64,000 bases of DNA from Methanofollis aquaemaris (lineage in GTDB: Archaea; Halobacteriota; Methanomicrobia; Methanomicrobiales; Methanofollaceae): the NCBI RefSeq assembly GCF_017357525.1, contig NZ_CP036172.1, positions 2,206,561 to 2,270,560 on the forward strand, in the 5' to 3' direction. The position numbers and the translations under genes were made by a program. Positions 1 through 64,000 of this stretch are shown here, one piece after another; positions within the stretch are counted from its first letter, which is position 1; each line of letters opens with the position of its first letter. The notes under the pieces were generated by a model. It searched no databases and was not told the DNA's origin. It saw only the letters and a program-made list of their open reading frames with translations.

Positions 1-1409
1 GACTCTCCCATACCGGCCGCGGTGATCCTGACAAACTGCGCTCTGGTCCTCAGGTCATCGATCGTTGCCGAGCCCGTATACCCCATCGCGGCCTTCAGCC
101 CGCCCATGAGTTGGTAGACAACCTCCGAGACCTTTCCGACATAGGGAATCGCCCCTTCGACGCCCTCGGGGACGTACTTCGTCCTGCCGATCCCCTTCTT
201 CTGGAAGTACCGGTCCGAGGACTCGCCGCCGCTCATCACGCCGAGCGATCCCATGCCGCGGTACTGCTTGTACTTCCTGCCCTGCATCGCGATGAGCCGC
301 CCCGGAGCCTCGTCGGTCCCGGCAAGGAGACTGCCCATCATCACCGAGTTGGCGCCTGCAGCGATGGCCTTGGCGATGTCGCCCGAATACCGCACCCCGC
401 CGTCGGCGATGACCGGGATGCCGAGCGGCGACGCCACCTCGGCGACACTTGCGATCGCCGTGACCTGCGGGACACCGACCCCGGCCACGATCCTGGTGGT
501 GCAGATCGAGCCAGGTCCGATCCCGACCTTGAGCCCGTCGACCGTATCGGCGAGGGCCTCGGCGGCTTCCGAGGTCGCGATGTTGCCCGCGATGACGTCG
601 GCCTTCACGCTGCCCTTGATGTTCCTGACCGCTTCGACCACATTCATGTTGTGCCCGTGGGCGCAGTCCACGACTATGGCGTCGACCCCTGCCTCATCGA
701 GCATGATGGCGCGTTCTACATCGAAGGGCCCGACCCCTGCAGCCACCCTCAGGCTGCCCGAGGCGTCACGGTTTGCCTGCGGGAAAGAACGCTTCTCCAG
801 GATGTCCTGCATGGTGATGATCCCGAGGAGCTTCCCGTTCCCGTTGGTCACCGGCAGACGCTCGACCTTGTTGGCGTACATCGTCTCCAGTGCCTCTGCG
901 GTGGTGACATCCTCGCGGGCCGTGATCGGTTCTCTGGTCATGATCGAGGCGATCGGTTCCTCGCCACGCACATGCAGGATAGCCCTGATGTCACGGCGGG
1001 AGACAATCCCAACCAGTTGCTTCTCCTTGATCACCGGCACACCGCTGATCCCGTGCCGGTTCATCAGCGCCTCCACCTCATTGAGCGTGGCGTCAGGTCC
1101 GACCGAGAGCACCTCGCGCTCGATGAGGTCTTCGGCATGCTTGACCCTGGTCACCTCTTCGACCTGGTGGTCCGGCTTCATGTTCCGGTGGATGACCCCG
1201 ATCCCGCCGAGGCGGGCGAGGGCGATGGCCATCTCCGACTCGGTCACCGTGTCCATCGCTGAGGAGACGATCGGGATATTCAACGGGATCTTCTTTGAGA
1301 AGATTGCATGCACATCGGCGTTGTACGGCTCGACGTACGACGCCGCGGGCTTGAGGAGGACATCGTCGAAGGTGAGAGCGGTGGGGATCTCGAATTTTTC
1401 TGTGTACAT
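1..1409 (-). CDS. guaB: IMP dehydrogenase, 3' end cut by window edge
   Basis: Converts IMP to XMP with NAD+, the committed step of GMP synthesis in the cytosol. The reading frame runs off the left edge after about 469 codons, so only the last 20 or so residues of a normal protein (about 490) are missing. The N-terminus MYTEKFEIPTALTFDDVLL is typical. A CBS pair lies at about residues 95-205, the catalytic loop GIGPGSICTTRIV has its Cys near residue 302, and the flap YRGMGSLGVM is present. The ATG at 1409 is preceded by AGGTG with 6 nt spacing; an in-frame ATG at 1415 would leave no spacing. It starts 5 nt after the mfnB stop, so the two form an operon. Confidence 0.97.
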   Translation of the reverse strand, partial: MYTEKFEIPTALTFDDVLLKPAASYVEPYNADVHAIFSKKIPLNIPIVSSAMDTVTESEMAIALARLGGIGVIHRNMKPDHQVEEVTRVKHAEDLIEREVLSVGPDATLNEVEALMNRHGISGVPVIKEKQLVGIVSRRDIRAILHVRGEEPIASIMTREPITAREDVTTAEALETMYANKVERLPVTNGNGKLLGIITMQDILEKRSFPQANRDASGSLRVAAGVGPFDVERAIMLDEAGVDAIVVDCAHGHNMNVVEAVRNIKGSVKADVIAGNIATSEAAEALADTVDGLKVGIGPGSICTTRIVAGVGVPQVTAIASVAEVASPLGIPVIADGGVRYSGDIAKAIAAGANSVMMGSLLAGTDEAPGRLIAMQGRKYKQYRGMGSLGVMSGGESSDRYFQKKGIGRTKYVPEGVEGAIPYVGKVSEVVYQLMGGLKAAMGYTGSATIDDLRTRAQFVRITAAGMGE

Positions 1410-1414
1410 GGTCA

Positions 1415-2101
1415 TCACCTGAGCATTGCCAGGGCCTTCTCCACCAGTTCGGGCCTGATGGCATCGGTCCGATCGCCGCCGCAGACCATCCCGCGCACCC
1501 CGATGATCTCGGGATCGATGGTCTTGAGGGCGGTGAGATCCTCGAACTTCAACGAACCCGCAAGAGCGGTCTCGACCCCAAGGCTCCGGTTCTTTGCGGT
1601 AAAGGCGGCAAGCATATCCGCGTCCATGAAGGCGAAGGTGCTCTTCCCGTCTTTCTTACCGGTGTCGATCATGGCGACGTCGGCGCCGGCATCGGCAGCA
1701 GCCTCTGCGGCGACGAAGGGCGAGATGGTGCCGAGGCGCTGGTAGTCGGAGTACGCGGCGATGACGACGATCTTCTCCGGGAATTCGTCTTTGACCGCCT
1801 TTACGACCGCTCTGCTCAGTTCGTAGGCCTTTTCCTTGCCGTCAAACATGAGCCCCACCTTGATGTAGTCAGCACCAGCGCATGCCGCTCCGTATGCTGC
1901 GAGAGCGGCGCCTCCAGGTTTGTAATCAAAATCACCTATGGCAGCACTGACTGGCTTCTCCGCCATCTCCTTGATCGCGCGGATCACCCAGGGGAAATTG
2001 GCACCGAGCGAACCCTCCGACGGTTTTTTCACGTCGATGATGTCTGCAGCGAGGGCAGATCGGGCCTCTTCGATACTGCTTGGGCTGACCAATAATCGCA
2101 T
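1415..2101 (-). CDS. mfnB: (5-formylfuran-3-yl)methyl phosphate synthase
   Basis: Condenses two glyceraldehyde-3-phosphate molecules into the furan precursor of methanofuran, the C1 carrier that starts methanogenesis from CO2. The 228-residue length is right for the family (formerly DUF556). The signature DVKKPSEGSLGANFPWV near residues 23-39 holds the Schiff-base lysine (about Lys27), KVGLMFDG near residue 81 holds a second lysine, and DTGKKDGKS near residue 146 holds the conserved aspartate. It is transcribed with guaB downstream and diverges from a HisA-like gene over a 44-nt gap. Family assignment rests on these motifs. Confidence 0.95.
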   Translation of the reverse strand: MRLLVSPSSIEEARSALAADIIDVKKPSEGSLGANFPWVIRAIKEMAEKPVSAAIGDFDYKPGGAALAAYGAACAGADYIKVGLMFDGKEKAYELSRAVVKAVKDEFPEKIVVIAAYSDYQRLGTISPFVAAEAAADAGADVAMIDTGKKDGKSTFAFMDADMLAAFTAKNRSLGVETALAGSLKFEDLTALKTIDPEIIGVRGMVCGGDRTDAIRPELVEKALAMLR

Positions 2102-2145
2102 AGAAATTAATGATCTTTAATCCTAATAGTGATTACGTTGAGCAC
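2102..2145. promoter_or_regulatory. Compact bidirectional promoter between mfnB and HisA-like gene
   Basis: The only non-coding sequence between two divergent genes is 44 nt, AT-rich in an otherwise GC-rich region. CTTTAATCC (about 2114-2122) lies about 25-30 nt upstream of the rightward ATG, and CTATTAGG on the other strand lies about 25 nt upstream of the mfnB ATG. These distances would give very short or absent leaders. Neither start has a good ribosome-binding site. The TATA assignment is inference. Confidence 0.5.
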
Positions 2146-2811
2146 ATGGAATGTATTCTTGCAATGGACCTGAAGGGAGGTTATGTTGTCCACGGCGCAA
2201 AGGGACGACGGGAGACGTACGCCCCGCTCACCTGGGGCCTCTCTCCCACGGCCGAGCCCGAAGCTTACCTCCGGGAGTTAGCGCCAAAATCTCTCTATAT
2301 CGCCGATCTCGACCGGATCGAGGGGTTGAGGAACCACGACAAGGTGGTCGGGCGCCTTGCCGGGATGGTGACGCGCTGTTATCTCGACCGCGGCTGCCGC
2401 ACGCCGGCGGATCTGATGGACGGGGTGACGAACGTCGTCGGGACTGAGACGGCGGGCGACGATCTCTCTGGATATGCAGGATGTTTTCTCTCGGTGGATA
2501 TCAAGGACGGCCTTGTGATCCCGAAGGGCGAGCGGCCGATCGAGGTGCTGAAGCGGGTCGAGTCCCTCCCCTTCGCCGGGTGCATTCTCCTCAACATCGG
2601 TGGTGTTGGGACCGGGTGCGGCCTCCCCGACGATCTCGAAGACCTCCGCGCCGCCTACTCGGGCCGTCTCCTCTGGGGCGGCGGCGTGGCCGGGGTGCGG
2701 CACCTCGATATGCTCGAGGGCGCAGGATTCGACGGAGCGATCGTGGCGACCGGCGTTCATAAAGGTACAATCCCCCTCGAATGGCTGCAGGAGGGGCGGA
2801 CGTGCTCGTGA
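2146..2811 (+). CDS. HisA/HisF-like TIM-barrel protein
   Basis: A 221-residue protein of the HisA-related beta/alpha-barrel group (ECILAMDLKGGYVVHGAKGRR at the start resembles the HisA phosphate-binding barrel). LYIADLDRIEG, FLSVDIKDGLVIPKGE and LLWGGGVAGVRHLDML are recognisable barrel strands. It is shorter than canonical HisA, and it is probably not the histidine-pathway isomerase, since it sits between methanofuran and nucleotide genes rather than in a his operon. The true reaction is unknown to me. The ATG at 2146 is chosen because the barrel begins there; an upstream in-frame ATG would lie inside the shared promoter. Its end overlaps the thymidylate kinase start by 10 nt. Confidence 0.75.
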   Translation: MECILAMDLKGGYVVHGAKGRRETYAPLTWGLSPTAEPEAYLRELAPKSLYIADLDRIEGLRNHDKVVGRLAGMVTRCYLDRGCRTPADLMDGVTNVVGTETAGDDLSGYAGCFLSVDIKDGLVIPKGERPIEVLKRVESLPFAGCILLNIGGVGTGCGLPDDLEDLRAAYSGRLLWGGGVAGVRHLDMLEGAGFDGAIVATGVHKGTIPLEWLQEGRTCS

Positions 2812-3398
2812 CCGTCGAGGGGATCGACGGGAGCGGGAAGAGCACCCTGGTGAAGGGGCTTGCCGGCGCCCTCGCCGACCTCGATCCCGTCATCACCCGC
2901 GAGCCCGGGGCCACCTGGGTCGGCGAGGCGGTGCGGCGCGCGATCGCCGAGAACCGCGATCCCATCACCGAGTGCCTCCTCTTTGTCGCCGACCATGCCG
3001 CCCACCTCACCCATGTCGTCAGACCGGCCCTTGAGGAGGGAAAGATTGTCATCTCCGACAGGTACTCCGACTCCCGGTATGCGTACCAGGCGGTGACCCT
3101 GCAGGGGACGATGCCCGACCCCGAAGGATGGCTGCGGGCCGTCCACGTCCCCTTCACCGTCGTTCCCGACCTCACCTTCCTCTGCGTCCTCCCGGTGGAG
3201 GCGGCGGTCACGCGGCTCAAGGAGCATAAGGAGCACTTCGAGGAGGCGGCTGTCCTTGACGCAGTCCAGACGAATTATCTCCGCTTTGCCGAGGCCGAGC
3301 CCGATCGCTTCGTCCTCGTCGATGCGATGCTCGAAAAAGAGGCGGTGCTGGACTTTGTCGCCACCGAGATCAGGCGGCAGGCCGGGTCAGGGAGATGA
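2802..3398 (+). CDS. tmk: Thymidylate kinase
   Basis: Phosphorylates dTMP to dTDP with ATP. The P-loop EGIDGSGKST is at about residues 6-15, the dTMP-binding segment TREPG near residue 33, and the DRYSDSRYAYQ motif of the lid region near residue 86. About 198 residues is normal. A GTG start at 2802 is preferred because GGAGG at 2790-2794 precedes it by 7 nt, giving MLVTVEGIDGSGKST as in other archaeal enzymes; an ATG at 2781 is also in frame. Translation is probably coupled to the overlapping upstream barrel protein. Confidence 0.93.
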   Translation: MLVTVEGIDGSGKSTLVKGLAGALADLDPVITREPGATWVGEAVRRAIAENRDPITECLLFVADHAAHLTHVVRPALEEGKIVISDRYSDSRYAYQAVTLQGTMPDPEGWLRAVHVPFTVVPDLTFLCVLPVEAAVTRLKEHKEHFEEAAVLDAVQTNYLRFAEAEPDRFVLVDAMLEKEAVLDFVATEIRRQAGSGR

Positions 3399-3411
3399 GC
3401 GTTTCCGTTGA

Positions 3412-3427
3412 ATTCCATATTTTTTTG
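3412..3427 (+). terminator. T-tract terminator after tmk
   Basis: A run of seven T at 3420-3426 lies 22 nt after the tmk stop, the usual form of archaeal intrinsic termination. A second T tract at about 3499-3505 could act as a back-up. Between them and the next gene I see no open frame of interest. Confidence 0.5.
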
Positions 3428-3560
3428 TCTGCCGCCCCGTGGTGAGGAGATACTCTGGACCCTGCTGAAGACGCCCCGGCATCAGGCCTGGGTAACTAGC
3501 CTTTTTTTGTTTGGTTGGATAAAAGTGGGGTAAATGGCACCATGAGCATATATTTTGATC

Positions 3561-3576
3561 AATAATTATAATTATA
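3561..3576 (+). promoter_or_regulatory. TATA region for PKD surface protein
   Basis: The stretch AATAATTATAATTATA is the strongest AT-rich block in the 248-nt gap upstream of the surface-protein gene. It would start transcription near position 3600, leaving a leader of about 45 nt. The assignment rests on composition and spacing only. Confidence 0.45.
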
Positions 3577-3646
3577 TCGAATGTCAATAGTGATTCGTCG
3601 TGCTTGAACATTCTTTCGAACATGTCTCCAGTCTTACAAATGGAAG

Positions 3647-5866
3647 ATGATTATAGTGACAGGATCCAGACGTTATATCCGCCCGGGAAAGGCCACGTTC
3701 GGCCTGATCCTCATCATAGTACTTGTAGCCCTCATTCCGCTCGCTGCGGCGTCAGCCCCCGGCGCTGCTTTCTCGATGAACGTGACCTCCGGCCCGGTGC
3801 CGCTTGCGGTGTCCTTTACCGATCTTTCGACGAACGCTCCCACATCGTGGTCGTGGACCTTCGGTGACGGGAATGCGTCTTCTGAAAAAGACCCGACTCA
3901 CGTCTATACAAAGGCCGGTACCTATTCGGCGAACCTGACCGCGACGAACGCGGACGGATCCGGCTCCGCGTCGAAGACCGTCACCGTGAACCCTCCGCCT
4001 CCCGTCGCCAGTTTTTCGATGAACGTGGCCTCCGGCCCGGTGCCGCTTGCGGTGTCCTTCACCGATCATTCGACGAACTCTCCCACATCGTGGTCGTGGG
4101 CCTTCGGTGACGGGAATGTATCTTCTCAACGGAACCCGACCCATGTATATACAACGGCTGGCACCTATTCGGCGACCCTGACCGCGACGAACGCAGGCGG
4201 ATCCGACACAATGTCGAAGACTGTCACCGTGAACCCTCCGCCTCCCGTCGCCAGTTTTTCGATGAATGTGGCATTTCTCTCCGTGTCCTTCGCCGATCAT
4301 TCAACGAACGCTCCCACGTCGTGGTCGTGGACCTTCGGTGACGGCACCACCTCGATAGAGCAGAACCCGACTCACGTCTATACAACGGCCGGCACCTATT
4401 CGGCGACCCTGACCGCGACGAACGCAGGCGGGTCGAACACCACGACTGCAGACGTCATAGTGACGCCTCCGGCTCCCATCGCCGGCTTTTCGATGAACGT
4501 GACCTCCGGTACGGTGCCGCTTGCGGTTTCCTTTACTGATCTTTCGACGAATGCTCCCACGTCGTGGTCGTGGTCCTTCGGTGACGGAAATATGTCTTCT
4601 GAACAGAACCCGGACCATGCCTATGCAACGGCCGGCACCTACACGGTGTCCCTGACTGCGACGAACACGGGCGGGTCGAATTGCACGATGAAAAATGTCA
4701 CGGTGACGCCTCCGACTCCCGTCGCCGGCTTTTCGACGAACGTGACCCTTCTCTCCGTGTCCTTCACTGATCAATCGACGAATGCTCCCACGTCGTGGTC
4801 GTGGTCCTTCGGTGATGGGAATGTGTCTTCTGAACAGAACCCGACTCACGTCTACGCAACGGCCGGCACCTATTCGGCGACCCTGACCGCGACGAACGCA
4901 GGCGGGTCGAACACCACGACGGGAAACGTCACGGTGATGCCTTCGGCCCCCATCGCCGATTTTTCGATGAGCGTGACCTCCGGCCCGGTGCCGCTTGCGG
5001 TGTCCTTCGCTGATCTCTCGACGAATGCTCCCACGTCGTGGTTGTGGGCCTTCGGTGACGGTGCACATTCGACAGAGCAGAACCCAGTCCATGTCTATGC
5101 AACGGCCAGCACCTACACGGTGTCCCTGACAGCGACGAACGGGGGCGGGTCGAACACCACGACGGCAAACGTCACGGTGAAACTCCCCCCGGTGTCTGAT
5201 AGCGGGGATAGCGATACGTATGATATTGCAGCCTCGGGAAACCTGAAGGAGGGCGCTTCGGTGACGCTCACCTTCCATGACTCGGCGATATCCACGATCA
5301 ACTTCACCGCCGCAGAGTATATCGACGGGATCATGGTCAAACTGGAGACCACGGACGACCCCTCGCCGACGCTCCGCGGGCCTGTGTACCAATATATCAA
5401 TACGACCCTCTATTATGCCTCCAACGACCAGTTCGATGATGTCGTCGTCACATTTGAGGTGCCGATCTCATGGATCTCCACCAGAGGCATCAAAGTCGGC
5501 GATATCGCACTGAGATATCTCGACGGCGGGTCATGGATGATCCTCCCCACAGAACTCAAAAAACAGACCTCGAGCACGGCCACCTACCGGGCGTTTGCGC
5601 CGGGCATTTCGTCCTTTGCTATCACCTATGCAAAGGGTGCAACTGTTGTTCCGGTCGTAAGTGTGCCGACATCGGCCAGTGCCGAGATCAGCGAACCGAC
5701 ACCCACCCCTGCTACCCCGGAGCCCACCGTCACGGAGACGGAGACCACGGCCACTCCGACGCAGACTGGATCACCGGCCGAGAAGACATCGACATCCCCC
5801 CTGATACTGCTTCTCCTTGCAATAGGGGCCGGCGTCGCTCTTATCCTCTTCGTAAGAAGGAAATAA
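3647..5866 (+). CDS. Cell-surface PKD-repeat protein with C-terminal membrane anchor
   Basis: A 739-residue secreted protein, probably displayed on the S-layer. Residues 1-36 carry a basic head and a hydrophobic stretch (FGLILIIVLVALIPLAAA) ending in an Ala-rich cleavage region. Six PKD domains follow (about residues 42-512), each with the WSWTFGDG signature. Residues about 515-660 form a beta-rich domain resembling the PGF-pre-PGF domain of archaeal surface proteins. A Thr/Pro-rich linker (about 670-712) and a C-terminal membrane segment ending in VRRK complete it. PKD domains usually mediate protein or polysaccharide contacts; the ligand is unknown. There is no PGF-CTERM motif, so anchoring should be by the membrane helix. 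Confidence 0.9.
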   Translation: MIIVTGSRRYIRPGKATFGLILIIVLVALIPLAAASAPGAAFSMNVTSGPVPLAVSFTDLSTNAPTSWSWTFGDGNASSEKDPTHVYTKAGTYSANLTATNADGSGSASKTVTVNPPPPVASFSMNVASGPVPLAVSFTDHSTNSPTSWSWAFGDGNVSSQRNPTHVYTTAGTYSATLTATNAGGSDTMSKTVTVNPPPPVASFSMNVAFLSVSFADHSTNAPTSWSWTFGDGTTSIEQNPTHVYTTAGTYSATLTATNAGGSNTTTADVIVTPPAPIAGFSMNVTSGTVPLAVSFTDLSTNAPTSWSWSFGDGNMSSEQNPDHAYATAGTYTVSLTATNTGGSNCTMKNVTVTPPTPVAGFSTNVTLLSVSFTDQSTNAPTSWSWSFGDGNVSSEQNPTHVYATAGTYSATLTATNAGGSNTTTGNVTVMPSAPIADFSMSVTSGPVPLAVSFADLSTNAPTSWLWAFGDGAHSTEQNPVHVYATASTYTVSLTATNGGGSNTTTANVTVKLPPVSDSGDSDTYDIAASGNLKEGASVTLTFHDSAISTINFTAAEYIDGIMVKLETTDDPSPTLRGPVYQYINTTLYYASNDQFDDVVVTFEVPISWISTRGIKVGDIALRYLDGGSWMILPTELKKQTSSTATYRAFAPGISSFAITYAKGATVVPVVSVPTSASAEISEPTPTPATPEPTVTETETTATPTQTGSPAEKTSTSPLILLLLAIGAGVALILFVRRK
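3770..5203 (+). repeat. Six tandem PKD-coding repeats (243/231 bp)
   Basis: Units begin at the Phe codon of FSMNV at 3770, 4013, 4256, 4487, 4730 and 4961. The spacings are 243, 243, 231, 243 and 231 bp, so the third and fifth units lack four codons (the SGPVPLA region is replaced by a short FLS or LLS). Long stretches are nearly identical at DNA level between units, such as TCGTGGTCGTGG, which suggests recent duplication or gene conversion. Confidence 0.9.
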
Positions 5867-5869
5867 TCG

Positions 5870-5901
5870 GACCGTGGGTCCTCTCAACGAACACTTTTTT
5901 T
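5870..5901 (+). terminator. Hairpin plus T-run after PKD protein
   Basis: GGACC-GTG-GGTCC style pairing at about 5870-5882 is followed by a run of seven T at about 5893-5899, shortly after the stop codon at 5866. Confidence 0.5.
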
Positions 5902-5981
5902 CTTGTTTCGAAGATTTCCTGTTCTGGCGTGCCTACACCCTCTTCAGCCGCTCAGAGGGGCCTATCCTCTCCCTAACTCGG

Positions 5982-6173
5982 TCATTCCTCCGGTTTGCTC
6001 TCCTCGTCGTCCTCCGGTTCCTCTGTATATTCCGACGTCTGCATTCCGAGGAGGACGAGGACGATGCCGAGGAGGGCGAGAAGGCCGCTCACCGTGAGGT
6101 TGGCCGTGAGAAACCAGAGGGCCGCGGCCGCGACGAGGCAGGCAAGCCCCACATAGAGCGCTTCACGCGGCAT
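5982..6173 (-). CDS. Small membrane protein, two helices
   Basis: Sixty-three residues with two hydrophobic segments (about 7-24 and 28-44) and a strongly acidic C-terminal tail (TEEPEDDEESKPEE). I do not recognise a family. The ATG at 6173 has no clear ribosome-binding site. It lies on the same strand as the flippase gene upstream, with about 200 nt between them. The hydrophobic-then-acidic layout looks like a real small protein, but a chance frame in GC-rich DNA cannot be excluded. Confidence 0.55.
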   Translation of the reverse strand: MPREALYVGLACLVAAAALWFLTANLTVSGLLALLGIVLVLLGMQTSEYTEEPEDDEESKPEE

Positions 6174-6369
6174 TACATCTCCTCTGTCGTGTGTCTGTAC
6201 ATACAGGATCGTCCCTTTCCGGGATGATAGAGGTTGCGGGGTTTTCAGTCCCTGACAGGATACTGGATCTCCGAGGTGTGAAACCCCCGGCGCAAAGATT
6301 ACGGGAAAGATTTTCTGATTTAGGGCGGCAAATCCGATCCTCGCGCCTTTTCACGCACTCCCTCGGTAT

Positions 6370-7815
6370 TCACAGCCATCGGGGCAAGGGCACCCCGAGT
6401 TGCACGACGAGGTCGCGGAGTTCGTCGTGGATGCCGCGGTCGGCCTTCATGAGCACGAGTCCATACACAATCCCGCCGAGGGCGACGGCGGCGAGGGCGA
6501 TGAAGACATTGGAGAGGGGGATGATCGAGCGGTACAGAATGAGCACGAGTGCCATCAGCCCGGCGGCGAGGAGGATATGGAGGGTGGGGCCGCGCTCGAG
6601 GCGCACCGGGATCTGTTTTGCAAGATAATGGCGGGTGATGGCGACGTTGACGAGCATCGTCACGAGGGTGGCGATCGCCGCCCCTTCGATCCCGAGGATG
6701 GGGATGAGGGCGAGGTCGAGGGCGATGTTCACGATCGCCGCGGTGCCGGTGGCATAGAAGGACTCCCTGGGCCGGTCGATGGCACTGAGCGTCATCGTCT
6801 GGAGGTACATGAAGACATTGACCACCTGCACCAGGAGGAGGATGCCAAGCACCGCCGCCCCCTCGGCAAAACCCGCGCCATAGAAGAAGTAGAGGAGACG
6901 GTCGCCGAGAACCCACCCCCCCACCGCCACCGGAACGGCGAGGAGGAGGGAGTAGGTGAAGGCGCGGGAGAGGGAATTGGCGATCCAGGCCGGGTACCGG
7001 TCGGCGTGCCAGCGGCTGATTTTTGGGTAGAGGGTCGTGCGGAGCGCCGTGGTGGTGAAGGCCGCGGCGGCGGTGAACTGGAAGGCGATCTGGTAGACAC
7101 TGACGTCGGCATCGGTCATGAAGTAGCCGACCAGGATCGTGTCGGCGTACGAGAAGATGATCACCCCACTTGAGGCTAGGAAGATCCAGAAGGAAAAGGT
7201 GCTGAGGTTTATGAGGTGGCGCCGGGTAAACCGTGCCGGTCTGAGAGAGAGGAACCTGAGGGTGAAGAGGCCACCAACGAAAAGACCGGCGACGAACCCG
7301 CCGACAAGTCCGGCGACACCATATCCGAAGAAGACGGCGACCACCTGGAGAAGAATTTTTACCAGACTGTTCAGGAGACCCGCGCTCTGGTTCACGCCGA
7401 CCTTCCCTTCTCCGTAGACCCCATTTCCCGTGACGCCGGTGAAGACCCCGATGACCAGCGCAAGCACCAGCCAGAAAAATATCCCTTCGCCCTGGAGAGC
7501 GTCGATGAACGGGCGGATGGAAAGGAGTGCGGTCACCGAGAGCGCAAGGAGAAGAACTCTCAGTACGAGAAAGGCCGTGAAGTATTCGTTCCGTTCGCTC
7601 CCGGCTGAGATCCGTTTGACCGCCGCACCGCCAAACCCTCCGTCGCCGATGAGATTGAAGATCCCATAGTACGCGAGGAAGAGAGCATAAGGTCCATATG
7701 CGGCCTTCCCCAGCACATGGGCAAAGTACATCGTGGCAACAAAACCAACTGCGGTAAGGCCGACCGTGGAGGCGAGACTGATCAGACCCTGCCGCCGGAT
7801 TGGGTCGATGTCCAT
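6370..7815 (-). CDS. Polysaccharide/lipid-linked oligosaccharide flippase
   Basis: A multi-spanning membrane protein of about 481 residues from the Wzx/MVF superfamily, which moves lipid-linked glycans across the membrane. The N-terminus (GLISLASTVGLTAVGFVATM then YGPYALFLAYYGIF) matches the first two helices of archaeal flippases, and the body has about 12-14 hydrophobic segments. It probably serves glycan export together with the surface-glycan region at 29-45 kb, although it stands alone here. The ATG at 7815 (MDIDPIRRQG) is preferred over a GTG at 7848; neither has a visible ribosome-binding site. Confidence 0.88.
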   Translation of the reverse strand: MDIDPIRRQGLISLASTVGLTAVGFVATMYFAHVLGKAAYGPYALFLAYYGIFNLIGDGGFGGAAVKRISAGSERNEYFTAFLVLRVLLLALSVTALLSIRPFIDALQGEGIFFWLVLALVIGVFTGVTGNGVYGEGKVGVNQSAGLLNSLVKILLQVVAVFFGYGVAGLVGGFVAGLFVGGLFTLRFLSLRPARFTRRHLINLSTFSFWIFLASSGVIIFSYADTILVGYFMTDADVSVYQIAFQFTAAAAFTTTALRTTLYPKISRWHADRYPAWIANSLSRAFTYSLLLAVPVAVGGWVLGDRLLYFFYGAGFAEGAAVLGILLLVQVVNVFMYLQTMTLSAIDRPRESFYATGTAAIVNIALDLALIPILGIEGAAIATLVTMLVNVAITRHYLAKQIPVRLERGPTLHILLAAGLMALVLILYRSIIPLSNVFIALAAVALGGIVYGLVLMKADRGIHDELRDLVVQLGVPLPRWL

Positions 7816-7905
7816 GATGCGAGAGAAGGAGCGGGGTTGAGAGACCACGATCTGGTACTATGGGGAGTATCTCAATAATGATTTGGCCTTGACGATACTC
7901 TGAGC

Positions 7906-7922
7906 ATATCCCAAAAGTATCC
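7906..7922 (+). repeat. 17-bp repeat, copy 1 (ATATCCCAAAAGTATCC)
   Basis: Exact match to 17938-17954 (opposite strand) and 34692-34708. It lies about 145 bp left of the first dispersed hairpin element. Flanking bases are partly conserved as well, such as GAGC or GAGT before it and a GAATC or GATCC shortly after. Confidence 0.8.
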
Positions 7923-8067
7923 CGAACATGAATCTTCGTCCGTATCAAAACCCTTCATTCCAGAAATTCTGATCGCAGATCTTCCTCCGGGTGGCTGGTT
8001 GCCCCCCGTTCCCCCCGCAGAAGATAGGGAGGATGACGGCAATCCCCTTTTCATCATCATCACGTGC

Positions 8068-8247
8068 GCCTTCCCGCCCCTATCGCAATCCCGGGGGTCC
8101 GGGGGCAGCGCCCCCGGCACGAGCATGCGGGAAGGCAGACCGATCGACGTGCCGCCCCACCTATAGAGTAAAGAATGTTCTCCTGCTTTCTCTCGCCGGG
8201 GGGAGACCCCCCGGACCCCCCACGACGAAGATAGGGCCGGGGCGGCA
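8068..8247 (+). repeat. Dispersed double-hairpin element, copy 1
   Basis: The left arm is bounded by GCCTTCCCG and CGGGAAGGC and contains CCGGGGGC-AGC-GCCCCCGG. The right arm is bounded by TGCCGCCCC and GGGGCGGCA and contains CCGGGGGG-AGA-CCCCCCGG. The arms are joined by a decayed palindrome (AGACCGATCGACGTGCC). The outer parts of both arms share CTATC-TTC-TC-GGGGGTCCGGGG in inverted orientation, so the whole unit is an imperfect giant palindrome. It is intergenic, upstream of the flippase gene. The short reading frames inside it are artefacts of the repeats. Confidence 0.88.
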
Positions 8248-8454
8248 GATCCACCGGTGAAAGGAGAGAAGAAGGCGAGGAATGGATGTTCACGCTACGA
8301 AGAGAGGAGAGTTTGAAACCATCATCTTTCTTTATCTCTGGAAGAGGGGGAAGTCAGGAGAGCGATGAAAATTTTCTGAGGAGATCTTCCGGGGGTGGGA
8401 GAGTCCGTGATCCCTCCCTTGCGACGGTGTGGGAAGCATGAACACCGTCTTTTT

Positions 8455-8496
8455 GCTGCCTCCCGGACCCTCCAGCGCGAGGATAGATGGGGGCGG
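8455..8496 (+). repeat. Fragment of dispersed element (right-arm end)
   Basis: CTGCCTCCCGGACCCTCC followed by a degenerate GAGGATAGATGGGGGCGG resembles the last part of a right arm. It lies 30 bp before copy 2. It has no left arm. Confidence 0.5.
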
Positions 8497-8525
8497 TGAA
8501 AGGAATTATTGGGATCTCCGTTGTG

Positions 8526-8699
8526 GCCTTCCGGCCCCTATCTTCATCCCGGGGGTCAGGGGGCACCGCCCCCGGCGCGTATGGTGTGGGAAGGCACGTC
8601 GATCGACGGGCCGCCACACCAGACCGATCTGAACCTGTCGTCTCTCGCCGGGGGGAGACCCCCCGGACCCTCCACGATGAAGATAGTCGAGGGGCGGCG
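8526..8699 (+). repeat. Dispersed double-hairpin element, copy 2
   Basis: Same architecture as copy 1: GCCTTCCGGCCCCTATC at the left, the inner hairpins GGGGGCACCGCCCCC and CCGGGGGGAGACCCCCCGG, and a well-preserved central palindrome GGCACGTCGATCGACGGGCC. It ends in GAGGGGCGGC and is followed directly by a conserved tail. Confidence 0.88.
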
Positions 8700-8700
8700 G

Positions 8701-8795
8701 TTGAGAGGGATCAAGAATCCTTTCACACCTCAAAACGCCGCTCAGAACAATGTTTCCGCGGTATGCCTGAGGCGTGCTCTCGGTTCATACTTGAT
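8701..8795 (+). repeat. Conserved tail next to element copy 2
   Basis: It contains GATCAAGAATCC (8709-8720), CAGAACAATGTT (8743-8754) and GGTATGCCTGAGGCGTGC (8760-8777). The same ordered blocks occur beside copies at 14.1 kb (inverted), 19.4 kb and 58.6 kb, always next to the right arm. Confidence 0.7.
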
Positions 8796-8830
8796 TCTCA
8801 GGGCCAAAAAAAGAGGCCCCTTCGCCGCAC

Positions 8831-9685
8831 TCACTCCCTGACCGGGTACTGGATCTCGGTCATGAGGTCTGCGGCCGCGGTCTCTGCCGGGTCGTTGAGA
8901 TAGATCTCGCGCTCAGGCCCGGTCTGGTGCAGGCTGTGGGCGGCGAGATACTCCCTCACCTGCCGGTGGGCTAGAGGAAGGTTCTCATGCGGTCCCTGGT
9001 ACAGCGTCGAGAGGACCCGGCACCCTGGCAGCACCCGCACTTCGATGGCCGGATCCCTGACTGTCACCGCTCCCGCGACCGGGAGGGCCACCTCGACATC
9101 GCAGTCGCTTCCGTTCTCGTCTCCGGCATGACAGATCGAGATGACGGTGCCGGTGACCTTCACCATGGCGTTCCTGTTCTCAGGGAGGGCAACCTCCCGG
9201 CAGAGTTTCTCGATCATCGGGCCGGTGACCTCTGCATATGCTCCTTTCTCACGGGTCGAGACGACGCGCAGGGGCGCGACTTCTTTGATTGTCCATTCGG
9301 TAAGTGACATCTTGAACAACTCCTTCAACGGGTCTGCCGACGACAGCACCCGTTCCACCCCATGCAACCGATCGATCTCCTGCCTGACGGCACGGCGCCG
9401 CATCTGCATGAGTCCTGCAACGACCCTGGTATCTCCCTGGTCCAGGGCGTCGAGGACTGCCCCCACCTCGTCCAGGGAGAACCCGAGACCGGCAAGGGCG
9501 CGGATCCTGACGGCCCGGTCGATCTGGGCGATCGCATAATACCGGTAGCCTGAACAGAGGTCCTTTGCCACCGGCACCAGCAGGCCCTTCTGGTCGTAGC
9601 AGTGCAGCGCTTTCTTCGAGAGCCGGGTCAGGTGGGAGAACTTCCCGATCGGGATCTGATCGATTGGCATGGTATGATCAATCAT
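8831..9685 (-). CDS. MerR-family regulator with GyrI-like effector domain
   Basis: A 284-residue transcription factor. The winged-helix MerR domain is at residues about 11-80 (IGKFSHLTRLSKKALHCYDQKGLL, then GYRYYAIAQIDRAVRIRALAGLGFSLDEVG), followed by a coiled-coil dimerisation segment (about 85-125) and a GyrI/BmrR-type ligand-binding domain (about 133-284). BltR/BmrR relatives bind hydrophobic cations and activate exporters; the ligand here is unknown. A second in-frame ATG at 9670 is possible. No efflux gene is adjacent, so its target is not evident from context. Confidence 0.9.
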   Translation of the reverse strand: MIDHTMPIDQIPIGKFSHLTRLSKKALHCYDQKGLLVPVAKDLCSGYRYYAIAQIDRAVRIRALAGLGFSLDEVGAVLDALDQGDTRVVAGLMQMRRRAVRQEIDRLHGVERVLSSADPLKELFKMSLTEWTIKEVAPLRVVSTREKGAYAEVTGPMIEKLCREVALPENRNAMVKVTGTVISICHAGDENGSDCDVEVALPVAGAVTVRDPAIEVRVLPGCRVLSTLYQGPHENLPLAHRQVREYLAAHSLHQTGPEREIYLNDPAETAAADLMTEIQYPVRE

Positions 9686-9830
9686 GGAGAGCGGTGATAA
9701 TAGGGCCTGGTTCTCTCCCCCGGGGGTGAGTTCGATAAAAGGAAAAGATTGGATTGTTCAGATGAGTTCGACACAGCCGGAGAGCTCTGTGTTTATCACG
9801 AATCGCCGGCACCAAAAAAAGTTGGAGGAC

Positions 9831-12422
9831 TCAGTCACGCCGCAGCGTGACCGTCACCTCGTCGAAGTCGAGCACCTCGACTTCTTCGCCTTCCACCGAG
9901 AAGGCGAACTTCGGGGCGAAGGCGTCCTCAGGAACCGCGACTTCCTCGCCGTCGAGGGTCACCGTCGCCGGGGGGGTGACGAGCATCTCGGGCGGTAGGG
10001 CCTCGACCGCCTGCATGAAGGCCTTCGCCTGCTTGCGCAGCTTCGGGCCGATCACTGCCATATTGAATGTGACGCCGGCCACCGACTTTTCGAGTTTCGG
10101 CTCGCCGGTCTTCCAGGCGACCGTGGCGTTCAACGCCCGCGCCACATCGCCTGAGTCGTCGATCTGGTCGGGTGCGTAGATGTTCACCCTCCCGAAGGGG
10201 GCGTTCAGGGCAAGGCCCACGTCGTGTTTGTACCGGCGGAGTTCTGCCGTGAGGTCGACCACATGGTCGCCGATCCGCTCGGCCTCCGCGTCCTCGACGG
10301 CAATCTCAACCCACGGCTGCTTCAACACCGAGCCCTCCCTGAACTGGGCCCAGCACTCCTCGGCGAAGTGTGGTGTATAGGGTGCGATCATCCGACAGAG
10401 GGCGTCGACGGTGATGGTCAGGGCTCGGCAGGCGCTCGCGCGTTCAGGAGCGTCGGAGTACAGCCGGCCTTTCACCAGTTCGATGTAATCATCTGCGAGG
10501 ATGTTCCTCGTGAAGTCCCGGATCGCCTTGAGCCCCTGGTCGAACTGGTAGGTCTCGAGGGCGTTCGTGACCTCGGCCACGGTCTCCGAGAGTTTTACAA
10601 GAAGCCAGCGGTCCAGGAGTTCGGTCACCTCGGCCGCCTCCTCCACCGGTTCGCGTTCGAGCTGGGTCAGTACAAAGCGGATGATGTTCCACATCTTGGT
10701 CTGAAACCTGGACGCCGCGACGACGTCGTTCCAGTTGAACATGATGTCCTGTCCGGTGGCTGAGCCCATCGCTCCCCACTGCCGGAAGGCGTCGGCGCCG
10801 TACTCTTTGAGCACGTCCTCGGGGGGGATGATGTTGTTGCGGCTCTTGGACATCTTGAATCCGTCCTCGCCCAGCACCATCCCGTTGACCAGGATCCCGT
10901 CCCACGGCCGCTCGCCGGTGAGGGCCACCGCGCGGAGGATGGTGTAGAAGGCCCAGGTTCTGATGATGTCGTGCCCCTGGGGCCGCAACTGCGCCGGGAA
11001 GATCTCGGGCGTGCCGCTCCCGTCCCATCCGGTGATGTTCAGGACCGAGATTGAGGAGTCCATCCAGGTATCCAGGACATCGTCCTCGCCAACAAACTCC
11101 TCCGACCCGCACGTCGGACAGGGGTGGTTGGGCTTTGTGACCGTCGGGTCGACTGGAAGGTCGGCCTCGTCGGGCAGGACCATCTCGCCACACTTCGCAC
11201 AGAACCAGACCGGGATCGGGGTGGCGAAGATCCGCTGGCGCGAGATGCACCAGTCCCACTCCATCTGCTCGACCCAGTTCTCCAGGCGCATCTGCATGTG
11301 CTCCGGGTACCACTTGACCTTCCGGGCGGCCTCCAGGATCTCCTCGGGCTTGATCCGCACGAACCACTGCCGCTCAGAGAGGATCTCGATCGGGGTCTTG
11401 CACCGCCAGCAGGTTCCTACCCGCTGTTCGAGTTTCTCCTGTCTCTTGAGGATCCCGGCCGTCTCCATGTCGGCGAGGATCGCCGTGCGGCACTCTTCGG
11501 CATTCATACCCTCGTACCGGCCGCAGAGCGCTGTCATCCTGCCTTTCCGGTCGATGGCCTTTCTGAGGGGGAGGTCGTATTTCTTCCACCAGTGGACATC
11601 CTGCTTGTCACCGAAGGTGCAGATCATCACGGCGCCGGAACCAAAGGAGGGGTCGACGTCCTCGTCCTTGATCACGACAACCTCATGGCCAAAGAGGGGC
11701 ACCGTCAGGTGCTTGCCGACGAGGTCGGCGTACCGCTCGTCCTCGGGGTGGACGGCGACCGCCACACAGGCCGCGAGGAGTTCGGGCCTGGTGGTCGCGA
11801 TCTCCAGGCCGTCGAAGTCGAAGAAGTTGAGCTTTGTCTCTCTGGCTTCATGGTTCACCTCGGCAAAGGCGATCGCCGTCTCGCAGCGGGTGCAGAAGTT
11901 CACCGGGTGCTCGCTCTGGTAGATATAGCCCTCTTTGAGCATCCGCAGGAAAGAGAGTTGCGTCTTCCCGAAGTACTTGGGGAGCATCGTGATGTACTCA
12001 TGGCTCCAGTCGGTCGAGAACCCGCACCGCCGCAGGGTGGTCCGCATCTTTGCGATGTTCTCGTGGGTGAGTTCCCGGCAGAGCCGCCGGAATTCCTCGC
12101 GCGGGACATCGTTTTTGGTGATGCCATGGATCTCTTCGACCTTGACCTCGGTCGGGAGACCGTGGCAGTCCCATCCCTGCGGGAACATTACGTTGTACCC
12201 GCGCATCCGCTTGTAGCGGGCGATGAAGTCGATATAGCACCAGTTCAGGGCGTTCCCGATATGGAAGTTGCCGGTGGGGTAGGGCGGCGGGGTGTCGATG
12301 ATGAACCGCGGCTTTTTCGAGTCGGGGTCAAAGTAGTTGTCCTCGTCGCACCATGTGCGCTGCCACCGCTCCTCCACTTCCCGAAAGTCGTAGTTTTTAG
12401 GGATCGTATGCGAGGATGACAT
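9831..12422 (-). CDS. valS: Valyl-tRNA synthetase
   Basis: Charges tRNA-Val. A class I synthetase of 863 residues with the HIGH-type motif [14 protein letters not shown] at about 47-60 and KMSKSRNN at about 523-530. The zinc-ribbon-like pairs CTRCETAIA (about 174), CWRCKTPI (about 340) and CAKCGEMV with CPTCGSEEF are visible, as is the editing domain from about 200 to 340. The anticodon-binding domain follows KMSKS and the C-terminus lacks a long coiled coil. AAAAAC about 30 nt upstream of the ATG suggests a short leader. Confidence 0.97.
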
Positions 12423-12752
12423 CTTCTTTCCTATTGTCTTTTCAAGTTTTTAACTCGTGGGGATGGGAAGGGAGAGCATGAAGTCGGCGCCCGGAGTATC
12501 CACTTTGAAGCAAAGCCTCAATCCTGGTCTATATTTCACGATGCCGGCCATGCTGCTCTGGTGGGGATGCTGAATACTCTCCTGGCAGATGTCCTGACTC
12601 ACCTATAGTATTGGGGTGTCCGGAAGAAGGGGCAGTCTATTTGATAGACGCTCCGCCGCCTGGGCGCGGGTCCGTTTCCAGGGATGAGATAGCGCAGGAG
12701 ATGCCGTGCCCCCGCCTCTCCCTACTACAAAGTTCTTTTTGGAGTACTCCCA
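12423..12752. other. Gene-free gap between valS and DUF92 gene
   Basis: This divergent intergenic stretch of 330 nt must hold promoters for both neighbours. The valS side has GTTAAAAACTTGAAAAG about 30 nt from the start. The other side has CTACAAAGTTC about 20-30 nt before the start. I see no RNA gene or element copy in it. Confidence 0.5.
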
Positions 12753-13961
12753 ATGATCATCCTGATGACTCGGGAGATCGGGCCTGCGCTGGCTGCTGTC
12801 CTTGCGGTCTTTGGGATCCTCATAGCTCCGCTGGTCCAGCCTGCATGGCTCCTCTCCCTGCTGGTGATCCTCTTCTCCGGCGTCCTCCTCTTGATCAAGG
12901 GGACACGGTATGTCTCGATCTCGATCATCGTCACCGCCCTGCTGTACGGCCTCGGCCTTCTCTCGCTGGCGGTCTTCGCCTCGACCCTGGCGATTATCGT
13001 CCTTGGTGAGTTCGCCTTCAGGGCGACCGGGGGAAAACCCCGGTCCTATATCGCCTACATCGTCTCGGGAATTCTGGGGGCGCTTGCGGCCATGGCCTAC
13101 CTCGGGGTCTTCTCCCCGCTCACTGTTCTCATCGGGGCGCTTGTCGCCGTATTTTTGAGAGCCGCCCTGGTCGGTCGCGAGGACGCCCTGATGATCGAGG
13201 CACTCGGCGTGGCTATGGCCCAGCAGCTCTTCTTTGAGATCGGCTACTCGATCGACCTCCAGTCGCTCCTCCTGGCTGCGGTCATCGCCCTGGTCTTTGG
13301 TTACCTCTCGTACCATTTCAGGGCCGCCGACCTCTCGGGCCTCTTCTCCGGGGCGATCATCGGCCTCCTCCTCATCGTCTTCGCCGATGTCCGCTGGTTC
13401 TTCATCATGCTCGTCTTCTTCATCCTGGGTTCAGGGGCGACGAAGTTCAAGTACAGAGAGAAGAACGACCTCGGGGTGGCGCAGTCCCATGGCGGGGTGC
13501 GGGGCTACCTGAACGTCTTTGCGAACGGCCTCGTCGCGACGGTCGGCGCGGTGCTGTACGGGATCACCGGCCACCCGGCCTGTATCGCACTCTTCCTCGG
13601 GAGCGTGGCCTCGGCCGCGGCCGACACGGTGGCTTCCGAGATCGGAGTGATGGGCGGTCGGCCGTACCTGATCACCACCCTCGAACGGGTGTCGCCGGGC
13701 ACCAACGGTGGGGTGACCCTGCTCGGCGAGGCGGTGGGACTGGGTGCGGCGGCGTTTGTCTCCCTCACCGCCTGGGCCCTCGGCGTGGCCGACCCCTGGA
13801 TCGCGGTCATCGGGATGATTGCCGGTTTTGTCGGGACCAATGTGGACAGCGTCGTCGGGGCGACCCTGGAGAACCGTGGGGTCTTCGGGAACGCGGGCAC
13901 CAACCTCATCGCCACGCTGGGCGGCGGGATCTGCGCTGCGGGACTGGCGCTCCTGCTCTGA
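12753..13961 (+). CDS. DUF92 (TIGR00297-type) integral membrane protein
   Basis: A 402-residue membrane protein with about ten hydrophobic segments. The C-terminal half carries the family hallmarks: KYREKNDLGVAQSHGGVRG, SAAADTVASEIGVMGGRPYLITT, and VGTNVDSVVGATLENRG. Plant VTE6, a member of this family, phosphorylates phytyl phosphate, so a polyprenyl-phosphate kinase role is plausible but unproven here. A GGAG ribosome-binding site at 12741-12744 sits 8 nt before the ATG within the palindrome GGAGTACTCC. A second ATG at 12765 is possible. The first part of the protein is extra hydrophobic sequence compared with bacterial relatives. Confidence 0.85.
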   Translation: MIILMTREIGPALAAVLAVFGILIAPLVQPAWLLSLLVILFSGVLLLIKGTRYVSISIIVTALLYGLGLLSLAVFASTLAIIVLGEFAFRATGGKPRSYIAYIVSGILGALAAMAYLGVFSPLTVLIGALVAVFLRAALVGREDALMIEALGVAMAQQLFFEIGYSIDLQSLLLAAVIALVFGYLSYHFRAADLSGLFSGAIIGLLLIVFADVRWFFIMLVFFILGSGATKFKYREKNDLGVAQSHGGVRGYLNVFANGLVATVGAVLYGITGHPACIALFLGSVASAAADTVASEIGVMGGRPYLITTLERVSPGTNGGVTLLGEAVGLGAAAFVSLTAWALGVADPWIAVIGMIAGFVGTNVDSVVGATLENRGVFGNAGTNLIATLGGGICAAGLALLL

Positions 13962-13987
13962 AGAAGGGTTTGTAGGGTTTTTAGGCT

Positions 13988-14075
13988 TTGTTGAATCGTT
14001 CATGAAGCGAAAGCACGCCTCGGGTATGCCGCATGAACATTGTTCTGAACGCTTCGAGTGTGGGAGGATCCTTGC
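13988..14075 (-). repeat. Conserved tail of element copy 3
   Basis: Read on the minus strand it contains GGATCCTCCCACAC, CAGAACAATGTTCATG and CATACCCGAGGCGTGC, followed by TTCGCTTCATGAACG, matching the tail of copy 2 block by block. Confidence 0.7.
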
Positions 14076-14119
14076 CCTCTCTCAATTGCGACCGGGCGGC
14101 GGGGAAAGCACTCCTCAAT

Positions 14120-14293
14120 CGCCGCCCCCCTGGTCTCTTCACCGTGGAGGGTCCGGCGGCTCTTTCCCCGGCACCGGACGGCTGGTTCAGATCTTTTGGT
14201 TGGGGAGGCACTTCTGATCGACGTGCCTTCCCCCACGCTCGCACCTGGGGCGCTGCCCCCGGACCCCAGCATGAAGATTGGGCCGGGAAGGCC
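14120..14293 (-). repeat. Dispersed double-hairpin element, copy 3
   Basis: Inverted relative to copies 1 and 2. Read on the plus strand it begins CGCCGCCCCCC and ends GGCCGGGAAGGCC. The right-arm inner hairpin has decayed, whereas the left-arm hairpin GGGGCGCTGCCCC is retained. The centre reads CACTTCTGATCGACGTGCC. It lies between convergent genes. Confidence 0.85.
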
Positions 14294-14342
14294 ACATCAA
14301 AGATCTAGAGAGAAGAGGTTCGTTCAATAGTATGGTGGTGAT

Positions 14343-14359
14343 GGGGGGGCCAACCCCCC
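14343..14359. repeat. G/C-run hairpin GGGGGGG-CCAA-CCCCCC
   Basis: A strong short hairpin between convergent genes, 24 nt beyond the stop of the leftward membrane-protein gene. It could end transcription or stabilise the 3' end of that mRNA. It has no T-run, so a classical terminator is not proven. Confidence 0.4.
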
Positions 14360-14382
14360 TCCCGTCAGGATCCGGGATGACC

Positions 14383-15240
14383 TCAATACTTGTACCACCG
14401 CCCCTTCTCGTCGTACTCTCCCACCTCAACAATCGGTTCTTCGACGGTGCCATCGGCATGCCGCGCATAGAAGGCGGCCTTGAAGGCGAGGGTGAAGGGG
14501 AGGACGAGGACGATGAAGACCGCATAGGTAATGGCGGTGATCATGGCGCCGTCGGGCCCGAGGAGAGTGATGAACTGGGCCTGGGTGGCGGTGGCGTTCG
14601 CCGCGTCGAAGGCGAAGGTCTCCCCGCTCTCCACGAGAGGAGCAAGTTTCTCATACACGAGCATGCTCCAGACGATGAGCACCCCGAAGCCCAGGATGAA
14701 GAGGGCGAAGAGGTTGACGAGATAGAAGAGGAGCACCTGCCAGAGCCTGGTGAGCACCACGGCGGCGCTCCGCTGGAGGGAGACAAAGACCCCGAGTTCT
14801 TCGGTGACCGCCGCCACATCGTAGAAGTAGGCGAAGAAGGCGAAGGAGAGGATGACCCCGAAGACGGCCGACCCGGCCATAGCAATGGCGTTCTCTCCCA
14901 GGACCAGGGTGATCGGGATCGCAAGGAGGAAGACCGTCACCACTGTAGCAAGGAAGAGGACGATCCCGGGGAGGAGGACTCTGAAGTAGCCCTTCTTCCC
15001 TTCTTCAAGGAAGACGGCCATGCTCCGGTCCTCACGGTGTGCGGTGCCATACGCTCCGGCCGCAAAGAAGGGGACAAGGAGCAGTCCGAGGAGAAGGATC
15101 TTGCCGGCGAAGAAGACCTCTCCCGAGAACTCGAGGAAGAGGTCGATGCCGAGGGCTGCGCCGGCGACGATGCCCGCCGCCCAGAATGCCGGGTATTTTG
15201 TGAGCAGGCCGAAGGTGTCCTGGAGGGATGCGAGTACCAT
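14383..15240 (-). CDS. Multi-pass membrane protein, unknown function
   Basis: A 285-residue protein with about six hydrophobic segments (from ILLLGLLLVPFFAAGAYGT onward) resembling the uncharacterised archaeal six-helix membrane proteins with a repeated DUF-like layout. The ATG at 15240 is chosen since it begins the hydrophobic protein (MVLASLQDTFGLLTKYPAFW) 7 nt after the stop of the upstream gene; longer versions would read through that gene. It ends with a polar tail (EEPIVEVGEYDEKGRWYKY). The pair looks like an operon. I assign no function. Confidence 0.8.
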   Translation of the reverse strand: MVLASLQDTFGLLTKYPAFWAAGIVAGAALGIDLFLEFSGEVFFAGKILLLGLLLVPFFAAGAYGTAHREDRSMAVFLEEGKKGYFRVLLPGIVLFLATVVTVFLLAIPITLVLGENAIAMAGSAVFGVILSFAFFAYFYDVAAVTEELGVFVSLQRSAAVVLTRLWQVLLFYLVNLFALFILGFGVLIVWSMLVYEKLAPLVESGETFAFDAANATATQAQFITLLGPDGAMITAITYAVFIVLVLPFTLAFKAAFYARHADGTVEEPIVEVGEYDEKGRWYKY

Positions 15241-15247
15241 ATCCTGG

Positions 15248-15838
15248 TCACCGGTTCCGTGGCATGGCGACGATCTCGCGCACCTGGAGGTCGAAGTACG
15301 AGGCCGTGTGCGAAGGCCTGATGACGCAGACGGTGTCGGCACCGGTGGCGGTTCCGCCGACGGCGACGATCTCCTCGTCCACCCTGATCGCGCCATGGTC
15401 GGCGGCGATGAGCGAGCACTCGACGGCCACCTTCAGGCCGACGGCCACCGTCCGCCTGAGCGCCTCGGCGATCGCCTCGGTCCTTGACGACCCGCCGAGT
15501 TTCGGCGACCTGGAGATCGCCCGCTCCAGGCCGGAGAGGGCATGGGTCCCGGTGACGATCTCGGCGCCTGCCGCCCGCAGGGTTGCGGCCGCCCCGGGAT
15601 CGAAGTCCCAGACCCCGGGCGCTGAGAAGCCGACGACATGGGTGACGGCCACCAGACGCAGGTCGGTACCTTCCATTGCCCTGAGGAAGGCGAGGGCGGT
15701 CTTGCCGGTGGAGGAGGCCACGACGATGGTGTTGATCCCTGCTTCCTGCGCGCGCTCGACGGCGAACCTGGCGGCGTCCTCGGTGTTTGCCTCACCGGGT
15801 TCGTCGAAATAATAGGTCTTCCGTGTAATGTAGCCCAT
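15248..15838 (-). CDS. Pyruvate-kinase alpha/beta-domain-like protein
   Basis: A 196-residue stand-alone protein resembling the C-terminal alpha/beta domain of pyruvate kinase (COG1751-type). The start MGYITRKTYYFDEPGEANTEDA and the block INTIVVASSTGKTALAF are typical, as is LVAVTHVVGFSAPG. No pyruvate kinase catalytic barrel is present, so it is not pyruvate kinase; the biochemical role is unknown. It diverges from ychF across only 42 nt. Confidence 0.8.
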   Translation of the reverse strand: MGYITRKTYYFDEPGEANTEDAARFAVERAQEAGINTIVVASSTGKTALAFLRAMEGTDLRLVAVTHVVGFSAPGVWDFDPGAAATLRAAGAEIVTGTHALSGLERAISRSPKLGGSSRTEAIAEALRRTVAVGLKVAVECSLIAADHGAIRVDEEIVAVGGTATGADTVCVIRPSHTASYFDLQVREIVAMPRNR

Positions 15839-15880
15839 GGTACCAGATTAATAAGAGTACAAAGGTAAAAGTGAATTGTT
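15839..15880. promoter_or_regulatory. Bidirectional promoter upstream of ychF
   Basis: The 42-nt gap between divergent genes is AT-rich. ATTAATAAG at 15847-15855 lies about 28 nt before the ychF ATG, the expected distance for a TATA box of a nearly leaderless transcript. No good ribosome-binding site is present. Confidence 0.5.
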
Positions 15881-17053
15881 ATGATTACGCTTGCACTGGC
15901 CGGAAAACCAAACTGCGGCAAATCGACATTTTTCAAGGCCGCGACCATGGCGCAGGTTGAGATCGCCAATTACCCGTTCACCACCATCGACGCGAACCAT
16001 GGCGTCGCCTATGTGCGGACGACGTGCCCGTGCAAAGAACTCGGCATCGAGGGCTGCACCCAGTGCCAGGACGGCGTGCGCTTTGTCCCCATTGCCTTCA
16101 TCGACGTGGCGGGCCTGGTGCCCGATGCGCACAAGGGGCGGGGGCTCGGCAACCAGTTCCTGGACAACCTCAGGCAGGCCGACGCCATCCTCCATGTAGT
16201 GGACGCCAGCGGGGCCACCGACGAGGAGGGTAACCCGGTCGAACCCGGAAGCCATGACCCCAGGGAGGATATCAAGTTCCTGGGCGTCGAGATGACGATG
16301 TGGGTCCACGGCATCCTTGCAAAGCACTGGCCCCGTATCCAGCGGCAGGCCCAGTCGAAGAACTACAATATCCACGACGGCGTGGCCGAAGTCCTTGCGG
16401 GCCTCGGGATCACCTTCGAGGACTCGCTGCACGCGGAGAACGAGCTCGGGATCGACCTGCAGCGTTCGGAGATCGGGAACCTTGTCCCCTTCTGTGAACT
16501 GCTGCTTGCAAAGAACAAACCGGTTCTCTTTGTCGGGAACAAGATGGACACCGCTGATAAGGCCCTGCTCGGCGAACTCACGGAGATGGGAGGCGTGGTC
16601 AGCAGCGCCGCTGCCGAACTCGCCCTGCGGATGGCCGCGGATGGGGGGTTCATCCACTATATCCCCGGCGACCCCTCGTTCACGATCAAGGAAGACGCAA
16701 ACCTCTCCGCCCAGCAGAGGGCCGGACTCGAACATCTCGCTGTCATGATGACCGAGCACGAGGGGACCGGCGTCCAGCAGGCGATCGACCGGGCGGTCTT
16801 CGAACTCCTCGACCAGATCGTTGTCTACCCGGTTGAGGACGAGCGCCACTTCACCGACAAGCAGGGTCGGGTTCTCCCTGACGCCTTCCTGATGCCGAAG
16901 GGCTCCACCCCGAAAGATCTCGCCTTCCGCGTCCACACCGATATCGGCGAGGGCTTCCTGTACGCCGTCGACGCCAGGACCGACATGCGGATCAAGGAGA
17001 GCACCGAACTGAAGAACGGCGACATCATCAAGATCGTAAGCGCCAAGAAGTGA
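15881..17053 (+). CDS. ychF: YchF/OLA1-type translation-associated NTPase
   Basis: A 390-residue Obg-superfamily P-loop NTPase that binds ribosomes. G1 GKPNCGKST is at residues 8-16, G3 DVAGLVPDAHKGRGLG near residue 75, and NKMD near residue 222. A helical insertion follows, and a C-terminal TGS domain (about 320-390) ends in LKNGDIIKIV. The archaeal form has a CPCKELG...CTQCQDG cysteine insert near residue 50, not seen in bacterial YchF. Canonical G4 is NKMD rather than NxxE, so nucleotide preference should not be assumed. Confidence 0.95.
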   Translation: MITLALAGKPNCGKSTFFKAATMAQVEIANYPFTTIDANHGVAYVRTTCPCKELGIEGCTQCQDGVRFVPIAFIDVAGLVPDAHKGRGLGNQFLDNLRQADAILHVVDASGATDEEGNPVEPGSHDPREDIKFLGVEMTMWVHGILAKHWPRIQRQAQSKNYNIHDGVAEVLAGLGITFEDSLHAENELGIDLQRSEIGNLVPFCELLLAKNKPVLFVGNKMDTADKALLGELTEMGGVVSSAAAELALRMAADGGFIHYIPGDPSFTIKEDANLSAQQRAGLEHLAVMMTEHEGTGVQQAIDRAVFELLDQIVVYPVEDERHFTDKQGRVLPDAFLMPKGSTPKDLAFRVHTDIGEGFLYAVDARTDMRIKESTELKNGDIIKIVSAKK

Positions 17054-17080
17054 GCGGGACCCCGGGGCCAAACCGCTATC

Positions 17081-17086
17081 TTTTTT
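17081..17086 (+). terminator. T-tract after ychF
   Basis: Six T residues at 17081-17086 lie about 28 nt after the ychF stop, with CCCCGGGGCC just before them. This is consistent with archaeal termination. Confidence 0.45.
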
Positions 17087-17093
17087 ACTCCCA

Positions 17094-17110
17094 GAGGTGG
17101 ATCTTCACCT
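17094..17110 (+). promoter_or_regulatory. Hairpin that can hide the ribosome-binding site
   Basis: AGGTG (17095-17099) pairs with CACCT (17106-17110) around a six-base loop, and the next base is the A of the ATG at 17111. The Shine-Dalgarno bases GAGGTG are in the left strand of the stem. Confidence 0.5.
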
Positions 17111-17431
17111 ATGAGTGGCGAGGTCTACCAGGCACAGGTGCTCAAGAACTTTTTTGAGACGATCACCGGACCTGACCGGAACCTCTCCAGGATTTTCATG
17201 TGCGTCCTCTCTCTCGCGAAACTCCGGATGGAAACGCCCGAGATGGTGGCGCACCTCACTGATCAGCTCCGCAAGAGCCGCCAGCACCGCGAGCTCTCCA
17301 TTGATATTCTGGACTATATGTGCTCGTGCGCGAGCGAACTCGACGTGGTCCCGGTCCAGACGGCCTTCGGGGTCAAGGACGTCAGAGAGATCGCCGAGAC
17401 GTTTGAAGGGATCTCGATCGACTCGTTCTGA
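17111..17431 (+). CDS. Conserved-looking small soluble protein, unknown
   Basis: One hundred and six residues, mostly helical with no membrane segment (MSGEVYQAQVLKNFFETI at the start; MCSCASELDVVP near residue 75). I do not recognise the family. It has a ribosome-binding site GAGGTG, its own start after a T-tract, and a T-run terminator after it, so it appears to be a single-gene unit. Codon use matches its neighbours. Confidence 0.75.
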   Translation: MSGEVYQAQVLKNFFETITGPDRNLSRIFMCVLSLAKLRMETPEMVAHLTDQLRKSRQHRELSIDILDYMCSCASELDVVPVQTAFGVKDVREIAETFEGISIDSF

Positions 17432-17448
17432 GGTCGTGCGGGAGAGAC

Positions 17449-17455
17449 TTTTTTT
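17449..17455 (+). terminator. T-run terminator
   Basis: Seven T residues 18 nt after the stop of the 106-residue protein gene. Confidence 0.5.
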
Positions 17456-17653
17456 GTGCTCTTGAAGAGCGGTGGCGGTCGCTCGCAACTGGAAGAGAAA
17501 ACCTGCAGGGAGCAGATGGAGTTTTTCAATAGGATCTCTGGTGGCGCCTCAAGCACGAAAGGTCGCCAACACGATGTAATTGAACGAGATCTCTCTCTCC
17601 TCGCGTGAAGAGAACGCCGGGAACGACACCATCCTTTTCATGATCTCTCCTCT

Positions 17654-17831
17654 GCCTTCCTGCCTCTATCTTCGTCCAGGAGGTCCCGGGGCAGCGCCCC
17701 CGCGCGAGCATGGGGGAAGGCACATCGATCCGACGTGCCGCCCCACAGAAAAACGAAGAAATTTTTGTCCTTTTCTCGTGCCGGGGGGCGACCCCCGGAT
17801 CCCCCCGAATGAGGATAGGCGGGGGGCGGCG
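17654..17831 (+). repeat. Dispersed double-hairpin element, copy 4
   Basis: Left end GCCTTCCTGCCTCTATC, inner hairpin GGGGCAGCGCCCC, left-arm close GGGGGAAGGC, centre GGCACATCGATCCGACGTGCC with a one-base insertion, then the right arm with CCGGGGGGCGACCCCCGG and the end GGGGGGCGGC. It lies between two rightward genes in a 772-nt gene-free gap. The rest of that gap shows no convincing gene. Confidence 0.87.
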
Positions 17832-17937
17832 ATGGTTTGTGTTCCTGTCCATTGCCTCGTCTTGAGGAGCGTGATCAGGGGTCTCGAAAGGTCTGACATT
17901 TGAGGCCAGACTCGCCACCAGGCGAATGATTCATCCC

Positions 17938-17954
17938 GGATACTTTTGGGATAT
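17938..17954 (-). repeat. 17-bp repeat, copy 2 (inverted)
   Basis: Plus-strand GGATACTTTTGGGATAT is the exact reverse complement of the copy at 7906-7922. It lies about 107 bp right of element copy 4 and is embedded in AT-rich sequence. Confidence 0.8.
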
Positions 17955-18203
17955 GTTCATAATTAAAGTAGATTTTCCAGTGGCTGAGTGTCCGACGATG
18001 ATATCACGAACCATATATGGAATGAAAAGATATTGCATGGTTTGGAGATGGAAACGATCCCCCCGGGAACTCTGGAACATCCTTCGGGTGCTGAACAGGT
18101 ATCTCCATCATCTGGAGGTATGGATCATTACCTTGCAGAGGAATGATGCGATTAGATCTCCCGGATACTGAGAGAGATCAGAATGAAAGAACCCTGATAC
18201 GCA

Positions 18204-18803
18204 ATGAATGAACAAAAGTTGTTCGCCGTGGCCCTCACCTGCACGTCCTCCCTTTTCTTCTACCCCTGGGTTATCTCTGCCCTCATGGCGGTCACCCCTG
18301 TATCTTCCGCTGTGCTTGGGGTAGTCCTCCCCCTTCTCCTCGGGAGCGTCTCTCTTGCCGGGACTATGCTCGCTCTCAACTGTGTCGAGGGCAGACGGCG
18401 GTACCTCGGTCTCCCTCTCCTTCTCGTGATCGGGCTGATCGTCGCCGCCAGTTTCCTCTCGGTGCCCCTGGGGTTCAGTCGTCTCATCGGGGCTCCGGGC
18501 CTCCTCCCGGCTGTCTGGATGGTTTCATTCCTTCTCCTTGCTCCATCTTCTTCGCTGTTCTTCCTCTCTCTTCCGGAAAGGACGGCGGCGGTCAGGACTG
18601 CCTCAGTGATCGCAGGAGTGGTGAGTCTCTTTGCTCTCCTGATCCTCCTCCTGATCGGGCCGTCCATGCTTGCAGGCGAGTCTATCCTCCCCCTCATCGG
18701 CTTCCTCTGGCTGTATGGGGTCATCGGACTCCCGATCATCGGCATACTCTTCATCATCATCGCAGTGTGCGTCAGGAAAGAGCGTTCAGGTGAGGAGGGG
18801 TGA
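18204..18803 (+). CDS. Six-helix membrane protein, unknown
   Basis: One hundred and ninety-nine residues with about six hydrophobic segments and short loops; the N-terminus begins MNEQKLFAVALTCTSSLFFY and a charged tail RKERSGEEG ends it. It resembles no family that I can name. It is flanked on both sides by long gaps that carry dispersed elements. The hydrophobicity pattern and codon use suggest a real gene. Confidence 0.7.
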   Translation: MNEQKLFAVALTCTSSLFFYPWVISALMAVTPVSSAVLGVVLPLLLGSVSLAGTMLALNCVEGRRRYLGLPLLLVIGLIVAASFLSVPLGFSRLIGAPGLLPAVWMVSFLLLAPSSSLFFLSLPERTAAVRTASVIAGVVSLFALLILLLIGPSMLAGESILPLIGFLWLYGVIGLPIIGILFIIIAVCVRKERSGEEG

Positions 18804-19152
18804 GAGGCTCATACATCTCTTGTCGGATGTGATGAGATGACCTGCCCCTGACCCCGGCATAGATCTGGTCAATCTGGCCCCGGTTCAGGGCTCTGCCCCC
18901 CGGTTCTGCGGCCAGATCGGGCTTATTTTTATATCTCTCTAGAATGTCGATATTTCTTGAAATGTGGAAAGAAGCAGGCGCTCTGCTCGGCTCAGGATGA
19001 CCGATATGACCCCGAGAGATGTGTCATAGGGCCTAAACTCCTGGAGCGCCGGTATATGGGCCGGGAGTCTGCCCGGAATGCGGCGCGATTGGGTGGGATA
19101 ATCGGACTTATATTGGGGTTTTTAGAGCTGTGTGGAATCCTCTGGATGGTTA
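18804..19152. other. Gap with weak open frame and hairpin, no clear gene
   Basis: About 350 nt without a confident gene. A palindromic GC segment near 18876-18924 (CTGGCCCCGG ... GGCCAGATC) may fold. A rightward frame from 18957 (80 codons, or 49 codons from an ATG at 19055) contains one hydrophobic stretch (IIGLILGFLELCGILWMV) but runs into an element fragment at 19153 and ends inside it, so it is either a truncated gene or chance. Confidence 0.35.
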
Positions 19153-19213
19153 TCTCTCCGGGGGGCTGGCCGCCTCCCGACCCCCCCGCGACAGGATAGA
19201 TCCGGGGACGGCA
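19153..19213 (+). repeat. Fragment of dispersed element (right arm only)
   Basis: CTCTCCGGGGGGCTGGCCGC, then CCCCCCGCGACAGGATAG and GGGGACGGCAA, match the inner hairpin and outer end of a right arm. No left arm precedes it. Confidence 0.55.
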
Positions 19214-19239
19214 ACTCCCTCTTCATGGTCGTTGATTTT

Positions 19240-19402
19240 GCCTTCCCAGCCCTATCTTCATCCCGGGTGTCCGGGGGCAGCGCCCCCGGCGTGAAGATAT
19301 GGGAAGGCGTGCCGCCCCGACCGCAGAATCTTCACCACCGTCTCGCACCGGGGGGCGTTGCCCCCCGGACCCCCCACGTATGAAGATGGCCGAGGGGCGG
19401 CA
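19240..19402 (+). repeat. Dispersed double-hairpin element, copy 5
   Basis: Left arm GCCTTCCCAGCCCTATC with GGGGGCAGCGCCCCC, right arm with GGGGGGCGTTGCCCCCCGG, and end GGGGCGGCAA. The centre is shortened to GGGAAGGCGTGCCGCCCC, meaning the two arms are fused with 12 bp of the palindrome lost. It lies between convergent genes. Confidence 0.87.
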
Positions 19403-19530
19403 ATTGAACAGTATCCTTCAGGTGCCCGGTTGCGAGGAGAGGAATCAAGTATCCCTCCGTACTCCAGAGAACTGCAACGAGAAATTTTCATCACGTATGC
19501 TTGAACCCGGGGTTCATGCTCAATTCTACA
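19403..19530 (+). repeat. Conserved tail next to element copy 5
   Basis: It contains GAATCAAGTATCCCTCC, TTTTCATCACGTATGCTTGA and GGTTCATGCTC. It is more diverged than the tails at 8.7 and 14.0 kb but has the same order of blocks. Confidence 0.55.
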
Positions 19531-19619
19531 GAGCCGTTTTTAGGTTCATTCAGTCATTATTCCGGGTGTGGGGCCTCCACTCCCGTTCACCCCTGAGAAT
19601 CTCACATCCGGTCAGGGAC

Positions 19620-20099
19620 TCATAAACGCAGTTGTTTCCGGTATGAGGTGAGGATCTGGATGGTGAAGCCCCGGTGTTCGTCGAGCGCTTGCTCGTCGTC
19701 AGGGGAGGCGATCGCGCCCACCGCATACAGGAGGAGGAGGGCGTTGTCCAGGGTGAAGGTGGCCTTGTCCTCGACCTCCCCGGCCGGGAGATCCATCGCC
19801 AGGAACGGACGTTCTTCCTCGGAGAAGGGGGGAAGTTTGGTCGAGACCGGGACCGAAGCCTTGAGATCGTCTGCCCGCTGCTGCAGAACTTGCAGGGCAG
19901 TCCTCAGGGCCCCTGGTGCCTCCTCGCCCTCCAGGCGCGCGAGGGCAACTGCCGCCTTTGCGGCTGCGTTCCCGTAGAGTCCGAACTTGAACCTGAGGAG
20001 GGCCGAGGTGACGGCGTGCGCCGTCTCATCGTCCAGAGCCTCGAACGCCGGCCTGAGCCGTTCGATATATGCCTCGAGATAGGTGTCTGCGCGTCCCAT
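19620..20099 (-). CDS. Helical protein of unknown function
   Basis: One hundred and fifty-nine residues, largely helical and without membrane segments. It contains an Ala-rich region (YGNAAAKAAVALARLEGEEAP) and ends LTSYRKQLRL. I do not recognise the family. It follows a small membrane-protein gene on the same strand with an 18-nt gap, implying an operon. Confidence 0.7.
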   Translation of the reverse strand: MGRADTYLEAYIERLRPAFEALDDETAHAVTSALLRFKFGLYGNAAAKAAVALARLEGEEAPGALRTALQVLQQRADDLKASVPVSTKLPPFSEEERPFLAMDLPAGEVEDKATFTLDNALLLLYAVGAIASPDDEQALDEHRGFTIQILTSYRKQLRL

Positions 20100-20117
20100 G
20101 CCTCTACCTCTCTGCCT

Positions 20118-20462
20118 TCACTCAAATCTTTTCTCAAGTCGCACGGCGAGGATGGTGATCGTCGCGGCATAGACCACCTGCATGATCGGCCCGCCCGAGA
20201 AGTCGCCGGTGAGGAGGATGAGCACCGCGTACAGCGGCGCCAGAAGAGAGACGAGGTCTTTTCTCTTCTTCTGGTAGGCGACGTAGGCGAGGATGACGGA
20301 AGCCGCCACGCACGCCCATTTCCCTATCGCCCAGTACGGATGGTAGACATTCATTATCGATTCCCCTGAGACGAGGAGCGCCACCACCGCGACAAGCACC
20401 CCCCCGAATGCCACCACCGGGACGAGCGCCCACAGCCACTTGTTCATATCCTGCGATTTCAT
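20118..20462 (-). CDS. Small membrane protein, four helices
   Basis: One hundred and fourteen residues with about four hydrophobic segments (WLWALVPVVAFGGVLVAVV first). A short basic loop YQKKRKD separates the second and third. No family recognised. It is the first gene of the leftward pair and diverges from the phosphoesterase gene across 57 nt. Confidence 0.7.
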   Translation of the reverse strand: MKSQDMNKWLWALVPVVAFGGVLVAVVALLVSGESIMNVYHPYWAIGKWACVAASVILAYVAYQKKRKDLVSLLAPLYAVLILLTGDFSGGPIMQVVYAATITILAVRLEKRFE

Positions 20463-20519
20463 GATCTATAGAGAGAGATGGGGGTGCACATTTATTGGAG
20501 GTTGTGGTGAGATTATGGT

Positions 20520-21254
20520 GTGGCGACGCTCATCTTCTCTGATGTCCATGCCGACGCCCCGGCCCTCCTGAGCGTGCATGCTCTCCTGAAGGACCCGGCA
20601 TTTCATGCATATTTCGGGGAAATCGACCGGGCGGTCAATCTCGGCGATCTCCTGGGCAGGGGGTACGCCCCGGTGGAGACCCTCGCGGCCGTGCAACAGT
20701 TCGGGCAGGAGATGCCGCTCCTCTCGGTCGTCGGCAACCACGACCACGCCTTCCTTCATGGGATCCCGGTGAGCGGGAGCGACGCCGCGAGTCTGGCCGC
20801 CCACCGCGCTCTCGAGGGCTCGCTCCTCCTGGAGGTGGTCAGGAACCTTCCCGAGGAAGCGGTGCTCGACGCCACCCTCTTTGTGCATGGCGGCCCGCTC
20901 CGCGCCGGCGACGCCCTCACCGACCGTCCCTTCTGGCAGCGCCTCTCTGCGCGGGCCGGCCCCTCTTGTGCCGGGTATCACTACACTCCAGGCATGGCCT
21001 TCGCCGAACTCGAACGCCGGGGGCTCTCCCATCTCTGTTGCGGGCATCAGCACACACCTCTCTGCTGCCAGAAAAGAGGGGAGGAGATTGTACCCCACCC
21101 GTTGATACTCAAGCCCATTCCCGGTCTTCCGCTCGGAGGTGCCACGGTCGCCCTGGACGCACCGTCCATCCTCAGGGTCGGGGCCTGCTGCGGGGCGCAC
21201 CCGGAGTTTGCGGTCACCGATTTTTTCAGGTTCTGGTTTCTGCAGCGATGGTGA
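20520..21254 (+). CDS. Calcineurin-like metallophosphoesterase
   Basis: A 244-residue enzyme with the two-metal phosphoesterase motifs in order: FSDVHAD (Asp8, His10), NLGDLLGRG near residue 40, VVGNHDHAF near residue 72, FVHGG near 123, and CCGHQHTP near residue 180. The fold is related to bacterial diadenosine-tetraphosphate and YfcE-type phosphodiesterases; the substrate cannot be read from the sequence. Start GTG at 20520 follows GGTGA with 8 nt spacing. Several extra cysteines cluster near the C-terminus (CCGHQ, LCCQKR, ACCGAH), which is unusual. Its 3' end overlaps the convergent coiled-coil gene by 29 nt. Confidence 0.88.
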   Translation: MATLIFSDVHADAPALLSVHALLKDPAFHAYFGEIDRAVNLGDLLGRGYAPVETLAAVQQFGQEMPLLSVVGNHDHAFLHGIPVSGSDAASLAAHRALEGSLLLEVVRNLPEEAVLDATLFVHGGPLRAGDALTDRPFWQRLSARAGPSCAGYHYTPGMAFAELERRGLSHLCCGHQHTPLCCQKRGEEIVPHPLILKPIPGLPLGGATVALDAPSILRVGACCGAHPEFAVTDFFRFWFLQRW

Positions 21255-22533
21255 ATCCCTCCCCTTCCAGGGCCACCGGAACGCCTGCAACCGATACCAG
21301 GGCGTCTCTGAGTCGGTGCGCCCGCTCGGGGATGCTTTCCGTCTCAGCGGCCACCTGCTCTGCCGCCTCCACTCTGGCGGCCCGGTCGGCCGCCACCCCG
21401 GCCTTCAGATTCTCGATCTCATTTTCAAGATCGGTCGCCTCGCTGAGAGCCGTGCATGCACGCGCCCGTGCCAGCGCCTTCTCCTCTTCCTTTTTCATCT
21501 CATCGAGGTGGGCGAAGGCGTCGGTGAAGGCACCCTCGATCTTTCCTTCCTCGGAGAAGAGGGCCCGGTCCTCCTTGCTCTTGAGGGCCAGGTCTCCGCT
21601 TTCGATCTGGCCCCTGACGATCTTGACCGCCGGGGGGAGGGCGGCCGCGACTTCTCCGGCGCCTGCGGGCACCGGGTTGTCGAGAACCTTGATACATGCT
21701 TTCAGTACCTTTCCCTCCTCTTTCCCGCCTGCCCTGGCTGCGACTCGTTCCGCCTTCCTGATGACCCGGGTGGCCTGTGCTCCCAGATTCTGCACCGCGC
21801 GCTCGGCCTCCTGTCTCCGGTCGAGACTCTCTTCCGCCGCGTCCTCGAATCTGGCGGCCTCCAGGTAATTGTCCCCATCTTTGAGGTTCTGAAGGGTCGC
21901 AGTCTTCTCCTGCATCATCTGCTCATCCGCCGCGATCTTCGTCTCCAGGTCTGCCGCACGCTCGCCGGCCCGGGCGATATCAGTCTGCGCCGCCTCAAAA
22001 ATGCCGAGAGCATCGCGTGCGGCGTCGATCTGCTTCTGGGTGTCCTGCACCTCCTTGACCACGGCAGTGAGATCGTTGACAGCATTGCCGATGGTGCTGG
22101 TGACCTGCCTGAACTCCTTCATCTCCTCGGGGAAGGCCCCGGCCAGGTACCGGCCCTGCCCGCGCTGGATCTTGAGGATCCCGGTGATCAGGTCGGCTGC
22201 GGCGGCGTAGAAGCCATCCGGATCCTCGGGGAGGGGCCTGGCGATCTGCTGCTCCATTGCAGAGAGAAAAGAAGGGAGCGAACGCTCGGTGACGGTCTTC
22301 AACCGCGACGGGATATCATCCCGCCCCTCTGCGTCGCCCAACAATGCGAGGACACCCTTGAAGTCCTGGAGGGAGGCGGCGACCGTTGCCCGGGTCTCCC
22401 CGGTTTTTGCCTCCAGTCGCTCCTCCAGTTCCCCCTCGCGCCTCTCCAGCCACTCATCGACATCGCCGACGCGAAGGGTAAGGATTTCCTCCTCGTTCTT
22501 TCCGAAAAGACCCCTGAGAAACCTGAACATCAC
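21226..22533 (-). CDS. Coiled-coil protein, unknown
   Basis: A 435-residue protein with long heptad-rich segments (about 150-270 and 340-410), highly charged and without membrane segments or a P-loop. The N-terminus MMFRFLRGLFGKNEEEILTL is amphipathic and could touch the membrane. It lies 39 nt downstream of nadM on the same strand, so it may be co-transcribed with larB-nadM. I assign no function; a structural or cell-division role is only a guess. A second ATG is in frame at 22530. Confidence 0.75.
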   Translation of the reverse strand: MMFRFLRGLFGKNEEEILTLRVGDVDEWLERREGELEERLEAKTGETRATVAASLQDFKGVLALLGDAEGRDDIPSRLKTVTERSLPSFLSAMEQQIARPLPEDPDGFYAAAADLITGILKIQRGQGRYLAGAFPEEMKEFRQVTSTIGNAVNDLTAVVKEVQDTQKQIDAARDALGIFEAAQTDIARAGERAADLETKIAADEQMMQEKTATLQNLKDGDNYLEAARFEDAAEESLDRRQEAERAVQNLGAQATRVIRKAERVAARAGGKEEGKVLKACIKVLDNPVPAGAGEVAAALPPAVKIVRGQIESGDLALKSKEDRALFSEEGKIEGAFTDAFAHLDEMKKEEEKALARARACTALSEATDLENEIENLKAGVAADRAARVEAAEQVAAETESIPERAHRLRDALVSVAGVPVALEGEGFTIAAETRT

Positions 22534-22572
22534 CGATCTATCGGTGGCGGGGTATATAGGGTTTGAGGGGGA

Positions 22573-23085
22573 TCAGATCACATCTGAGGAGGCGATCTGC
22601 TTCATCCGCTCCACTCCATGGATCTGATCGATCACCCCGGCGACCGCCTCGGGCACGAGGTTCCGCCAGTCCTCCCCGGCGATCATGCGGCGGCGGATCT
22701 CAGTTCCGGAGAGGGTCTTACGCATGACCATCGGCATCGTCCGCACCTTCATCCCCATCTCCGAGAAGAGACGGATGACCAGGGGGTTGTTGGAGTAGAC
22801 CACGTCGAAGTACGGGGTCATCGAGTAGACATGCGAGACCCAGAGGGCGTTCCTGCGCAGGTCTTCAATCGGGATGGCATAGAAGGGGATCCCGATCTCC
22901 TCCATGGCCGCTGAGATCATCATCACCCGCTCGCCCGCGGTGAACGGGTTCTCGATCTCGTGGGAGAACTGGGCGCTCCCGACCCCGATCACGATCTCGT
23001 CCACCTCTGGCGCGATCTGCTCGATCACCGTGTGGTGGCCGTTGTGGTAGGGCTGGAACCGCCCGATGTAAAACCCGCGGGTCAT
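22573..23085 (-). CDS. nadM: Archaeal nicotinamide-nucleotide adenylyltransferase
   Basis: Transfers AMP from ATP to nicotinamide (or nicotinic acid) mononucleotide to form NAD or its acid form. One hundred and seventy residues, with [11 protein letters not shown] (nucleotidyltransferase HxGH-type motif) at about residues 8-18 and [10 protein letters not shown] near residue 128 (ISGTxIR signature). The ATG at 23085 overlaps the larB stop in an ATGA, so translation is coupled. Its product is the direct precursor or substrate of the LarB reaction when the acid form is used, which makes the pairing meaningful. Confidence 0.95.
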
Positions 23086-23858
23086 GCACGTCCCGCCAGG
23101 GTCGCGATCTGTGCGGCATGCGCCCCGGCCACAAATCCGGCATCGATATTCACGACGGTCAGCACCGAGCAGGACTGGAGCATGCTGGCAAGCGCCGCCT
23201 CGCCACCGCCCATGTAGCCGTATCCGGTCGAGACCGGGACGCCGATCACCGGTCTGTCCACGAGCCCCGCGACGACCGCGGGCAGGGTTCCTTCCCGTCC
23301 GGCGGCCACCACATAGACATGCGCCCCGGCCAGATCCTGGAGGGCCGGGAAGAGGCGGTGGACGCCCGCCGCCCCGACGTCGTAGGCCGTCTTCACCGTG
23401 CAGCCCATCTCCTCGGCGATGACCCGCGCTTCCTCGGCGACCCTGATGTCGGCCGTCCCTGCGGTAAGCACGGCGACGACCCCCTTGTGCTTCTCGGGTG
23501 CACCCCCCTTTGAGAGGACAATGATCTTTGCCCGCTCCTCGTGGCGGGACAAGAGCCCTGCCTTCCCCGCGGCCACTTCCACCGCCGCAGCCTGTGCCGC
23601 ACTCACCCGCGTCGCCAGACAGCGCCCCGCCGCCTCGGTGTGGCGGAGCATGATCTCGACGAGGTCGTCGGTCTCCTTCCCCTCGGCAAGGACGACCTCC
23701 GGGATCCCGCACCGCATCTCGCGTCCCAGATCGATCCGAGCAAGTTCTCCGATCTTCGCTATTCTGAGCCCGGATATTTTCTCTATGGTATCGTCGAGGG
23801 AGAGTTCCCCGGCGGCATAGGCATCGAGCACCTCCCTCAGGTCCCTGTCTGACGACAT
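23082..23858 (-). CDS. larB: Nickel-pincer cofactor synthesis protein LarB
   Basis: Carboxylates and hydrolyses nicotinic acid adenine dinucleotide to pyridinium-3,5-biscarboxylate mononucleotide, the first step towards the nickel-pincer nucleotide. About 258 residues with a PurE-like domain: [46 protein letters not shown] and [15 protein letters not shown] are all LarB hallmarks. The ATG at 23858 ([11 protein letters not shown]) follows GAGGGG closely; an ATG at 23873 is an alternative. LarC, the nickel-inserting enzyme, is not in this window. LarE lies 24 kb away at 47.4 kb. Confidence 0.93.
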
Positions 23859-23948
23859 ATTCCCCTCGTACATTAGATAGACCCGTTCCCGTATATCATG
23901 CTCCCTCTGTCGACAGGCATAAACCCGTGCGCAGACCACCTCTCGGCA

Positions 23949-24257
23949 ATGACCTATCTCCTCTATGTGGCCGGCTTCGGGGCAGCCGCTACCTTCTTTC
24001 TCTGGCTGCGGGACGCCAGGATCTTCTGGCGCACTGCCCTCCCCGGATACCGGCAGGCGGCGTACCGGGGCGTCCTCTACTCGGCCCTCTCGCTCTTCGG
24101 GTTTCTGATGGCGTACACCTCTGAGGATCTCGAGTTCCTCGCCCTGGGTGCAGTCCTGCTCGCCCTGTATCTGCAGGGGCGCCAGGAGCGGGAAAAAGTC
24201 TGGAAGGGCGGCGAGAACGCCGTGGATCGTTTCCTTGGCACCACCGGACGCAGGTAA
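23949..24257 (+). CDS. Small membrane protein
   Basis: One hundred and two residues with three hydrophobic segments (YLLYVAGFGAAATFFLWL first) and a basic C-terminus. No family recognised. The ATG at 23949 starts directly at the first helix; an ATG at 23898 would add a polar extension. It lies 41 nt upstream of hisS. Confidence 0.6.
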   Translation: MTYLLYVAGFGAAATFFLWLRDARIFWRTALPGYRQAAYRGVLYSALSLFGFLMAYTSEDLEFLALGAVLLALYLQGRQEREKVWKGGENAVDRFLGTTGRR

Positions 24258-24298
24258 GATAAGGCCCTGGCCGAAATACATACAGAGGAGACGTATTG

Positions 24299-25531
24299 AT
24301 GCTTCAGAAACCACGTGGTACCAGGGATTTTCTGCCCGACGAGATGGCGCGCCGGCGGGCCGCGGAAGCGAAGATGCGCGAGGCCGTCGCCAGGTGGGGA
24401 TATGGCGAGGTCTGCACCCCGACCTTCGAAGATGTGGAACTCTTCACCATACGCTCGGGCGAGAACATCAAGAAAGAGATGTACACCTTCGAGGACAAGG
24501 GCAACCGACAGATGACTCTCCGCCCCGAGGTGACCGCCTCGGTGGCGCGGATGTACGTCAACGAGGGGCGTTCTCTCCCCAAGCCCCTCAGGTGGTTCTA
24601 CGTGGCCGACTGTTTCCGGTACGAACGGCCGCAGAAGGGGCGGTACCGCCAGTTCTGGCAGTTCGGCGTGGAACTGATCGGGGCCGACTCGGCGTCGGCC
24701 GATGCCGAGGTGGTCATGGTGGCCGACGACCTCCTCAGGTCGGTGGGCCTGGAATATGACCTCAAGGTCGGGTTCCTCGCCCCGATGAAGCATCTCCTCT
24801 CAGGGATCGAGCCCGGCCTCCAGCGGCAGGTGATGGGTCTCCTGGATAAGCGCGACTTCGAAGGACTTGCAGGCTGTCTCCAGACCTGCGGCCAGGACGA
24901 ACTGGAGGACGCCCTCACCGGCCTGGTCTCCTGCCGGGCGCCTGAGGAGGCCTTCGAGATCTGCGGCGAGATCCCGGAGAAGACGCGGATCGAGGAGATC
25001 TTCTCCATCCTCGACGGCTCTGAGACCGAATACACTCTCAACTTCGGGATCGTCAGGGGCCTGGACTATTATACCGGCATGGTCTTCGAGGGCTTTGCTC
25101 CCAACCTCGGCGCCGAGAGTCAGGTCGTCGGCGGCGGCAACTACCGCCTGGCCAAACTCTTCGGCGGGGACGATGCCGCCAGCTGCGGGTTTGCCATCGG
25201 GTTCGACCGGGTGATGGTCTCCCTCGGTGAGACCCCGATGCCGCGCCCGCCCCTGGTCGCCGTCCTCTCCCAGCCTGGGCTCCTGGCCGTGGCCTTCAGG
25301 ACCGCCCGCGCCCTCCGTGCGGCCGGAGTCACCGCCGAACTGAACCTGCTCGACCGCGGGATCGGGGCGCAACTCTCCCATGCGGCGAAGACCGCCGACT
25401 TCGCCTGTATCATCGGCCAGCGCGAGTCCGAGGCAGGGACCGTCACTCTCAAGGACCTGCACACCGGTGAGCAGCGGGAGATGAGCCTCTCAGAGGCTGT
25501 TGCCGGGGTGAAGGCCGTTGGTGATCGCTGA
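24299..25531 (+). CDS. hisS: Histidyl-tRNA synthetase
   Basis: Charges tRNA-His. A class II synthetase of 410 residues. Motif 2 [18 protein letters not shown] is at about residues 103-120, the histidine-A loop [14 protein letters not shown] near 250, and motif 3 [10 protein letters not shown] near 300. The C-terminal anticodon-binding domain is present. The ATG at 24299 is preceded by GAGGAG with 8 nt spacing. Its 3' end overlaps top6B by about 11 nt. Confidence 0.97.
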
Positions 25532-27320
25532 AGACCTGGCCAGGCAACAGCGCAGCATCTCGGTCGCTGAGTTCTTCGAGAAGAACAAGCACCTGCTGGG
25601 CTTCGACTCCCCGACCCGCGGGATCATCACCACCATCAAGGAGGCGGTGGACAATGCCCTCGACGCCTGCGAAGAGGCCGAGGTTCTCCCTGACATCTAT
25701 GTGAGCATCAAAAAGAGCAGCCAGAGTGCCTACCGGGTGGCGGTCGAGGACAACGGTCCGGGGATCGTCCCGGAAAATGTCCCCAACGTCTTTGGCAAAC
25801 TCCTGTACGGCTCGCGCTTCCACCAGATCAGGCAGAGCCGGGGGCAGCAAGGGATCGGGATCTCGGCCGCGGTGCTGTATGCTCAACTCACCACCGGGAT
25901 GCCGGCGGTCGTGACCTCCCGGACCTCGGCGAAGGTTCCGGCCCACCGCTTCTCCCTGATGATCAGGACCGAGACAAACGAGCCCCAGGTGCTCACCCAC
26001 GAGGAGGTCGTCTGGGATCGGACCCATGGGACCAGGATCGAACTTGAGTTCACGTCCACCCTGGCGGCCAGAAAACGCCTCCTCGAATATCTCAAATACA
26101 CCTCGGTCGTCAATCCGCACGCGCGGATCCGGGTGGAGATCGACGGCGAGGCCGAGACCTTTGAGCGGGTCTCCGCCGAACCGATCCGGCCGCCGCAGTC
26201 GATCAAACCTCATCCGCACGGCACTGAACTCGGCACTCTCAAGCGGATGGCGGCGGCCGATCCCGACCGGCCGCTGGTCGAGTTTCTGGTCGACTCCTTC
26301 TCCAAGGTCGGGCAGAAGACGGCGGTCGCCATCGCAGAGGCGGCCGGGCTCGCGCCGGGAACCCCGGTGGGCACCCTCGGCGCCGCGGAGTTGAAGGCCC
26401 TTCATACCGCGATGCAGACGGTTCATGTCCCCCCGCCACCGACGAGCATCTGTCTCTCCCCCATCGGGGAGGAACTCATCGCGAAAGGGCTTGAAAAGGA
26501 GTTTCAGCTCGACTTTGTCAGGGCCCGCACCAGACCGGCTGCGGTCTTCTCCGGTCACCCCTTTGTGGTCGAGGCGGCGATCGGGTATGGGGGCAGACTT
26601 GAGGCCGAGGGATCGGCGCAATTGATGCGTTTCGCGAACCGCGTTCCCCTCATCTATCAGCAGGGGGCGTGCGCGATCACCGGGGCGGTGGCCGGGGTGA
26701 ACTGGAAGAACTATAACCTCTCCCAGTCGGGCATCCCGACCGGTCCGGTGCTCATCCTCGTGCATGTGGCCTCCACCAATGTCCCCTTCACCTCGGAGAG
26801 CAAGGACGCCGTCGCCTCGATCCCCGAGATCGAGCGTGAGGTCACCCTGGTCCTCCAGGAACTGGGACGAGAACTGAAGGCCTGGCTTGCCCGCCGGGAG
26901 AAGAACCGGCAGCGCCAGGACCGGGCGCGGGCGGTTTGCGCGGTGATGCCAGCGATCGCCGAGAAGGTCGCGGAGATCGTGGACAAACCGGTCCCCGACA
27001 TCTCGGCCCTGGAAGGGCGGATCATGCGCAAGGTCGTCGCAAGGAAACAGGTCCACGACGGCCGTGTCGTCATCGAGGTGAGGAACCATACCGATCAGGC
27101 GGTCGACCTCACGATCTACGACCTCTCCCCCGACGCCGGCGAGGACGCCGTCCCGGCGCCGTCGTTTGCGAGCGGGGCCGACGGGGAGTACACCCGCGTC
27201 TGGAACTGCACCCTGCCGGCAGGCGAGCGGTGGCAGGCGGCGTATGCCGGGAGGGGCGGCGGGTTCGTCGACCTCAAGGGTGTGGACGACAGGAAAAAAG
27301 TGGTCCTGCCGTTTGTGTAG
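25521..27320 (+). CDS. top6B: DNA topoisomerase VI subunit B
   Basis: ATP-binding subunit of the type IIB topoisomerase that relaxes and decatenates DNA. About 599 residues. The GHKL nucleotide-binding motifs are present: [11 protein letters not shown] near 38, EDNGPGIV near 75, and [18 protein letters not shown] near 105. A helix-two-turn-helix domain and the transducer domain with the switch lysine follow. The C-terminus (about 500-600) has an extra beta-rich domain, as in methanogen enzymes. A GTG at 25521 or TTG at 25518 begins it. Subunit A is not adjacent but starts 1 kb downstream. Confidence 0.96.
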
Positions 27321-27358
27321 GGCCTGTCTCTCTATTTTTGGCTGTGTAGATTCAGACT

Positions 27359-27436
27359 GATCGACGTGCCTTCCCATACGCTCGCACCGGGGGCGTTGCC
27401 CCCCGACTCCCGGGATTGCAATTGGGAGGGAAGGCA
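27359..27436 (-). repeat. Half of a dispersed element (left arm only, inverted)
   Basis: It reads GATCGACGTGCCTTCCC, then a hairpin CCGGGGGCGTTGCCCCCCG, then GGGAGGGAAGGC. This is a left arm with part of the central palindrome, inverted, with no right arm. It lies between top6B and the inserted methyltransferase gene. Confidence 0.75.
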
Positions 27437-27563
27437 GACGAGAGATCTTGAAGAGACAATTGCAGTCCCCTATCCTGACGCCGGAGGGCGGCAAGCCCCC
27501 TTTATACCGGTCACTCCAGATGATCTCTCCGGAGCCGGCATCTCCCTGATTCTTCAGACCCAT

Positions 27564-27573
27564 ATTTTTATAC
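27564..27573 (+). promoter_or_regulatory. TATA box for methyltransferase gene
   Basis: ATTTTTATAC ends 25 nt before the ATG at 27598, the distance expected for a leaderless archaeal mRNA. No ribosome-binding site precedes the ATG. Confidence 0.55.
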
Positions 27574-27597
27574 CCTCCACGCTCGTCCCATGAGACG

Positions 27598-28278
27598 ATG
27601 GATATCGTCTTCCTGATCAAGGACCTGATCAAGACCAGAGACCCCCAGGCATGGATAAACCGGAGGTTCAAGGACGAGCACCGAGTTCCGGTGGACTTTC
27701 GGGTATTCAGGACGATCTCGACCCATGAAGGTACTGTGTATGCGCTCTCCCCTGAGATCCAGACGGTCAGCGATGCGGCGGTGCGGTACCGCCTCTCTGA
27801 GATCAGAAAGGACGATATCGTCATCGACATAGGGGCCAATGTTGGGGGGTTCTGTATCCCGGCCGCCCGGCACTCGGCGCATGTCTATGCGGTCGAACCG
27901 ATGACCACCGAAGAACTGCGCCGGAACATCGCCCTCAACGGTGCCGATGTCACGGTGATCGAGGCGGCCCTCGGCGACGGGACCGAGCAGGAGATTGCCT
28001 GGCGGGACGAGGTCCGACAGGTTCCGACGATGACGCTTGGTCAACTCAAGGAGGTCTGCGGCGGGTGCGACATCCTGAAGTGCCACTGCGAAGGGGCGGA
28101 GTGGTCCATCAGGCCCGAAGAACTGGAGGGAATACGCCGGATCGAACTGGCCTACCACCCCGAGAAGCAGACCGGGGCGGACCCTGAGGAGCTGCTTGGC
28201 TCCATCAGGTCGAGGTACGTCACCGAGTGGGAGGAGGTCGACGGACATGCCCTCCTCCATGCCCGATGGGTGGATTAA
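27598..28278 (+). CDS. FkbM-family methyltransferase
   Basis: A 226-residue SAM-dependent methyltransferase. Motif I is [16 protein letters not shown] (about residues 78-93), followed by [20 protein letters not shown] (acidic loop) and [14 protein letters not shown]. The FkbM family O-methylates sugars or polyketides. It interrupts the otherwise adjacent top6B-top6A pair and has its own promoter. Its codon use and GC content match the core genome, so it is not obviously foreign. The substrate is unknown; surface-glycan methylation is plausible in view of the region that follows. Confidence 0.82.
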
Positions 28279-28328
28279 TCCGTACCGGGACGCAAACAGT
28301 GAGAGTACGAAAGGTCGGTGATGTGGCG

Positions 28329-29420
28329 ATGAGAGGTCAGGTGGAGACAGAACAGAAGGCTGCAGAGCGGCTCTATGCGATCGCAGAGCGGTGGTATGGG
28401 CAACTCAACGAGGGGCAGATCCCCTCGATCGCCCTCCCGACCAGGACCAAGCAGAATATCGAGTACGATGATGGGAGCGGGGTCTGGAAGTACGGCGATC
28501 GGGAGAGTGTCAGGTCGGCCCAGACAGCGAGGGGGGCGGTCCACCTCCTGAAGATGGCATATGTCGTCGGGTTCCTGAAACAGCAGCTTGCAGAGAACCG
28601 TTCCTCGACCCTGAGGGAGATGTACTACATCTCTGAAGGCTGGAAGCAAGCGAAGTTCGCGGCGCAGGACGAGTCCAACAAACTCGTCGAGGATCTGGAG
28701 ATCCTCACCGATATCCAGCGCGAGGTCTACCACCTCCGTCCCGAGGAGAATGGCGCCTCGATCTTCGGGCCGATTCGGGTGCGCGAGCAGACCCGCCGGG
28801 GGATGCGCGAGCTGCACTGCCAGGACGACGTCGGCGAGACCGGGTACCAGATCCCGAACAATGTCGACGCCCTGGAGTTCGTGGACCATGACGCAAACTT
28901 CGTCATCGCTCTGGAGACCGGCGGTATGTATGCGCGCCTCATCGAGAACGGGTTTGACGAAGAGTACGGCGCGGCCCTCGTCCACCTCAAGGGCCAGCCG
29001 GCGCGCTCCACCCGTCGGCTCCTCAAGCGCCTCCACGAGGAGTTCAAGCTCCCGGTGATCGTCTTCACCGACGGCGACCCCTGGTCGTACCGCATCTATG
29101 CCTCGGTGGCGTACGGCTCGATCAAGGCGGCGCATATGTCGGAATTGCTGGCGACGCCACAGGCGCAGTTTTTAGGGGTGCAGCCCTCGGATATCCGGGA
29201 CTATGACCTGCCTGCGGATCATCTCTCCGACCAGGATGTAAATGCGTTGAAGGCGGAGCTGACCGATCCGCGGTTTGCGACGGAGTACTGGCGGGAGCAG
29301 ATCGGGCTGCAGCTTGAGATGGGGTTGAAGGCGGAGCAGCAGGCGTTTGCGAGTCAGGGGTTGGATTTTGTGACGCGGGAGTATCTGCCGGCACGGTTGA
29401 GTGAGATGGGAGTGTTGTGA
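28329..29420 (+). CDS. top6A: DNA topoisomerase VI subunit A
   Basis: Cleavage subunit of topoisomerase VI, homologous to Spo11. About 363 residues. The catalytic tyrosine lies in [10 protein letters not shown] (Tyr99/Tyr100) of the winged-helix domain, and the Toprim domain has [10 protein letters not shown] near 195 and [12 protein letters not shown] near 245. The ATG at 28329 gives the usual N-terminus and lies 50 nt after the methyltransferase stop. In most methanogens it immediately follows top6B. Confidence 0.96.
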
Positions 29421-29452
29421 TTGGTCTATATTAATAAAAAAAGGGATCGAAT

Positions 29453-30193
29453 ATGAATCGTTCTCCTTTATCTTGGAAATCATATCTGGATGATATAAAT
29501 AATGTTGATTCTTTTATGACCCGATATTACCACTATCTGCGGATTGTAATGGTTCAAGATGCAATTAAATATCTGCAGAATAATAATTTCTCAATACAAA
29601 ACTGTCTGGATATTGGGTGTAATCGCGGATACTATTCTGCAATCTTTGGGGATCTTGGGGCACAGGTTGATGCTGTCGATCCGTACCTCCGTTCCGATCT
29701 GGTCATACGTCATCCTAATGTAACATATCACAAGGCTGATTTTTTAAAATGGACGGTGGACAAGAAGTACGATGTTATTCTTTTCTTTGAGGTATACGAA
29801 CATATTCCGCCAGAATCTCGTGAGATCTTCATAGAAAAAATAAAACAGTCCCTGAATCCTGGAGGAATAATTCTATTCAGTGGTCCCAATTGCATCTCTT
29901 TATTTTACTCTGGAGGATTCATCAAGAGTTTAATCCCTCGAATCCTGGGAAAAATTCCAGAGATTGACTGGCATTACAAGATCCCATTTTTTTTCTATCG
30001 AAAATTGTTTAAGAATGATGAATCTCAGATAATTTCGTGGCAGACAAATGGAATTACGCTGGTTTTTTCCAATAAAATTGAATTAATGCTTGGTAAATCC
30101 TGTACTCAGCGATTATTAAATTTAGATCGATGTGTGTCTAGGCTGACATCTGGGTTGGGTGCAAATTATTTTTGTATAGTCCAGATGAAATGA
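29453..30193 (+). CDS. Class I SAM methyltransferase (AT-rich gene)
   Basis: A 246-residue protein with motif I NCLDIGCNRGYYSAIFGDLG near residue 45 and the acidic loop VDAVDPYL. The post-motif VILFFEVYEHIPPESR is typical of this family. The gene is markedly more AT-rich than top6A and marks the start of the surface-glycan region. The substrate is probably a glycan or lipid sugar but is not shown. Confidence 0.82.
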   Translation: MNRSPLSWKSYLDDINNVDSFMTRYYHYLRIVMVQDAIKYLQNNNFSIQNCLDIGCNRGYYSAIFGDLGAQVDAVDPYLRSDLVIRHPNVTYHKADFLKWTVDKKYDVILFFEVYEHIPPESREIFIEKIKQSLNPGGIILFSGPNCISLFYSGGFIKSLIPRILGKIPEIDWHYKIPFFFYRKLFKNDESQIISWQTNGITLVFSNKIELMLGKSCTQRLLNLDRCVSRLTSGLGANYFCIVQMK

Positions 30194-30281
30194 TGGTTTG
30201 TAACCTGTGACATGATTATGCATAGTAATGTTGTGTGGTCAAAATACAGCATACGCCGGAATTCTAGAATAGAGGCAATGA

Positions 30282-31697
30282 ATGATAGGTGTTTATTATC
30301 CCGATCTCTCTCCAGTTGAAGAAACATTTCGACTCTTCAAGATCCCATGGGAGTGGTACGACCCCGCGCATACCTATGACGTGGTTATCGCCCGCAGAGG
30401 AGAGGTTGAGACAGCCGGTGCCTATCTTGTCGACCTCTCTGAGAAGGACTATTTTGCCGAGATTGCGCGGATCTTGAGCGAAGGTCTCCCTCACTGCCAT
30501 GAGCCAATGGTCGAGATCCTCATCGACGAACTGCGCCAGGTCCTGAAGGAGCACACCCTCCTCGTGGAAATCCCCCCGGTGCCGTGGGGCTACTCGTACA
30601 CTGTTGCCCTCACCCATGACGTGGACATCACCTCGGTGCGGGAACGGCGCTGGGTCTCGGTCGGGTATGCGGTGTACCAGTGCCTGCGGAAAGGCATGGT
30701 GAGGGACGCTGTGCGGATCCTCGGTGCGAAGTGCGGGATCGGAAAAGATCCATGGAATTGCTTTGAGGAGTGGATGCGGCTAGAGGAGGATCTCGGCGTG
30801 CGCTCGACATGGTTCTTCCTGCCTGAGAAGGGGAAGGCAGGGGAGGGTGCGCCCGCGATCCGGGCTGGGTACTATGACCTCGACGCTGAGTTGATCAAGA
30901 GGTTGACTGACGGCGGCTGGGAGGTCGGGGTGCACGGCCTCGACAACTGGCGGGACGCCAGTGCGGCGCGGGAAGAGTTGCAAAAGGTTTCAGACCTCAC
31001 TGGTGCTACGGTGGGAACGCGCGTTCACTGGCTGCTCTTTGATGAAGATTCCTGGAAGAAACTCGATGAGGCGGGATATGTCTATGACTCGACGTTCGGG
31101 TACAACGACGACGTGGGCTTCAAGGCCGGGACGATGCAGCCTTACCGACCGCAGGGGTGCGAGCGCCTGCTGGAGGTGCCCTTGATCATTCAGGATGGCG
31201 GCCTCTTTGGGGGGAAGACCTGGAACTCGTCTGATGACGGAGGCCGTGGGGCATGCCTCTGTCTCTCTGAGGAGGAGGGGATGCGCCGGTGCGAGGAGGT
31301 GCTGACGTATGCGAAGCAGTATGGGGGTGTCGTCACCCTCCTCTGGCACCATGTGAGTATGGCGGCACCGAAGAGGTGGGGCGAGTTTTATCGTGTCCTG
31401 GTGGGGAAGGCGATCGTGGACGGGGCGTGGGTGGCACCAGAAAAGGAGGCGGTACAGTGGTTTAATGCTCGTTCAGATGCTGTTATCCACACCGAACACG
31501 TACCTGATGGTATCAGAATCCGCGTACCTGGTATCGGACTGGATTCATCTCTTCCTCCAATGAGGATACGGATCCACACCAATGGAGCGGATCTTGGTAA
31601 AATAAACGGTGATTATATTGAGGGAGCGCAATATAGTGATCTGCGGTGTTCATCTTTGGATATTCTGGTGAAAGTGCATGAAGGTACTGCTGACTGA
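30282..31697 (+). CDS. Polysaccharide deacetylase-like protein
   Basis: A 471-residue protein of the NodB-fold deacetylase type, with a strand carrying VALTHDVDIT near residue 109 (the TxDxD metal motif) and WEVGVHGLDNW near residue 210, with a further His at VTLLWHHVSM near residue 356. The N-terminal 100 residues are a separate domain. The C-terminus has a beta-rich extra segment. It is a paralogue in fold of the 341-residue protein at 36.6 kb. An AGAGG ribosome-binding site lies 6 nt before the ATG. It overlaps the next gene by 20 nt. Confidence 0.8.
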   Translation: MIGVYYPDLSPVEETFRLFKIPWEWYDPAHTYDVVIARRGEVETAGAYLVDLSEKDYFAEIARILSEGLPHCHEPMVEILIDELRQVLKEHTLLVEIPPVPWGYSYTVALTHDVDITSVRERRWVSVGYAVYQCLRKGMVRDAVRILGAKCGIGKDPWNCFEEWMRLEEDLGVRSTWFFLPEKGKAGEGAPAIRAGYYDLDAELIKRLTDGGWEVGVHGLDNWRDASAAREELQKVSDLTGATVGTRVHWLLFDEDSWKKLDEAGYVYDSTFGYNDDVGFKAGTMQPYRPQGCERLLEVPLIIQDGGLFGGKTWNSSDDGGRGACLCLSEEEGMRRCEEVLTYAKQYGGVVTLLWHHVSMAAPKRWGEFYRVLVGKAIVDGAWVAPEKEAVQWFNARSDAVIHTEHVPDGIRIRVPGIGLDSSLPPMRIRIHTNGADLGKINGDYIEGAQYSDLRCSSLDILVKVHEGTAD

Positions 31698-32829
31698 TGG
31701 GAATTACAAACATACCCTTGCTGCTGTCCGTTCTCTTGGTAAGTGGGGGGTGGAGGTTGGTGTCGTGTCGCATATCCCCTGCAGTGTCTCTTTCTGTTCT
31801 CGATACTGTACGTATCGGTATCATGCCCCGGATCCGAAAAAAGACGCATCATATGCCCAGAGGATCCTTGATATTGTTAAACAGGATCACTATGATGTTC
31901 TTCTCCCTGTCAGTTATGCCGCGGTCATGCACCTCTCCGGGATCAGGGATGAACTGGAGCACTTTGTACACCTCCCGATAGCCGATCCCGTCGCCCTTGA
32001 CCTTGCCGGTCATAAGGATGAGACCATTAAAATTGCGGAAAAAGTCGGCGTTCGTGTTCCTAAGACCTATTATCCCCACAATATTCAGGAAGTCAGGGAA
32101 ATTGCGGAAGAACTGCGATATCCTGTTGTTGTGAAAGGCGCCGAGGAGGCAGGATATGTCGGCTATGCAAACACGCCAGAGGAACTGATCTCCCGGTTTT
32201 CGTCGATATCAGAGTATCTACCGATCGTGCAGGAGTATATCTCTGGCGATGGCTACGGGTTCTTTGCCCTCTATAATCACGGAGAGCCGCGGGCAATCTT
32301 TATGCACCGGCGGATCCGTGAGTACCCGGTCACCGGCGGACCAAGCACCTGTGCGGAGAGCGTCTTCGATCCTGAACTGAAGCGGTGTGGTATGGCAATG
32401 CTGAATGAACTCCGGTGGCATGGCGTCGCCATGGTCGAGTTCAAAAAGGACGCACAGAGCGGGGAGTACGTGCTGATGGAGATCAATCCGAAGTTCTGGG
32501 GGTCGCTTGACCTTTCCATTGCCTCTGGTGTGAATTTTCCCCATCTTGCATGCAGGATAGCACTGGAAGGAGATGTAGAACCTGTTTTTGAGTATAAGGT
32601 CGGCACGAGGTTTCGGTGGCTCTTTCCTGGAGAACTATTCCATGGGATGACGAATCCCCGCGCGATACCACAGATTGTGCGGGAATTTTTCGACGGCAGC
32701 ACGAATACAGATGTTGAACTGACCGACATCGTGCCAAACGTCGTGGAGATTGGGATGGCTGGTGCTGAGTTTATCCTTAGGGTGGCTCAGGGTCGTTTCT
32801 GGAGGGCTCATGGACAGGTTCGTCGCTGA
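31678..32829 (+). CDS. ATP-grasp ligase
   Basis: A 383-residue ATP-grasp enzyme. The glycine-rich loop YPVVVKGAEEAGYVGYA is near residue 146, with QEYISGDGYGFFALY following, and the catalytic acidic block VLMEINPKFWGS is near residue 263. ATP-grasp ligases couple a carboxylate to an amine or thiol. Its position between a sugar deacetylase and a PHP hydrolase suggests amidation of a sugar acid or amino-acid addition to a glycan; the substrate is unknown. GGTGA precedes the ATG by 7 nt. It overlaps both neighbours by 20 nt, implying translational coupling. Confidence 0.85.
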   Translation: MKVLLTDGNYKHTLAAVRSLGKWGVEVGVVSHIPCSVSFCSRYCTYRYHAPDPKKDASYAQRILDIVKQDHYDVLLPVSYAAVMHLSGIRDELEHFVHLPIADPVALDLAGHKDETIKIAEKVGVRVPKTYYPHNIQEVREIAEELRYPVVVKGAEEAGYVGYANTPEELISRFSSISEYLPIVQEYISGDGYGFFALYNHGEPRAIFMHRRIREYPVTGGPSTCAESVFDPELKRCGMAMLNELRWHGVAMVEFKKDAQSGEYVLMEINPKFWGSLDLSIASGVNFPHLACRIALEGDVEPVFEYKVGTRFRWLFPGELFHGMTNPRAIPQIVREFFDGSTNTDVELTDIVPNVVEIGMAGAEFILRVAQGRFWRAHGQVRR

Positions 32830-33475
32830 CTTTCATATCCACTCTAGATACTCTCATGACTCTTTCATGCGTCCGGAGAAAATCCTCGCCGTCGCAAGGG
32901 AAGTGGGGCTGGATGTGGTGGCGATCACCGATCATAATTCCATTCAGGGTGGACTGGAAGGTAGAAAATATCAGGAGAGGTCTGGGATCCAGGTTATTGT
33001 CGGCTCGGAAGTTAAGTCTGATGCTGGGGATATCATCGGGCTCAGTATAGAGGAGGAGATCAGATCTCGCGCGTGGAAGGACGTGATTGACGAGATCAAA
33101 GGACAGGGTGGGATTGTAGTCCTGCCCCATCCCTATCGAAGTCATCATTCGATTCAGGATCTTGCGGAGGCTGTTGATCTGGTTGAGGTATGGAATGCTC
33201 GAAGTACGCCAGAACAAAATGCTCAGGCTCTGGAACTGGCATCAAGACTCGGGAAAAAGGGCCTCATGGGAAGTGACGCTCACCTTTATCGTGAGATCGG
33301 AAGCGTGAAGGTAGCCTATGAGGATGATTCCTGGGTTCTAAATGAAACACTCTGTGCAAGATATGCCAGCACGCGGGATATCTGCTCCAGCCAGGTCATT
33401 GGACATATGCGGAAGGGAGAATTCCTTTCTTTGATTCTGGAGGGCGGGAAATGGGTGGCAAGAAAGGTTCTCTGA
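32810..33475 (+). CDS. PHP-domain phosphoesterase
   Basis: A 221-residue enzyme of the PHP superfamily, with the metal ligands in order: FHIHSRYSHD (HxH), AITDHNSIQG, PHPYRSHHS and GSDAHLYREIG. PHP enzymes hydrolyse phosphoesters or histidinol phosphate; the substrate here is unknown. The ATG at 32810 has GGAGGG 4-9 nt upstream and starts at MDRFVADFHIHS; a start 60 nt upstream would lie deep in the previous gene. It ends in a TGATG overlap with the glycosyltransferase. Confidence 0.85.
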   Translation: MDRFVADFHIHSRYSHDSFMRPEKILAVAREVGLDVVAITDHNSIQGGLEGRKYQERSGIQVIVGSEVKSDAGDIIGLSIEEEIRSRAWKDVIDEIKGQGGIVVLPHPYRSHHSIQDLAEAVDLVEVWNARSTPEQNAQALELASRLGKKGLMGSDAHLYREIGSVKVAYEDDSWVLNETLCARYASTRDICSSQVIGHMRKGEFLSLILEGGKWVARKVL

Positions 33476-34632
33476 TGGTGCTTTCGGACCACTATCTCAC
33501 CTTTGTAAAAGATCAGATCGAGTGTATCGCACCGAAATTTGAGCAGGTGGATGTCTGTGTCCGTCACAACACTCTTGCCGAGGTCTCGAACTATCTCCCT
33601 CTAAATCGTCTGAAACCGTTCCGGTTGTGTTCGATACTGGATCGATCTGAACTGCCTGGGAATATCTCTGTCTATCCCTGCAGTCTTCCCTATCTCCCCC
33701 TTGAACAGATGAAAAAGTCACTGGGGGACCGCTTGTTCAGGACAGTTGACGATCTGATACAAAAGGAACAGATCAAGTGCGACCTCATCCATGCGCACTT
33801 CCTGTGGCCGAATGGATATGCCGGGGCGTTACTGAAGGAGAAGTATGATGTCCCTCTCGTGGTGACAGCCCACGGGTACGATATCTATGACCTTCCATTC
33901 AGGGATCAAGCATGGAGAGATCGGATCGTCTGGACACTCGAAGCCGCCGATGCGATCATCACTGTCAGCCAGAGTAATGAGGTGTGCATCAGGAGACTCG
34001 GGGTCATGAAACCCGTTCATGTCATCCCGAACGGCTTCAGGTCAGACCTCTTCTATCCGCGCGACCAGGGAGAGTGCAGGCGGACGCTCGGCCTCCCTCT
34101 GGACAGAAAGATCTTGCTCACCGTCGGCAACCTTGTCGAAGTGAAGGGCCACAAGTATCTTGTCGAGGCGATGGCTGAGGTGATGAAGGAGCGAGAGGAT
34201 GTGCTCTGTGTTATCGTTGGATCCGGGCCGCTGAAAGGGAAACTGGAGGGGCAGATTAAAAGTTTGGGACTGGAGGAGCATGTTCACCTTGTGGGGGGGA
34301 AGCCGCATGAGGAGATCCCAATATGGATGAATGCGTGCGATGTGTTTGTGCTGCCGAGTTTGAGGGAAAGTTTTGGGATTGTGCAGGTAGAGGCTATGGC
34401 TTGTGGAAAACCTGTCGTGGCGACGAGGAATGGAGGGAGTGAAGAGATCATGGTTTCTGAGGATTATGGTTTATTGATGGACATTGCTAATTCCAGGGAT
34501 CTTGCAGAGAGAATTTTGATTGCTTCGGATAGACAGTGGGATAGTGTAAATTTACGTGTGTTTACTGAGCATTTTTCATGGGAAAATATCTGCAGACAAC
34601 TATATGGGATATATACTCTTCTTGATCTGTAA
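33475..34632 (+). CDS. GT4-family glycosyltransferase
   Basis: A 385-residue GT-B transferase. Acceptor-domain segments HAHFLWPNG and VTAHGYDIYDL are present, and VIPNGFRSDLFYP marks the hinge. The donor-binding E(x7)E block is ESFGIVQVEAMACG, near residue 310. It adds a sugar to a lipid-linked or cell-wall glycan on the cytosolic face. The ATG at 33475 overlaps the upstream stop as TGATG, with AAGG about 8 nt before; an ATG at 33451 would add eight residues. The last third is more AT-rich than the first. Confidence 0.9.
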   Translation: MVLSDHYLTFVKDQIECIAPKFEQVDVCVRHNTLAEVSNYLPLNRLKPFRLCSILDRSELPGNISVYPCSLPYLPLEQMKKSLGDRLFRTVDDLIQKEQIKCDLIHAHFLWPNGYAGALLKEKYDVPLVVTAHGYDIYDLPFRDQAWRDRIVWTLEAADAIITVSQSNEVCIRRLGVMKPVHVIPNGFRSDLFYPRDQGECRRTLGLPLDRKILLTVGNLVEVKGHKYLVEAMAEVMKEREDVLCVIVGSGPLKGKLEGQIKSLGLEEHVHLVGGKPHEEIPIWMNACDVFVLPSLRESFGIVQVEAMACGKPVVATRNGGSEEIMVSEDYGLLMDIANSRDLAERILIASDRQWDSVNLRVFTEHFSWENICRQLYGIYTLLDL

Positions 34633-34691
34633 TCATGATAAAGATAAGTTGGCAATATGGTCTTTTTTGAATATATGTATAATCATAGAGT

Positions 34692-34708
34692 ATATCCCAA
34701 AAGTATCC
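34692..34708 (+). repeat. 17-bp repeat, copy 3
   Basis: Exact ATATCCCAAAAGTATCC, as at 7906-7922. It lies 41 bp left of element copy 6. Confidence 0.8.
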
Positions 34709-34748
34709 AGGTCTTGATCCATCATCGGGATCGAGACTCTTCCTGGCC

Positions 34749-34927
34749 ATTCCTCTTTCTCCTCCACTTTAACCGGCATCACAGGGTTCTGGAGTCGGCG
34801 TCCCCGGCGCGATTGACGGAGGAAGGGGAGTGATCCGACGTGCCGCCCACAGAGAGAATAAAGCATGTTCCCTCACTCTCTCCTGCCGGGGGGAGACCCC
34901 CCATGACGAGGATAGGGAGGGGCGGCA
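34749..34927 (+). repeat. Dispersed double-hairpin element, copy 6 (decayed left arm)
   Basis: The right arm is intact: GACGTGCCGCCCAC, CCGGGGGGAGACCCCCC, GAGGATAG and GGGGCGGC. The left arm has lost its hairpin and only pieces such as GGAGTCGGCGTCCCCGG remain. It lies between convergent glycosyltransferase genes. Confidence 0.75.
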
Positions 34928-35140
34928 ATAATCTCTGGAACGACACCGTGCTTTCAGAAAATTCTTCCACTCACCTGTTAGGGCCAGGCGAGTTTCGGGA
35001 TCACCTCATATTCAGCATTCACTGATTATTTCTATGATTAGACTCTTTCTGTGAAGTAATACGCATGAAAGATAAATCAATTGAATCTTCGTGCCATTAT
35101 ATTGATTTATATATGTGATACAAAGATGGAGGTCATTGTA

Positions 35141-36358
35141 TTAGGATGATGAGATTGAGGGTGTCTGTACCTCATGATAGAGTTGAATATATTGTGTTGC
35201 GACTGTGTCATATAGAAACATATTTCTAACGTTCAGGCTCTCCTTCATCATTTTAAGAATTCTATCTGGTTGCTGGATCAGAGACCCCACCACGGAGATG
35301 ATCTCATCATCTGGAGTGTACCTGTCGAAGATCAATGAACATTTTGAGAATATATCGGCATAGTCAACATCTGCGCGAATGATGGGGACTGTTCCACACA
35401 TCAGATACTCAAATACTTTATTTGGGGATATCTTCACCCAATAAGAGGTATCTGGTTTGAGGAGACAAAAACCCAGATGTGCTTTTTCTGTTATTTGGAC
35501 CACTTCTTCTCTTGGGAGGAATCCGGTGAAGTGAAATCTCCCTGGATATTGTTTAGAGAGGTGTGCAAAATCGTTGATAAGAGACTGGTCCCCTGTCCTG
35601 CCACCGATAAATACATTTGTTCTAGGATAATTGGCCAGTATCTTGTTCGAAATATTGAGAATGAGTGCGATATCTCGGTCATAATGGTAGTCAAGGGATC
35701 CAAAATATACCAGATTGATGGCTGAATCTGCTGAAAATGACTCTATTTTTTCATTGATGATTTGGATATTGTAATCTGATGATTCTGGGAAATTAGGGAC
35801 TGCTTTAATATTTGCATGTGGGAAAATGTTCTTACAAGATGATATGTAACTTTCCGAGACAGTGACTACACCTTTCACCGCTTTTGTAGTTATCACTTCG
35901 TATATCCTTTCAATGCGAGGGTGAGTAATTCCAAAATGTTTTTTACCATGTTCATATACTTCGTGCCGGTCATAGACAATAGTCGTGTTCTTGCAAATCT
36001 GTGTCATTTTTTTTGCAACAAGCAGGAGAGATGGATCATGAACGTGAATTATAGATCGATTACTTTCTTTCCAGCCTACCAATTTGAGACTTTTTTTAAC
36101 TTTTTTCTGGATTATCGGTGTGAATGTATGGATGTTGTATAATACTGAGTTTTTTCTTGAATTTTGTGTATCAAAAAGATTTATCCTGTATCCTTTCTCT
36201 CCGTGATTTGAAAATGGACCTTCTTGAAGATTTGGATAAAATCTATTGATATGGATGCGGTAAACAAGGTACCCATTTTTTAAAAGGAACTTAATATGTC
36301 TGTTAACTCTGCTATCTTCTGTGGGATGTATATCTAGGACAATTACGCTGGTAGTCAT
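35141..36358 (-). CDS. Glycosyltransferase (GT-B fold)
   Basis: A 405-residue GT-B glycosyltransferase. HVHDPSLLLVAKKM near residue 107 and YDRHEVYEHGKKHFG near 128 belong to the acceptor half. KAVPNFPES near 198 is the hinge. SPNKVFEYLMCGTVPII near 335 is the donor-phosphate and acidic motif. The gene is strongly AT-rich with A/T-ending codons, unlike the core genome, which suggests horizontal transfer. The acceptor is unknown. It converges with the operon to the left. Confidence 0.88.
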   Translation of the reverse strand: MTTSVIVLDIHPTEDSRVNRHIKFLLKNGYLVYRIHINRFYPNLQEGPFSNHGEKGYRINLFDTQNSRKNSVLYNIHTFTPIIQKKVKKSLKLVGWKESNRSIIHVHDPSLLLVAKKMTQICKNTTIVYDRHEVYEHGKKHFGITHPRIERIYEVITTKAVKGVVTVSESYISSCKNIFPHANIKAVPNFPESSDYNIQIINEKIESFSADSAINLVYFGSLDYHYDRDIALILNISNKILANYPRTNVFIGGRTGDQSLINDFAHLSKQYPGRFHFTGFLPREEVVQITEKAHLGFCLLKPDTSYWVKISPNKVFEYLMCGTVPIIRADVDYADIFSKCSLIFDRYTPDDEIISVVGSLIQQPDRILKMMKESLNVRNMFLYDTVATQYIQLYHEVQTPSISSS

Positions 36359-36419
36359 AATCTTTGTTGTTGGTATCTTATATTCCTGTGTTCATACCTG
36401 ATTTTGTTTTTTCATTTAA

Positions 36420-36578
36420 TTATTCATTTTTGTGGACAAATATTTTCTGCTGGCAACCTGGGCATCGTTGAGTTGCAACTTCATTCAAATTTTTTTCAGA
36501 TCTGTACCTCTCTATCAATGTGATAGGATCGGTCCATCTGGCAAATGTGCCGTCTATGCATATTTCGTTGTCGTGGTA
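36420..36578 (-). pseudogene. Remnant of a coding sequence with a CxxC tail
   Basis: A leftward frame of about 52 codons ends at a TAA at 36420-36422 and reads, near its end, QRCPGCQQKIFVHKNE. It has no ATG start and a stop (TGA) just upstream, so it looks like the 3' remainder of a deleted gene. It carries a CxxC pair but cannot be assigned to a family. Confidence 0.3.
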
Positions 36579-36645
36579 TCAAGAAAAATGTAGAAAACAG
36601 GCATGAACTTATAGCAACAAATCTAAGATCTTTGAGGGATGAGCG

Positions 36646-37671
36646 ATGCAGATGTACAATATTCTCCAGCAGGATCCTGAGATGTGGCACCTCTTCACCT
36701 GTAAGGAGGAGTATGATGCATCATTTAGGGATGGATATGATCGTTTCCCCCACTATATGAGCAATAACCGGCAGGTCTTCGAACCCAGGGCTTCACAGTA
36801 CCTCTTTGAGCGGGGGTATCATCCCGAATATCCTGAGGGCCAACCCTTTGCGGTCTGCCTCACCCATGACATCGATGTCGTCTATCAGTCGTACCCGAAA
36901 AAAGGGTTCGATCTCCTCCTTGCCCTGGCATATGGAAACAGGGCTGGTCTGATGCAAGGTGTCAGGAACCTGAGGAGCCCGAAATATCCTCTCTGCAACT
37001 TCGAGGAGGTCATCGCTCTTGAGGAGGAGTATGATGCTACGTCGACTTTCTTCTTTCTCGCCCTCCAGGACGGCGACCAGGACCATTCCTATCAGGTGGA
37101 GGATCTGGCCTGCGAGATCGGGACGATCGCAGACTATGGATGGGAGGTGGGCCTCCATGGCGGGCATCAGGCCTATGCAGACCTACAGAAGTTGAAAGAC
37201 GAGAAGGCGAGGATGGAGAGGGTGCTGGGCCGACCGGTCGCCGGATACCGAAACCATTTTCTCAGGTTCAGGGTACCTGAGACCTGGGAACTCCTGGACC
37301 AGGCAGGGTTCCTTTATGATACGACATTTGGCTATGCCGATTGTGTCGGGTTCAGGAACGGAATGTGCTATCCTTTCAGGCCCTATCATGGTAGAAAACA
37401 CCAGGAGATCGGGATCGTCGAGATCCCACTCACCGTCATGGACTGCACCCTTGACAGTTACATGCGCCTTGGTTCCATGCAGTCCTGGGACATCGTCAGG
37501 CATCTCATCGATACGGTGGAACGCTGCCATGGCGTCATCACTCTCCTCTGGCATAACACCTACCTGACTGGGGACAGGATGAAGTTCTATGAGAAGATCT
37601 TACGCTACTGCAGGGAGAAGGGTGCCTGGATGACGGGAGGAGACGGGATCATGAAATTATTAAACCCATAA
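36646..37671 (+). CDS. Polysaccharide deacetylase-like protein
   Basis: A 341-residue NodB-type protein. VCLTHDIDVVYQ near residue 71 is the TxDxD motif, TSTFFFLAL near residue 125 follows, EVGLHGGHQAY near residue 165 provides the metal His pair, and GVITLLWHNTYL near residue 303 the last His. It is shorter than the 471-residue protein at 30.3 kb, with which it shares gene context and fold. GAGGGA about 10 nt before the ATG is a possible ribosome-binding site. The flippase gene follows after 14 nt. Confidence 0.82.
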   Translation: MQMYNILQQDPEMWHLFTCKEEYDASFRDGYDRFPHYMSNNRQVFEPRASQYLFERGYHPEYPEGQPFAVCLTHDIDVVYQSYPKKGFDLLLALAYGNRAGLMQGVRNLRSPKYPLCNFEEVIALEEEYDATSTFFFLALQDGDQDHSYQVEDLACEIGTIADYGWEVGLHGGHQAYADLQKLKDEKARMERVLGRPVAGYRNHFLRFRVPETWELLDQAGFLYDTTFGYADCVGFRNGMCYPFRPYHGRKHQEIGIVEIPLTVMDCTLDSYMRLGSMQSWDIVRHLIDTVERCHGVITLLWHNTYLTGDRMKFYEKILRYCREKGAWMTGGDGIMKLLNP

Positions 37672-37685
37672 TTTGTGGTAGAGTA

Positions 37686-39038
37686 ATGTTTAGGAAGCGT
37701 TCCATTCCTCTTTTGGATGCGATTGTTAATGAGATTATTTCTAAAATCTATATAATTTGGGGCCGCTTTCATGAGCGGTTCATTGAAAATCCTACCTATG
37801 TGGGATTTTATTCCATATTGAGCGGTTCAGTTTTAGGGCAGTTGGTGATGCTACTGGCCACTCCAATAATTACTCGGCTGTATTCTCCCTCTGATTTTGG
37901 TATTCTGTCTCTCTATACGATGGTCGTTTCTGTGCTTTTAGTTTTTGCTACATTAAAATATGAGTTGGCAATACCACTCCCAAAGGAGAATAAAAAAGCA
38001 ATAAATCTAATGACACTTTGTTTTGGATTGACTTTTGGGATAAGTGTCATTAGTATCCTATTGATTGGTCTTATTGGGAGGGTATTTGCTTCTGAAACAG
38101 ACCTCTCTTTATTGTCGCCATACCTATGGGTGATTTCACTGAGCATTTTCGGAGGGGGGGTTTATAATATTCTTAATTACTGGGCAATTCGAGACAAAAA
38201 ATATTCGGATATTGCAAAAACACGAGTTAACAAAAGTGTTTTTGGATCTACTGGGAAGATCGCCTTTGGTATTTTTAACATGGCTCCCTTAGGCCTGATA
38301 TTGGGAGAATTTATAGGGCAGATTACTGGTGGTCTCACTTTTCTGAGGTCGTTTCTGGCTAAAAACCGGCAGGAATTGAACTGTATCTCATGGAAAGCAA
38401 TGGTATCTATCGCAAAACAATATTATAGATTCCCACTTTATTCCTGTCCTTCTGTCTTGTTTAACACACTCGCATTTCAGATGCCGGTGCTCATGCTCAT
38501 CAGGCTCTATGGTCCTGAAACTGTTGGTCTATATACTCTTGCGAACAGTGTTCTGGTTCTGCCTGCTTCCTTAATTTCTTCGGCAGCATCTCAGGTTTAT
38601 CTGGGAGAAGTTGCGCAATTTATTCATAGAGATCCGGCAAAAGTCAAGAAGTATTACCACGCAGTAACACGTAAACTTGCTTTTATCTCTTTACCTACAA
38701 TTTCACTCATTGCAGTTCTGGCTCCATTTTTCTTCCCGTTAATTTTTGGCACTGTATGGGATGAGGCTGGATTATATTGTATTGCGTTATCTGGGATGGT
38801 AATCGCTCAATTAATATTCTCTCCACCTTCGATCTTACATTATTGTGGTCGTAATAACTGGGTTTTGCTCTTTGATATTTCCAGAACTATCCTCACTGGA
38901 GGTGTATTCCTCTTGTGCGCAATGTGGGGATATTCACCACTCCTTTCTCTGGTGCTTTATAGCATTACGATGGCTCTGATGTATGTTGTCAATTACTTTA
39001 TGAACCTCAAGGCAATCGCATGTTTAACAAAAGAGTAA
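37686..39038 (+). CDS. Oligosaccharide flippase (Wzx-like)
   Basis: A 450-residue membrane protein with about 12-14 hydrophobic segments and the characteristic start FYSILSGSVLGQLVMLLATPIITRLY. It transports lipid-linked oligosaccharide to the outside for the local glycan. It is unrelated in detail to the GC-rich flippase at 6.4 kb. It lies 14 nt after the deacetylase gene, so both are probably co-transcribed. The gene is AT-rich. Confidence 0.9.
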   Translation: MFRKRSIPLLDAIVNEIISKIYIIWGRFHERFIENPTYVGFYSILSGSVLGQLVMLLATPIITRLYSPSDFGILSLYTMVVSVLLVFATLKYELAIPLPKENKKAINLMTLCFGLTFGISVISILLIGLIGRVFASETDLSLLSPYLWVISLSIFGGGVYNILNYWAIRDKKYSDIAKTRVNKSVFGSTGKIAFGIFNMAPLGLILGEFIGQITGGLTFLRSFLAKNRQELNCISWKAMVSIAKQYYRFPLYSCPSVLFNTLAFQMPVLMLIRLYGPETVGLYTLANSVLVLPASLISSAASQVYLGEVAQFIHRDPAKVKKYYHAVTRKLAFISLPTISLIAVLAPFFFPLIFGTVWDEAGLYCIALSGMVIAQLIFSPPSILHYCGRNNWVLLFDISRTILTGGVFLLCAMWGYSPLLSLVLYSITMALMYVVNYFMNLKAIACLTKE

Positions 39039-39204
39039 AAACATGATAAACCTCCATCTCAGATCAATAGATTGTGGAAAGAAACCTTGATCCCTCTTTT
39101 AACGGCGATAATGTCGGTTGAACCGTATAATTTTGCCTGCCTGCGCCTATTTTTCCATCTTAGAGGTTCGATCGAAGATTGTTGATCTTTGATTGTACTA
39201 TGAA

Positions 39205-39957
39205 TTACTTTTTTATGGCAGTTATGATATAGTGATATGCGAGACCATAGATTGGCCGGTATGGTGAATTCATTCGTTTAATATTCTTTTTTTTCTCTTG
39301 ATATTTATGCTCAGAGTAGCCTTTGATGTAATTATTCCAAATATGGGGGGAGTGATCGCTCTTTTTGATTGCAAACATAGAATGATAGAGAGTTTCTATA
39401 TTTTTTCTTATCTTTAATAGATCCAGGATAAAATTAAGTAAACGACGAGTAAAGTTGAATTTATATCCTGAAATGCTTTCAATATAGAAGAAGTCTTGGA
39501 TTAAATTTTCAATGTCTTTCTTACTATAGTAGTGATAGTGCGTGAAATTGAACTGTGAATATTTATATGTACCAAAACGAATTTCAAGATCTCTAATTAT
39601 CCTGAAAGGTGATCTGCGAGTTGGAACTGTAAAGTAAAATGTTCCTCCCGGTTTTAATATCCGAGAAATTTCTTTGATGACAGTTTTATCGTCTTTGATT
39701 AATTGTATGGTTGATAAACAACATATGAAGTCAAATGAGTTCTCTTTAAATGGGATGTATTCTACTGAGCTCAATATAAATGAATAATTTACATTTGATT
39801 GAAGATTATGGGGGTTTTGGATGTCCAATGAGATTATTCTTCTCGATTTGCTCATGAGTATATTGGTATAATAACATTCTCCGCATCCTGCATCCAGAAA
39901 TAATCCTTCATTAGGTGCATTGAGGATCAAAGATGATGAAGGCTCAGAGATCATCAT
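39205..39957 (-). CDS. SAM methyltransferase, duplicate A
   Basis: A 250-residue class I methyltransferase with LFLDAGCGECYYTNIL (motif I, about residues 19-34) and ILKPGGTFYFTVPTRRS near residue 104. It is a clear paralogue of the protein encoded at 43003-43749; by eye about two thirds of residues match, including blocks such as RRSPFRIIRDLEIRFGTY. The C-terminal GLAYHYII is shared. The start is MISEPSSSL or one codon upstream. A promoter-like AT-rich stretch precedes it. The substrate is unknown, probably a glycan. Confidence 0.85.
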   Translation of the reverse strand: MMISEPSSSLILNAPNEGLFLDAGCGECYYTNILMSKSRRIISLDIQNPHNLQSNVNYSFILSSVEYIPFKENSFDFICCLSTIQLIKDDKTVIKEISRILKPGGTFYFTVPTRRSPFRIIRDLEIRFGTYKYSQFNFTHYHYYSKKDIENLIQDFFYIESISGYKFNFTRRLLNFILDLLKIRKNIETLYHSMFAIKKSDHSPHIWNNYIKGYSEHKYQEKKKNIKRMNSPYRPIYGLAYHYIITAIKK

Positions 39958-40407
39958 GAAGTAATCTACAGTCCGGTATATTAATATTATGAATATATGT
40001 TCCCTGTTGTTCTTGTAGGCAGAATCGAGTGTATAGCAACTGATAGTCTATATTGTAGTAGTCACAGGTCGCTATTTTATTCTTCTAGAAGGTAGTTGGC
40101 ATCTGTTTAGAAGGGTATTTGATATTGGCATGATCCGAAGAAGGAGAGATAAATCAGTAATCTCGTGCCGAGAAAAGCAGAAAATTTTGATCGAAACATC
40201 TTGGTGAGTCAGATCAAGGCACGGGTTATATTGTGGGAAAAAAGTTGATCCATGAAATCCCCTTTATTGTAACTCCTGTGCACGGAAAATGGAAAGTTTT
40301 TCATTTCAAGTAGTGTTTTAATATCATACTATATATTGGAAGCCTTTGAGAGTATAGAAGTAATTTTTTTATTTCCTAGAAGGTTGATCAACCAAGATAT
40401 TTTCAAA
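39958..40407. other. AT-rich gap, no gene seen
   Basis: This 450-nt intergenic region in the AT-rich island has no convincing coding frame, RNA or dispersed element. It separates two leftward genes and may carry the promoter of the methyltransferase. Decayed sequence is likely. Confidence 0.4.
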
Positions 40408-41721
40408 TTATAGGGAGAATGATCTATGGATCTTTATTTTCAGTCGTTCTGCAAGGCATAACCACTGATATCCATAGCGGAAGATCACACCGTAAAGGAA
40501 TAAACATGGCCACAAGATCTTGATCTGTGAGAGTCTCATCCCTGTTGTTATGAGGAAGAGTTTCATTTCCCAGAATAGATTCATTTTATATTTATCAGGG
40601 TCAAAATGGCGATTGATATAGTCTTTTCCGAGCAAAAATCTGCATGTTGTAGGATAATTATTAAAATAATCTGAAAATATTCTTTGTGAGTAAATTAACT
40701 CTTTTTCATTGGATTCCTGAAGAAGCAATTCCTTTTCTTGTTGCATTTGAGATAATATATCTTTTGCAACAGGACTTCTAGATATTATCAGAGAAACTCC
40801 TGTTTTATCTGATTCATATTGTTTGATCCAAGCATCACCTACTGAAATGTCTGACGCAGCTCCAAAACGATCATTACAGATGAGACACCTCTTCTGAGCA
40901 AATACCGGGAAAAATGCCAGGGTATGATAAATTTGTGCGAAAAATTTCTCAGGTCTTCTTGAGATGTGGATGGTTTCTTGGTTATTGAGTTCAAAAACAT
41001 TATTTCCAGGCCATCCCATCCCTCTGTAAATTGACCTCACTTTATGCTCGTCGATTCCGTGCATCTTCAGATAATACTTGTATGCATTCAGGTTCGGGAC
41101 TCCCCCACAGAAAAAACTGATTCTTAAGAGTATTTTCTCGCTGATGGATCTGTTTTGTTCTTCATATTTACGGAGAGCAGAGATCTGACATGGTGTTCCA
41201 ATAATAACATATCTGCCGCTCATCTTGGACAGTTCTTTCAAGATCATATTTACAGGGATAGGAAAATACCTTGTTCCTGCATATCGGAGGATATCGTCAA
41301 CATCATGAGATAAAAACGGATAATTATCAAATGGGGATTTGTCGCTTGGTTTGATCAATACAAAACCATCAATAATCTTGTTTGTTTTCAGATATCGCAA
41401 GAGAGAACTTACAATACCTCCTGATGATGCACGGTATCTCAGAGTATTGTCTAACGAATAACCCGAATAGATCCCATTATATGCTCCTATGATGGAGTTA
41501 TTTGGATATTTATGCCCTGAAAGAATATCATTTGAATGACAAACGTCCAGACACAGCCCGCAGTTTATACATTTATTTCCGTCAATATTAGCGATAAGAA
41601 TTCCTAATTGGAGATCTTTATGAATGGATATTGCTGATTTAGGACATGCTGAGTAACACGTACCACATCCATTACATAAATGAGAATTAACTACAGTGTT
41701 GATGTTTTTTGTCATACACAC
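40408..41721 (-). CDS. FrhB-type iron-sulfur protein linked to pyruvyl transfer
   Basis: A 437-residue protein of the coenzyme F420 hydrogenase/dehydrogenase beta-subunit family. Two ferredoxin clusters are visible: CNGCGTCYSACPKSAI (about residues 17-32) and CINCGLCLDVCHS (about 52-64). FrhB hallmarks follow: SSGGIVSSLLRYL, GTPCQISALRKYEE and CNDRFGAASDISVGDAW. Such proteins occur beside pyruvyl transferase genes in glycan clusters, where they are thought to supply reducing power or a reduction step. The adjacent downstream-read pyruvyl transferase (18 nt away) supports this. The F420-binding role is inferred, not shown. Confidence 0.87.
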   Translation of the reverse strand: MCMTKNINTVVNSHLCNGCGTCYSACPKSAISIHKDLQLGILIANIDGNKCINCGLCLDVCHSNDILSGHKYPNNSIIGAYNGIYSGYSLDNTLRYRASSGGIVSSLLRYLKTNKIIDGFVLIKPSDKSPFDNYPFLSHDVDDILRYAGTRYFPIPVNMILKELSKMSGRYVIIGTPCQISALRKYEEQNRSISEKILLRISFFCGGVPNLNAYKYYLKMHGIDEHKVRSIYRGMGWPGNNVFELNNQETIHISRRPEKFFAQIYHTLAFFPVFAQKRCLICNDRFGAASDISVGDAWIKQYESDKTGVSLIISRSPVAKDILSQMQQEKELLLQESNEKELIYSQRIFSDYFNNYPTTCRFLLGKDYINRHFDPDKYKMNLFWEMKLFLITTGMRLSQIKILWPCLFLYGVIFRYGYQWLCLAERLKIKIHRSFSL

Positions 41722-41739
41722 CTGTATTGGGATAAAACT

Positions 41740-42999
41740 TTAGACATTGTTCATAACAATCTCTTTCATAGTTTCAGATGAATTCTCGTACCTTGGCATG
41801 AATCTCTGGATATGCTCTTTCAATTCTGTATTGTGTGAAATGACATAGGAAATCCTTTCTTCAATGTCTTTGGTGCTACAATTCGAATAATCAACAACTA
41901 GATGTTCCAGTTCGAAGAGTTCCATGATCTCAAAGTACTTGTCGGCCCAACCTACTACTATTGGGACAACGCCTACCTTCAGGGAGGAGACCATTCCGTG
42001 AAATCTTGAACAAAGTGTAAAATCACAGCATTTCAATAGGGACTTGATTTCATTTGCTCTTAAATCGTCCTGTATATTTAATATATCGTCTTTGTTTTTG
42101 CATTGGTTGAAGATGATGTTATTTATGTACCGATCGTCTATCTTGCCCTGGTCATCTACTTCGTGTGCAATGAGTATCACATGATATCCCTTGGACTCGA
42201 TCATAGTGTCAATAACTGCAGATAACATTTTTACTATGGGCATGCCTCCCCAGGTATAAAGATGAGTGTTGAACAGCACGGAAACATATTTTTTTGAGGG
42301 ATCAAGACGATACCGTGAATAGATTTCCTGATCTTCATCGTTGCTGGGGTTTGGAAACGCAAAGGCCAAATCTGGCACGAATTGAATATGGGGATTACGG
42401 AGGTGCAACCTTTTGAGATACTCAATTGATTTCTCCCCTCTGGGCATGATGTAAGTAACGTTGTTTAAACCGCATTTTGCGCAGAAATTAATAAACCAAT
42501 CGTCCGAAGGACCAATAGATTGTGGCATACAAAAATATTTTTTTCCCATTATTTTTGCTATTAGCATCTGCTCTGCCCAATAAAGTGCTGAAATCCTCCT
42601 AAAATCTTTTGAAAATGAAATGCCTGCGATTTGCAGGATACAATCACAAGTATCAATGTGCCGAATATGGGGTAATTTATATTGTATCTGCAGGTTGAAA
42701 TGGCATAGAACAACTTTATTTAGGATTATAGATAGTAAGTCTCTGACTAAGAATAGTAAAGATACTCCAGAGTTTAGGTATCGATTTTTCACATGTCTCG
42801 GTGATAAACTACTAAGAACCTCAATATCTACTGACTTCGAGGCTTTATTTATAACTGATATATCGTATTTAGGGTTGGTAGATAGAAGAGAGATCTTATT
42901 ATTTGGATCGATCTCCATAATTTTTCTGTAGGTTTCAAAGACCATGGCTTCAGCACCTTTACTCCGTACTGATGCTCCAGTTATCAGATAATTTTTCAT
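41740..42999 (-). CDS. Polysaccharide pyruvyl transferase
   Basis: A 419-residue enzyme of the CsaB/WcaK type that transfers pyruvate from phosphoenolpyruvate to a sugar. The N-terminal block NYLITGASVRSKGAEAMVFE, the CDCILQIAGISFSKDFRR block, and the C-terminal CSRFHGMVSSLKVGVVPIVV with GWADKYFEIMELF match the family. It is co-transcribed with its iron-sulfur partner and adjoins methyltransferase duplicate B by 3 nt. The gene is AT-rich. Confidence 0.88.
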   Translation of the reverse strand: MKNYLITGASVRSKGAEAMVFETYRKIMEIDPNNKISLLSTNPKYDISVINKASKSVDIEVLSSLSPRHVKNRYLNSGVSLLFLVRDLLSIILNKVVLCHFNLQIQYKLPHIRHIDTCDCILQIAGISFSKDFRRISALYWAEQMLIAKIMGKKYFCMPQSIGPSDDWFINFCAKCGLNNVTYIMPRGEKSIEYLKRLHLRNPHIQFVPDLAFAFPNPSNDEDQEIYSRYRLDPSKKYVSVLFNTHLYTWGGMPIVKMLSAVIDTMIESKGYHVILIAHEVDDQGKIDDRYINNIIFNQCKNKDDILNIQDDLRANEIKSLLKCCDFTLCSRFHGMVSSLKVGVVPIVVGWADKYFEIMELFELEHLVVDYSNCSTKDIEERISYVISHNTELKEHIQRFMPRYENSSETMKEIVMNNV

Positions 43000-43002
43000 G
43001 AC

Positions 43003-43749
43003 TCACTCCTTCTTTGCCACTATGATGTAATGGTACGCAAGTCCATAGATCAACCAGGACAATGGGTGAAAATGTTTGAAATTCTTTTTTCTCTCTTGAT
43101 GTTTATAATCTGAAGATTCTCCAGTACAATTATTCCGGATATGAGGGGTTTCATCACCTAATTTAGGTTTGAATATAGAATGAAAAATATTTTCCACGCC
43201 TCTCCTCACTTTGAACAGATCCAATATAAGATTGCATAATCGGCGAATGAAATTAAATTTATACCCAGAAACGATCTCGATCTGGAACAAATCTCTAGTT
43301 AGATCTTCAATGTCTTTTTTGGCATAGTAATGATGATGAGTAACATTAAACTGTGGATAATTATATGTCCCAAAACGAATTTCGAGATCTCTGATTATTC
43401 TGAAAGGTGATCTGCGAGTAGGAATTGTAAAATAAAACATTCCCCCCGGCTTCAATGTCCGAAATATTTCTTCAATCGTGGCTCGATCATCCTTGATAAA
43501 TTGTATGACTGATAAACAGTATATGAAATCGAATGAATTATCATTAAAAGGCAGGTGTTCTACTGAGCTCAACATGAATGTAATTTCTTTTTTATGGATT
43601 TTTTTTGGTCTTTGTATATCCACAGAGATTATTTTTCTTGATTTGCTCCCGAGAATATTAGTATAATCACATTCTCCGCATCCCAAGTCTAAGAATAACC
43701 CTGTTTCTGGAGCGTTAAGAATCAAGGATGATGTTGGCTCGGAGATCAT
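43003..43749 (-). CDS. SAM methyltransferase, duplicate B
   Basis: A class I methyltransferase with LFLDLGCGECDYTNIL and TLKPGGMFYFTIPTRRS, a duplicate of the protein at 39205-39957. The start at 43749 (MISEPTSSL) is chosen because it aligns with the paralogue; an upstream ATG at 43845 would add 32 AT-rich-coded residues that lack a counterpart. Its stop is 3 nt before the pyruvyl transferase start, so the two are coupled. About 248 residues. Confidence 0.85.
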   Translation of the reverse strand: MISEPTSSLILNAPETGLFLDLGCGECDYTNILGSKSRKIISVDIQRPKKIHKKEITFMLSSVEHLPFNDNSFDFIYCLSVIQFIKDDRATIEEIFRTLKPGGMFYFTIPTRRSPFRIIRDLEIRFGTYNYPQFNVTHHHYYAKKDIEDLTRDLFQIEIVSGYKFNFIRRLCNLILDLFKVRRGVENIFHSIFKPKLGDETPHIRNNCTGESSDYKHQERKKNFKHFHPLSWLIYGLAYHYIIVAKKE

Positions 43750-44611
43750 TGTTATAATACTATTTTCTGTGGAACATAAGAGGATTCCTGAAAGATCCCT
43801 GTAAGAGATTTTGCAGGTAAAATCTTGTGCATAAAAATAATACATAATAAAATATTATTCTCTTATATCTGCCCGATTCTTGATTGAGATAATAGAAAAG
43901 GTGAACTTGATCATCTCGGAAAAATCCTTCATAAAGGTTAAAGATGGAGAACCTGTGACTCAACCACGAGGGTTATCGTTTGATTTAATCGGGATCCCAA
44001 TAGCAGTAAACATCGTTTTTATGGCTCTGTAGAGATCCTCACCTATTCTTATTGCATATGTGACAGAACTACCTTCCTCCGTGCTTGCGCTTGGGGACTC
44101 TGCCTCCATAGACGACTATAATGATGATGTTGCTGTCCTCTACCCTATCGTGTGGTGAATGGTCCGGGAGGTGGCATGCCATCCGGTACAGAGAGATGTC
44201 AAGATGATTTCTACAAAGCCGTATTTATCTCGTTCTGATCGCCATTTTAGGGTTATAGGGTTCAAACGGGCAAAGCTCACCGCGTTTGTGACAGTGGTCG
44301 TCAATGCCACCATCTACCTCGGCGAGATCGTCTATGGTCTTGTGCTCCTGATGTCGAAGCGGCATCCATGACGAAATTCGAAGCCTTAAGGTGCAGTTCT
44401 GGGTATGCTCTGGTCCGGTGGTTAAGAACGCAGGGAGAAAAAAGTGAAAAGGGTTCTGCAGAGTCCTTCTTATGGAGTGTGAGGGGGAGCAGTTGGGGGG
44501 TGGCAGTTCCCTCCCTATCAGGATTTTAGGATGAACTCCTGACTAAATAATCCACGATGGTGATCCTCCAATCGCAACCCTCATCCTCTCCCCGTCCCAA
44601 CCATCTCCACC
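43750..44611. other. Large gap with decayed coding traces
   Basis: About 860 nt separates the AT-rich island from wecB. Rightward frames around 44020-44160 and 44159-44371 contain protein-like stretches (for instance KRAKLTAFVTVVVNATIYLG) interrupted by stops and shifts, suggesting an old, inactivated gene, perhaps a transposase. I could not identify it. A TATA-like CTAAATAA at about 44543-44550 may serve wecB. Confidence 0.35.
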
Positions 44612-45670
44612 ATGAAGATCCTCACCGTCGTCGGCGCCCGCCCCCAGTTCATCAAGTGTGCACCCGTCTCCCGCGCCCTCAGGAAAGAGCACGAAGAAGT
44701 CCTCGTCCACACCGGCCAGCACTATGACCGCGAGATGTCAGACCTCTTCTTCGAGGAACTCAGGATCCCGCGCCCTGACTACAACCTCGGGATTGGTTCA
44801 GGCACCCATGGCCACCAGACCGGGGCGATGCTCGCAGGCATCGAGGACCTGATCCTCAAAGAGGAGCCCAACTGCGTCCTCGTGTACGGCGACACGAACT
44901 CCACCCTGGCAGGCGCCCTTGCGGCAGCCAAACTCCATGTGCCGGTGGCGCACGTCGAAGCGGGGCTGCGGAGTTTTGACCGGAGGATGCCAGAGGAGAT
45001 CAACCGTGTCCTCACCGACCACTGCTCCGACCTCCTCCTTGCCCCCACGGAAACCGCGGTGGAGAACCTGGCCCGCGAAGGGATCACCGGCGGTGTTCAC
45101 CTCACCGGCGACGTGATGGTCGACGCTCTCCTCGACAACGCCGAACTGGCACGCCGCTCCTCGCTCCTCGACGACCTCGGCCTGACCACGCGAGAATACC
45201 GCCTCGCCACCGTCCACCGCGCCGAGAACACCGACGACCCGACGAAACTCACCGCGATCGTCAGGGCATTGACCGAGATCGGCAACGTCGTCCTCCCCTG
45301 CCACCCAAGGACCGAGAAGATGCTCAAGGGTTTCGGGCTCTGGGAGGAGGCGAACGAGGGAGTCAGGATCATCTCGCCGGTCGGCTACCTGGAGATGCTC
45401 GCCCTCGAGGCCGACGCAGCGCAGATCCTCACCGACTCGGGAGGCGTCCAGAAAGAGGCCTATGTCCTCGGCGTCCCCTGCATCACCATGCGTGAGAGCA
45501 CCGAGTGGGTCGAGACCGTGCAGGACGGGTGGAACGTGCTGGTCGGCAGCGATTGGCAGGAGATCGTCAGGGCTGCGAGAGAATTTGTGCCGGAGAGCGG
45601 GAGATCTGATCTCTTCGGGAAAGGCGATGCGGCTGTGAAGATCGTGCAGGCGGTTCAGAGCTTTATATAA
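44612..45670 (+). CDS. wecB: UDP-N-acetylglucosamine 2-epimerase (non-hydrolysing)
   Basis: Interconverts UDP-GlcNAc and UDP-ManNAc, the precursor for ManNAc-derived sugars in archaeal surface glycans. A 352-residue GT-B-like protein: VGARPQFIKCAPVSRAL near residue 5, LVHTGQHYDREMSD near 30, HVEAGLRSFDRRMPEE near 112, TVHRAENTDDP near 203, and TDSGGVQKEAYVLGVPC near 273 are all family hallmarks. It is GC-rich like the core genome and lies at the right border of the AT-rich island, with no ribosome-binding site, so a leaderless or weak start is likely. Confidence 0.94.
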   Translation: MKILTVVGARPQFIKCAPVSRALRKEHEEVLVHTGQHYDREMSDLFFEELRIPRPDYNLGIGSGTHGHQTGAMLAGIEDLILKEEPNCVLVYGDTNSTLAGALAAAKLHVPVAHVEAGLRSFDRRMPEEINRVLTDHCSDLLLAPTETAVENLAREGITGGVHLTGDVMVDALLDNAELARRSSLLDDLGLTTREYRLATVHRAENTDDPTKLTAIVRALTEIGNVVLPCHPRTEKMLKGFGLWEEANEGVRIISPVGYLEMLALEADAAQILTDSGGVQKEAYVLGVPCITMRESTEWVETVQDGWNVLVGSDWQEIVRAAREFVPESGRSDLFGKGDAAVKIVQAVQSFI

Positions 45671-45696
45671 TCATGCACAGAGTGAATGGAAGATAG

Positions 45697-45822
45697 ATGC
45701 TGAAGAGATCTCCACGATGGGATCTCGTCGGGAAGGAGTATGCGATGGCAGTCATCTCGCGTCTCCCTGAGATCACCCGTTTTGTCGCCTGCACCCGCGA
45801 GGTCGTAAAAAAGGGGTTGTGA
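45697..45822 (+). CDS. Short 41-codon open frame
   Basis: A small frame (MLKRSPRWDLVGKEYAMAV at the start; ends EVVKKGL) lies between wecB and the convergent pair. It has the GC usage of a real gene and contains no obvious artefact, but there is no family support and no clear ribosome-binding site. It may be a fragment of a larger lost gene. Confidence 0.25.
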   Translation: MLKRSPRWDLVGKEYAMAVISRLPEITRFVACTREVVKKGL

Positions 45823-45827
45823 ACGAT

Positions 45828-46280
45828 CTACCGTTCCACAGCCTTGATATGTTTATCAGTCTTCTTGACCAGTTCGTCCTTGCCCTCGATCCTTGCGACC
45901 TCGCGCACCACTTCGAGGGCATGGACTGACTCCTCCAGGAAACCGAGGATATCTGCCGGGAAGACCTCGATCCCGTACTCTTCCAGAAGCGCCTCGCTGA
46001 TCTGGCGGTGATCGAGCCCGGTCTCCCGGTATTCGAGGATCGTCTTCGCGAATTTTCGCTCAGGACAGCCACAGTTGGGGTTGTCTTTACATTTACAGGC
46101 GAGGAAGTCGTGGTGGATATTGAGGAGTTGCTCCCCGATATGGTGATCGAGGGAGCGGTTGGTCATCGCCGGGGTGACCGCCTCAAGAAACGCCGAGTTG
46201 AAGACACGGTCGGGGATGCGGACTCCGATCGCCCGCTCGATCTTTCTTGCCGAACGGAACCTCGCCTTTTCTGCGATCAC
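45828..46280 (-). CDS. Cysteine-rich protein resembling DUF5814 region of archaeal helicases
   Basis: About 150 residues. CKCKDNPNCGCPERKFAKTIL near residue 60 is a cysteine cluster likely to bind zinc, followed by a helical segment ISEALLEEYGIEVFPADILGFLEES. This layout recalls the tail region of COG1202-type archaeal helicases (DUF5814), which I recognise only from memory; no helicase motifs are present here. The GTG at 46280 overlaps the upstream stop (GTGA), so translation is coupled to the DUF2150 gene. Confidence 0.65.
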   Translation of the reverse strand: MIAEKARFRSARKIERAIGVRIPDRVFNSAFLEAVTPAMTNRSLDHHIGEQLLNIHHDFLACKCKDNPNCGCPERKFAKTILEYRETGLDHRQISEALLEEYGIEVFPADILGFLEESVHALEVVREVARIEGKDELVKKTDKHIKAVER

Positions 46281-46903
46281 GACGCGTCTCCGGCCTCTTC
46301 GTCGAACTTCTTGAGCGACTTCACCGCATCGACCATCGTCTCGATCTCGGCAAGCCACTCGTCGAAGATCGTCGGTTCGCTCTTGCTCTTCAGGAAGGTC
46401 GCGCTCCACTTCCCGCCGTCGATGATCTGAGCACCGATCCTGGCGGCGATCTCGAGTGCGGCCTCGGGATCCTCTGCGGCTACGTCCCGCCCTTCTTTCA
46501 CCAGGTCTTTCGTCTCGCCTTCGAACTCCCCCTCAAGGAAGGTCTTGCACGAGGCGAAGAGGGCGATCAGGGAGAGTTGCACGCCGTCGACGATCTCTGC
46601 GATCTCGTCGTCTTCGGGGAGCGGCTGCATCACGATGACCTCTACGCCCTCCAGTTTAGCGATTGCTTCCTCCTGGGTGAACCGCTCGTTCTGATACAGT
46701 TTTACGATCTTGAGCACCGAGATGGTGATGTCCTCGACAAAACTCTTGAGGACCTGGAAGCCCTCGGGCATCTCTTCACCCTCTGCATCCCCTTCGAAGT
46801 CGGATTCCCTGAGCGTTGCAAGCCAGTTATTCCAGCGCTCTTCGCTGTAGAAAATATAGAATAACTTCATTGGCTCCTGATTCTGTCCCCTCTTCTTGGC
46901 CAT
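46277..46903 (-). CDS. DUF2150-family archaeal protein
   Basis: A 208-residue acidic helical protein, with MKLFYIFYSEERWNNWLATL characteristic of the methanogen DUF2150 family. The start at 46903 (MAKKRGQNQEPMKLFYIF) is chosen, since further upstream codons are unlike the family; a start at 46870 (MKLFY) is also possible. No function is known to me. It is coupled to the cysteine-rich gene downstream. Confidence 0.8.
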   Translation of the reverse strand: MAKKRGQNQEPMKLFYIFYSEERWNNWLATLRESDFEGDAEGEEMPEGFQVLKSFVEDITISVLKIVKLYQNERFTQEEAIAKLEGVEVIVMQPLPEDDEIAEIVDGVQLSLIALFASCKTFLEGEFEGETKDLVKEGRDVAAEDPEAALEIAARIGAQIIDGGKWSATFLKSKSEPTIFDEWLAEIETMVDAVKSLKKFDEEAGDAS

Positions 46904-47022
46904 TGTAATAGAGGTAGAATACCCCGAATTAAAGAACTTTCTATAAGTGAAGAGCGGACCGGGGTTCTTTCCGCCCGGTCGATGGAAAAGTGCTTTATCT
47001 GATGTGAAGGATAGAGGCGTGT

Positions 47023-47385
47023 ATGGAAATTGTTGTCGCAACTGACGGGGCGGGAGGGCTTGATGCGATCGCTGCCACCGACTTTGGTCGGGGCGAGACC
47101 TTCACCATCGTCTCGACCGAGAAGCATGCGATCAGCGCGGTCAGGGTCGTCGAGAACACCGGCCGGCGGGCGGCGCAGGGTGCCGGGATCGTTGCGGCCG
47201 AACAGGTGGCTGGAGAGGGAGTCAACGTGGCGGCCGCCGGCCACTTCGGTCCCCATGCCGAGGAGATCCTGGGTGAGGAGGGGATCGTGATCGCCCTGAT
47301 CCCGAAGGTGACGGTGCGCGAGGCGGTCGAGCGTGTCCTGGCCCGCCTGGAAGAGGGGGGATCTCCCCAATCTTCATCACCTTAA
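47023..47385 (+). CDS. NifX/NafY-type iron-molybdenum cofactor domain protein
   Basis: A 120-residue dinitrogenase iron-molybdenum cofactor-binding domain protein: MEIVVATDGAGGLDAIAATDF, FTIV, and IVAAEQVAGEGVNVAAAGHFGPHAEEIL match the fold. In organisms without a nitrogenase cluster these small proteins bind other metal-sulfur species. It precedes larE by 18 nt, so it may work with it or with ThiI in sulfur or metal handling (inference). Confidence 0.8.
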   Translation: MEIVVATDGAGGLDAIAATDFGRGETFTIVSTEKHAISAVRVVENTGRRAAQGAGIVAAEQVAGEGVNVAAAGHFGPHAEEILGEEGIVIALIPKVTVREAVERVLARLEEGGSPQSSSP

Positions 47386-47403
47386 AACGCCCACCCTCAG
47401 GGC

Positions 47404-48132
47404 ATGCTTCCCGACTGCCTCAGAACGTATCTGAGGGCGCACGCCCCGCTCGTCGTCGCGCTCTCAGGCGGGACCGACAGCGCGGTACTTCTGGCCGCAG
47501 CGGTGAGGGCCGGTGTGGAGGTGGCGGCGGTGACCGTGGCCACCGGGCTTGTCCCGCCTGAGGAGGTGGAGGTGGCGGCCGGGGTTGCCCGGACGCTCGG
47601 GGTGAGGCACGAGACACTCTCTGTCGAGATGCTCGCGCGGGAGGCCGTGCGCGAGAACACCCCCGAACGCTGCTATGTCTGCAAGAGAGCGATGATGGAG
47701 CAGGTCATCGCGTGGGGGAAGGCGCATGGCTATCACTACGTCGCCGACGGCACCCATGCCGGCGACGACCCTGCCGGTCGGCCCGGGGTGCGGGCACTTG
47801 CCGAACTCGGGGTGCTCAGCCCGTTTGCAGCCTGCGGCATCGGACGCGAGGAACTCCTCGCGCTCGCCGCGGCGTGGGGGGTCGAGGTACGGCCCTCCTC
47901 CTCGTGCATGGCCACGCGCATCCCGACCGGGATCACTGTCACCGCTGAGGCGATGCGCCGGGCGCGGGAGGCCGAGGAATTCCTGCGGCGCGCCGGGATC
48001 CCGGGTCGGATCCGGGTACGGGTCTCCGGCCGGTCGGCACGGATCGAGGTGCCTGCCGGGTACGAGGAGCAGGCGCGGGTCCTCATTGCCGGGGTGCGGG
48101 CCGTTGGATTTGATGAGGTCGAGGTGGTCTGA
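47404..48132 (+). CDS. larE: Sacrificial sulfur transferase LarE
   Basis: Converts the two carboxylates of the pincer precursor to thiocarboxylates. A 242-residue PP-loop ATPase: SGGTDSAVLL (residues 21-30) is the P-loop, ERCYVCKRAMM (Cys90, Cys93) is conserved in the family, and SSSCMATRIPTG holds Cys168 in the position of the sulfur-donating cysteine of characterised LarE. Another Cys is at 144. LarE forms that use an iron-sulfur cluster have further Cys; the type here cannot be decided by eye. It ends 1 nt before thiI starts. Confidence 0.93.
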   Translation: MLPDCLRTYLRAHAPLVVALSGGTDSAVLLAAAVRAGVEVAAVTVATGLVPPEEVEVAAGVARTLGVRHETLSVEMLAREAVRENTPERCYVCKRAMMEQVIAWGKAHGYHYVADGTHAGDDPAGRPGVRALAELGVLSPFAACGIGREELLALAAAWGVEVRPSSSCMATRIPTGITVTAEAMRRAREAEEFLRRAGIPGRIRVRVSGRSARIEVPAGYEEQARVLIAGVRAVGFDEVEVV

Positions 48133-48133
48133 G

Positions 48134-49321
48134 ATGGGAACGGTGCTTGTACGTTTTGGTGAACTCTTTCTCAAGAGTGAGAATGTGCGTCGGCTGTATC
48201 TGCGAAAACTCCACCATAATATGGATCTGGCCCTGACCGCCTGCGAGGTCGGGCATGAGTTCGAGGTGCACCGGGACCGGCTCCTGATCCACGGCCCCGA
48301 CGCGGTGGCGATCGCGCGGGTGGCGGCGCGGACCTTTGGGATCGTCGACGTCGCGGTCTGCACCCAGACCGGCCCCACCATTCCCCAGATGGGCGCGGCG
48401 GCCCTTGCCCTTGCGGAAAGACACCTGCGGGCGGGGATGAGTTTTGCGGTGCGGGCCAGGCGCCAGGATGTCGAGGGGATGACAAGCCAGCAGATCGGGG
48501 CCGAGGTCGGGTCGGTGATCTATGATGCGATCCCCGGTCTGAGGGTCGACCTCTCCCACCCGGACTATGAGGTCTTTGTCGAGGCGCGGCCGTATGGGGG
48601 CCTGGTGTACGACGAGCGGGTTCCGGCGCCCGGCGGTCTCCCCTTCGGGACGCAAGACCGGGTGCTCTCGCTCCTCTCTGCAGGGATCGACTCGCCGGTG
48701 GCGACCTGGCAGGTGATGCGCCGCGGGTGCCTGGTCACCCACCTCACCTTCGACAGCGGTCGGTGGCAGGGGTCAGATGTCCGTGACGCCGTCCGCCGCC
48801 ATCATGCCGCCCTCTCGACCTGGTGCATGGGCCACCCCCTCGACCTCCTCGTCGCCGATATGGAACCCTTCTTCGAGGCGATGACCGGGGCCGCCGACCC
48901 CCACTACCGCTGTATCCTCTGCAAACGCTTCATGTTCAGGGTGGCGGGGGGTGTCGCCAGAGACGCAGGAGCCCTCGCACTGGTCACCGGGGACAACCTC
49001 GGTCAGGTCGCCTCCCAGACCCTCGCCAATCTTGGTGTGATCGAGGCGGCGGCCGACCTCCCGGTCCTCCGCCCCCTTCTCACCTATGAGAAGAACGAGG
49101 CGGTCGCTCTCGCACGCATGATCGGAACCTTTGACGAGGACGCGGGCGACCTCTCCTGTGCGGCCGTGCCAAAGCGGCCGGCGACCCAGGCAAAGATCCA
49201 GACGATCGAGAAAGAAGAGGCAAAGTTCGATCTCGAAGGTCTGGCCGACGAGGCCATCGGCGGGGTCAGGCGTATCAGGGCGAAAAACGGGAAGATCGTC
49301 AGGGAAGAAGAGCGGGTCTGA
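48134..49321 (+). CDS. thiI: tRNA 4-thiouridine synthase ThiI
   Basis: Thiolates tRNA uridine at position 8. A 395-residue protein: an N-terminal ferredoxin-like and THUMP region (about 1-165) with VLVRFGELFLKSENV, then the PP-loop LSAGIDSPVA at 181-190. In the second half HYRCILCKRFMF provides a CxxC pair and GDLSCAAVPKRPATQ a further Cys, as in methanogen ThiI proteins that lack the rhodanese domain. The start ATG at 48134 is 1 nt after the larE stop. Confidence 0.94.
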   Translation: MGTVLVRFGELFLKSENVRRLYLRKLHHNMDLALTACEVGHEFEVHRDRLLIHGPDAVAIARVAARTFGIVDVAVCTQTGPTIPQMGAAALALAERHLRAGMSFAVRARRQDVEGMTSQQIGAEVGSVIYDAIPGLRVDLSHPDYEVFVEARPYGGLVYDERVPAPGGLPFGTQDRVLSLLSAGIDSPVATWQVMRRGCLVTHLTFDSGRWQGSDVRDAVRRHHAALSTWCMGHPLDLLVADMEPFFEAMTGAADPHYRCILCKRFMFRVAGGVARDAGALALVTGDNLGQVASQTLANLGVIEAAADLPVLRPLLTYEKNEAVALARMIGTFDEDAGDLSCAAVPKRPATQAKIQTIEKEEAKFDLEGLADEAIGGVRRIRAKNGKIVREEERV

Positions 49322-49341
49322 GAGCGGGATCACCGCTTCGT

Positions 49342-49516
49342 CGCCGCCCCGCCCCTATCCTCCCCGTGGGGGGTCCGGGGGGTCTCCCCCCGGCGCGAGA
49401 GAGTAACAAAAATGTCTTCGTTTTTCTGTGGGGCGGCCTGTCTGATCGACGTGTCTTCCCCAATGCTCGCACCGGGGCCGCTGCCCCGGACCCCCGGGAT
49501 GGTGATTGGGAAATGC
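49342..49516 (-). repeat. Dispersed double-hairpin element, copy 7
   Basis: Inverted. On the plus strand it begins CGCCGCCCCGCCCCTATCC with GGGGGGTCTCCCCCCGG, has the centre TGTCTGATCGACGTGTC, and retains GGGGCCGCTGCCCC. The last outer repeat has decayed (GGGAAATGC). It lies between convergent thiI and SepCysS genes in a 527-nt gap that otherwise holds no gene. Confidence 0.87.
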
Positions 49517-49848
49517 GAGACACCCACCCTCAAATATGGCCATATTGCCCCTTGTTTCAAGAACAAAACCCCTGATCCGGGGTCATATCGGGCTTCTTTT
49601 TCGTTCTTACTGTAGTGCCGTTCTTTCGTGCAACGTGGGGAAGGAACCGGGTCTCTCCTGGCCTCCTGAACCGTTGTATGACTGGAGATAATATCCTGGC
49701 ATCCGGACTACCTGGTACGCCTGCGGAAGGGACGGAAGAGGAGACAGGATCCGGGGTGGATTTCCCGGGATCTGGCAGTGTAGAATACTTTACACATCCA
49801 GAAAAAAGCGCTGCACCGACCCCATCAGAGCCGGCGCTATTGTTCGCC

Positions 49849-51033
49849 TTACGAGGAGACGATCGAGAGACCGTTCTCCTCTGCGATCCTGGTATAGGCC
49901 TGTGCCACATACTCGGCCTGGGCGCGGGTGAGGCCGTAGGTATTGAACTTCCAGACCTTCGTCGCCCCCGGAATCACGCCCATGATCCCCTGTTTCTTCA
50001 GAGCGGAGGAGAGGAAGAAACCGCGCTTTTTGTGGGTCTCCGCGACCTTGTCGAAGGAGCCGGTGGTGTCGACCCTGGTCAGGGTGTGGCGGCGCGGCAT
50101 CTCGGACCTGACCTCGGTCCCCTCGATGGACCTGAGGGCGTCGACGACGAGGCGGCTGTTGGCGAGGTGCTCATCCCAGTGCCGCACCCGCTCCTGCACA
50201 TGCGGGAACGAGGCCATCATCCCCATGAGGGTGACGCCCATCAGGGTGCAGCCCATCATCTCCACCTCCTTGATCCCGAAGGTCCGGCCGGTGACATCAC
50301 CCTTGATCTGCGTGGTCCTGAAGACCTCCTCGGCCCGTTCTGAGGTCGTTGCCAGGACGCCGGACGGCGCCGGGGCGGCCATGCTCTTGTGGCCCGAACC
50401 GACCACGAAGTCGGCGCCCAGGGCCTTCCCGTCCACCGGCATGGTCCCGACGGTGTAGGCCCCGTTGACCAGGACCGGGATGTCGTGGCTGTGAGCGACG
50501 CGGGCGATCTCCTTCACCTCATGGAGGTTGCCGTACTGGTAGTCGACCTGGTCGATGAAGAGAAGGACCGGCGAGCGGCCGAAGGTCTGTTCCGCCTCCT
50601 CGATCCTGGCCGCTGCGGCCTCGGCGGTGATGATGTTCGCCTCGTTCTTCGGGATCTCCAGCGGCACCCCCCCGGCATTCTCGACGGCGATGAACTCGGT
50701 GTAATGGGAGAGCCCGGTGAGCATCACGGGGTCGCCCTTCTGGACATATGTCCCTGCGACCGCCAGGAAACCGCGGCGGGCCCCGGGCACCACCCGCGCC
50801 TCGTCCATCCCGACGAACGCCGCGAGATCCTGGTGGAAATCGGCGATCGGCGGTTTCTGGATGTAGTCGAGCCTGAAGGGTTTTTTGCAGTTATCGCAGA
50901 CCGAGTAGCCGTCGCCATAGGCGATGACCGCCTTCATTGCGTCGGCGGTCAACCGTCCCCCGGCCTGAATGGGATCGATGTTGATGTACATCTCCTCCAC
51001 ATCGCGCAGCTCGATCTCGGCGGTGCACTTCAC
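49849..51033 (-). CDS. pscS: O-phosphoseryl-tRNA:Cys-tRNA synthase (SepCysS)
   Basis: Converts phosphoseryl-tRNA-Cys to cysteinyl-tRNA-Cys, replacing CysRS in methanogens. A 394-residue PLP enzyme: VGSGHKSMAAPAPSG holds the PLP lysine (Lys216), and the persulfide-carrying cysteines are visible at SVCDNCKKPF (Cys46, Cys49) and MMGCTLMG (Cys262). The GTG start at 51033 overlaps the upstream small gene by GTGA. The sulfur genes larE and thiI are its convergent neighbours. No SepRS gene is in the window. Confidence 0.95.
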   Translation of the reverse strand: MKCTAEIELRDVEEMYINIDPIQAGGRLTADAMKAVIAYGDGYSVCDNCKKPFRLDYIQKPPIADFHQDLAAFVGMDEARVVPGARRGFLAVAGTYVQKGDPVMLTGLSHYTEFIAVENAGGVPLEIPKNEANIITAEAAAARIEEAEQTFGRSPVLLFIDQVDYQYGNLHEVKEIARVAHSHDIPVLVNGAYTVGTMPVDGKALGADFVVGSGHKSMAAPAPSGVLATTSERAEEVFRTTQIKGDVTGRTFGIKEVEMMGCTLMGVTLMGMMASFPHVQERVRHWDEHLANSRLVVDALRSIEGTEVRSEMPRRHTLTRVDTTGSFDKVAETHKKRGFFLSSALKKQGIMGVIPGATKVWKFNTYGLTRAQAEYVAQAYTRIAEENGLSIVSS

Positions 51034-51212
51034 CTGACCAGCTCCTGCTCGATGATCTTCACCTGCTTCTGCAGTTTTTCCATCTTTTTTGCGACAGATG
51101 CCTGCTGCTCCTCATCGAGGTCGTGCGTCGGCGCGGTCTCCCGCATCAGCGCCCGCAGGTCGGTGAGGAGGAACATAGCCTGAAAGATTGCGTCCACGGC
51201 CCGCTGCGTCAT
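51030..51212 (-). CDS. Small helical protein coupled to SepCysS
   Basis: Sixty residues, with a hydrophobic helix (VDAIFQAMFLLTDLRALM) and a charged coiled-coil helix (SVAKKMEKLQKQVKIIEQEL), forming a likely helical hairpin. It is coupled to SepCysS by a 4-nt overlap. In methanogens a protein called SepCysE bridges SepRS and SepCysS through an N-terminal helical domain; this could be a reduced form, but I see no proof and its sequence is too short to decide. Confidence 0.65.
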   Translation of the reverse strand: MTQRAVDAIFQAMFLLTDLRALMRETAPTHDLDEEQQASVAKKMEKLQKQVKIIEQELVR

Positions 51213-51328
51213 AAAATCACCACCCTCATATTGTGCCTCCGCAATAAATAGTGGTGACGCTCTCTCCTTTACTTTCGGGGTGCGGAGATCAGTCCTATAT
51301 ATGACGGCAGAACGAGGGATCAGTGGGC

Positions 51329-52477
51329 ATGAAATGTGTACATATCGCCGATACGCACCTGGGCCTTGCGGCCTTCCATACGATCGACCCTGATACCGGG
51401 ATGAACCTGCGGGAGCGATTGGTCTACGAGAACTTTCTGGCGGCCGTCGACGTGATCGTGCGCGAGCGTCCCGACGCTGTTGTCCATGCCGGCGACCTCT
51501 TCCACCAGGTCAGGCCAAAGACCAGGGCCTACACCACCGCCCTGGAGGGGCTCGACCGTCTGGCCGCGGCCGGGATCCCCCTTCTCGTCATCGCCGGCAA
51601 CCATTCGATGGCCAGGACGCGATATACCCAGTCTCCCTTCACCGTCCTAGAATACCATGGCGCCGAGGTGCATGCCGCCTACCAGTATCGGTACGAGGCG
51701 GTGGAACTGGGCGATACCCTCTTCCATCTTATCCCGAACATGCTCGAGGCGGGGGACTACCGGCGGGCCTTCGACGAGATCACCCTCTCCCCATCCGGCC
51801 CCAACCTCATGGTCACTCATGGACTGGCAAGCATGGTCGCCGAGAAGAAACTCCACACCATCGCCGAGCACGAGATCGACAGCACCATGATCTCGGACGC
51901 CTTCGAATACATCGCCCTCGGCCATTATCACGGGCAACTCTCGGTCGGGGCAAACGCCTGGTACAGCGGGTCCATCGAGCACTGCACCTATGGGGAACTG
52001 CGAGACCGGAAGGGGGGGCTGGTGGTCGACACGCAGAGTGGTGAGGTGAAGCATCTCGATCTTCCGCGCACGCCGATGTATGATCTCGGTACCATCGAGG
52101 GCGCCGGGCTCTCGGCCCGCGAGATCGTCGACGCCATGGCCGGGAAGGTGGAGAGAGTCACCGAAGCCAACGCGATGTGCCAGGTCACGATCGCCGGGGT
52201 GGACCGGGCGACCCTCAGCGCTGTTGGTAAGATCGGCACCGGGGAATGCGCCGGGCACCTCCTCGATCTGAAGGTCAGGACCGAATGTGCCGAGGAGGAC
52301 CGGCCCCGTCTTGCCTCCGGCGACCTCTCCGGCGTTGACTATGTCGCGGAGTTCGGGCGTTTTCTCGCAGAAAAACATCTTCCCGGACCGAAACACGACT
52401 ACGCCCTCAAAAAAGGGCAAGAAGTGTTGAAGCGGGTGATCAGGGAGCACGCGGAGGGCGACGATGCTCCTGCATAG
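51329..52477 (+). CDS. mre11: DNA repair nuclease Mre11
   Basis: Processes DNA ends with Rad50. About 382 residues with phosphoesterase motifs HIADTHLG (Asp8, His10), HAGDLFHQ near residue 49, VIAGNHS near 87, MVTHGL near 165, and ALGHYHGQ near 195. A C-terminal capping segment follows. GAGGGA lies about 9 nt before the ATG at 51329; a GTG at 51323 is also in frame. It overlaps rad50 by 14 nt. The neighbouring operon order mre11-rad50-nurA-herA is the standard archaeal end-resection set. Confidence 0.96.
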   Translation: MKCVHIADTHLGLAAFHTIDPDTGMNLRERLVYENFLAAVDVIVRERPDAVVHAGDLFHQVRPKTRAYTTALEGLDRLAAAGIPLLVIAGNHSMARTRYTQSPFTVLEYHGAEVHAAYQYRYEAVELGDTLFHLIPNMLEAGDYRRAFDEITLSPSGPNLMVTHGLASMVAEKKLHTIAEHEIDSTMISDAFEYIALGHYHGQLSVGANAWYSGSIEHCTYGELRDRKGGLVVDTQSGEVKHLDLPRTPMYDLGTIEGAGLSAREIVDAMAGKVERVTEANAMCQVTIAGVDRATLSAVGKIGTGECAGHLLDLKVRTECAEEDRPRLASGDLSGVDYVAEFGRFLAEKHLPGPKHDYALKKGQEVLKRVIREHAEGDDAPA

Positions 52478-55400
52478 ACTGATCCTCCACAACTTCAAGC
52501 GGTACCGCGAGGAGGAGATCAGGTTCCGCGACGGGATCACGGGAATCGTGGGGAACAATGGGGCAGGGAAGAGTTCCATCACCGACGCGATCCTCTTTGC
52601 GCTGTACGGTGTCCAGGGGGGGGTGGACGCCGAGTACGTCGTCTCGTCCTTTGCTGGCCCAAAGGACCGTTGTGAGGTGCGCCTTGAGTTTGCGGCCGGC
52701 GGCGAGGAGTACGTCGTCCAGCGCACCTTCAGGAAGACGGCCGGGTCGACGCAGCACAAGGCCTCGCTCTTCATGCTCGGCGGCGAGAAGCACCTGGCCG
52801 AGGGGGTGAGTGCCGTCGCCTCTGAGGTGCAACGAGTCCTTGGGATGGGGCCTTCAGACTTCAAGAGCACGGTCTTTGCCGCCCAGAAGGATCTGCTCGC
52901 CCTCCTGGACGAGCGGCCGGCGGCGCGGAAGGAGTGGTTCATGAAGATGCTCGGGATCGACTACCTCAAGGAAGAGGGGCAGGCGGTCCTGAAGGCAGAA
53001 CTTGAAGGGGTCGAGCATGAGATAGGGAGGGCAGACGGCAAGCTCTCGGTCCTTGATGAGGATGGCATGCAGGAGGCTCTTGAGACATGCCGGGCCGAAG
53101 TGGCCGGGGCCGGCGCGCAGGTGGATGCGTGTCATGGAGCACTCTCGGGCCTTCGTGCGGAGGCAGAGGAGACCGAAGCCGAGCGAGAGGCTCTTGAAGC
53201 GGCCGAACGTGAGGTCATCAGGCTCACAGAGATGGAAGGGGCCTGCAGGAGAGAGATCGAGCGCCTGAGGTCGGAATCAGCTGCGCTGGAACGTGAGGTG
53301 GAAGCGGTCTCGAAAAACCTCGGCGATTACGATGCCCTCGCTGCCTCTGAGAAGGAGTACGAGGGGATCGTCTCCACCTATGAAACGTGGAGAGGGCGTA
53401 AGCACGACCACGACCTCCTTGTAGGACGGCGCACGTCTCTCCAGGCTGAAAAGGTGCGGGAGGCTGAACGGCTCGACACACTCTCGGCCACTCTCGCACA
53501 ACTCGACGTCGACGCCGCCCGCTACCGTGAGCTCGAACCATCGGTCAGGCGGTTGGGGGAGGTGCGAGAAGAACTGGAGGTGCTGAAGGTCGACGAAGAG
53601 CGGCACCGGCACCTCTGTGACCATCTTCGTGCGGCAGAGCAGTATTTTTCCGAGGTCGAGCGGAGTACGGCCGGGCTCAGTCGGGAGGTGGCGGCGCTCA
53701 GGCAGAGGGACGCCGAACGCGCCGACCTCGAGCCCGGGGTCGCGAGGTACGATGAGCGTCGTCGTCTCAAGGAGGTGCTTGATCTGGCGGCGGGCCATCA
53801 CCGCGAGGCCTCCCGCCTCCGTGAGGAGATCCGCTCGGCGAGGAACGAGTACGCTGCCCTGGAAAATGTCATCCTGGGGCTTCGCCGCGATGCGGAGGCG
53901 CTCGGCGACCCGGCCGTGGCCCTGGAGGAGGCGGAGGAAAGGCGTGCGACGCTCACCTCGTCCCTGGCCACTGCCAGGGCCGGGCGCGAGGCCTCTGCCA
54001 ACCGGGCGGCGTCGGTGAGGGAGCACCTGCAGGAGATCGAATCTCTCGGCGCGGACTCGCGCTGCCCCACCTGCCACCAGCCCCTCAGGACGCACTATCC
54101 AGACCTGGTCGCCGGGCTGGAGGAGGAGGCCGCCGCGGCCGAGCGGGAGGTCAGCGCACTGGACGCCGGGATCGCCGAGATCGAGTGCGAGCGCGCCAGA
54201 GTGGAGGAGGAGATCGCCGGGATCACCGGGCGTTGCCGCGCCCTCCAGGGGTTGCAGGCCGAGATCGCAGCCCGAGAGGAGGCCCTCGTCGAGCGGGGCC
54301 GCCGGTGCGATCTCCTTACGGCCAGGTGTGAGGCCGAGGAGCAGGCGATCGCCGCCCTCGGGTTCGGGGTGTATGACCCCGGGCATCACGAGCAGATCGT
54401 CAGTGAACTTGCGTCTCTCTCAGAACTCAAGGTAAGATATGACCGATTGTCAGGGGAGACGGCGGCCCTGCCCAGGAAACTCGAAGCCCTTGAAGCCCTT
54501 GACACCGGGGGGAGCGCGGCGCTCGTTGCCATCGAGGTAGCGCGTCTCGATTGTGCGGCCCACACTTATGATCCCGGCCAGAAGGCCGGGCTCGAAGAAG
54601 AGGCCGGGCGGCTTGAGGTACTCTGGAAAGAGTACCTCGCGGCCGGCGCCAGGTGCGAGGGTCGGCAGAAGGTCGAGGACGAGTACGACGCGGTGAAGAA
54701 GGAACTCGCCCGTCTTGACCGTGCGTGTGTCGACTGCACCGCCGGGATGGAGACCCTGGGCTTCGACCCCGATCTCTATGTCCGTCTCGGCAAGGGGAGG
54801 GAGGCGGCCGAGGAGCGGCACCGCAGGTATCTTGTCCTGGCACAGGAGGCGACCCGCCTTCCTGACCTGAAGAAGCGGATATCCGCGCTCGCTTCAGAGG
54901 CCCATGTGGCTGAAGAGCACCTGAACGAGGTGCTTGTGGCGAGAGAAGCCCTGAACTTCGACCCCGATCGTCTCGCCGGCGTGCGCGCCCGCGCCCGCAC
55001 CGTCGCCGAGGCGGCCCAGGCGCGGCGGGAAGAGTTGAGCAGGCTCCAGAACGAGGTCAAAAATCTTGAGATGCGCAGGGAGGAACTGAAGAAAAAAGTG
55101 CAGCAGGCCGGAACGATCAGAACAGAGATCCAGGCCCTCGAAGAGGAACGGGAGAACCTGAAACTGGCCCGCACCCTCCTCGCCGAGTACACCACCTACC
55201 TTCTCGGCGTCGTGCGCGGGCGACTGGAGGGGGTCGTCGGCGAGGTGCTCGGCGAGATCACCGACGGCCGCTACGACACTGTCACCTTCGACGACGACTT
55301 CACCCTCATGGTCAACGATATGGGCGCCGACTACCCGGCTGCACGCTTCTCGGGCGGGGAGCAGGACGACATCGCCATTGCCCTGCGCATCGCCCTCTCC

Positions 55401-55643
55401 AGGTATCTCGCGGCCATGCGCGGGATGGGCGACCCTGCGGTCCTGATCTTCGATGAGATCTTCGGGAGCCAGGACGAGGAGCGGCGGACCAACCTGATCC
55501 GGGCCCTCAGGACACAGGAGGTCCATTTCCCCCAGATCTTTTTGATCTCTCATATCGGCGAGGTCCATGAGGAGTTCGAGACAACGCTCCGTGTCGAACA
55601 GGGCCCTGGTCCTGAGAGCCATATCGAGGAGGTGTCCGGGTGA
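52464..55643 (+). CDS. rad50: DNA repair ATPase Rad50
   Basis: An SMC-like ATPase of 1059 residues. Walker A is GNNGAGKSS (about 32-40), with the Q-loop at KSTVFAAQKDLLALLDERPA. Long antiparallel coiled coils flank the zinc hook CPTCHQPL at about 534-541. The signature FSGGEQDDIAIAL is near 966, and Walker B ILIFDEIFGSQDE near 1000. It works with Mre11 and the NurA/HerA pair at broken DNA ends. It overlaps nurA by GTGA. Confidence 0.97.
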   Translation: MLLHRLILHNFKRYREEEIRFRDGITGIVGNNGAGKSSITDAILFALYGVQGGVDAEYVVSSFAGPKDRCEVRLEFAAGGEEYVVQRTFRKTAGSTQHKASLFMLGGEKHLAEGVSAVASEVQRVLGMGPSDFKSTVFAAQKDLLALLDERPAARKEWFMKMLGIDYLKEEGQAVLKAELEGVEHEIGRADGKLSVLDEDGMQEALETCRAEVAGAGAQVDACHGALSGLRAEAEETEAEREALEAAEREVIRLTEMEGACRREIERLRSESAALEREVEAVSKNLGDYDALAASEKEYEGIVSTYETWRGRKHDHDLLVGRRTSLQAEKVREAERLDTLSATLAQLDVDAARYRELEPSVRRLGEVREELEVLKVDEERHRHLCDHLRAAEQYFSEVERSTAGLSREVAALRQRDAERADLEPGVARYDERRRLKEVLDLAAGHHREASRLREEIRSARNEYAALENVILGLRRDAEALGDPAVALEEAEERRATLTSSLATARAGREASANRAASVREHLQEIESLGADSRCPTCHQPLRTHYPDLVAGLEEEAAAAEREVSALDAGIAEIECERARVEEEIAGITGRCRALQGLQAEIAAREEALVERGRRCDLLTARCEAEEQAIAALGFGVYDPGHHEQIVSELASLSELKVRYDRLSGETAALPRKLEALEALDTGGSAALVAIEVARLDCAAHTYDPGQKAGLEEEAGRLEVLWKEYLAAGARCEGRQKVEDEYDAVKKELARLDRACVDCTAGMETLGFDPDLYVRLGKGREAAEERHRRYLVLAQEATRLPDLKKRISALASEAHVAEEHLNEVLVAREALNFDPDRLAGVRARARTVAEAAQARREELSRLQNEVKNLEMRREELKKKVQQAGTIRTEIQALEEERENLKLARTLLAEYTTYLLGVVRGRLEGVVGEVLGEITDGRYDTVTFDDDFTLMVNDMGADYPAARFSGGEQDDIAIALRIALSRYLAAMRGMGDPAVLIFDEIFGSQDEERRTNLIRALRTQEVHFPQIFLISHIGEVHEEFETTLRVEQGPGPESHIEEVSG

Positions 55644-56665
55644 TCCCCCTCGACGAGAACGATCTCAATGGTGTTCTCGGTTATCTCGGAAAGATTCGCC
55701 CTGCCGACCTCTCTTCCAGGTTTGCCAGGGCCGGAGGCTATGATGCCTCGTCCTTCATCTCCTGTGGGGAGGAGTGGGAAGGATACTTCTCGGCGGTGGA
55801 CGGGAGCAATGCCATGGTCCTTGAGAGCGGCAGTTTCTCTGTCGTCCTGGTCAGGGCCGTCGAGACGACCTTCTCGGGCGGCCGGAGAGCCCATGCCGGG
55901 GAGACCCCGCTGCGCGCGTTCAGGATCGGCCCCGAGACCGAGAACCCGGCCTATGGGGATCTCTATGCCGCATGTTTTGAGAGCACGCCACTCAGATCCC
56001 TTGAGAACGAGGACCGCTCCCGCGCCGCGTCCGTCCTCAGGGACACCCTTGAGTATTCGACTGCATTACGTCTTGTCTCGAACCTTGATGCCGGGGATAT
56101 TCTGGTTCTTGACGGTGCCCTCAGGGTCGACCACGAGAGCCACCGTCCGGTCCTTCAAGATATCCTGAGGTCTGCCAGACGGCGTGGCGTTCTCATCGCC
56201 GCGGTGACCAAGATGGCGGCGTCCACCTGGGGTGGGGGGATCCCCCTCGTCCCCGCCGCTGCGGCCCTCGCCCATGACCTGGGGAGGAACGAGGCATGGT
56301 ACCTGGAGGTGCCCCCTGAGGTCATGGACGCCGAGCGCTACGAGGAGTGGCACTTTGGTGACACCTATGTCGCTTCCCTCCATCCGAAGGCGCCCCTGGC
56401 CTTCAAGGTGGAGGTGCCCAAGGGCACCTCATCTCGATCGGTCGAGACCACGTTTGCCGCCCTGACTTCCTATGCCGACGACGGGAGGGTCACCGGCTAT
56501 CCTTTCCCCCTCTTCGACGCCCATCGTCTCGTGACCATCGGCGCAGACCAGGTGGAGCAGGTCAGACAGGCACTCATCAGGGGGATGAGCGGGCAGGGCA
56601 TGACCGGGAGCGAATACAAGGCATATTTTGGTGATATTCATGACACATTTGCATCCTATCGATAA
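55640..56665 (+). CDS. nurA: 5'-3' nuclease NurA
   Basis: A 341-residue nuclease that, with HerA, resects DNA ends. The catalytic AVDGSNAMV motif (Asp54) opens the RNase H-like core, with LVLDGALRVDHE near 170 and a C-terminal metal motif FPLFDAHRLVTIGADQ near 295. It starts with GTG overlapping the rad50 stop and overlaps herA by about 26 nt. Confidence 0.92.
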   Translation: MIPLDENDLNGVLGYLGKIRPADLSSRFARAGGYDASSFISCGEEWEGYFSAVDGSNAMVLESGSFSVVLVRAVETTFSGGRRAHAGETPLRAFRIGPETENPAYGDLYAACFESTPLRSLENEDRSRAASVLRDTLEYSTALRLVSNLDAGDILVLDGALRVDHESHRPVLQDILRSARRRGVLIAAVTKMAASTWGGGIPLVPAAAALAHDLGRNEAWYLEVPPEVMDAERYEEWHFGDTYVASLHPKAPLAFKVEVPKGTSSRSVETTFAALTSYADDGRVTGYPFPLFDAHRLVTIGADQVEQVRQALIRGMSGQGMTGSEYKAYFGDIHDTFASYR

Positions 56666-58238
56666 CGACGACTCGGCCAAGTACCGACTCATCGGCAACA
56701 GCGTCCTCTCGTACCGTTTCATCGTCCCGCATGACGCCAGGATCTATGTCGGCGATCTGTTGAAGATCACCGACCGGACAAAGGGCCTGACTTTCTATGC
56801 AAAGGTGAGCGATATCTGCCATGCCTGCAACTTCGCCGATCCCAGATGGGACACCAGGCCTTATACCGGTCGGTTCTACGAGATGGGTGAGGATGTCTTC
56901 CTGGGGGTGGAGGCGGTCCCACTCGGCTACCTCGATGAGGGAGGGAGGTTCAGAAAACCGAACACCGTCCCCTCAAAGTTCTCCGAGGTGGTCGCCGATC
57001 CCGATGCCGTGGACTTCGCTTTCCTCAGAGAGGAGATGGGCGAGATCGAGGTCGGGCTTCTCAAGAACGGACGGGGGGTCGTCGAAGGTGTCCCGGTCGC
57101 CCTCCATGCAAGGGTGATGGCCCAGCACATGGGAGTCTTTGCGACCACTGGCATGGGCAAGAGCAACTTCATGAAGGTCTTCTCCGCTTCCTGCATGAAG
57201 GCGCGGGAGTTCGGGATGCTCATCGTCGACCCGCACGGTGAGTACGCCACCGGGGGGCGTTCTTCCACCGGCGATCCCACCAGGGGTCTTCTCCATTATA
57301 CAGCAGGGGGAGACGGGCTTGCGGTCTTCACTATCGACCAGAAGAAATTGAAAAAGTACCACCTCAACCGCCTCTGGCTTGAGTACGACGATATCAGGGC
57401 CTCCGACCTGAACATCCTCTTCGATCATTCTGATCCGCAGCACGATGTCCTCGAACTTCTCGGCGACTTGAAAGGTTCTGACCTCATTGCGTTTTTTGAA
57501 GAGACTGATTTTGTTGATTTCGACGTCGAAAACTACACCGGCGGATTCAAGTGGATCGCACAGAAATTGCGCACCTCTCACCCGGGTCCGCTCAATGTCC
57601 TCAAGCGCCACTTTGAGATCCTGACGCGGAACAACGATTCTTTCTTTAGAAAAGAGGGGTCGGCCATCCCTGAGATCATCAAGGCCCTTGATGAGAACAA
57701 AGTTGTCCTCATCGACATCCCTGCCATGAGTGAAAGGAGCGAACTCTTTGTCCTCTCAGTCATCACCCGCAAGATCATGGCGCGCCACCGCGAGTGGGGG
57801 GTCGACAAAGAAGAGGAACCGCCCCAGGTGCTCATCGCGATCGAGGAGGCGCAGCGGGTGCTCGGCACGGGAGGCAGACGGACCCAGGTCTTCCGCGAGG
57901 CGGCGATGGAAGGAAGGAAGTTCGGGGTCGGGCTCTGCGTGATCACCCAGCAGCCCAAAAACATCGACCCAAGAGTCCTCGCCCAGCTCAACACCTTTGT
58001 GGTGATGGGACTTGGCGACCGGGGCGACCGTGACATCATCGCAAGCAGCGCAAAACAGGATCTCTCACAGATGGACACTGAGATTCAGACTCTGGATACC
58101 GGTGAGGCGGTCATCTCCACTCTGAAGATCCCCTTCCCGGTGAGCACGAAGATCCACGCCTTCGATCCATACATACAAAAATTGAACCAGGACACCCGGC
58201 GCCCGATCGACGACGGGCTGAAACGGGGTTTTTTCTGA
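56640..58238 (+). CDS. herA: HerA-type DNA translocase
   Basis: A hexameric FtsK-related ATPase of 532 residues that drives NurA. The N-terminal HAS-barrel region precedes the P-loop ATTGMGKSN (about residues 167-175). IVDPHGEY near 195 and Walker B VLIAIEEAQRVLG near 398 are present, followed by QQPKNIDPRVLAQLNTFVVM (sensor region). The ATG at 56640 is chosen as MTHLHPIDNDD is a typical start; alternative TTG or GTG lie up to 12 nt upstream. It ends the resection operon. Confidence 0.95.
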   Translation: MTHLHPIDNDDSAKYRLIGNSVLSYRFIVPHDARIYVGDLLKITDRTKGLTFYAKVSDICHACNFADPRWDTRPYTGRFYEMGEDVFLGVEAVPLGYLDEGGRFRKPNTVPSKFSEVVADPDAVDFAFLREEMGEIEVGLLKNGRGVVEGVPVALHARVMAQHMGVFATTGMGKSNFMKVFSASCMKAREFGMLIVDPHGEYATGGRSSTGDPTRGLLHYTAGGDGLAVFTIDQKKLKKYHLNRLWLEYDDIRASDLNILFDHSDPQHDVLELLGDLKGSDLIAFFEETDFVDFDVENYTGGFKWIAQKLRTSHPGPLNVLKRHFEILTRNNDSFFRKEGSAIPEIIKALDENKVVLIDIPAMSERSELFVLSVITRKIMARHREWGVDKEEEPPQVLIAIEEAQRVLGTGGRRTQVFREAAMEGRKFGVGLCVITQQPKNIDPRVLAQLNTFVVMGLGDRGDRDIIASSAKQDLSQMDTEIQTLDTGEAVISTLKIPFPVSTKIHAFDPYIQKLNQDTRRPIDDGLKRGFF

Positions 58239-58328
58239 AGAAGTTCTTGTCGACGAGTAGATCCCATAACCCTATGCCTGTGACTGATACACAGTGTACA
58301 AGAACAACCTCAGAAAGATTAGCCCTCT

Positions 58329-58506
58329 GCCTTCCCAGTCCTATCTTTCTATATTCCAGGGTCCGGGGGCAGCGCCCCAGGCGTGAGTGTGTGAGAAGGC
58401 ACATCGATCAGACATGCCGCCCCAACCGAAAGATTTGAACCCGCCGTCTCGCGCTGGGGGACCTTGTCTTCCGTTCTTCCCACGACGAAGATGGATGGGG
58501 GCGGCG
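58329..58506 (+). repeat. Dispersed double-hairpin element, copy 8
   Basis: Left end GCCTTCCCAGTCCTATC, inner GGGGGCAGCGCCCC, centre GGCACATCGATCAGACATGCC, and outer end GGGGGCGGCG. The right-arm inner hairpin has mostly decayed (GCGCTGGGGGACCTTGTC). It lies between convergent herA and the OB-fold protein gene, in a 569-nt gap with no gene. Confidence 0.82.
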
Positions 58507-58630
58507 AGGGTGCGTGTCCCCCATCTGTTGCCCTATTGTGTGGAGAAAGATCAAGGATATCTCTCTATACTCCCTGGACTTGCTCTGAACATTTTCATCA
58601 GGTATGCCTGAGGCGTGTTCTTACACAACC
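58507..58630 (+). repeat. Conserved tail next to element copy 8
   Basis: It contains GATCAAGGATATC, CTCTGAACATTTTCATCA and GGTATGCCTGAGGCGTG, the last exactly as in the copy-2 tail (8760-8776). Confidence 0.7.
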
Positions 58631-58807
58631 CTTTATTCAGGATCTTTTCTTCCCCCTTCCCGCCCCCCGGGGGATGAAGTTCCCTCTGAGATCTCTGGAA
58701 AAAACAGATCCACGCCCGTCTCATGGGATCAAAAGGGTCGTTCCAACAAAAGTGTGAGGCTTTCTACAAAGCCTGAAGAAGTGATCCCCGATCCTGAAGG
58801 GATGGGC

Positions 58808-59317
58808 TCACTTCTTCTTTTCTGCTTCGATCTTTCTGATCGAGACGCAGTTGATCACCGGTTCTCCGACCGCCACAAAGCGGTGGATCACCATGCCGAG
58901 CACCTCGACGACGTCATCCTTGTTGATGTCTTCCTGTGGGGAGGTGAACATCTTCACCGAGATCTCCCCGGTTCGGTCGGCGACCAGGAACTGAGGCCTG
59001 TTGAGGTACTTGAATGAGGCCCGTTCCACGACGCCCTTGATCTTGACCGGCTTGTTGAGCAGGTTCTCGTTGATCATCCTGATACGATACTCCTTTGCCT
59101 CTCGTTCATAGACCGGAACCAGGTCGATGTACTGGGTCTGGCTCATGTAGTTGAGGGCTGCCGGAATGATCAGGAGAAAAACCAGCGTCGGGACACCCCA
59201 GAGAAGGATCGACATATCTCCGGTAATCACGACACTTGCGATGACCACAAGCAAAAAAAAGGCGAATGCGGCCAATGGGAGGGCCGATATTCGCACGTTT
59301 ACTTTACCGATATCCAT
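58808..59317 (-). CDS. Membrane-anchored OB-fold-like protein
   Basis: One hundred and sixty-nine residues: two N-terminal helices (about 13-34 and 37-57) and a soluble domain with a beta-rich pattern like an OB fold (KPVKIKGVVERASF, RPQFLVADRTGEISVKMF, KDDVVEVLGMVI), as in nucleic-acid-binding OB proteins. A ligand is not evident. It starts 25 nt after fdhC ends, so the two are probably one transcript. Homologues seem limited to methanogens, as far as I know. Confidence 0.72.
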   Translation of the reverse strand: MDIGKVNVRISALPLAAFAFFLLVVIASVVITGDMSILLWGVPTLVFLLIIPAALNYMSQTQYIDLVPVYEREAKEYRIRMINENLLNKPVKIKGVVERASFKYLNRPQFLVADRTGEISVKMFTSPQEDINKDDVVEVLGMVIHRFVAVGEPVINCVSIRKIEAEKKK

Positions 59318-59342
59318 TGTACAGTACTCTTACGCGCCGCAC

Positions 59343-60212
59343 TCACTTGAGTGCTGCGATCTCCTTCTGGAAGGCGAACCAGTAGATGACGCCCACGAAG
59401 AGCAGACCACCGATGATGTTGCCAATGGTGACGATGATGATGTTGTTCGTCCACATCGTCACCCAGCCCAGGTTCTGGATCTTCGTGCCCACAATCGCCA
59501 ACTGATCGGCGGTGAGGTACGGGGCGGTCATGATGCCTGCCGGGATGAAGTACATGTTTGCAACACAGTGCTCGAACCCGGAGGAAACGAAAGCCATGAT
59601 CGGGAACCAGATCCCGAAGAACTTGCCTACGGCGTCGTCGGCGCATATCTCGAGGAGGATGGCCAGGTTGACGAGCCAGTTACAGCCGATAGCCTTGAGG
59701 AGGAGCGACCACATTGCTGCTCCGCCGAGATATGAACATTTGCCTGCGGCGATGTTCACGGCGGTAAGACCGAATGCGGTTGCCACGCCGGCACCGTCGG
59801 CTGACCAAGAGGTCAAGGGACCGTATGCCATGAGATAGGCGTAGACAACAGATCCGATAAGGTTGCCAATGTAGACCCAGACCCAGAGATTGAGCACACT
59901 GGCCCATGAGATCTTGTGGATAAACGCGGCCATCGGGGCGAGCATCGCGTCGCCGGTGAAGAGCTCGGCACCGGTCAGAACGGTGATGATAAGCCCCACC
60001 GGGAAGACGGAACCCAGAACCAACTTTGCGAAACCCACACCAAGGGTGGCTGCGACACCTGTGCTACAGACGGTTGCAAGCCCGGCGCCCATGGCAATGT
60101 AGGCGCCTGACATGAAACCCCTCAGGAGCATATTCCAGGCGGGGAGGGAAACCCTGTATTTCCCCGTATCGCCTGCCTTTGCGACAATCGCTACTGGAGG
60201 ATGGAACACCAT
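59343..60212 (-). CDS. fdhC: Formate channel FdhC (FNT family)
   Basis: Imports formate for methanogenesis. A 289-residue FNT-family protein with six helices. TVLTGAELFTGDAMLAP near residue 80, LNLWVWVYIGNLIGSVVYAY near 105, and SSGFEHCVANMYFIPAG near 210 carry the signature motifs of the family. The start at 60212 (MVFHPPVAIV) follows AGAGGTG with 8 nt spacing. Longer frames include the promoter. Formate dehydrogenase genes are not adjacent. A 9-bp inverted repeat flanks its TATA box. Confidence 0.95.
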   Translation of the reverse strand: MVFHPPVAIVAKAGDTGKYRVSLPAWNMLLRGFMSGAYIAMGAGLATVCSTGVAATLGVGFAKLVLGSVFPVGLIITVLTGAELFTGDAMLAPMAAFIHKISWASVLNLWVWVYIGNLIGSVVYAYLMAYGPLTSWSADGAGVATAFGLTAVNIAAGKCSYLGGAAMWSLLLKAIGCNWLVNLAILLEICADDAVGKFFGIWFPIMAFVSSGFEHCVANMYFIPAGIMTAPYLTADQLAIVGTKIQNLGWVTMWTNNIIIVTIGNIIGGLLFVGVIYWFAFQKEIAALK

Positions 60213-60235
60213 TACTTTACACCTCTTAAACGTCC

Positions 60236-60273
60236 GACCTATACCAGCACTATAAAGTCTTTCTGTATAGGTC
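60236..60273 (-). promoter_or_regulatory. fdhC promoter with flanking inverted repeat
   Basis: GACCTATAC (60236-60244) and GTATAGGTC (60265-60273) form a perfect 9-bp inverted repeat with a 20-nt spacer that contains the TATA box (CACTATAAAGTC on the plus strand, about 60248-60259), roughly 40 nt before the fdhC ATG. This is where a repressor could block TBP binding. Confidence 0.6.
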
Positions 60274-60597
60274 ATTCTACACTTTCTTGAGATATTATTA
60301 AAGACTTTCTAAATAATCCTGAGAGCGGGGGATTCTCACGTTTTCTGGCCCCCAGCAAGCCCATTCGAGAGTTAAGTTATGAATGTTAATATTTGGCCAG
60401 GATAAATGAGATCATCCATCTGATGCTGAAAAATCGTGCCAGGTTGGGAGAATATCTCCAGCCCATCGGTCCCCCTCTCACCGTGGCGCGCAGATCCCTC
60501 CCTCCGGCACATGCAGGTCGTATGGTATGATCCAGTTGATTTCCTTGAGTATCGGGATATCCTTTTTCTTCTTTCTCCGGCAAATAGTACTTGCACT
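60274..60597. other. Gap between fdhC and clc, no gene seen
   Basis: Over 320 nt between divergent genes. The left part is the fdhC promoter. A weak rightward frame extends upstream of the chloride-channel ATG but has no family match. No repeats or RNA genes recognised. Confidence 0.45.
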
Positions 60598-62391
60598 ATG
60601 TCAGAAGGCGCCACCCCCTCACAACGGATCTTTCTGATCGCCGTGATCGTTGGAGTAATATCAGGTATAGGGGCTCTCGTCTTCTTCGAAGCTCTCAAGA
60701 TCGGGACCCGGTTTTGTATGGGGACCATCGTCGGGTTTCACCTCCCTGAGGAGGGACAGAGCATGGCCGAGATCGCCCTCTGGTCCGCACCCCCTAACCC
60801 CTGGCTGATCATCCCGGTGATCTGTCTTGGCGGCCTGCTCTCCGGTCTTCTTGTCTACACCTATGCGCCTGAGGCCGAGGGGCACGGGACCGATGCCGCG
60901 ATCAAGGCCTTCCATGGGGAGGGGCGGATTCGGCACCGCATCCCTCTTCTCAAGGCGCTCACTGCCGTCATCACCATCTCCACCGGAGGGAGTGCAGGAC
61001 GTGAGGGGCCGACCGCCCAGATGTCGGCGGGATTTGGTTCGATGGTCGCCGACTATCTGGGTCTCTCAGAGCGCGAGCGGCGGATCGCCCTTGCCACCGG
61101 GATCGGTGCCGGCATCGGCACGATCTTCAAGGCACCGCTCGGAGGGGCGATCCTTGCCGCCGAAGTGCTGTACACCCGTGACTTTGAGGCCGAAGCGATC
61201 ATCCCCGGTTTCCTGGCCTCGGTTATCGGGTACGCGATCTTCGGGAGTGTCGAGGGTTTTGAACCGGTCTTCTCCCCGGTCGCCGTGGAGTGGACGGTCA
61301 TCCAGATCCCCCTCTTCCTTTTCCTTGGTGTAGTTTGTGCCGGTATGGGCCTGCTGTACATCAGGACGTTTTATGGGACAAAGCAGGTCTTTGCAACCAT
61401 TTTCGAGCGCTACCACCTCCCCAAACACATCAAGCCCGTTGCCGGCGCCTTCCTCACCGGTCTTCTCGTCGTCGCCCTAATCTATCTCTCTCCCGAGACG
61501 GCGGTCGTCGGACTTGCGGGACTGGGCACAGGGTATGGCTTCATCCAGCTCGCTCTGTACTCGATGCTCCCCCTTTCGGTCCTCCTCTTCATCCCGCTGG
61601 TCAAGATCCTCACCACTTCTCTTACCATCGGCTCGGGGGGGAGCGGCGGGGTCTTCGCACCCGGACTGGTCATCGGTGCCGCTACCGGTGGTGCAGTCGG
61701 CATGGCGTTCCATCTGCTGGCCCCTGCGTATGTGCCCGCTACGTTGTTGCCCGGGTTTGTGGTGGTCGGAATGATCGCGTTTTTCGGTGCTATCTCCAAC
61801 GCCCCCATCGCTGTGATGATCATGGTCGTGGAGATGACCGGGAATTTCTCGCTCTTTGTCCCGGCGATGGGTGCGGTGGCAGTCGCTTATGTCCTCACGG
61901 GGGAATCGACGATCTTTGTCGAGCAGGTGCACACCAGGGCACAGTCCCGCGCCCACCGGGGCGAGTACGAGGTGGATGTCCTCGAAGGGATCATGGTGAA
62001 GGATGTGATGATCCCACGCTCATCGGTCATCGCCCTCACACCTGGGGACGCCTGCGAAACGGTTCTCGATCTCGTTAATTCGACGGAGCACACTGGCTAT
62101 CCGGTCCTTGACAGAGATGAGATCGTCGGGATCATCACGACCAGAGACGTCCGCACCCTCCTCGCCGTCGGTGATCTCTCCCGTCCGGTCCGCGAGGCGA
62201 TGACTGCACCAGTGGTGACGGTTGCCGAGAACCGGAGCCTGGAGGAGGCGCTGCAACTCATGATGGAACTGGATATCCACCATCTCCCGGTGGTTGCGAA
62301 GGATGCTCCCGGACGACTGGTCGGGTTCCTCACCCGGACCGATCTGATGCTTGCCCATACCAGATACCTCGCCTCAACCGGCCAATCCTGA
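60598..62391 (+). CDS. ClC-family chloride channel/antiporter with CBS pair
   Basis: A 597-residue anion transporter. GSAGREGPTAQMSA carries the gating glutamate (about residue 136), GTIFKAPLGGAILA the next selectivity segment, and GSGGSGGVFAPGLVIG near residue 346 the third. Ten or more hydrophobic segments lead into two CBS domains (about 465-590), which often sense adenine nucleotides. Whether it is a channel or a proton-coupled exchanger cannot be settled here; the proton glutamate of antiporters was not located. The ATG at 60598 is the likely start (MSEGATPSQRIFLI); the upstream in-frame stretch looks non-coding. Confidence 0.92.
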   Translation: MSEGATPSQRIFLIAVIVGVISGIGALVFFEALKIGTRFCMGTIVGFHLPEEGQSMAEIALWSAPPNPWLIIPVICLGGLLSGLLVYTYAPEAEGHGTDAAIKAFHGEGRIRHRIPLLKALTAVITISTGGSAGREGPTAQMSAGFGSMVADYLGLSERERRIALATGIGAGIGTIFKAPLGGAILAAEVLYTRDFEAEAIIPGFLASVIGYAIFGSVEGFEPVFSPVAVEWTVIQIPLFLFLGVVCAGMGLLYIRTFYGTKQVFATIFERYHLPKHIKPVAGAFLTGLLVVALIYLSPETAVVGLAGLGTGYGFIQLALYSMLPLSVLLFIPLVKILTTSLTIGSGGSGGVFAPGLVIGAATGGAVGMAFHLLAPAYVPATLLPGFVVVGMIAFFGAISNAPIAVMIMVVEMTGNFSLFVPAMGAVAVAYVLTGESTIFVEQVHTRAQSRAHRGEYEVDVLEGIMVKDVMIPRSSVIALTPGDACETVLDLVNSTEHTGYPVLDRDEIVGIITTRDVRTLLAVGDLSRPVREAMTAPVVTVAENRSLEEALQLMMELDIHHLPVVAKDAPGRLVGFLTRTDLMLAHTRYLASTGQS

Positions 62392-62400
62392 GGTCTTTAT

Positions 62401-62441
62401 TCCCGTATGGGAACACCTCGCCCTCCCTCTGGTGAGGGGCG
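62401..62441 (+). terminator. Hairpins after the ClC gene
   Basis: TCCCGTATGGGA (62401-62412) and CGCCCTC-loop-GAGGGGCG (62419-62441) can fold just after the stop codon at 62391. They could end or stabilise the mRNA; no T-run follows. Confidence 0.4.
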
Positions 62442-62503
62442 GATATCTCTAAAATTATTTGCTAAATTTGGATAAAACTCAAAAATCTTGCCCTGATTGT
62501 GAC

Positions 62504-62517
62504 GATATATTATATAG
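62504..62517 (+). promoter_or_regulatory. TATA box for leaderless PAS-sensor transcript
   Basis: GATATATTATATAG lies 25-38 nt upstream of the first usable start codon (GTG at 62542, or TTG at 62536). This is the best TATA-like sequence in the window and predicts transcription starting at about the start codon. Confidence 0.65.
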
Positions 62518-62541
62518 GAACGAAGGCCACGTATCTTGGAC

Positions 62542-64000
62542 GTGAATCTGTCCGATCCATCCGGCCATGAGAGCGTGCTTCCCCCTCTGCCCGGTCCCAG
62601 TATCAAATGGGTCCGGTTGCATGAATCCGGGAACGATCTCTTCTTTTGTTTCTCTCCAGACGGTAAGATCCTCTATCTCAACCATGCCGCCAGGGAGGTG
62701 CTCGGGTACGGGGAGGGAACGACACCCCACACTGTCGACTCCTTCATCGCCCCTCATGACCTCGGTCGTTTCTCCGTTTTCCTGACACGAGCGGTGGAGG
62801 GGGAAGAGACCGATGAAATCAGGCTGTCCTTCATGGTTGAGGAAGGGAGGGAGATCCCGGTCTCCGGCAAATTCCTCTGCTGTGGCGGCGAAGAAGACCT
62901 GGTTGTTTTTGGATTATTTACCCCGGTCAGGAGGCCTCAGCCTGACGATGGTGTCTTCAGGGAAGTTTTTTATGCCAGTCCGGCAGCCATGGCAATCACC
63001 AGTGGCGAGGACGACCGGTGCCTCATGATCAACGAGGCATTCTGTGCCCTCCTTGGTTGTCTTCCCTCAGAGATCCTTGGTAAGACGCCGGCCGGGTCAG
63101 GAGTATGGATCGATCCCGAAGATTATGATCGGCTTGTCTGTGGGTTAGGCGGGTCAGGGACATTCAGGGAAACCGGCGTGCGTCTCGTGCGCAGGGACGG
63201 CACCCCTCTTGAGTGTGTTGTTTCGGCGAAGGAACTGAAGTTCTGGGGTCTGCCACACCGGCTTCTTGTCGCCCGCACCACCGGTCAGGGTCGTTTCCAT
63301 GCCTTCCTCGACAGGGTCAGTGATGCCGTTGTCCTCCATGAAATCGATGGCGATAGCCTTCCTGGTCGGATCATCGATGTCAATAGGGGTGCCTGTTCCT
63401 TGTTTGAGTGTTCATGGGAGAAATTGACGGGTCGTCTCTTCAGGGAGTTTATCCCGCTCGCTGAATGGGAAAGAGCCACCTCTCTTGTATCTATTCTCAG
63501 GGAAGAGGGCCAGATCACCACTGAAATTCCACTTGTCAGACAGGACGGAAGAGGGGTGCCCGTCGAGTTCAGTGCCCATCTGTACGAGCAGAATGGGTCA
63601 GAGGTCGTTCTCTCGGTCATGCGGGATATCGGCGAGCGAGTGGAGAGTGAGAAGAAGATCAGGGAGGCGAATCAGCGGTTCAACCTTCTCATCGACGCTC
63701 TCTTGGAATCGGTGTACTTCAAGGACCGAGAAGGGCGATGTCTCATCGTAAACAATGCCCTCGCTGAGATTGCAGGGATGCCGAAGGAAGAGATCGTTGG
63801 GAAGAGGAATGATAACATTTTTCCTCCTGCGTTTGCCGCCCAGTGTAATCAGACTGACACCAGGGTTCTTGAGGAACGGACCCTGATCCGCTCGCTGGAA
63901 TCGGTGGAAAGTGAAGATGGGAGTATCTTTTATTTTGATACGACCAAAATCCCGGTCCTTGATGAGAATGGAGAGGTGCTGTACTTTGTCGGGGTCAGCA
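62542..64000 (+). CDS. Multi-PAS sensor protein, cut by window end
   Basis: At least 486 residues before the window ends. The reading frame has a stop just upstream of the TATA box, and no ATG near it; GTG at 62542 (then NLSDPSGHESVLPP) is most likely. PAS domains are visible at about residues 20-120 (DGKILYLNHAAREVLGYGEG), 140-240 (CLMINEAFCALLGCLPSEI), 250-350 (IIDVNRGACSLFECSWEKL) and 380 onward (LESVYFKDREGRCLIVNNAL). The end of the third domain reads VLSVMRDIGERVESEKKIRE, as in PAS-PAC sensors. A histidine kinase domain is expected downstream but not seen. Confidence 0.85.
   Translation, partial: MNLSDPSGHESVLPPLPGPSIKWVRLHESGNDLFFCFSPDGKILYLNHAAREVLGYGEGTTPHTVDSFIAPHDLGRFSVFLTRAVEGEETDEIRLSFMVEEGREIPVSGKFLCCGGEEDLVVFGLFTPVRRPQPDDGVFREVFYASPAAMAITSGEDDRCLMINEAFCALLGCLPSEILGKTPAGSGVWIDPEDYDRLVCGLGGSGTFRETGVRLVRRDGTPLECVVSAKELKFWGLPHRLLVARTTGQGRFHAFLDRVSDAVVLHEIDGDSLPGRIIDVNRGACSLFECSWEKLTGRLFREFIPLAEWERATSLVSILREEGQITTEIPLVRQDGRGVPVEFSAHLYEQNGSEVVLSVMRDIGERVESEKKIREANQRFNLLIDALLESVYFKDREGRCLIVNNALAEIAGMPKEEIVGKRNDNIFPPAFAAQCNQTDTRVLEERTLIRSLESVESEDGSIFYFDTTKIPVLDENGEVLYFVGVS

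Follow-up and report, generated by a model that had tools for sequence, protein, structure and literature searches.

The window, that is, the whole stretch of 64,000 nucleotides of Methanofollis aquaemaris DNA that was analysed, carries four overlapping genes downstream of a conserved chromosomal anchor. The features that matter here are the following.

24296-25531, plus strand: hisS, part of the upstream anchor
25518-27320, plus strand: top6B, part of the conserved chromosomal anchor that precedes the deacetylase gene
28326-29420, plus strand: top6A, likewise part of this conserved anchor
29453-30193, plus strand: methyltransferase between top6A and the deacetylase gene, present in the congener locus L062 too
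30282-31697, plus strand: predicted CE4/NodB-fold N-deacetylase, distantly VimE-like, intact ORF
31435-31438, plus strand: approximate exchange breakpoint in the deacetylase gene (codon ~385), beyond which two congeners with other downstream modules are no longer similar
31678-32829, plus strand: ATP-grasp ligase (PF15632, PF02786)
32810-33475, plus strand: PHP-domain metallohydrolase (PF02811, PF13263)
33475-34632, plus strand: GT4 glycosyltransferase (Pfam and NCBIfam family searches)

The last four genes are all intact and overlap by 20 nt (deacetylase/ATP-grasp), 20 nt (ATP-grasp/PHP) and 1 nt (PHP/GT4, TGATG), which bears out the tight coupling described in an earlier note on this DNA. 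The coordinates and overlaps given there are correct, provided that the PHP gene starts at ATG 32810 and the GT4 gene at ATG 33475; the mechanical ORF of the former opens at TTG 32750, and an alternative upstream ATG of the latter, at 33451, gives an overlap of 25 nt. The deacetylase/ATP-grasp overlap is 20 nt in the congener L062 as well and 4 nt in Methanoculleus. The gene classes had also been named rightly, as judged by Pfam and NCBIfam for the ATP-grasp, PHP and GT4 proteins and by predicted structure for the deacetylase. The four genes are surrounded by a glycan island that contains flippases, a pyruvyltransferase and other glycosyltransferases, and the earlier suggestion of a sugar modification is consistent with this setting. 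The island is variable, and the cassette is patchy within one genus. A UDP-GlcNAc 2-epimerase gene lies at the right edge of the island (44612-45670); such a gene precedes the deacetylase gene in L080 too. A polysaccharide pyruvyltransferase stands beside an FrhB/FdhB-like iron-sulfur protein (40408-42999), and an FkbM-type methyltransferase (27598-28278) is found between top6B and top6A, as in the congeners L064 and L065.

The product of the first gene had no Pfam match at an E-value of 0.01, and a PDB sequence search using its profile found nothing. The VimE model NF053580 aligned with residues 73-362 at 46.9 bits, far under its equivalog cutoff of 440, and an assignment as VimE, the UDP-2,3-diacetamido-2,3-dideoxyglucuronate deacetylase, was therefore rejected. 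The fold was read from an AlphaFold2 model (pLDDT 88). It matched 3qbu (Z 19.2, rmsd 3.3 over 235 residues), 3rxz (Z 19.0) and ArnD 8t0j (Z 17.2), with many CE4 entries among the matches; on this predicted NodB-homology fold the protein is a CE4/NodB-type deacetylase. An alignment of 26 homologues showed T111-H112-D113-x-D115, H218, R247, H249 and H356 to be invariant. By analogy with CE4 enzymes, D113, D115, H218, H249 and H356 probably include the catalytic Asp, the metal-binding Asp/His and the C-terminal catalytic His. The protein also has an extra N-terminal part (residues 1-100) and a variable C-terminal tail (~396-471). A second, smaller VimE-like deacetylase is encoded in the same island at 36646-37671 and scores 113 bits against NF053580.

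The model of the ATP-grasp protein (pLDDT 94.1) has 2pn1 as its top structure (Z 29.8, rmsd 2.4 over 287 residues), followed here by PylC 4ffr (Z 27.5, rmsd 3.1 over 295) and the L-amino acid ligase 3vot (Z 27.0, rmsd 3.6 over 337). As modelled, this is an ATP-grasp fold with nucleotide- and Mg-binding residues; K113, E186, E254, E268 and N270 are invariant. Biotin carboxylase and PurK match the model about as well as PylC and the amino-acid ligases do. Since carboxylases score like PylC, the fold says nothing on the specificity for an amine or an acid. The PDB sequence matches, 2pn1 for the ATP-grasp and 3e0f for the PHP protein, are annotated generically only. The PHP protein has a complete set of putative metal ligands (H9, H11, D17, H42, E67, H107, D156, H158), and its top NCBIfam model is the CehA/McbA metallohydrolase at 71.3 bits, under the cutoff of 80. 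It may be a phosphoester hydrolase that acts in the same pathway as its neighbours. Judged from sequence, the active sites of the deacetylase, the ATP-grasp and the PHP protein look intact. A PHP paralogue with 39% identity (G000:C1:1510772-1511266) is of a type that almost all genomes of the order have; it is therefore probably a housekeeping protein distinct from that of the operon. The top general models for the GT4 protein are BshA, TuaC and then MshA (126 bits; cutoff 462), and all of them score under their cutoffs.

Conservation of the gene order was followed in orthologue loci from the order Methanomicrobiales and nearby MAGs, the window itself counted. The deacetylase gene is followed by the ATP-grasp gene in 14 distinct loci. 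PHP comes third in 13 of these (it is missing from L089), and an orthologous GT4 comes fourth in 10. The earlier note had made its case depend on the genes being found together in other genomes. The same four-gene order was sought in other archaea and found, in those 10 loci, and the genomes that share the gene order include Methanoculleus and Methanoregula. The idea of four genes as one fixed set did not hold up: L071 has a different GT4 in this place, L086 has none, and in L068 the place falls past the contig end. With this variation, a fixed set of four genes was rejected as the functional unit. The stable unit is instead the deacetylase, the ATP-grasp and the PHP protein, and the GT4 is the most exchangeable part.

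The position of the deacetylase gene is itself conserved, downstream of hisS-top6B-top6A in 14 distinct loci, at times with one gene intervening. A methyltransferase gene lies upstream of the deacetylase gene in the window (29453-30193), L062, L073, L074 and L085, and may belong to the locus. The slot that follows the deacetylase gene holds ATP-grasp/PHP/GT4 in one version, a FemAB protein of TIGR03019 in L064, LpxD-type N-acyltransferases in L065, L073, L076, L084 and L087, and a methyltransferase with a different ATP-grasp in L066. Deacetylase orthologues in L078 and L080 have no obvious adjoining acyl-transfer gene. The Desulfosporosinus homologues have a UDP-GlcNAc 2-epimerase before the deacetylase and a FemAB two genes after it. 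In L065, L073, L076 and L087 the LpxD types are accompanied by a phosphopantetheinyl transferase (ACPS), an AMP-binding ligase and a LuxE homologue. These clusters suggest carrier-protein-bound acyl donors, which are unusual for archaea.

Comparison within the genus gave ~87% DNA identity as far as window position ~31435 and no match beyond it, and the similarity to a third congener, L066, ends at ~31353. The C-terminal tail of the deacetylase is 61-68% identical in L062 and L063, compared with 15-23% in L064, L065 and L066. The abrupt stop near codon 385 points to cassette exchange within the genus; recombination within the deacetylase gene, which would bring in a new partner module, accounts for it best. 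The similarity to L063 reaches ~80 bp past the deacetylase stop codon before the contig ends, so L063 probably carries the ATP-grasp gene too.

The association was also followed across a phylum sample, in which the neighbourhoods (5 kb) of 36 close homologues of the ATP-grasp (at least 240 bits) were compared with those of 20 sibling ATP-grasps (110-178 bits), which were hand-picked and come mostly from other clades. As tallied from the tables, a PHP gene lies within 5 kb of 29/36 close homologues (it is absent for 7/36), a deacetylase gene of 28/36 and both of 26/36; for the siblings the counts are 0/20, 6/20 and 0/20. Fisher tests gave p values of 1e-9 for PHP and 7e-4 for the deacetylase, which are indicative only, as the loci share descent and the controls were hand-picked. 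The linkage is far beyond chance. The window has the proposed module as defined here, an ATP-grasp of the subfamily with PHP and deacetylase genes within 5 kb. The partner deacetylases belong to four subfamilies, namely that of the window's own enzyme, a VimE-like one, the XrtA-type TIGR03006 and a type of 260 aa that carries an HDVD motif and is mostly without a Pfam match. This indicates that separate deacetylases were joined to the same ATP-grasp/PHP pair. PHP and ATP-grasp genes are found in both gene orders, and the divergence of the two proteins is correlated (r 0.70; reached in 0/5000 permutations), to which shared species history contributes. The pair stands without a nearby deacetylase gene in L195, L201, L204, L205 and L206.

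No close homologue of the ATP-grasp was found in a small sample of 13 bacterial genomes with relatives of the deacetylase. A search for fused genes among unusually long ORFs had a sole find, a PHP domain fused to a methyltransferase (L190:4868-6337). The subfamily of the smaller deacetylase in the island directly precedes ATP-grasp and PHP in L188, L189, L190, L197, L198 and L207. In L194:576-2248 and L200:1145-2817 a PIG-L de-N-acetylase adjoins a second ATP-grasp whose N-terminal domain is PylC-like, which is a further deacetylase/ATP-grasp pair in the same clusters.

The operon can be read as a sugar N-deacetylation/re-acylation module of a cell-surface glycan locus, and we consider the case for and against this reading to be evenly balanced. 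Gene order, conservation, exchange and the conserved residues of catalytic type are observed; the substrates, the order of the reactions and the final structure are those that we infer. The CE4-type enzyme would take the N-acetyl group off an amino sugar, which could be a nucleotide sugar, lipid-linked or already part of the glycan. From a carboxylate, most likely that of an amino acid or a comparable small acid, the ATP-grasp ligase would form an acyl phosphate and couple the acyl group to the amine freed by the deacetylase. That it acylates this amine is the most economical reading, since FemAB and LpxD types, mutually unrelated amine acylators, fill the same slot in relatives. The PHP protein would act in the same pathway, where it most likely strips a phosphate either from the group being added or from the product, and the GT4 would transfer the modified sugar or the next one; all four enzymes may work on one glycan. 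The deacetylase would stay anchored beside top6A, and a swapped partner module would change the acyl decoration between strains. A more specific version is rather doubtful, namely that the trio is a relay that replaces N-acetyl by an acyl group, aminoacyl or another, that arrives phosphorylated, that strains switch decorations through the module behind the anchored deacetylase, and that this system is widespread in archaea and undescribed. In the open-access PMC literature we found no account of the trio of ATP-grasp, PHP and deacetylase, and no paper on S-layer glycans of Methanofollis. If the re-acylation reading is right, it would give a testable biosynthetic rule for the uncharted surface glycans of methanogens and their relatives, make the acyl decoration of an amino sugar changeable via a cassette swap at a fixed chromosomal site, and place ATP-grasp and PHP proteins, so far annotated by domain alone, in a pathway.

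The main rival is uronic acid amidation, in which the ATP-grasp would join a phosphorylated amine (ethanolamine phosphate, serinol phosphate) to the carboxylate of a uronic acid, PHP would dephosphorylate it, and the deacetylase would act on a neighbouring sugar. This has a direct amidoligase and phosphatase precedent in the C-terminal domain of Cj1438 and in Cj1435 (PMC11800397). It also explains the tight ATP-grasp/PHP pairing, including the loci without a nearby deacetylase, and UDP-sugar dehydrogenases are among the neighbours in four cases. We nevertheless consider it unlikely, as it leaves unexplained both the recurrence of deacetylases of four subfamilies beside the pair and the acyltransferases that replace the ATP-grasp after the deacetylase.

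The genes could also serve different glycans and stand together merely through recombinational cassette exchange among glycan islands, which are variable and show clear exchange within the genus. Four deacetylase subfamilies take part in the trio, which occurs in both gene orders and in several families, whereas sibling ATP-grasps in comparable genomes have no PHP nearby (0/20), and this makes such an explanation improbable. Most improbable is a mycothiol-like small molecule. The GT4 would then attach an N-acetylamino sugar to a phosphorylated acceptor, PHP would dephosphorylate the glycoside, the deacetylase would free the amine, and the ATP-grasp would add an amino acid, perhaps cysteine. 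The reaction classes are those of MshA, MshA2, MshB and MshC (PMC4360819), MshA is third among the top GT4 models after BshA and TuaC, and PIG-L deacetylases, the fold class of MshB, lie near the ATP-grasp/PHP pair in some loci. However, those GT4 scores are under their cutoffs in a very broad family, and several loci lack this GT4 or have a replacement. Moreover, the genes lie in variable glycan islands and are patchy within the genus, unlike those for a central redox cofactor. The re-acylation module is the reading that we prefer, and it can be compared with four known systems.

The earlier note knew of no named pathway with this composition. By reaction class this is not so, as mycothiol biosynthesis has all four in the GT4 MshA, the phosphatase MshA2, the deacetylase MshB and the ATP-dependent ligase MshC (PMC4360819); by protein family, no matching pathway was found. 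The phosphatase acting with MshA has also been termed unidentified (PMC7278568). The order of MshB and then MshC is likewise deacetylation followed by ligation. The operon differs in that its deacetylase is CE4 and not PIG-L, its ligase is an ATP-grasp and not class I tRNA-synthetase-like, and its genes lie in glycan islands; as the mycothiol pathway itself it fails the family tests for MshA, MshB and MshC.

The capsule locus of Campylobacter jejuni similarly pairs an ATP-dependent amide ligase, the C-terminal amidoligase of Cj1438, with a phosphatase, Cj1435 (PMC11800397), and so offers a precedent for phosphate removal once ligation is done. The phosphatase is HAD and not PHP, the scheme is without a deacetylase, and the amide is formed on the carboxylate of glucuronic acid. 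The XrtA/PEP-CTERM exopolysaccharide loci share with the archaeal loci a related TIGR03006 deacetylase and, in swapped modules, the TIGR03019 FemAB. To our knowledge, the ATP-grasp/PHP pair is not part of the definition of those loci.

In the Wbp/Vim pathway of Porphyromonas gingivalis and Tannerella forsythia, WbpA, WbpB, WbpE and WbpD make a diacetamido uronic acid. Deacetylation by VimE and then aminoacylation by VimA, which matches TIGR03019, were proposed for Porphyromonas (PMC7468200). The likeness lies in a distantly related VimE-type deacetylation followed by acylation of the amine. The window differs in having an ATP-grasp where VimA would stand, with no adjoining FemAB, and a PHP protein in addition. 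In the congener L064, a FemAB of VimA's family comes directly after the deacetylase.
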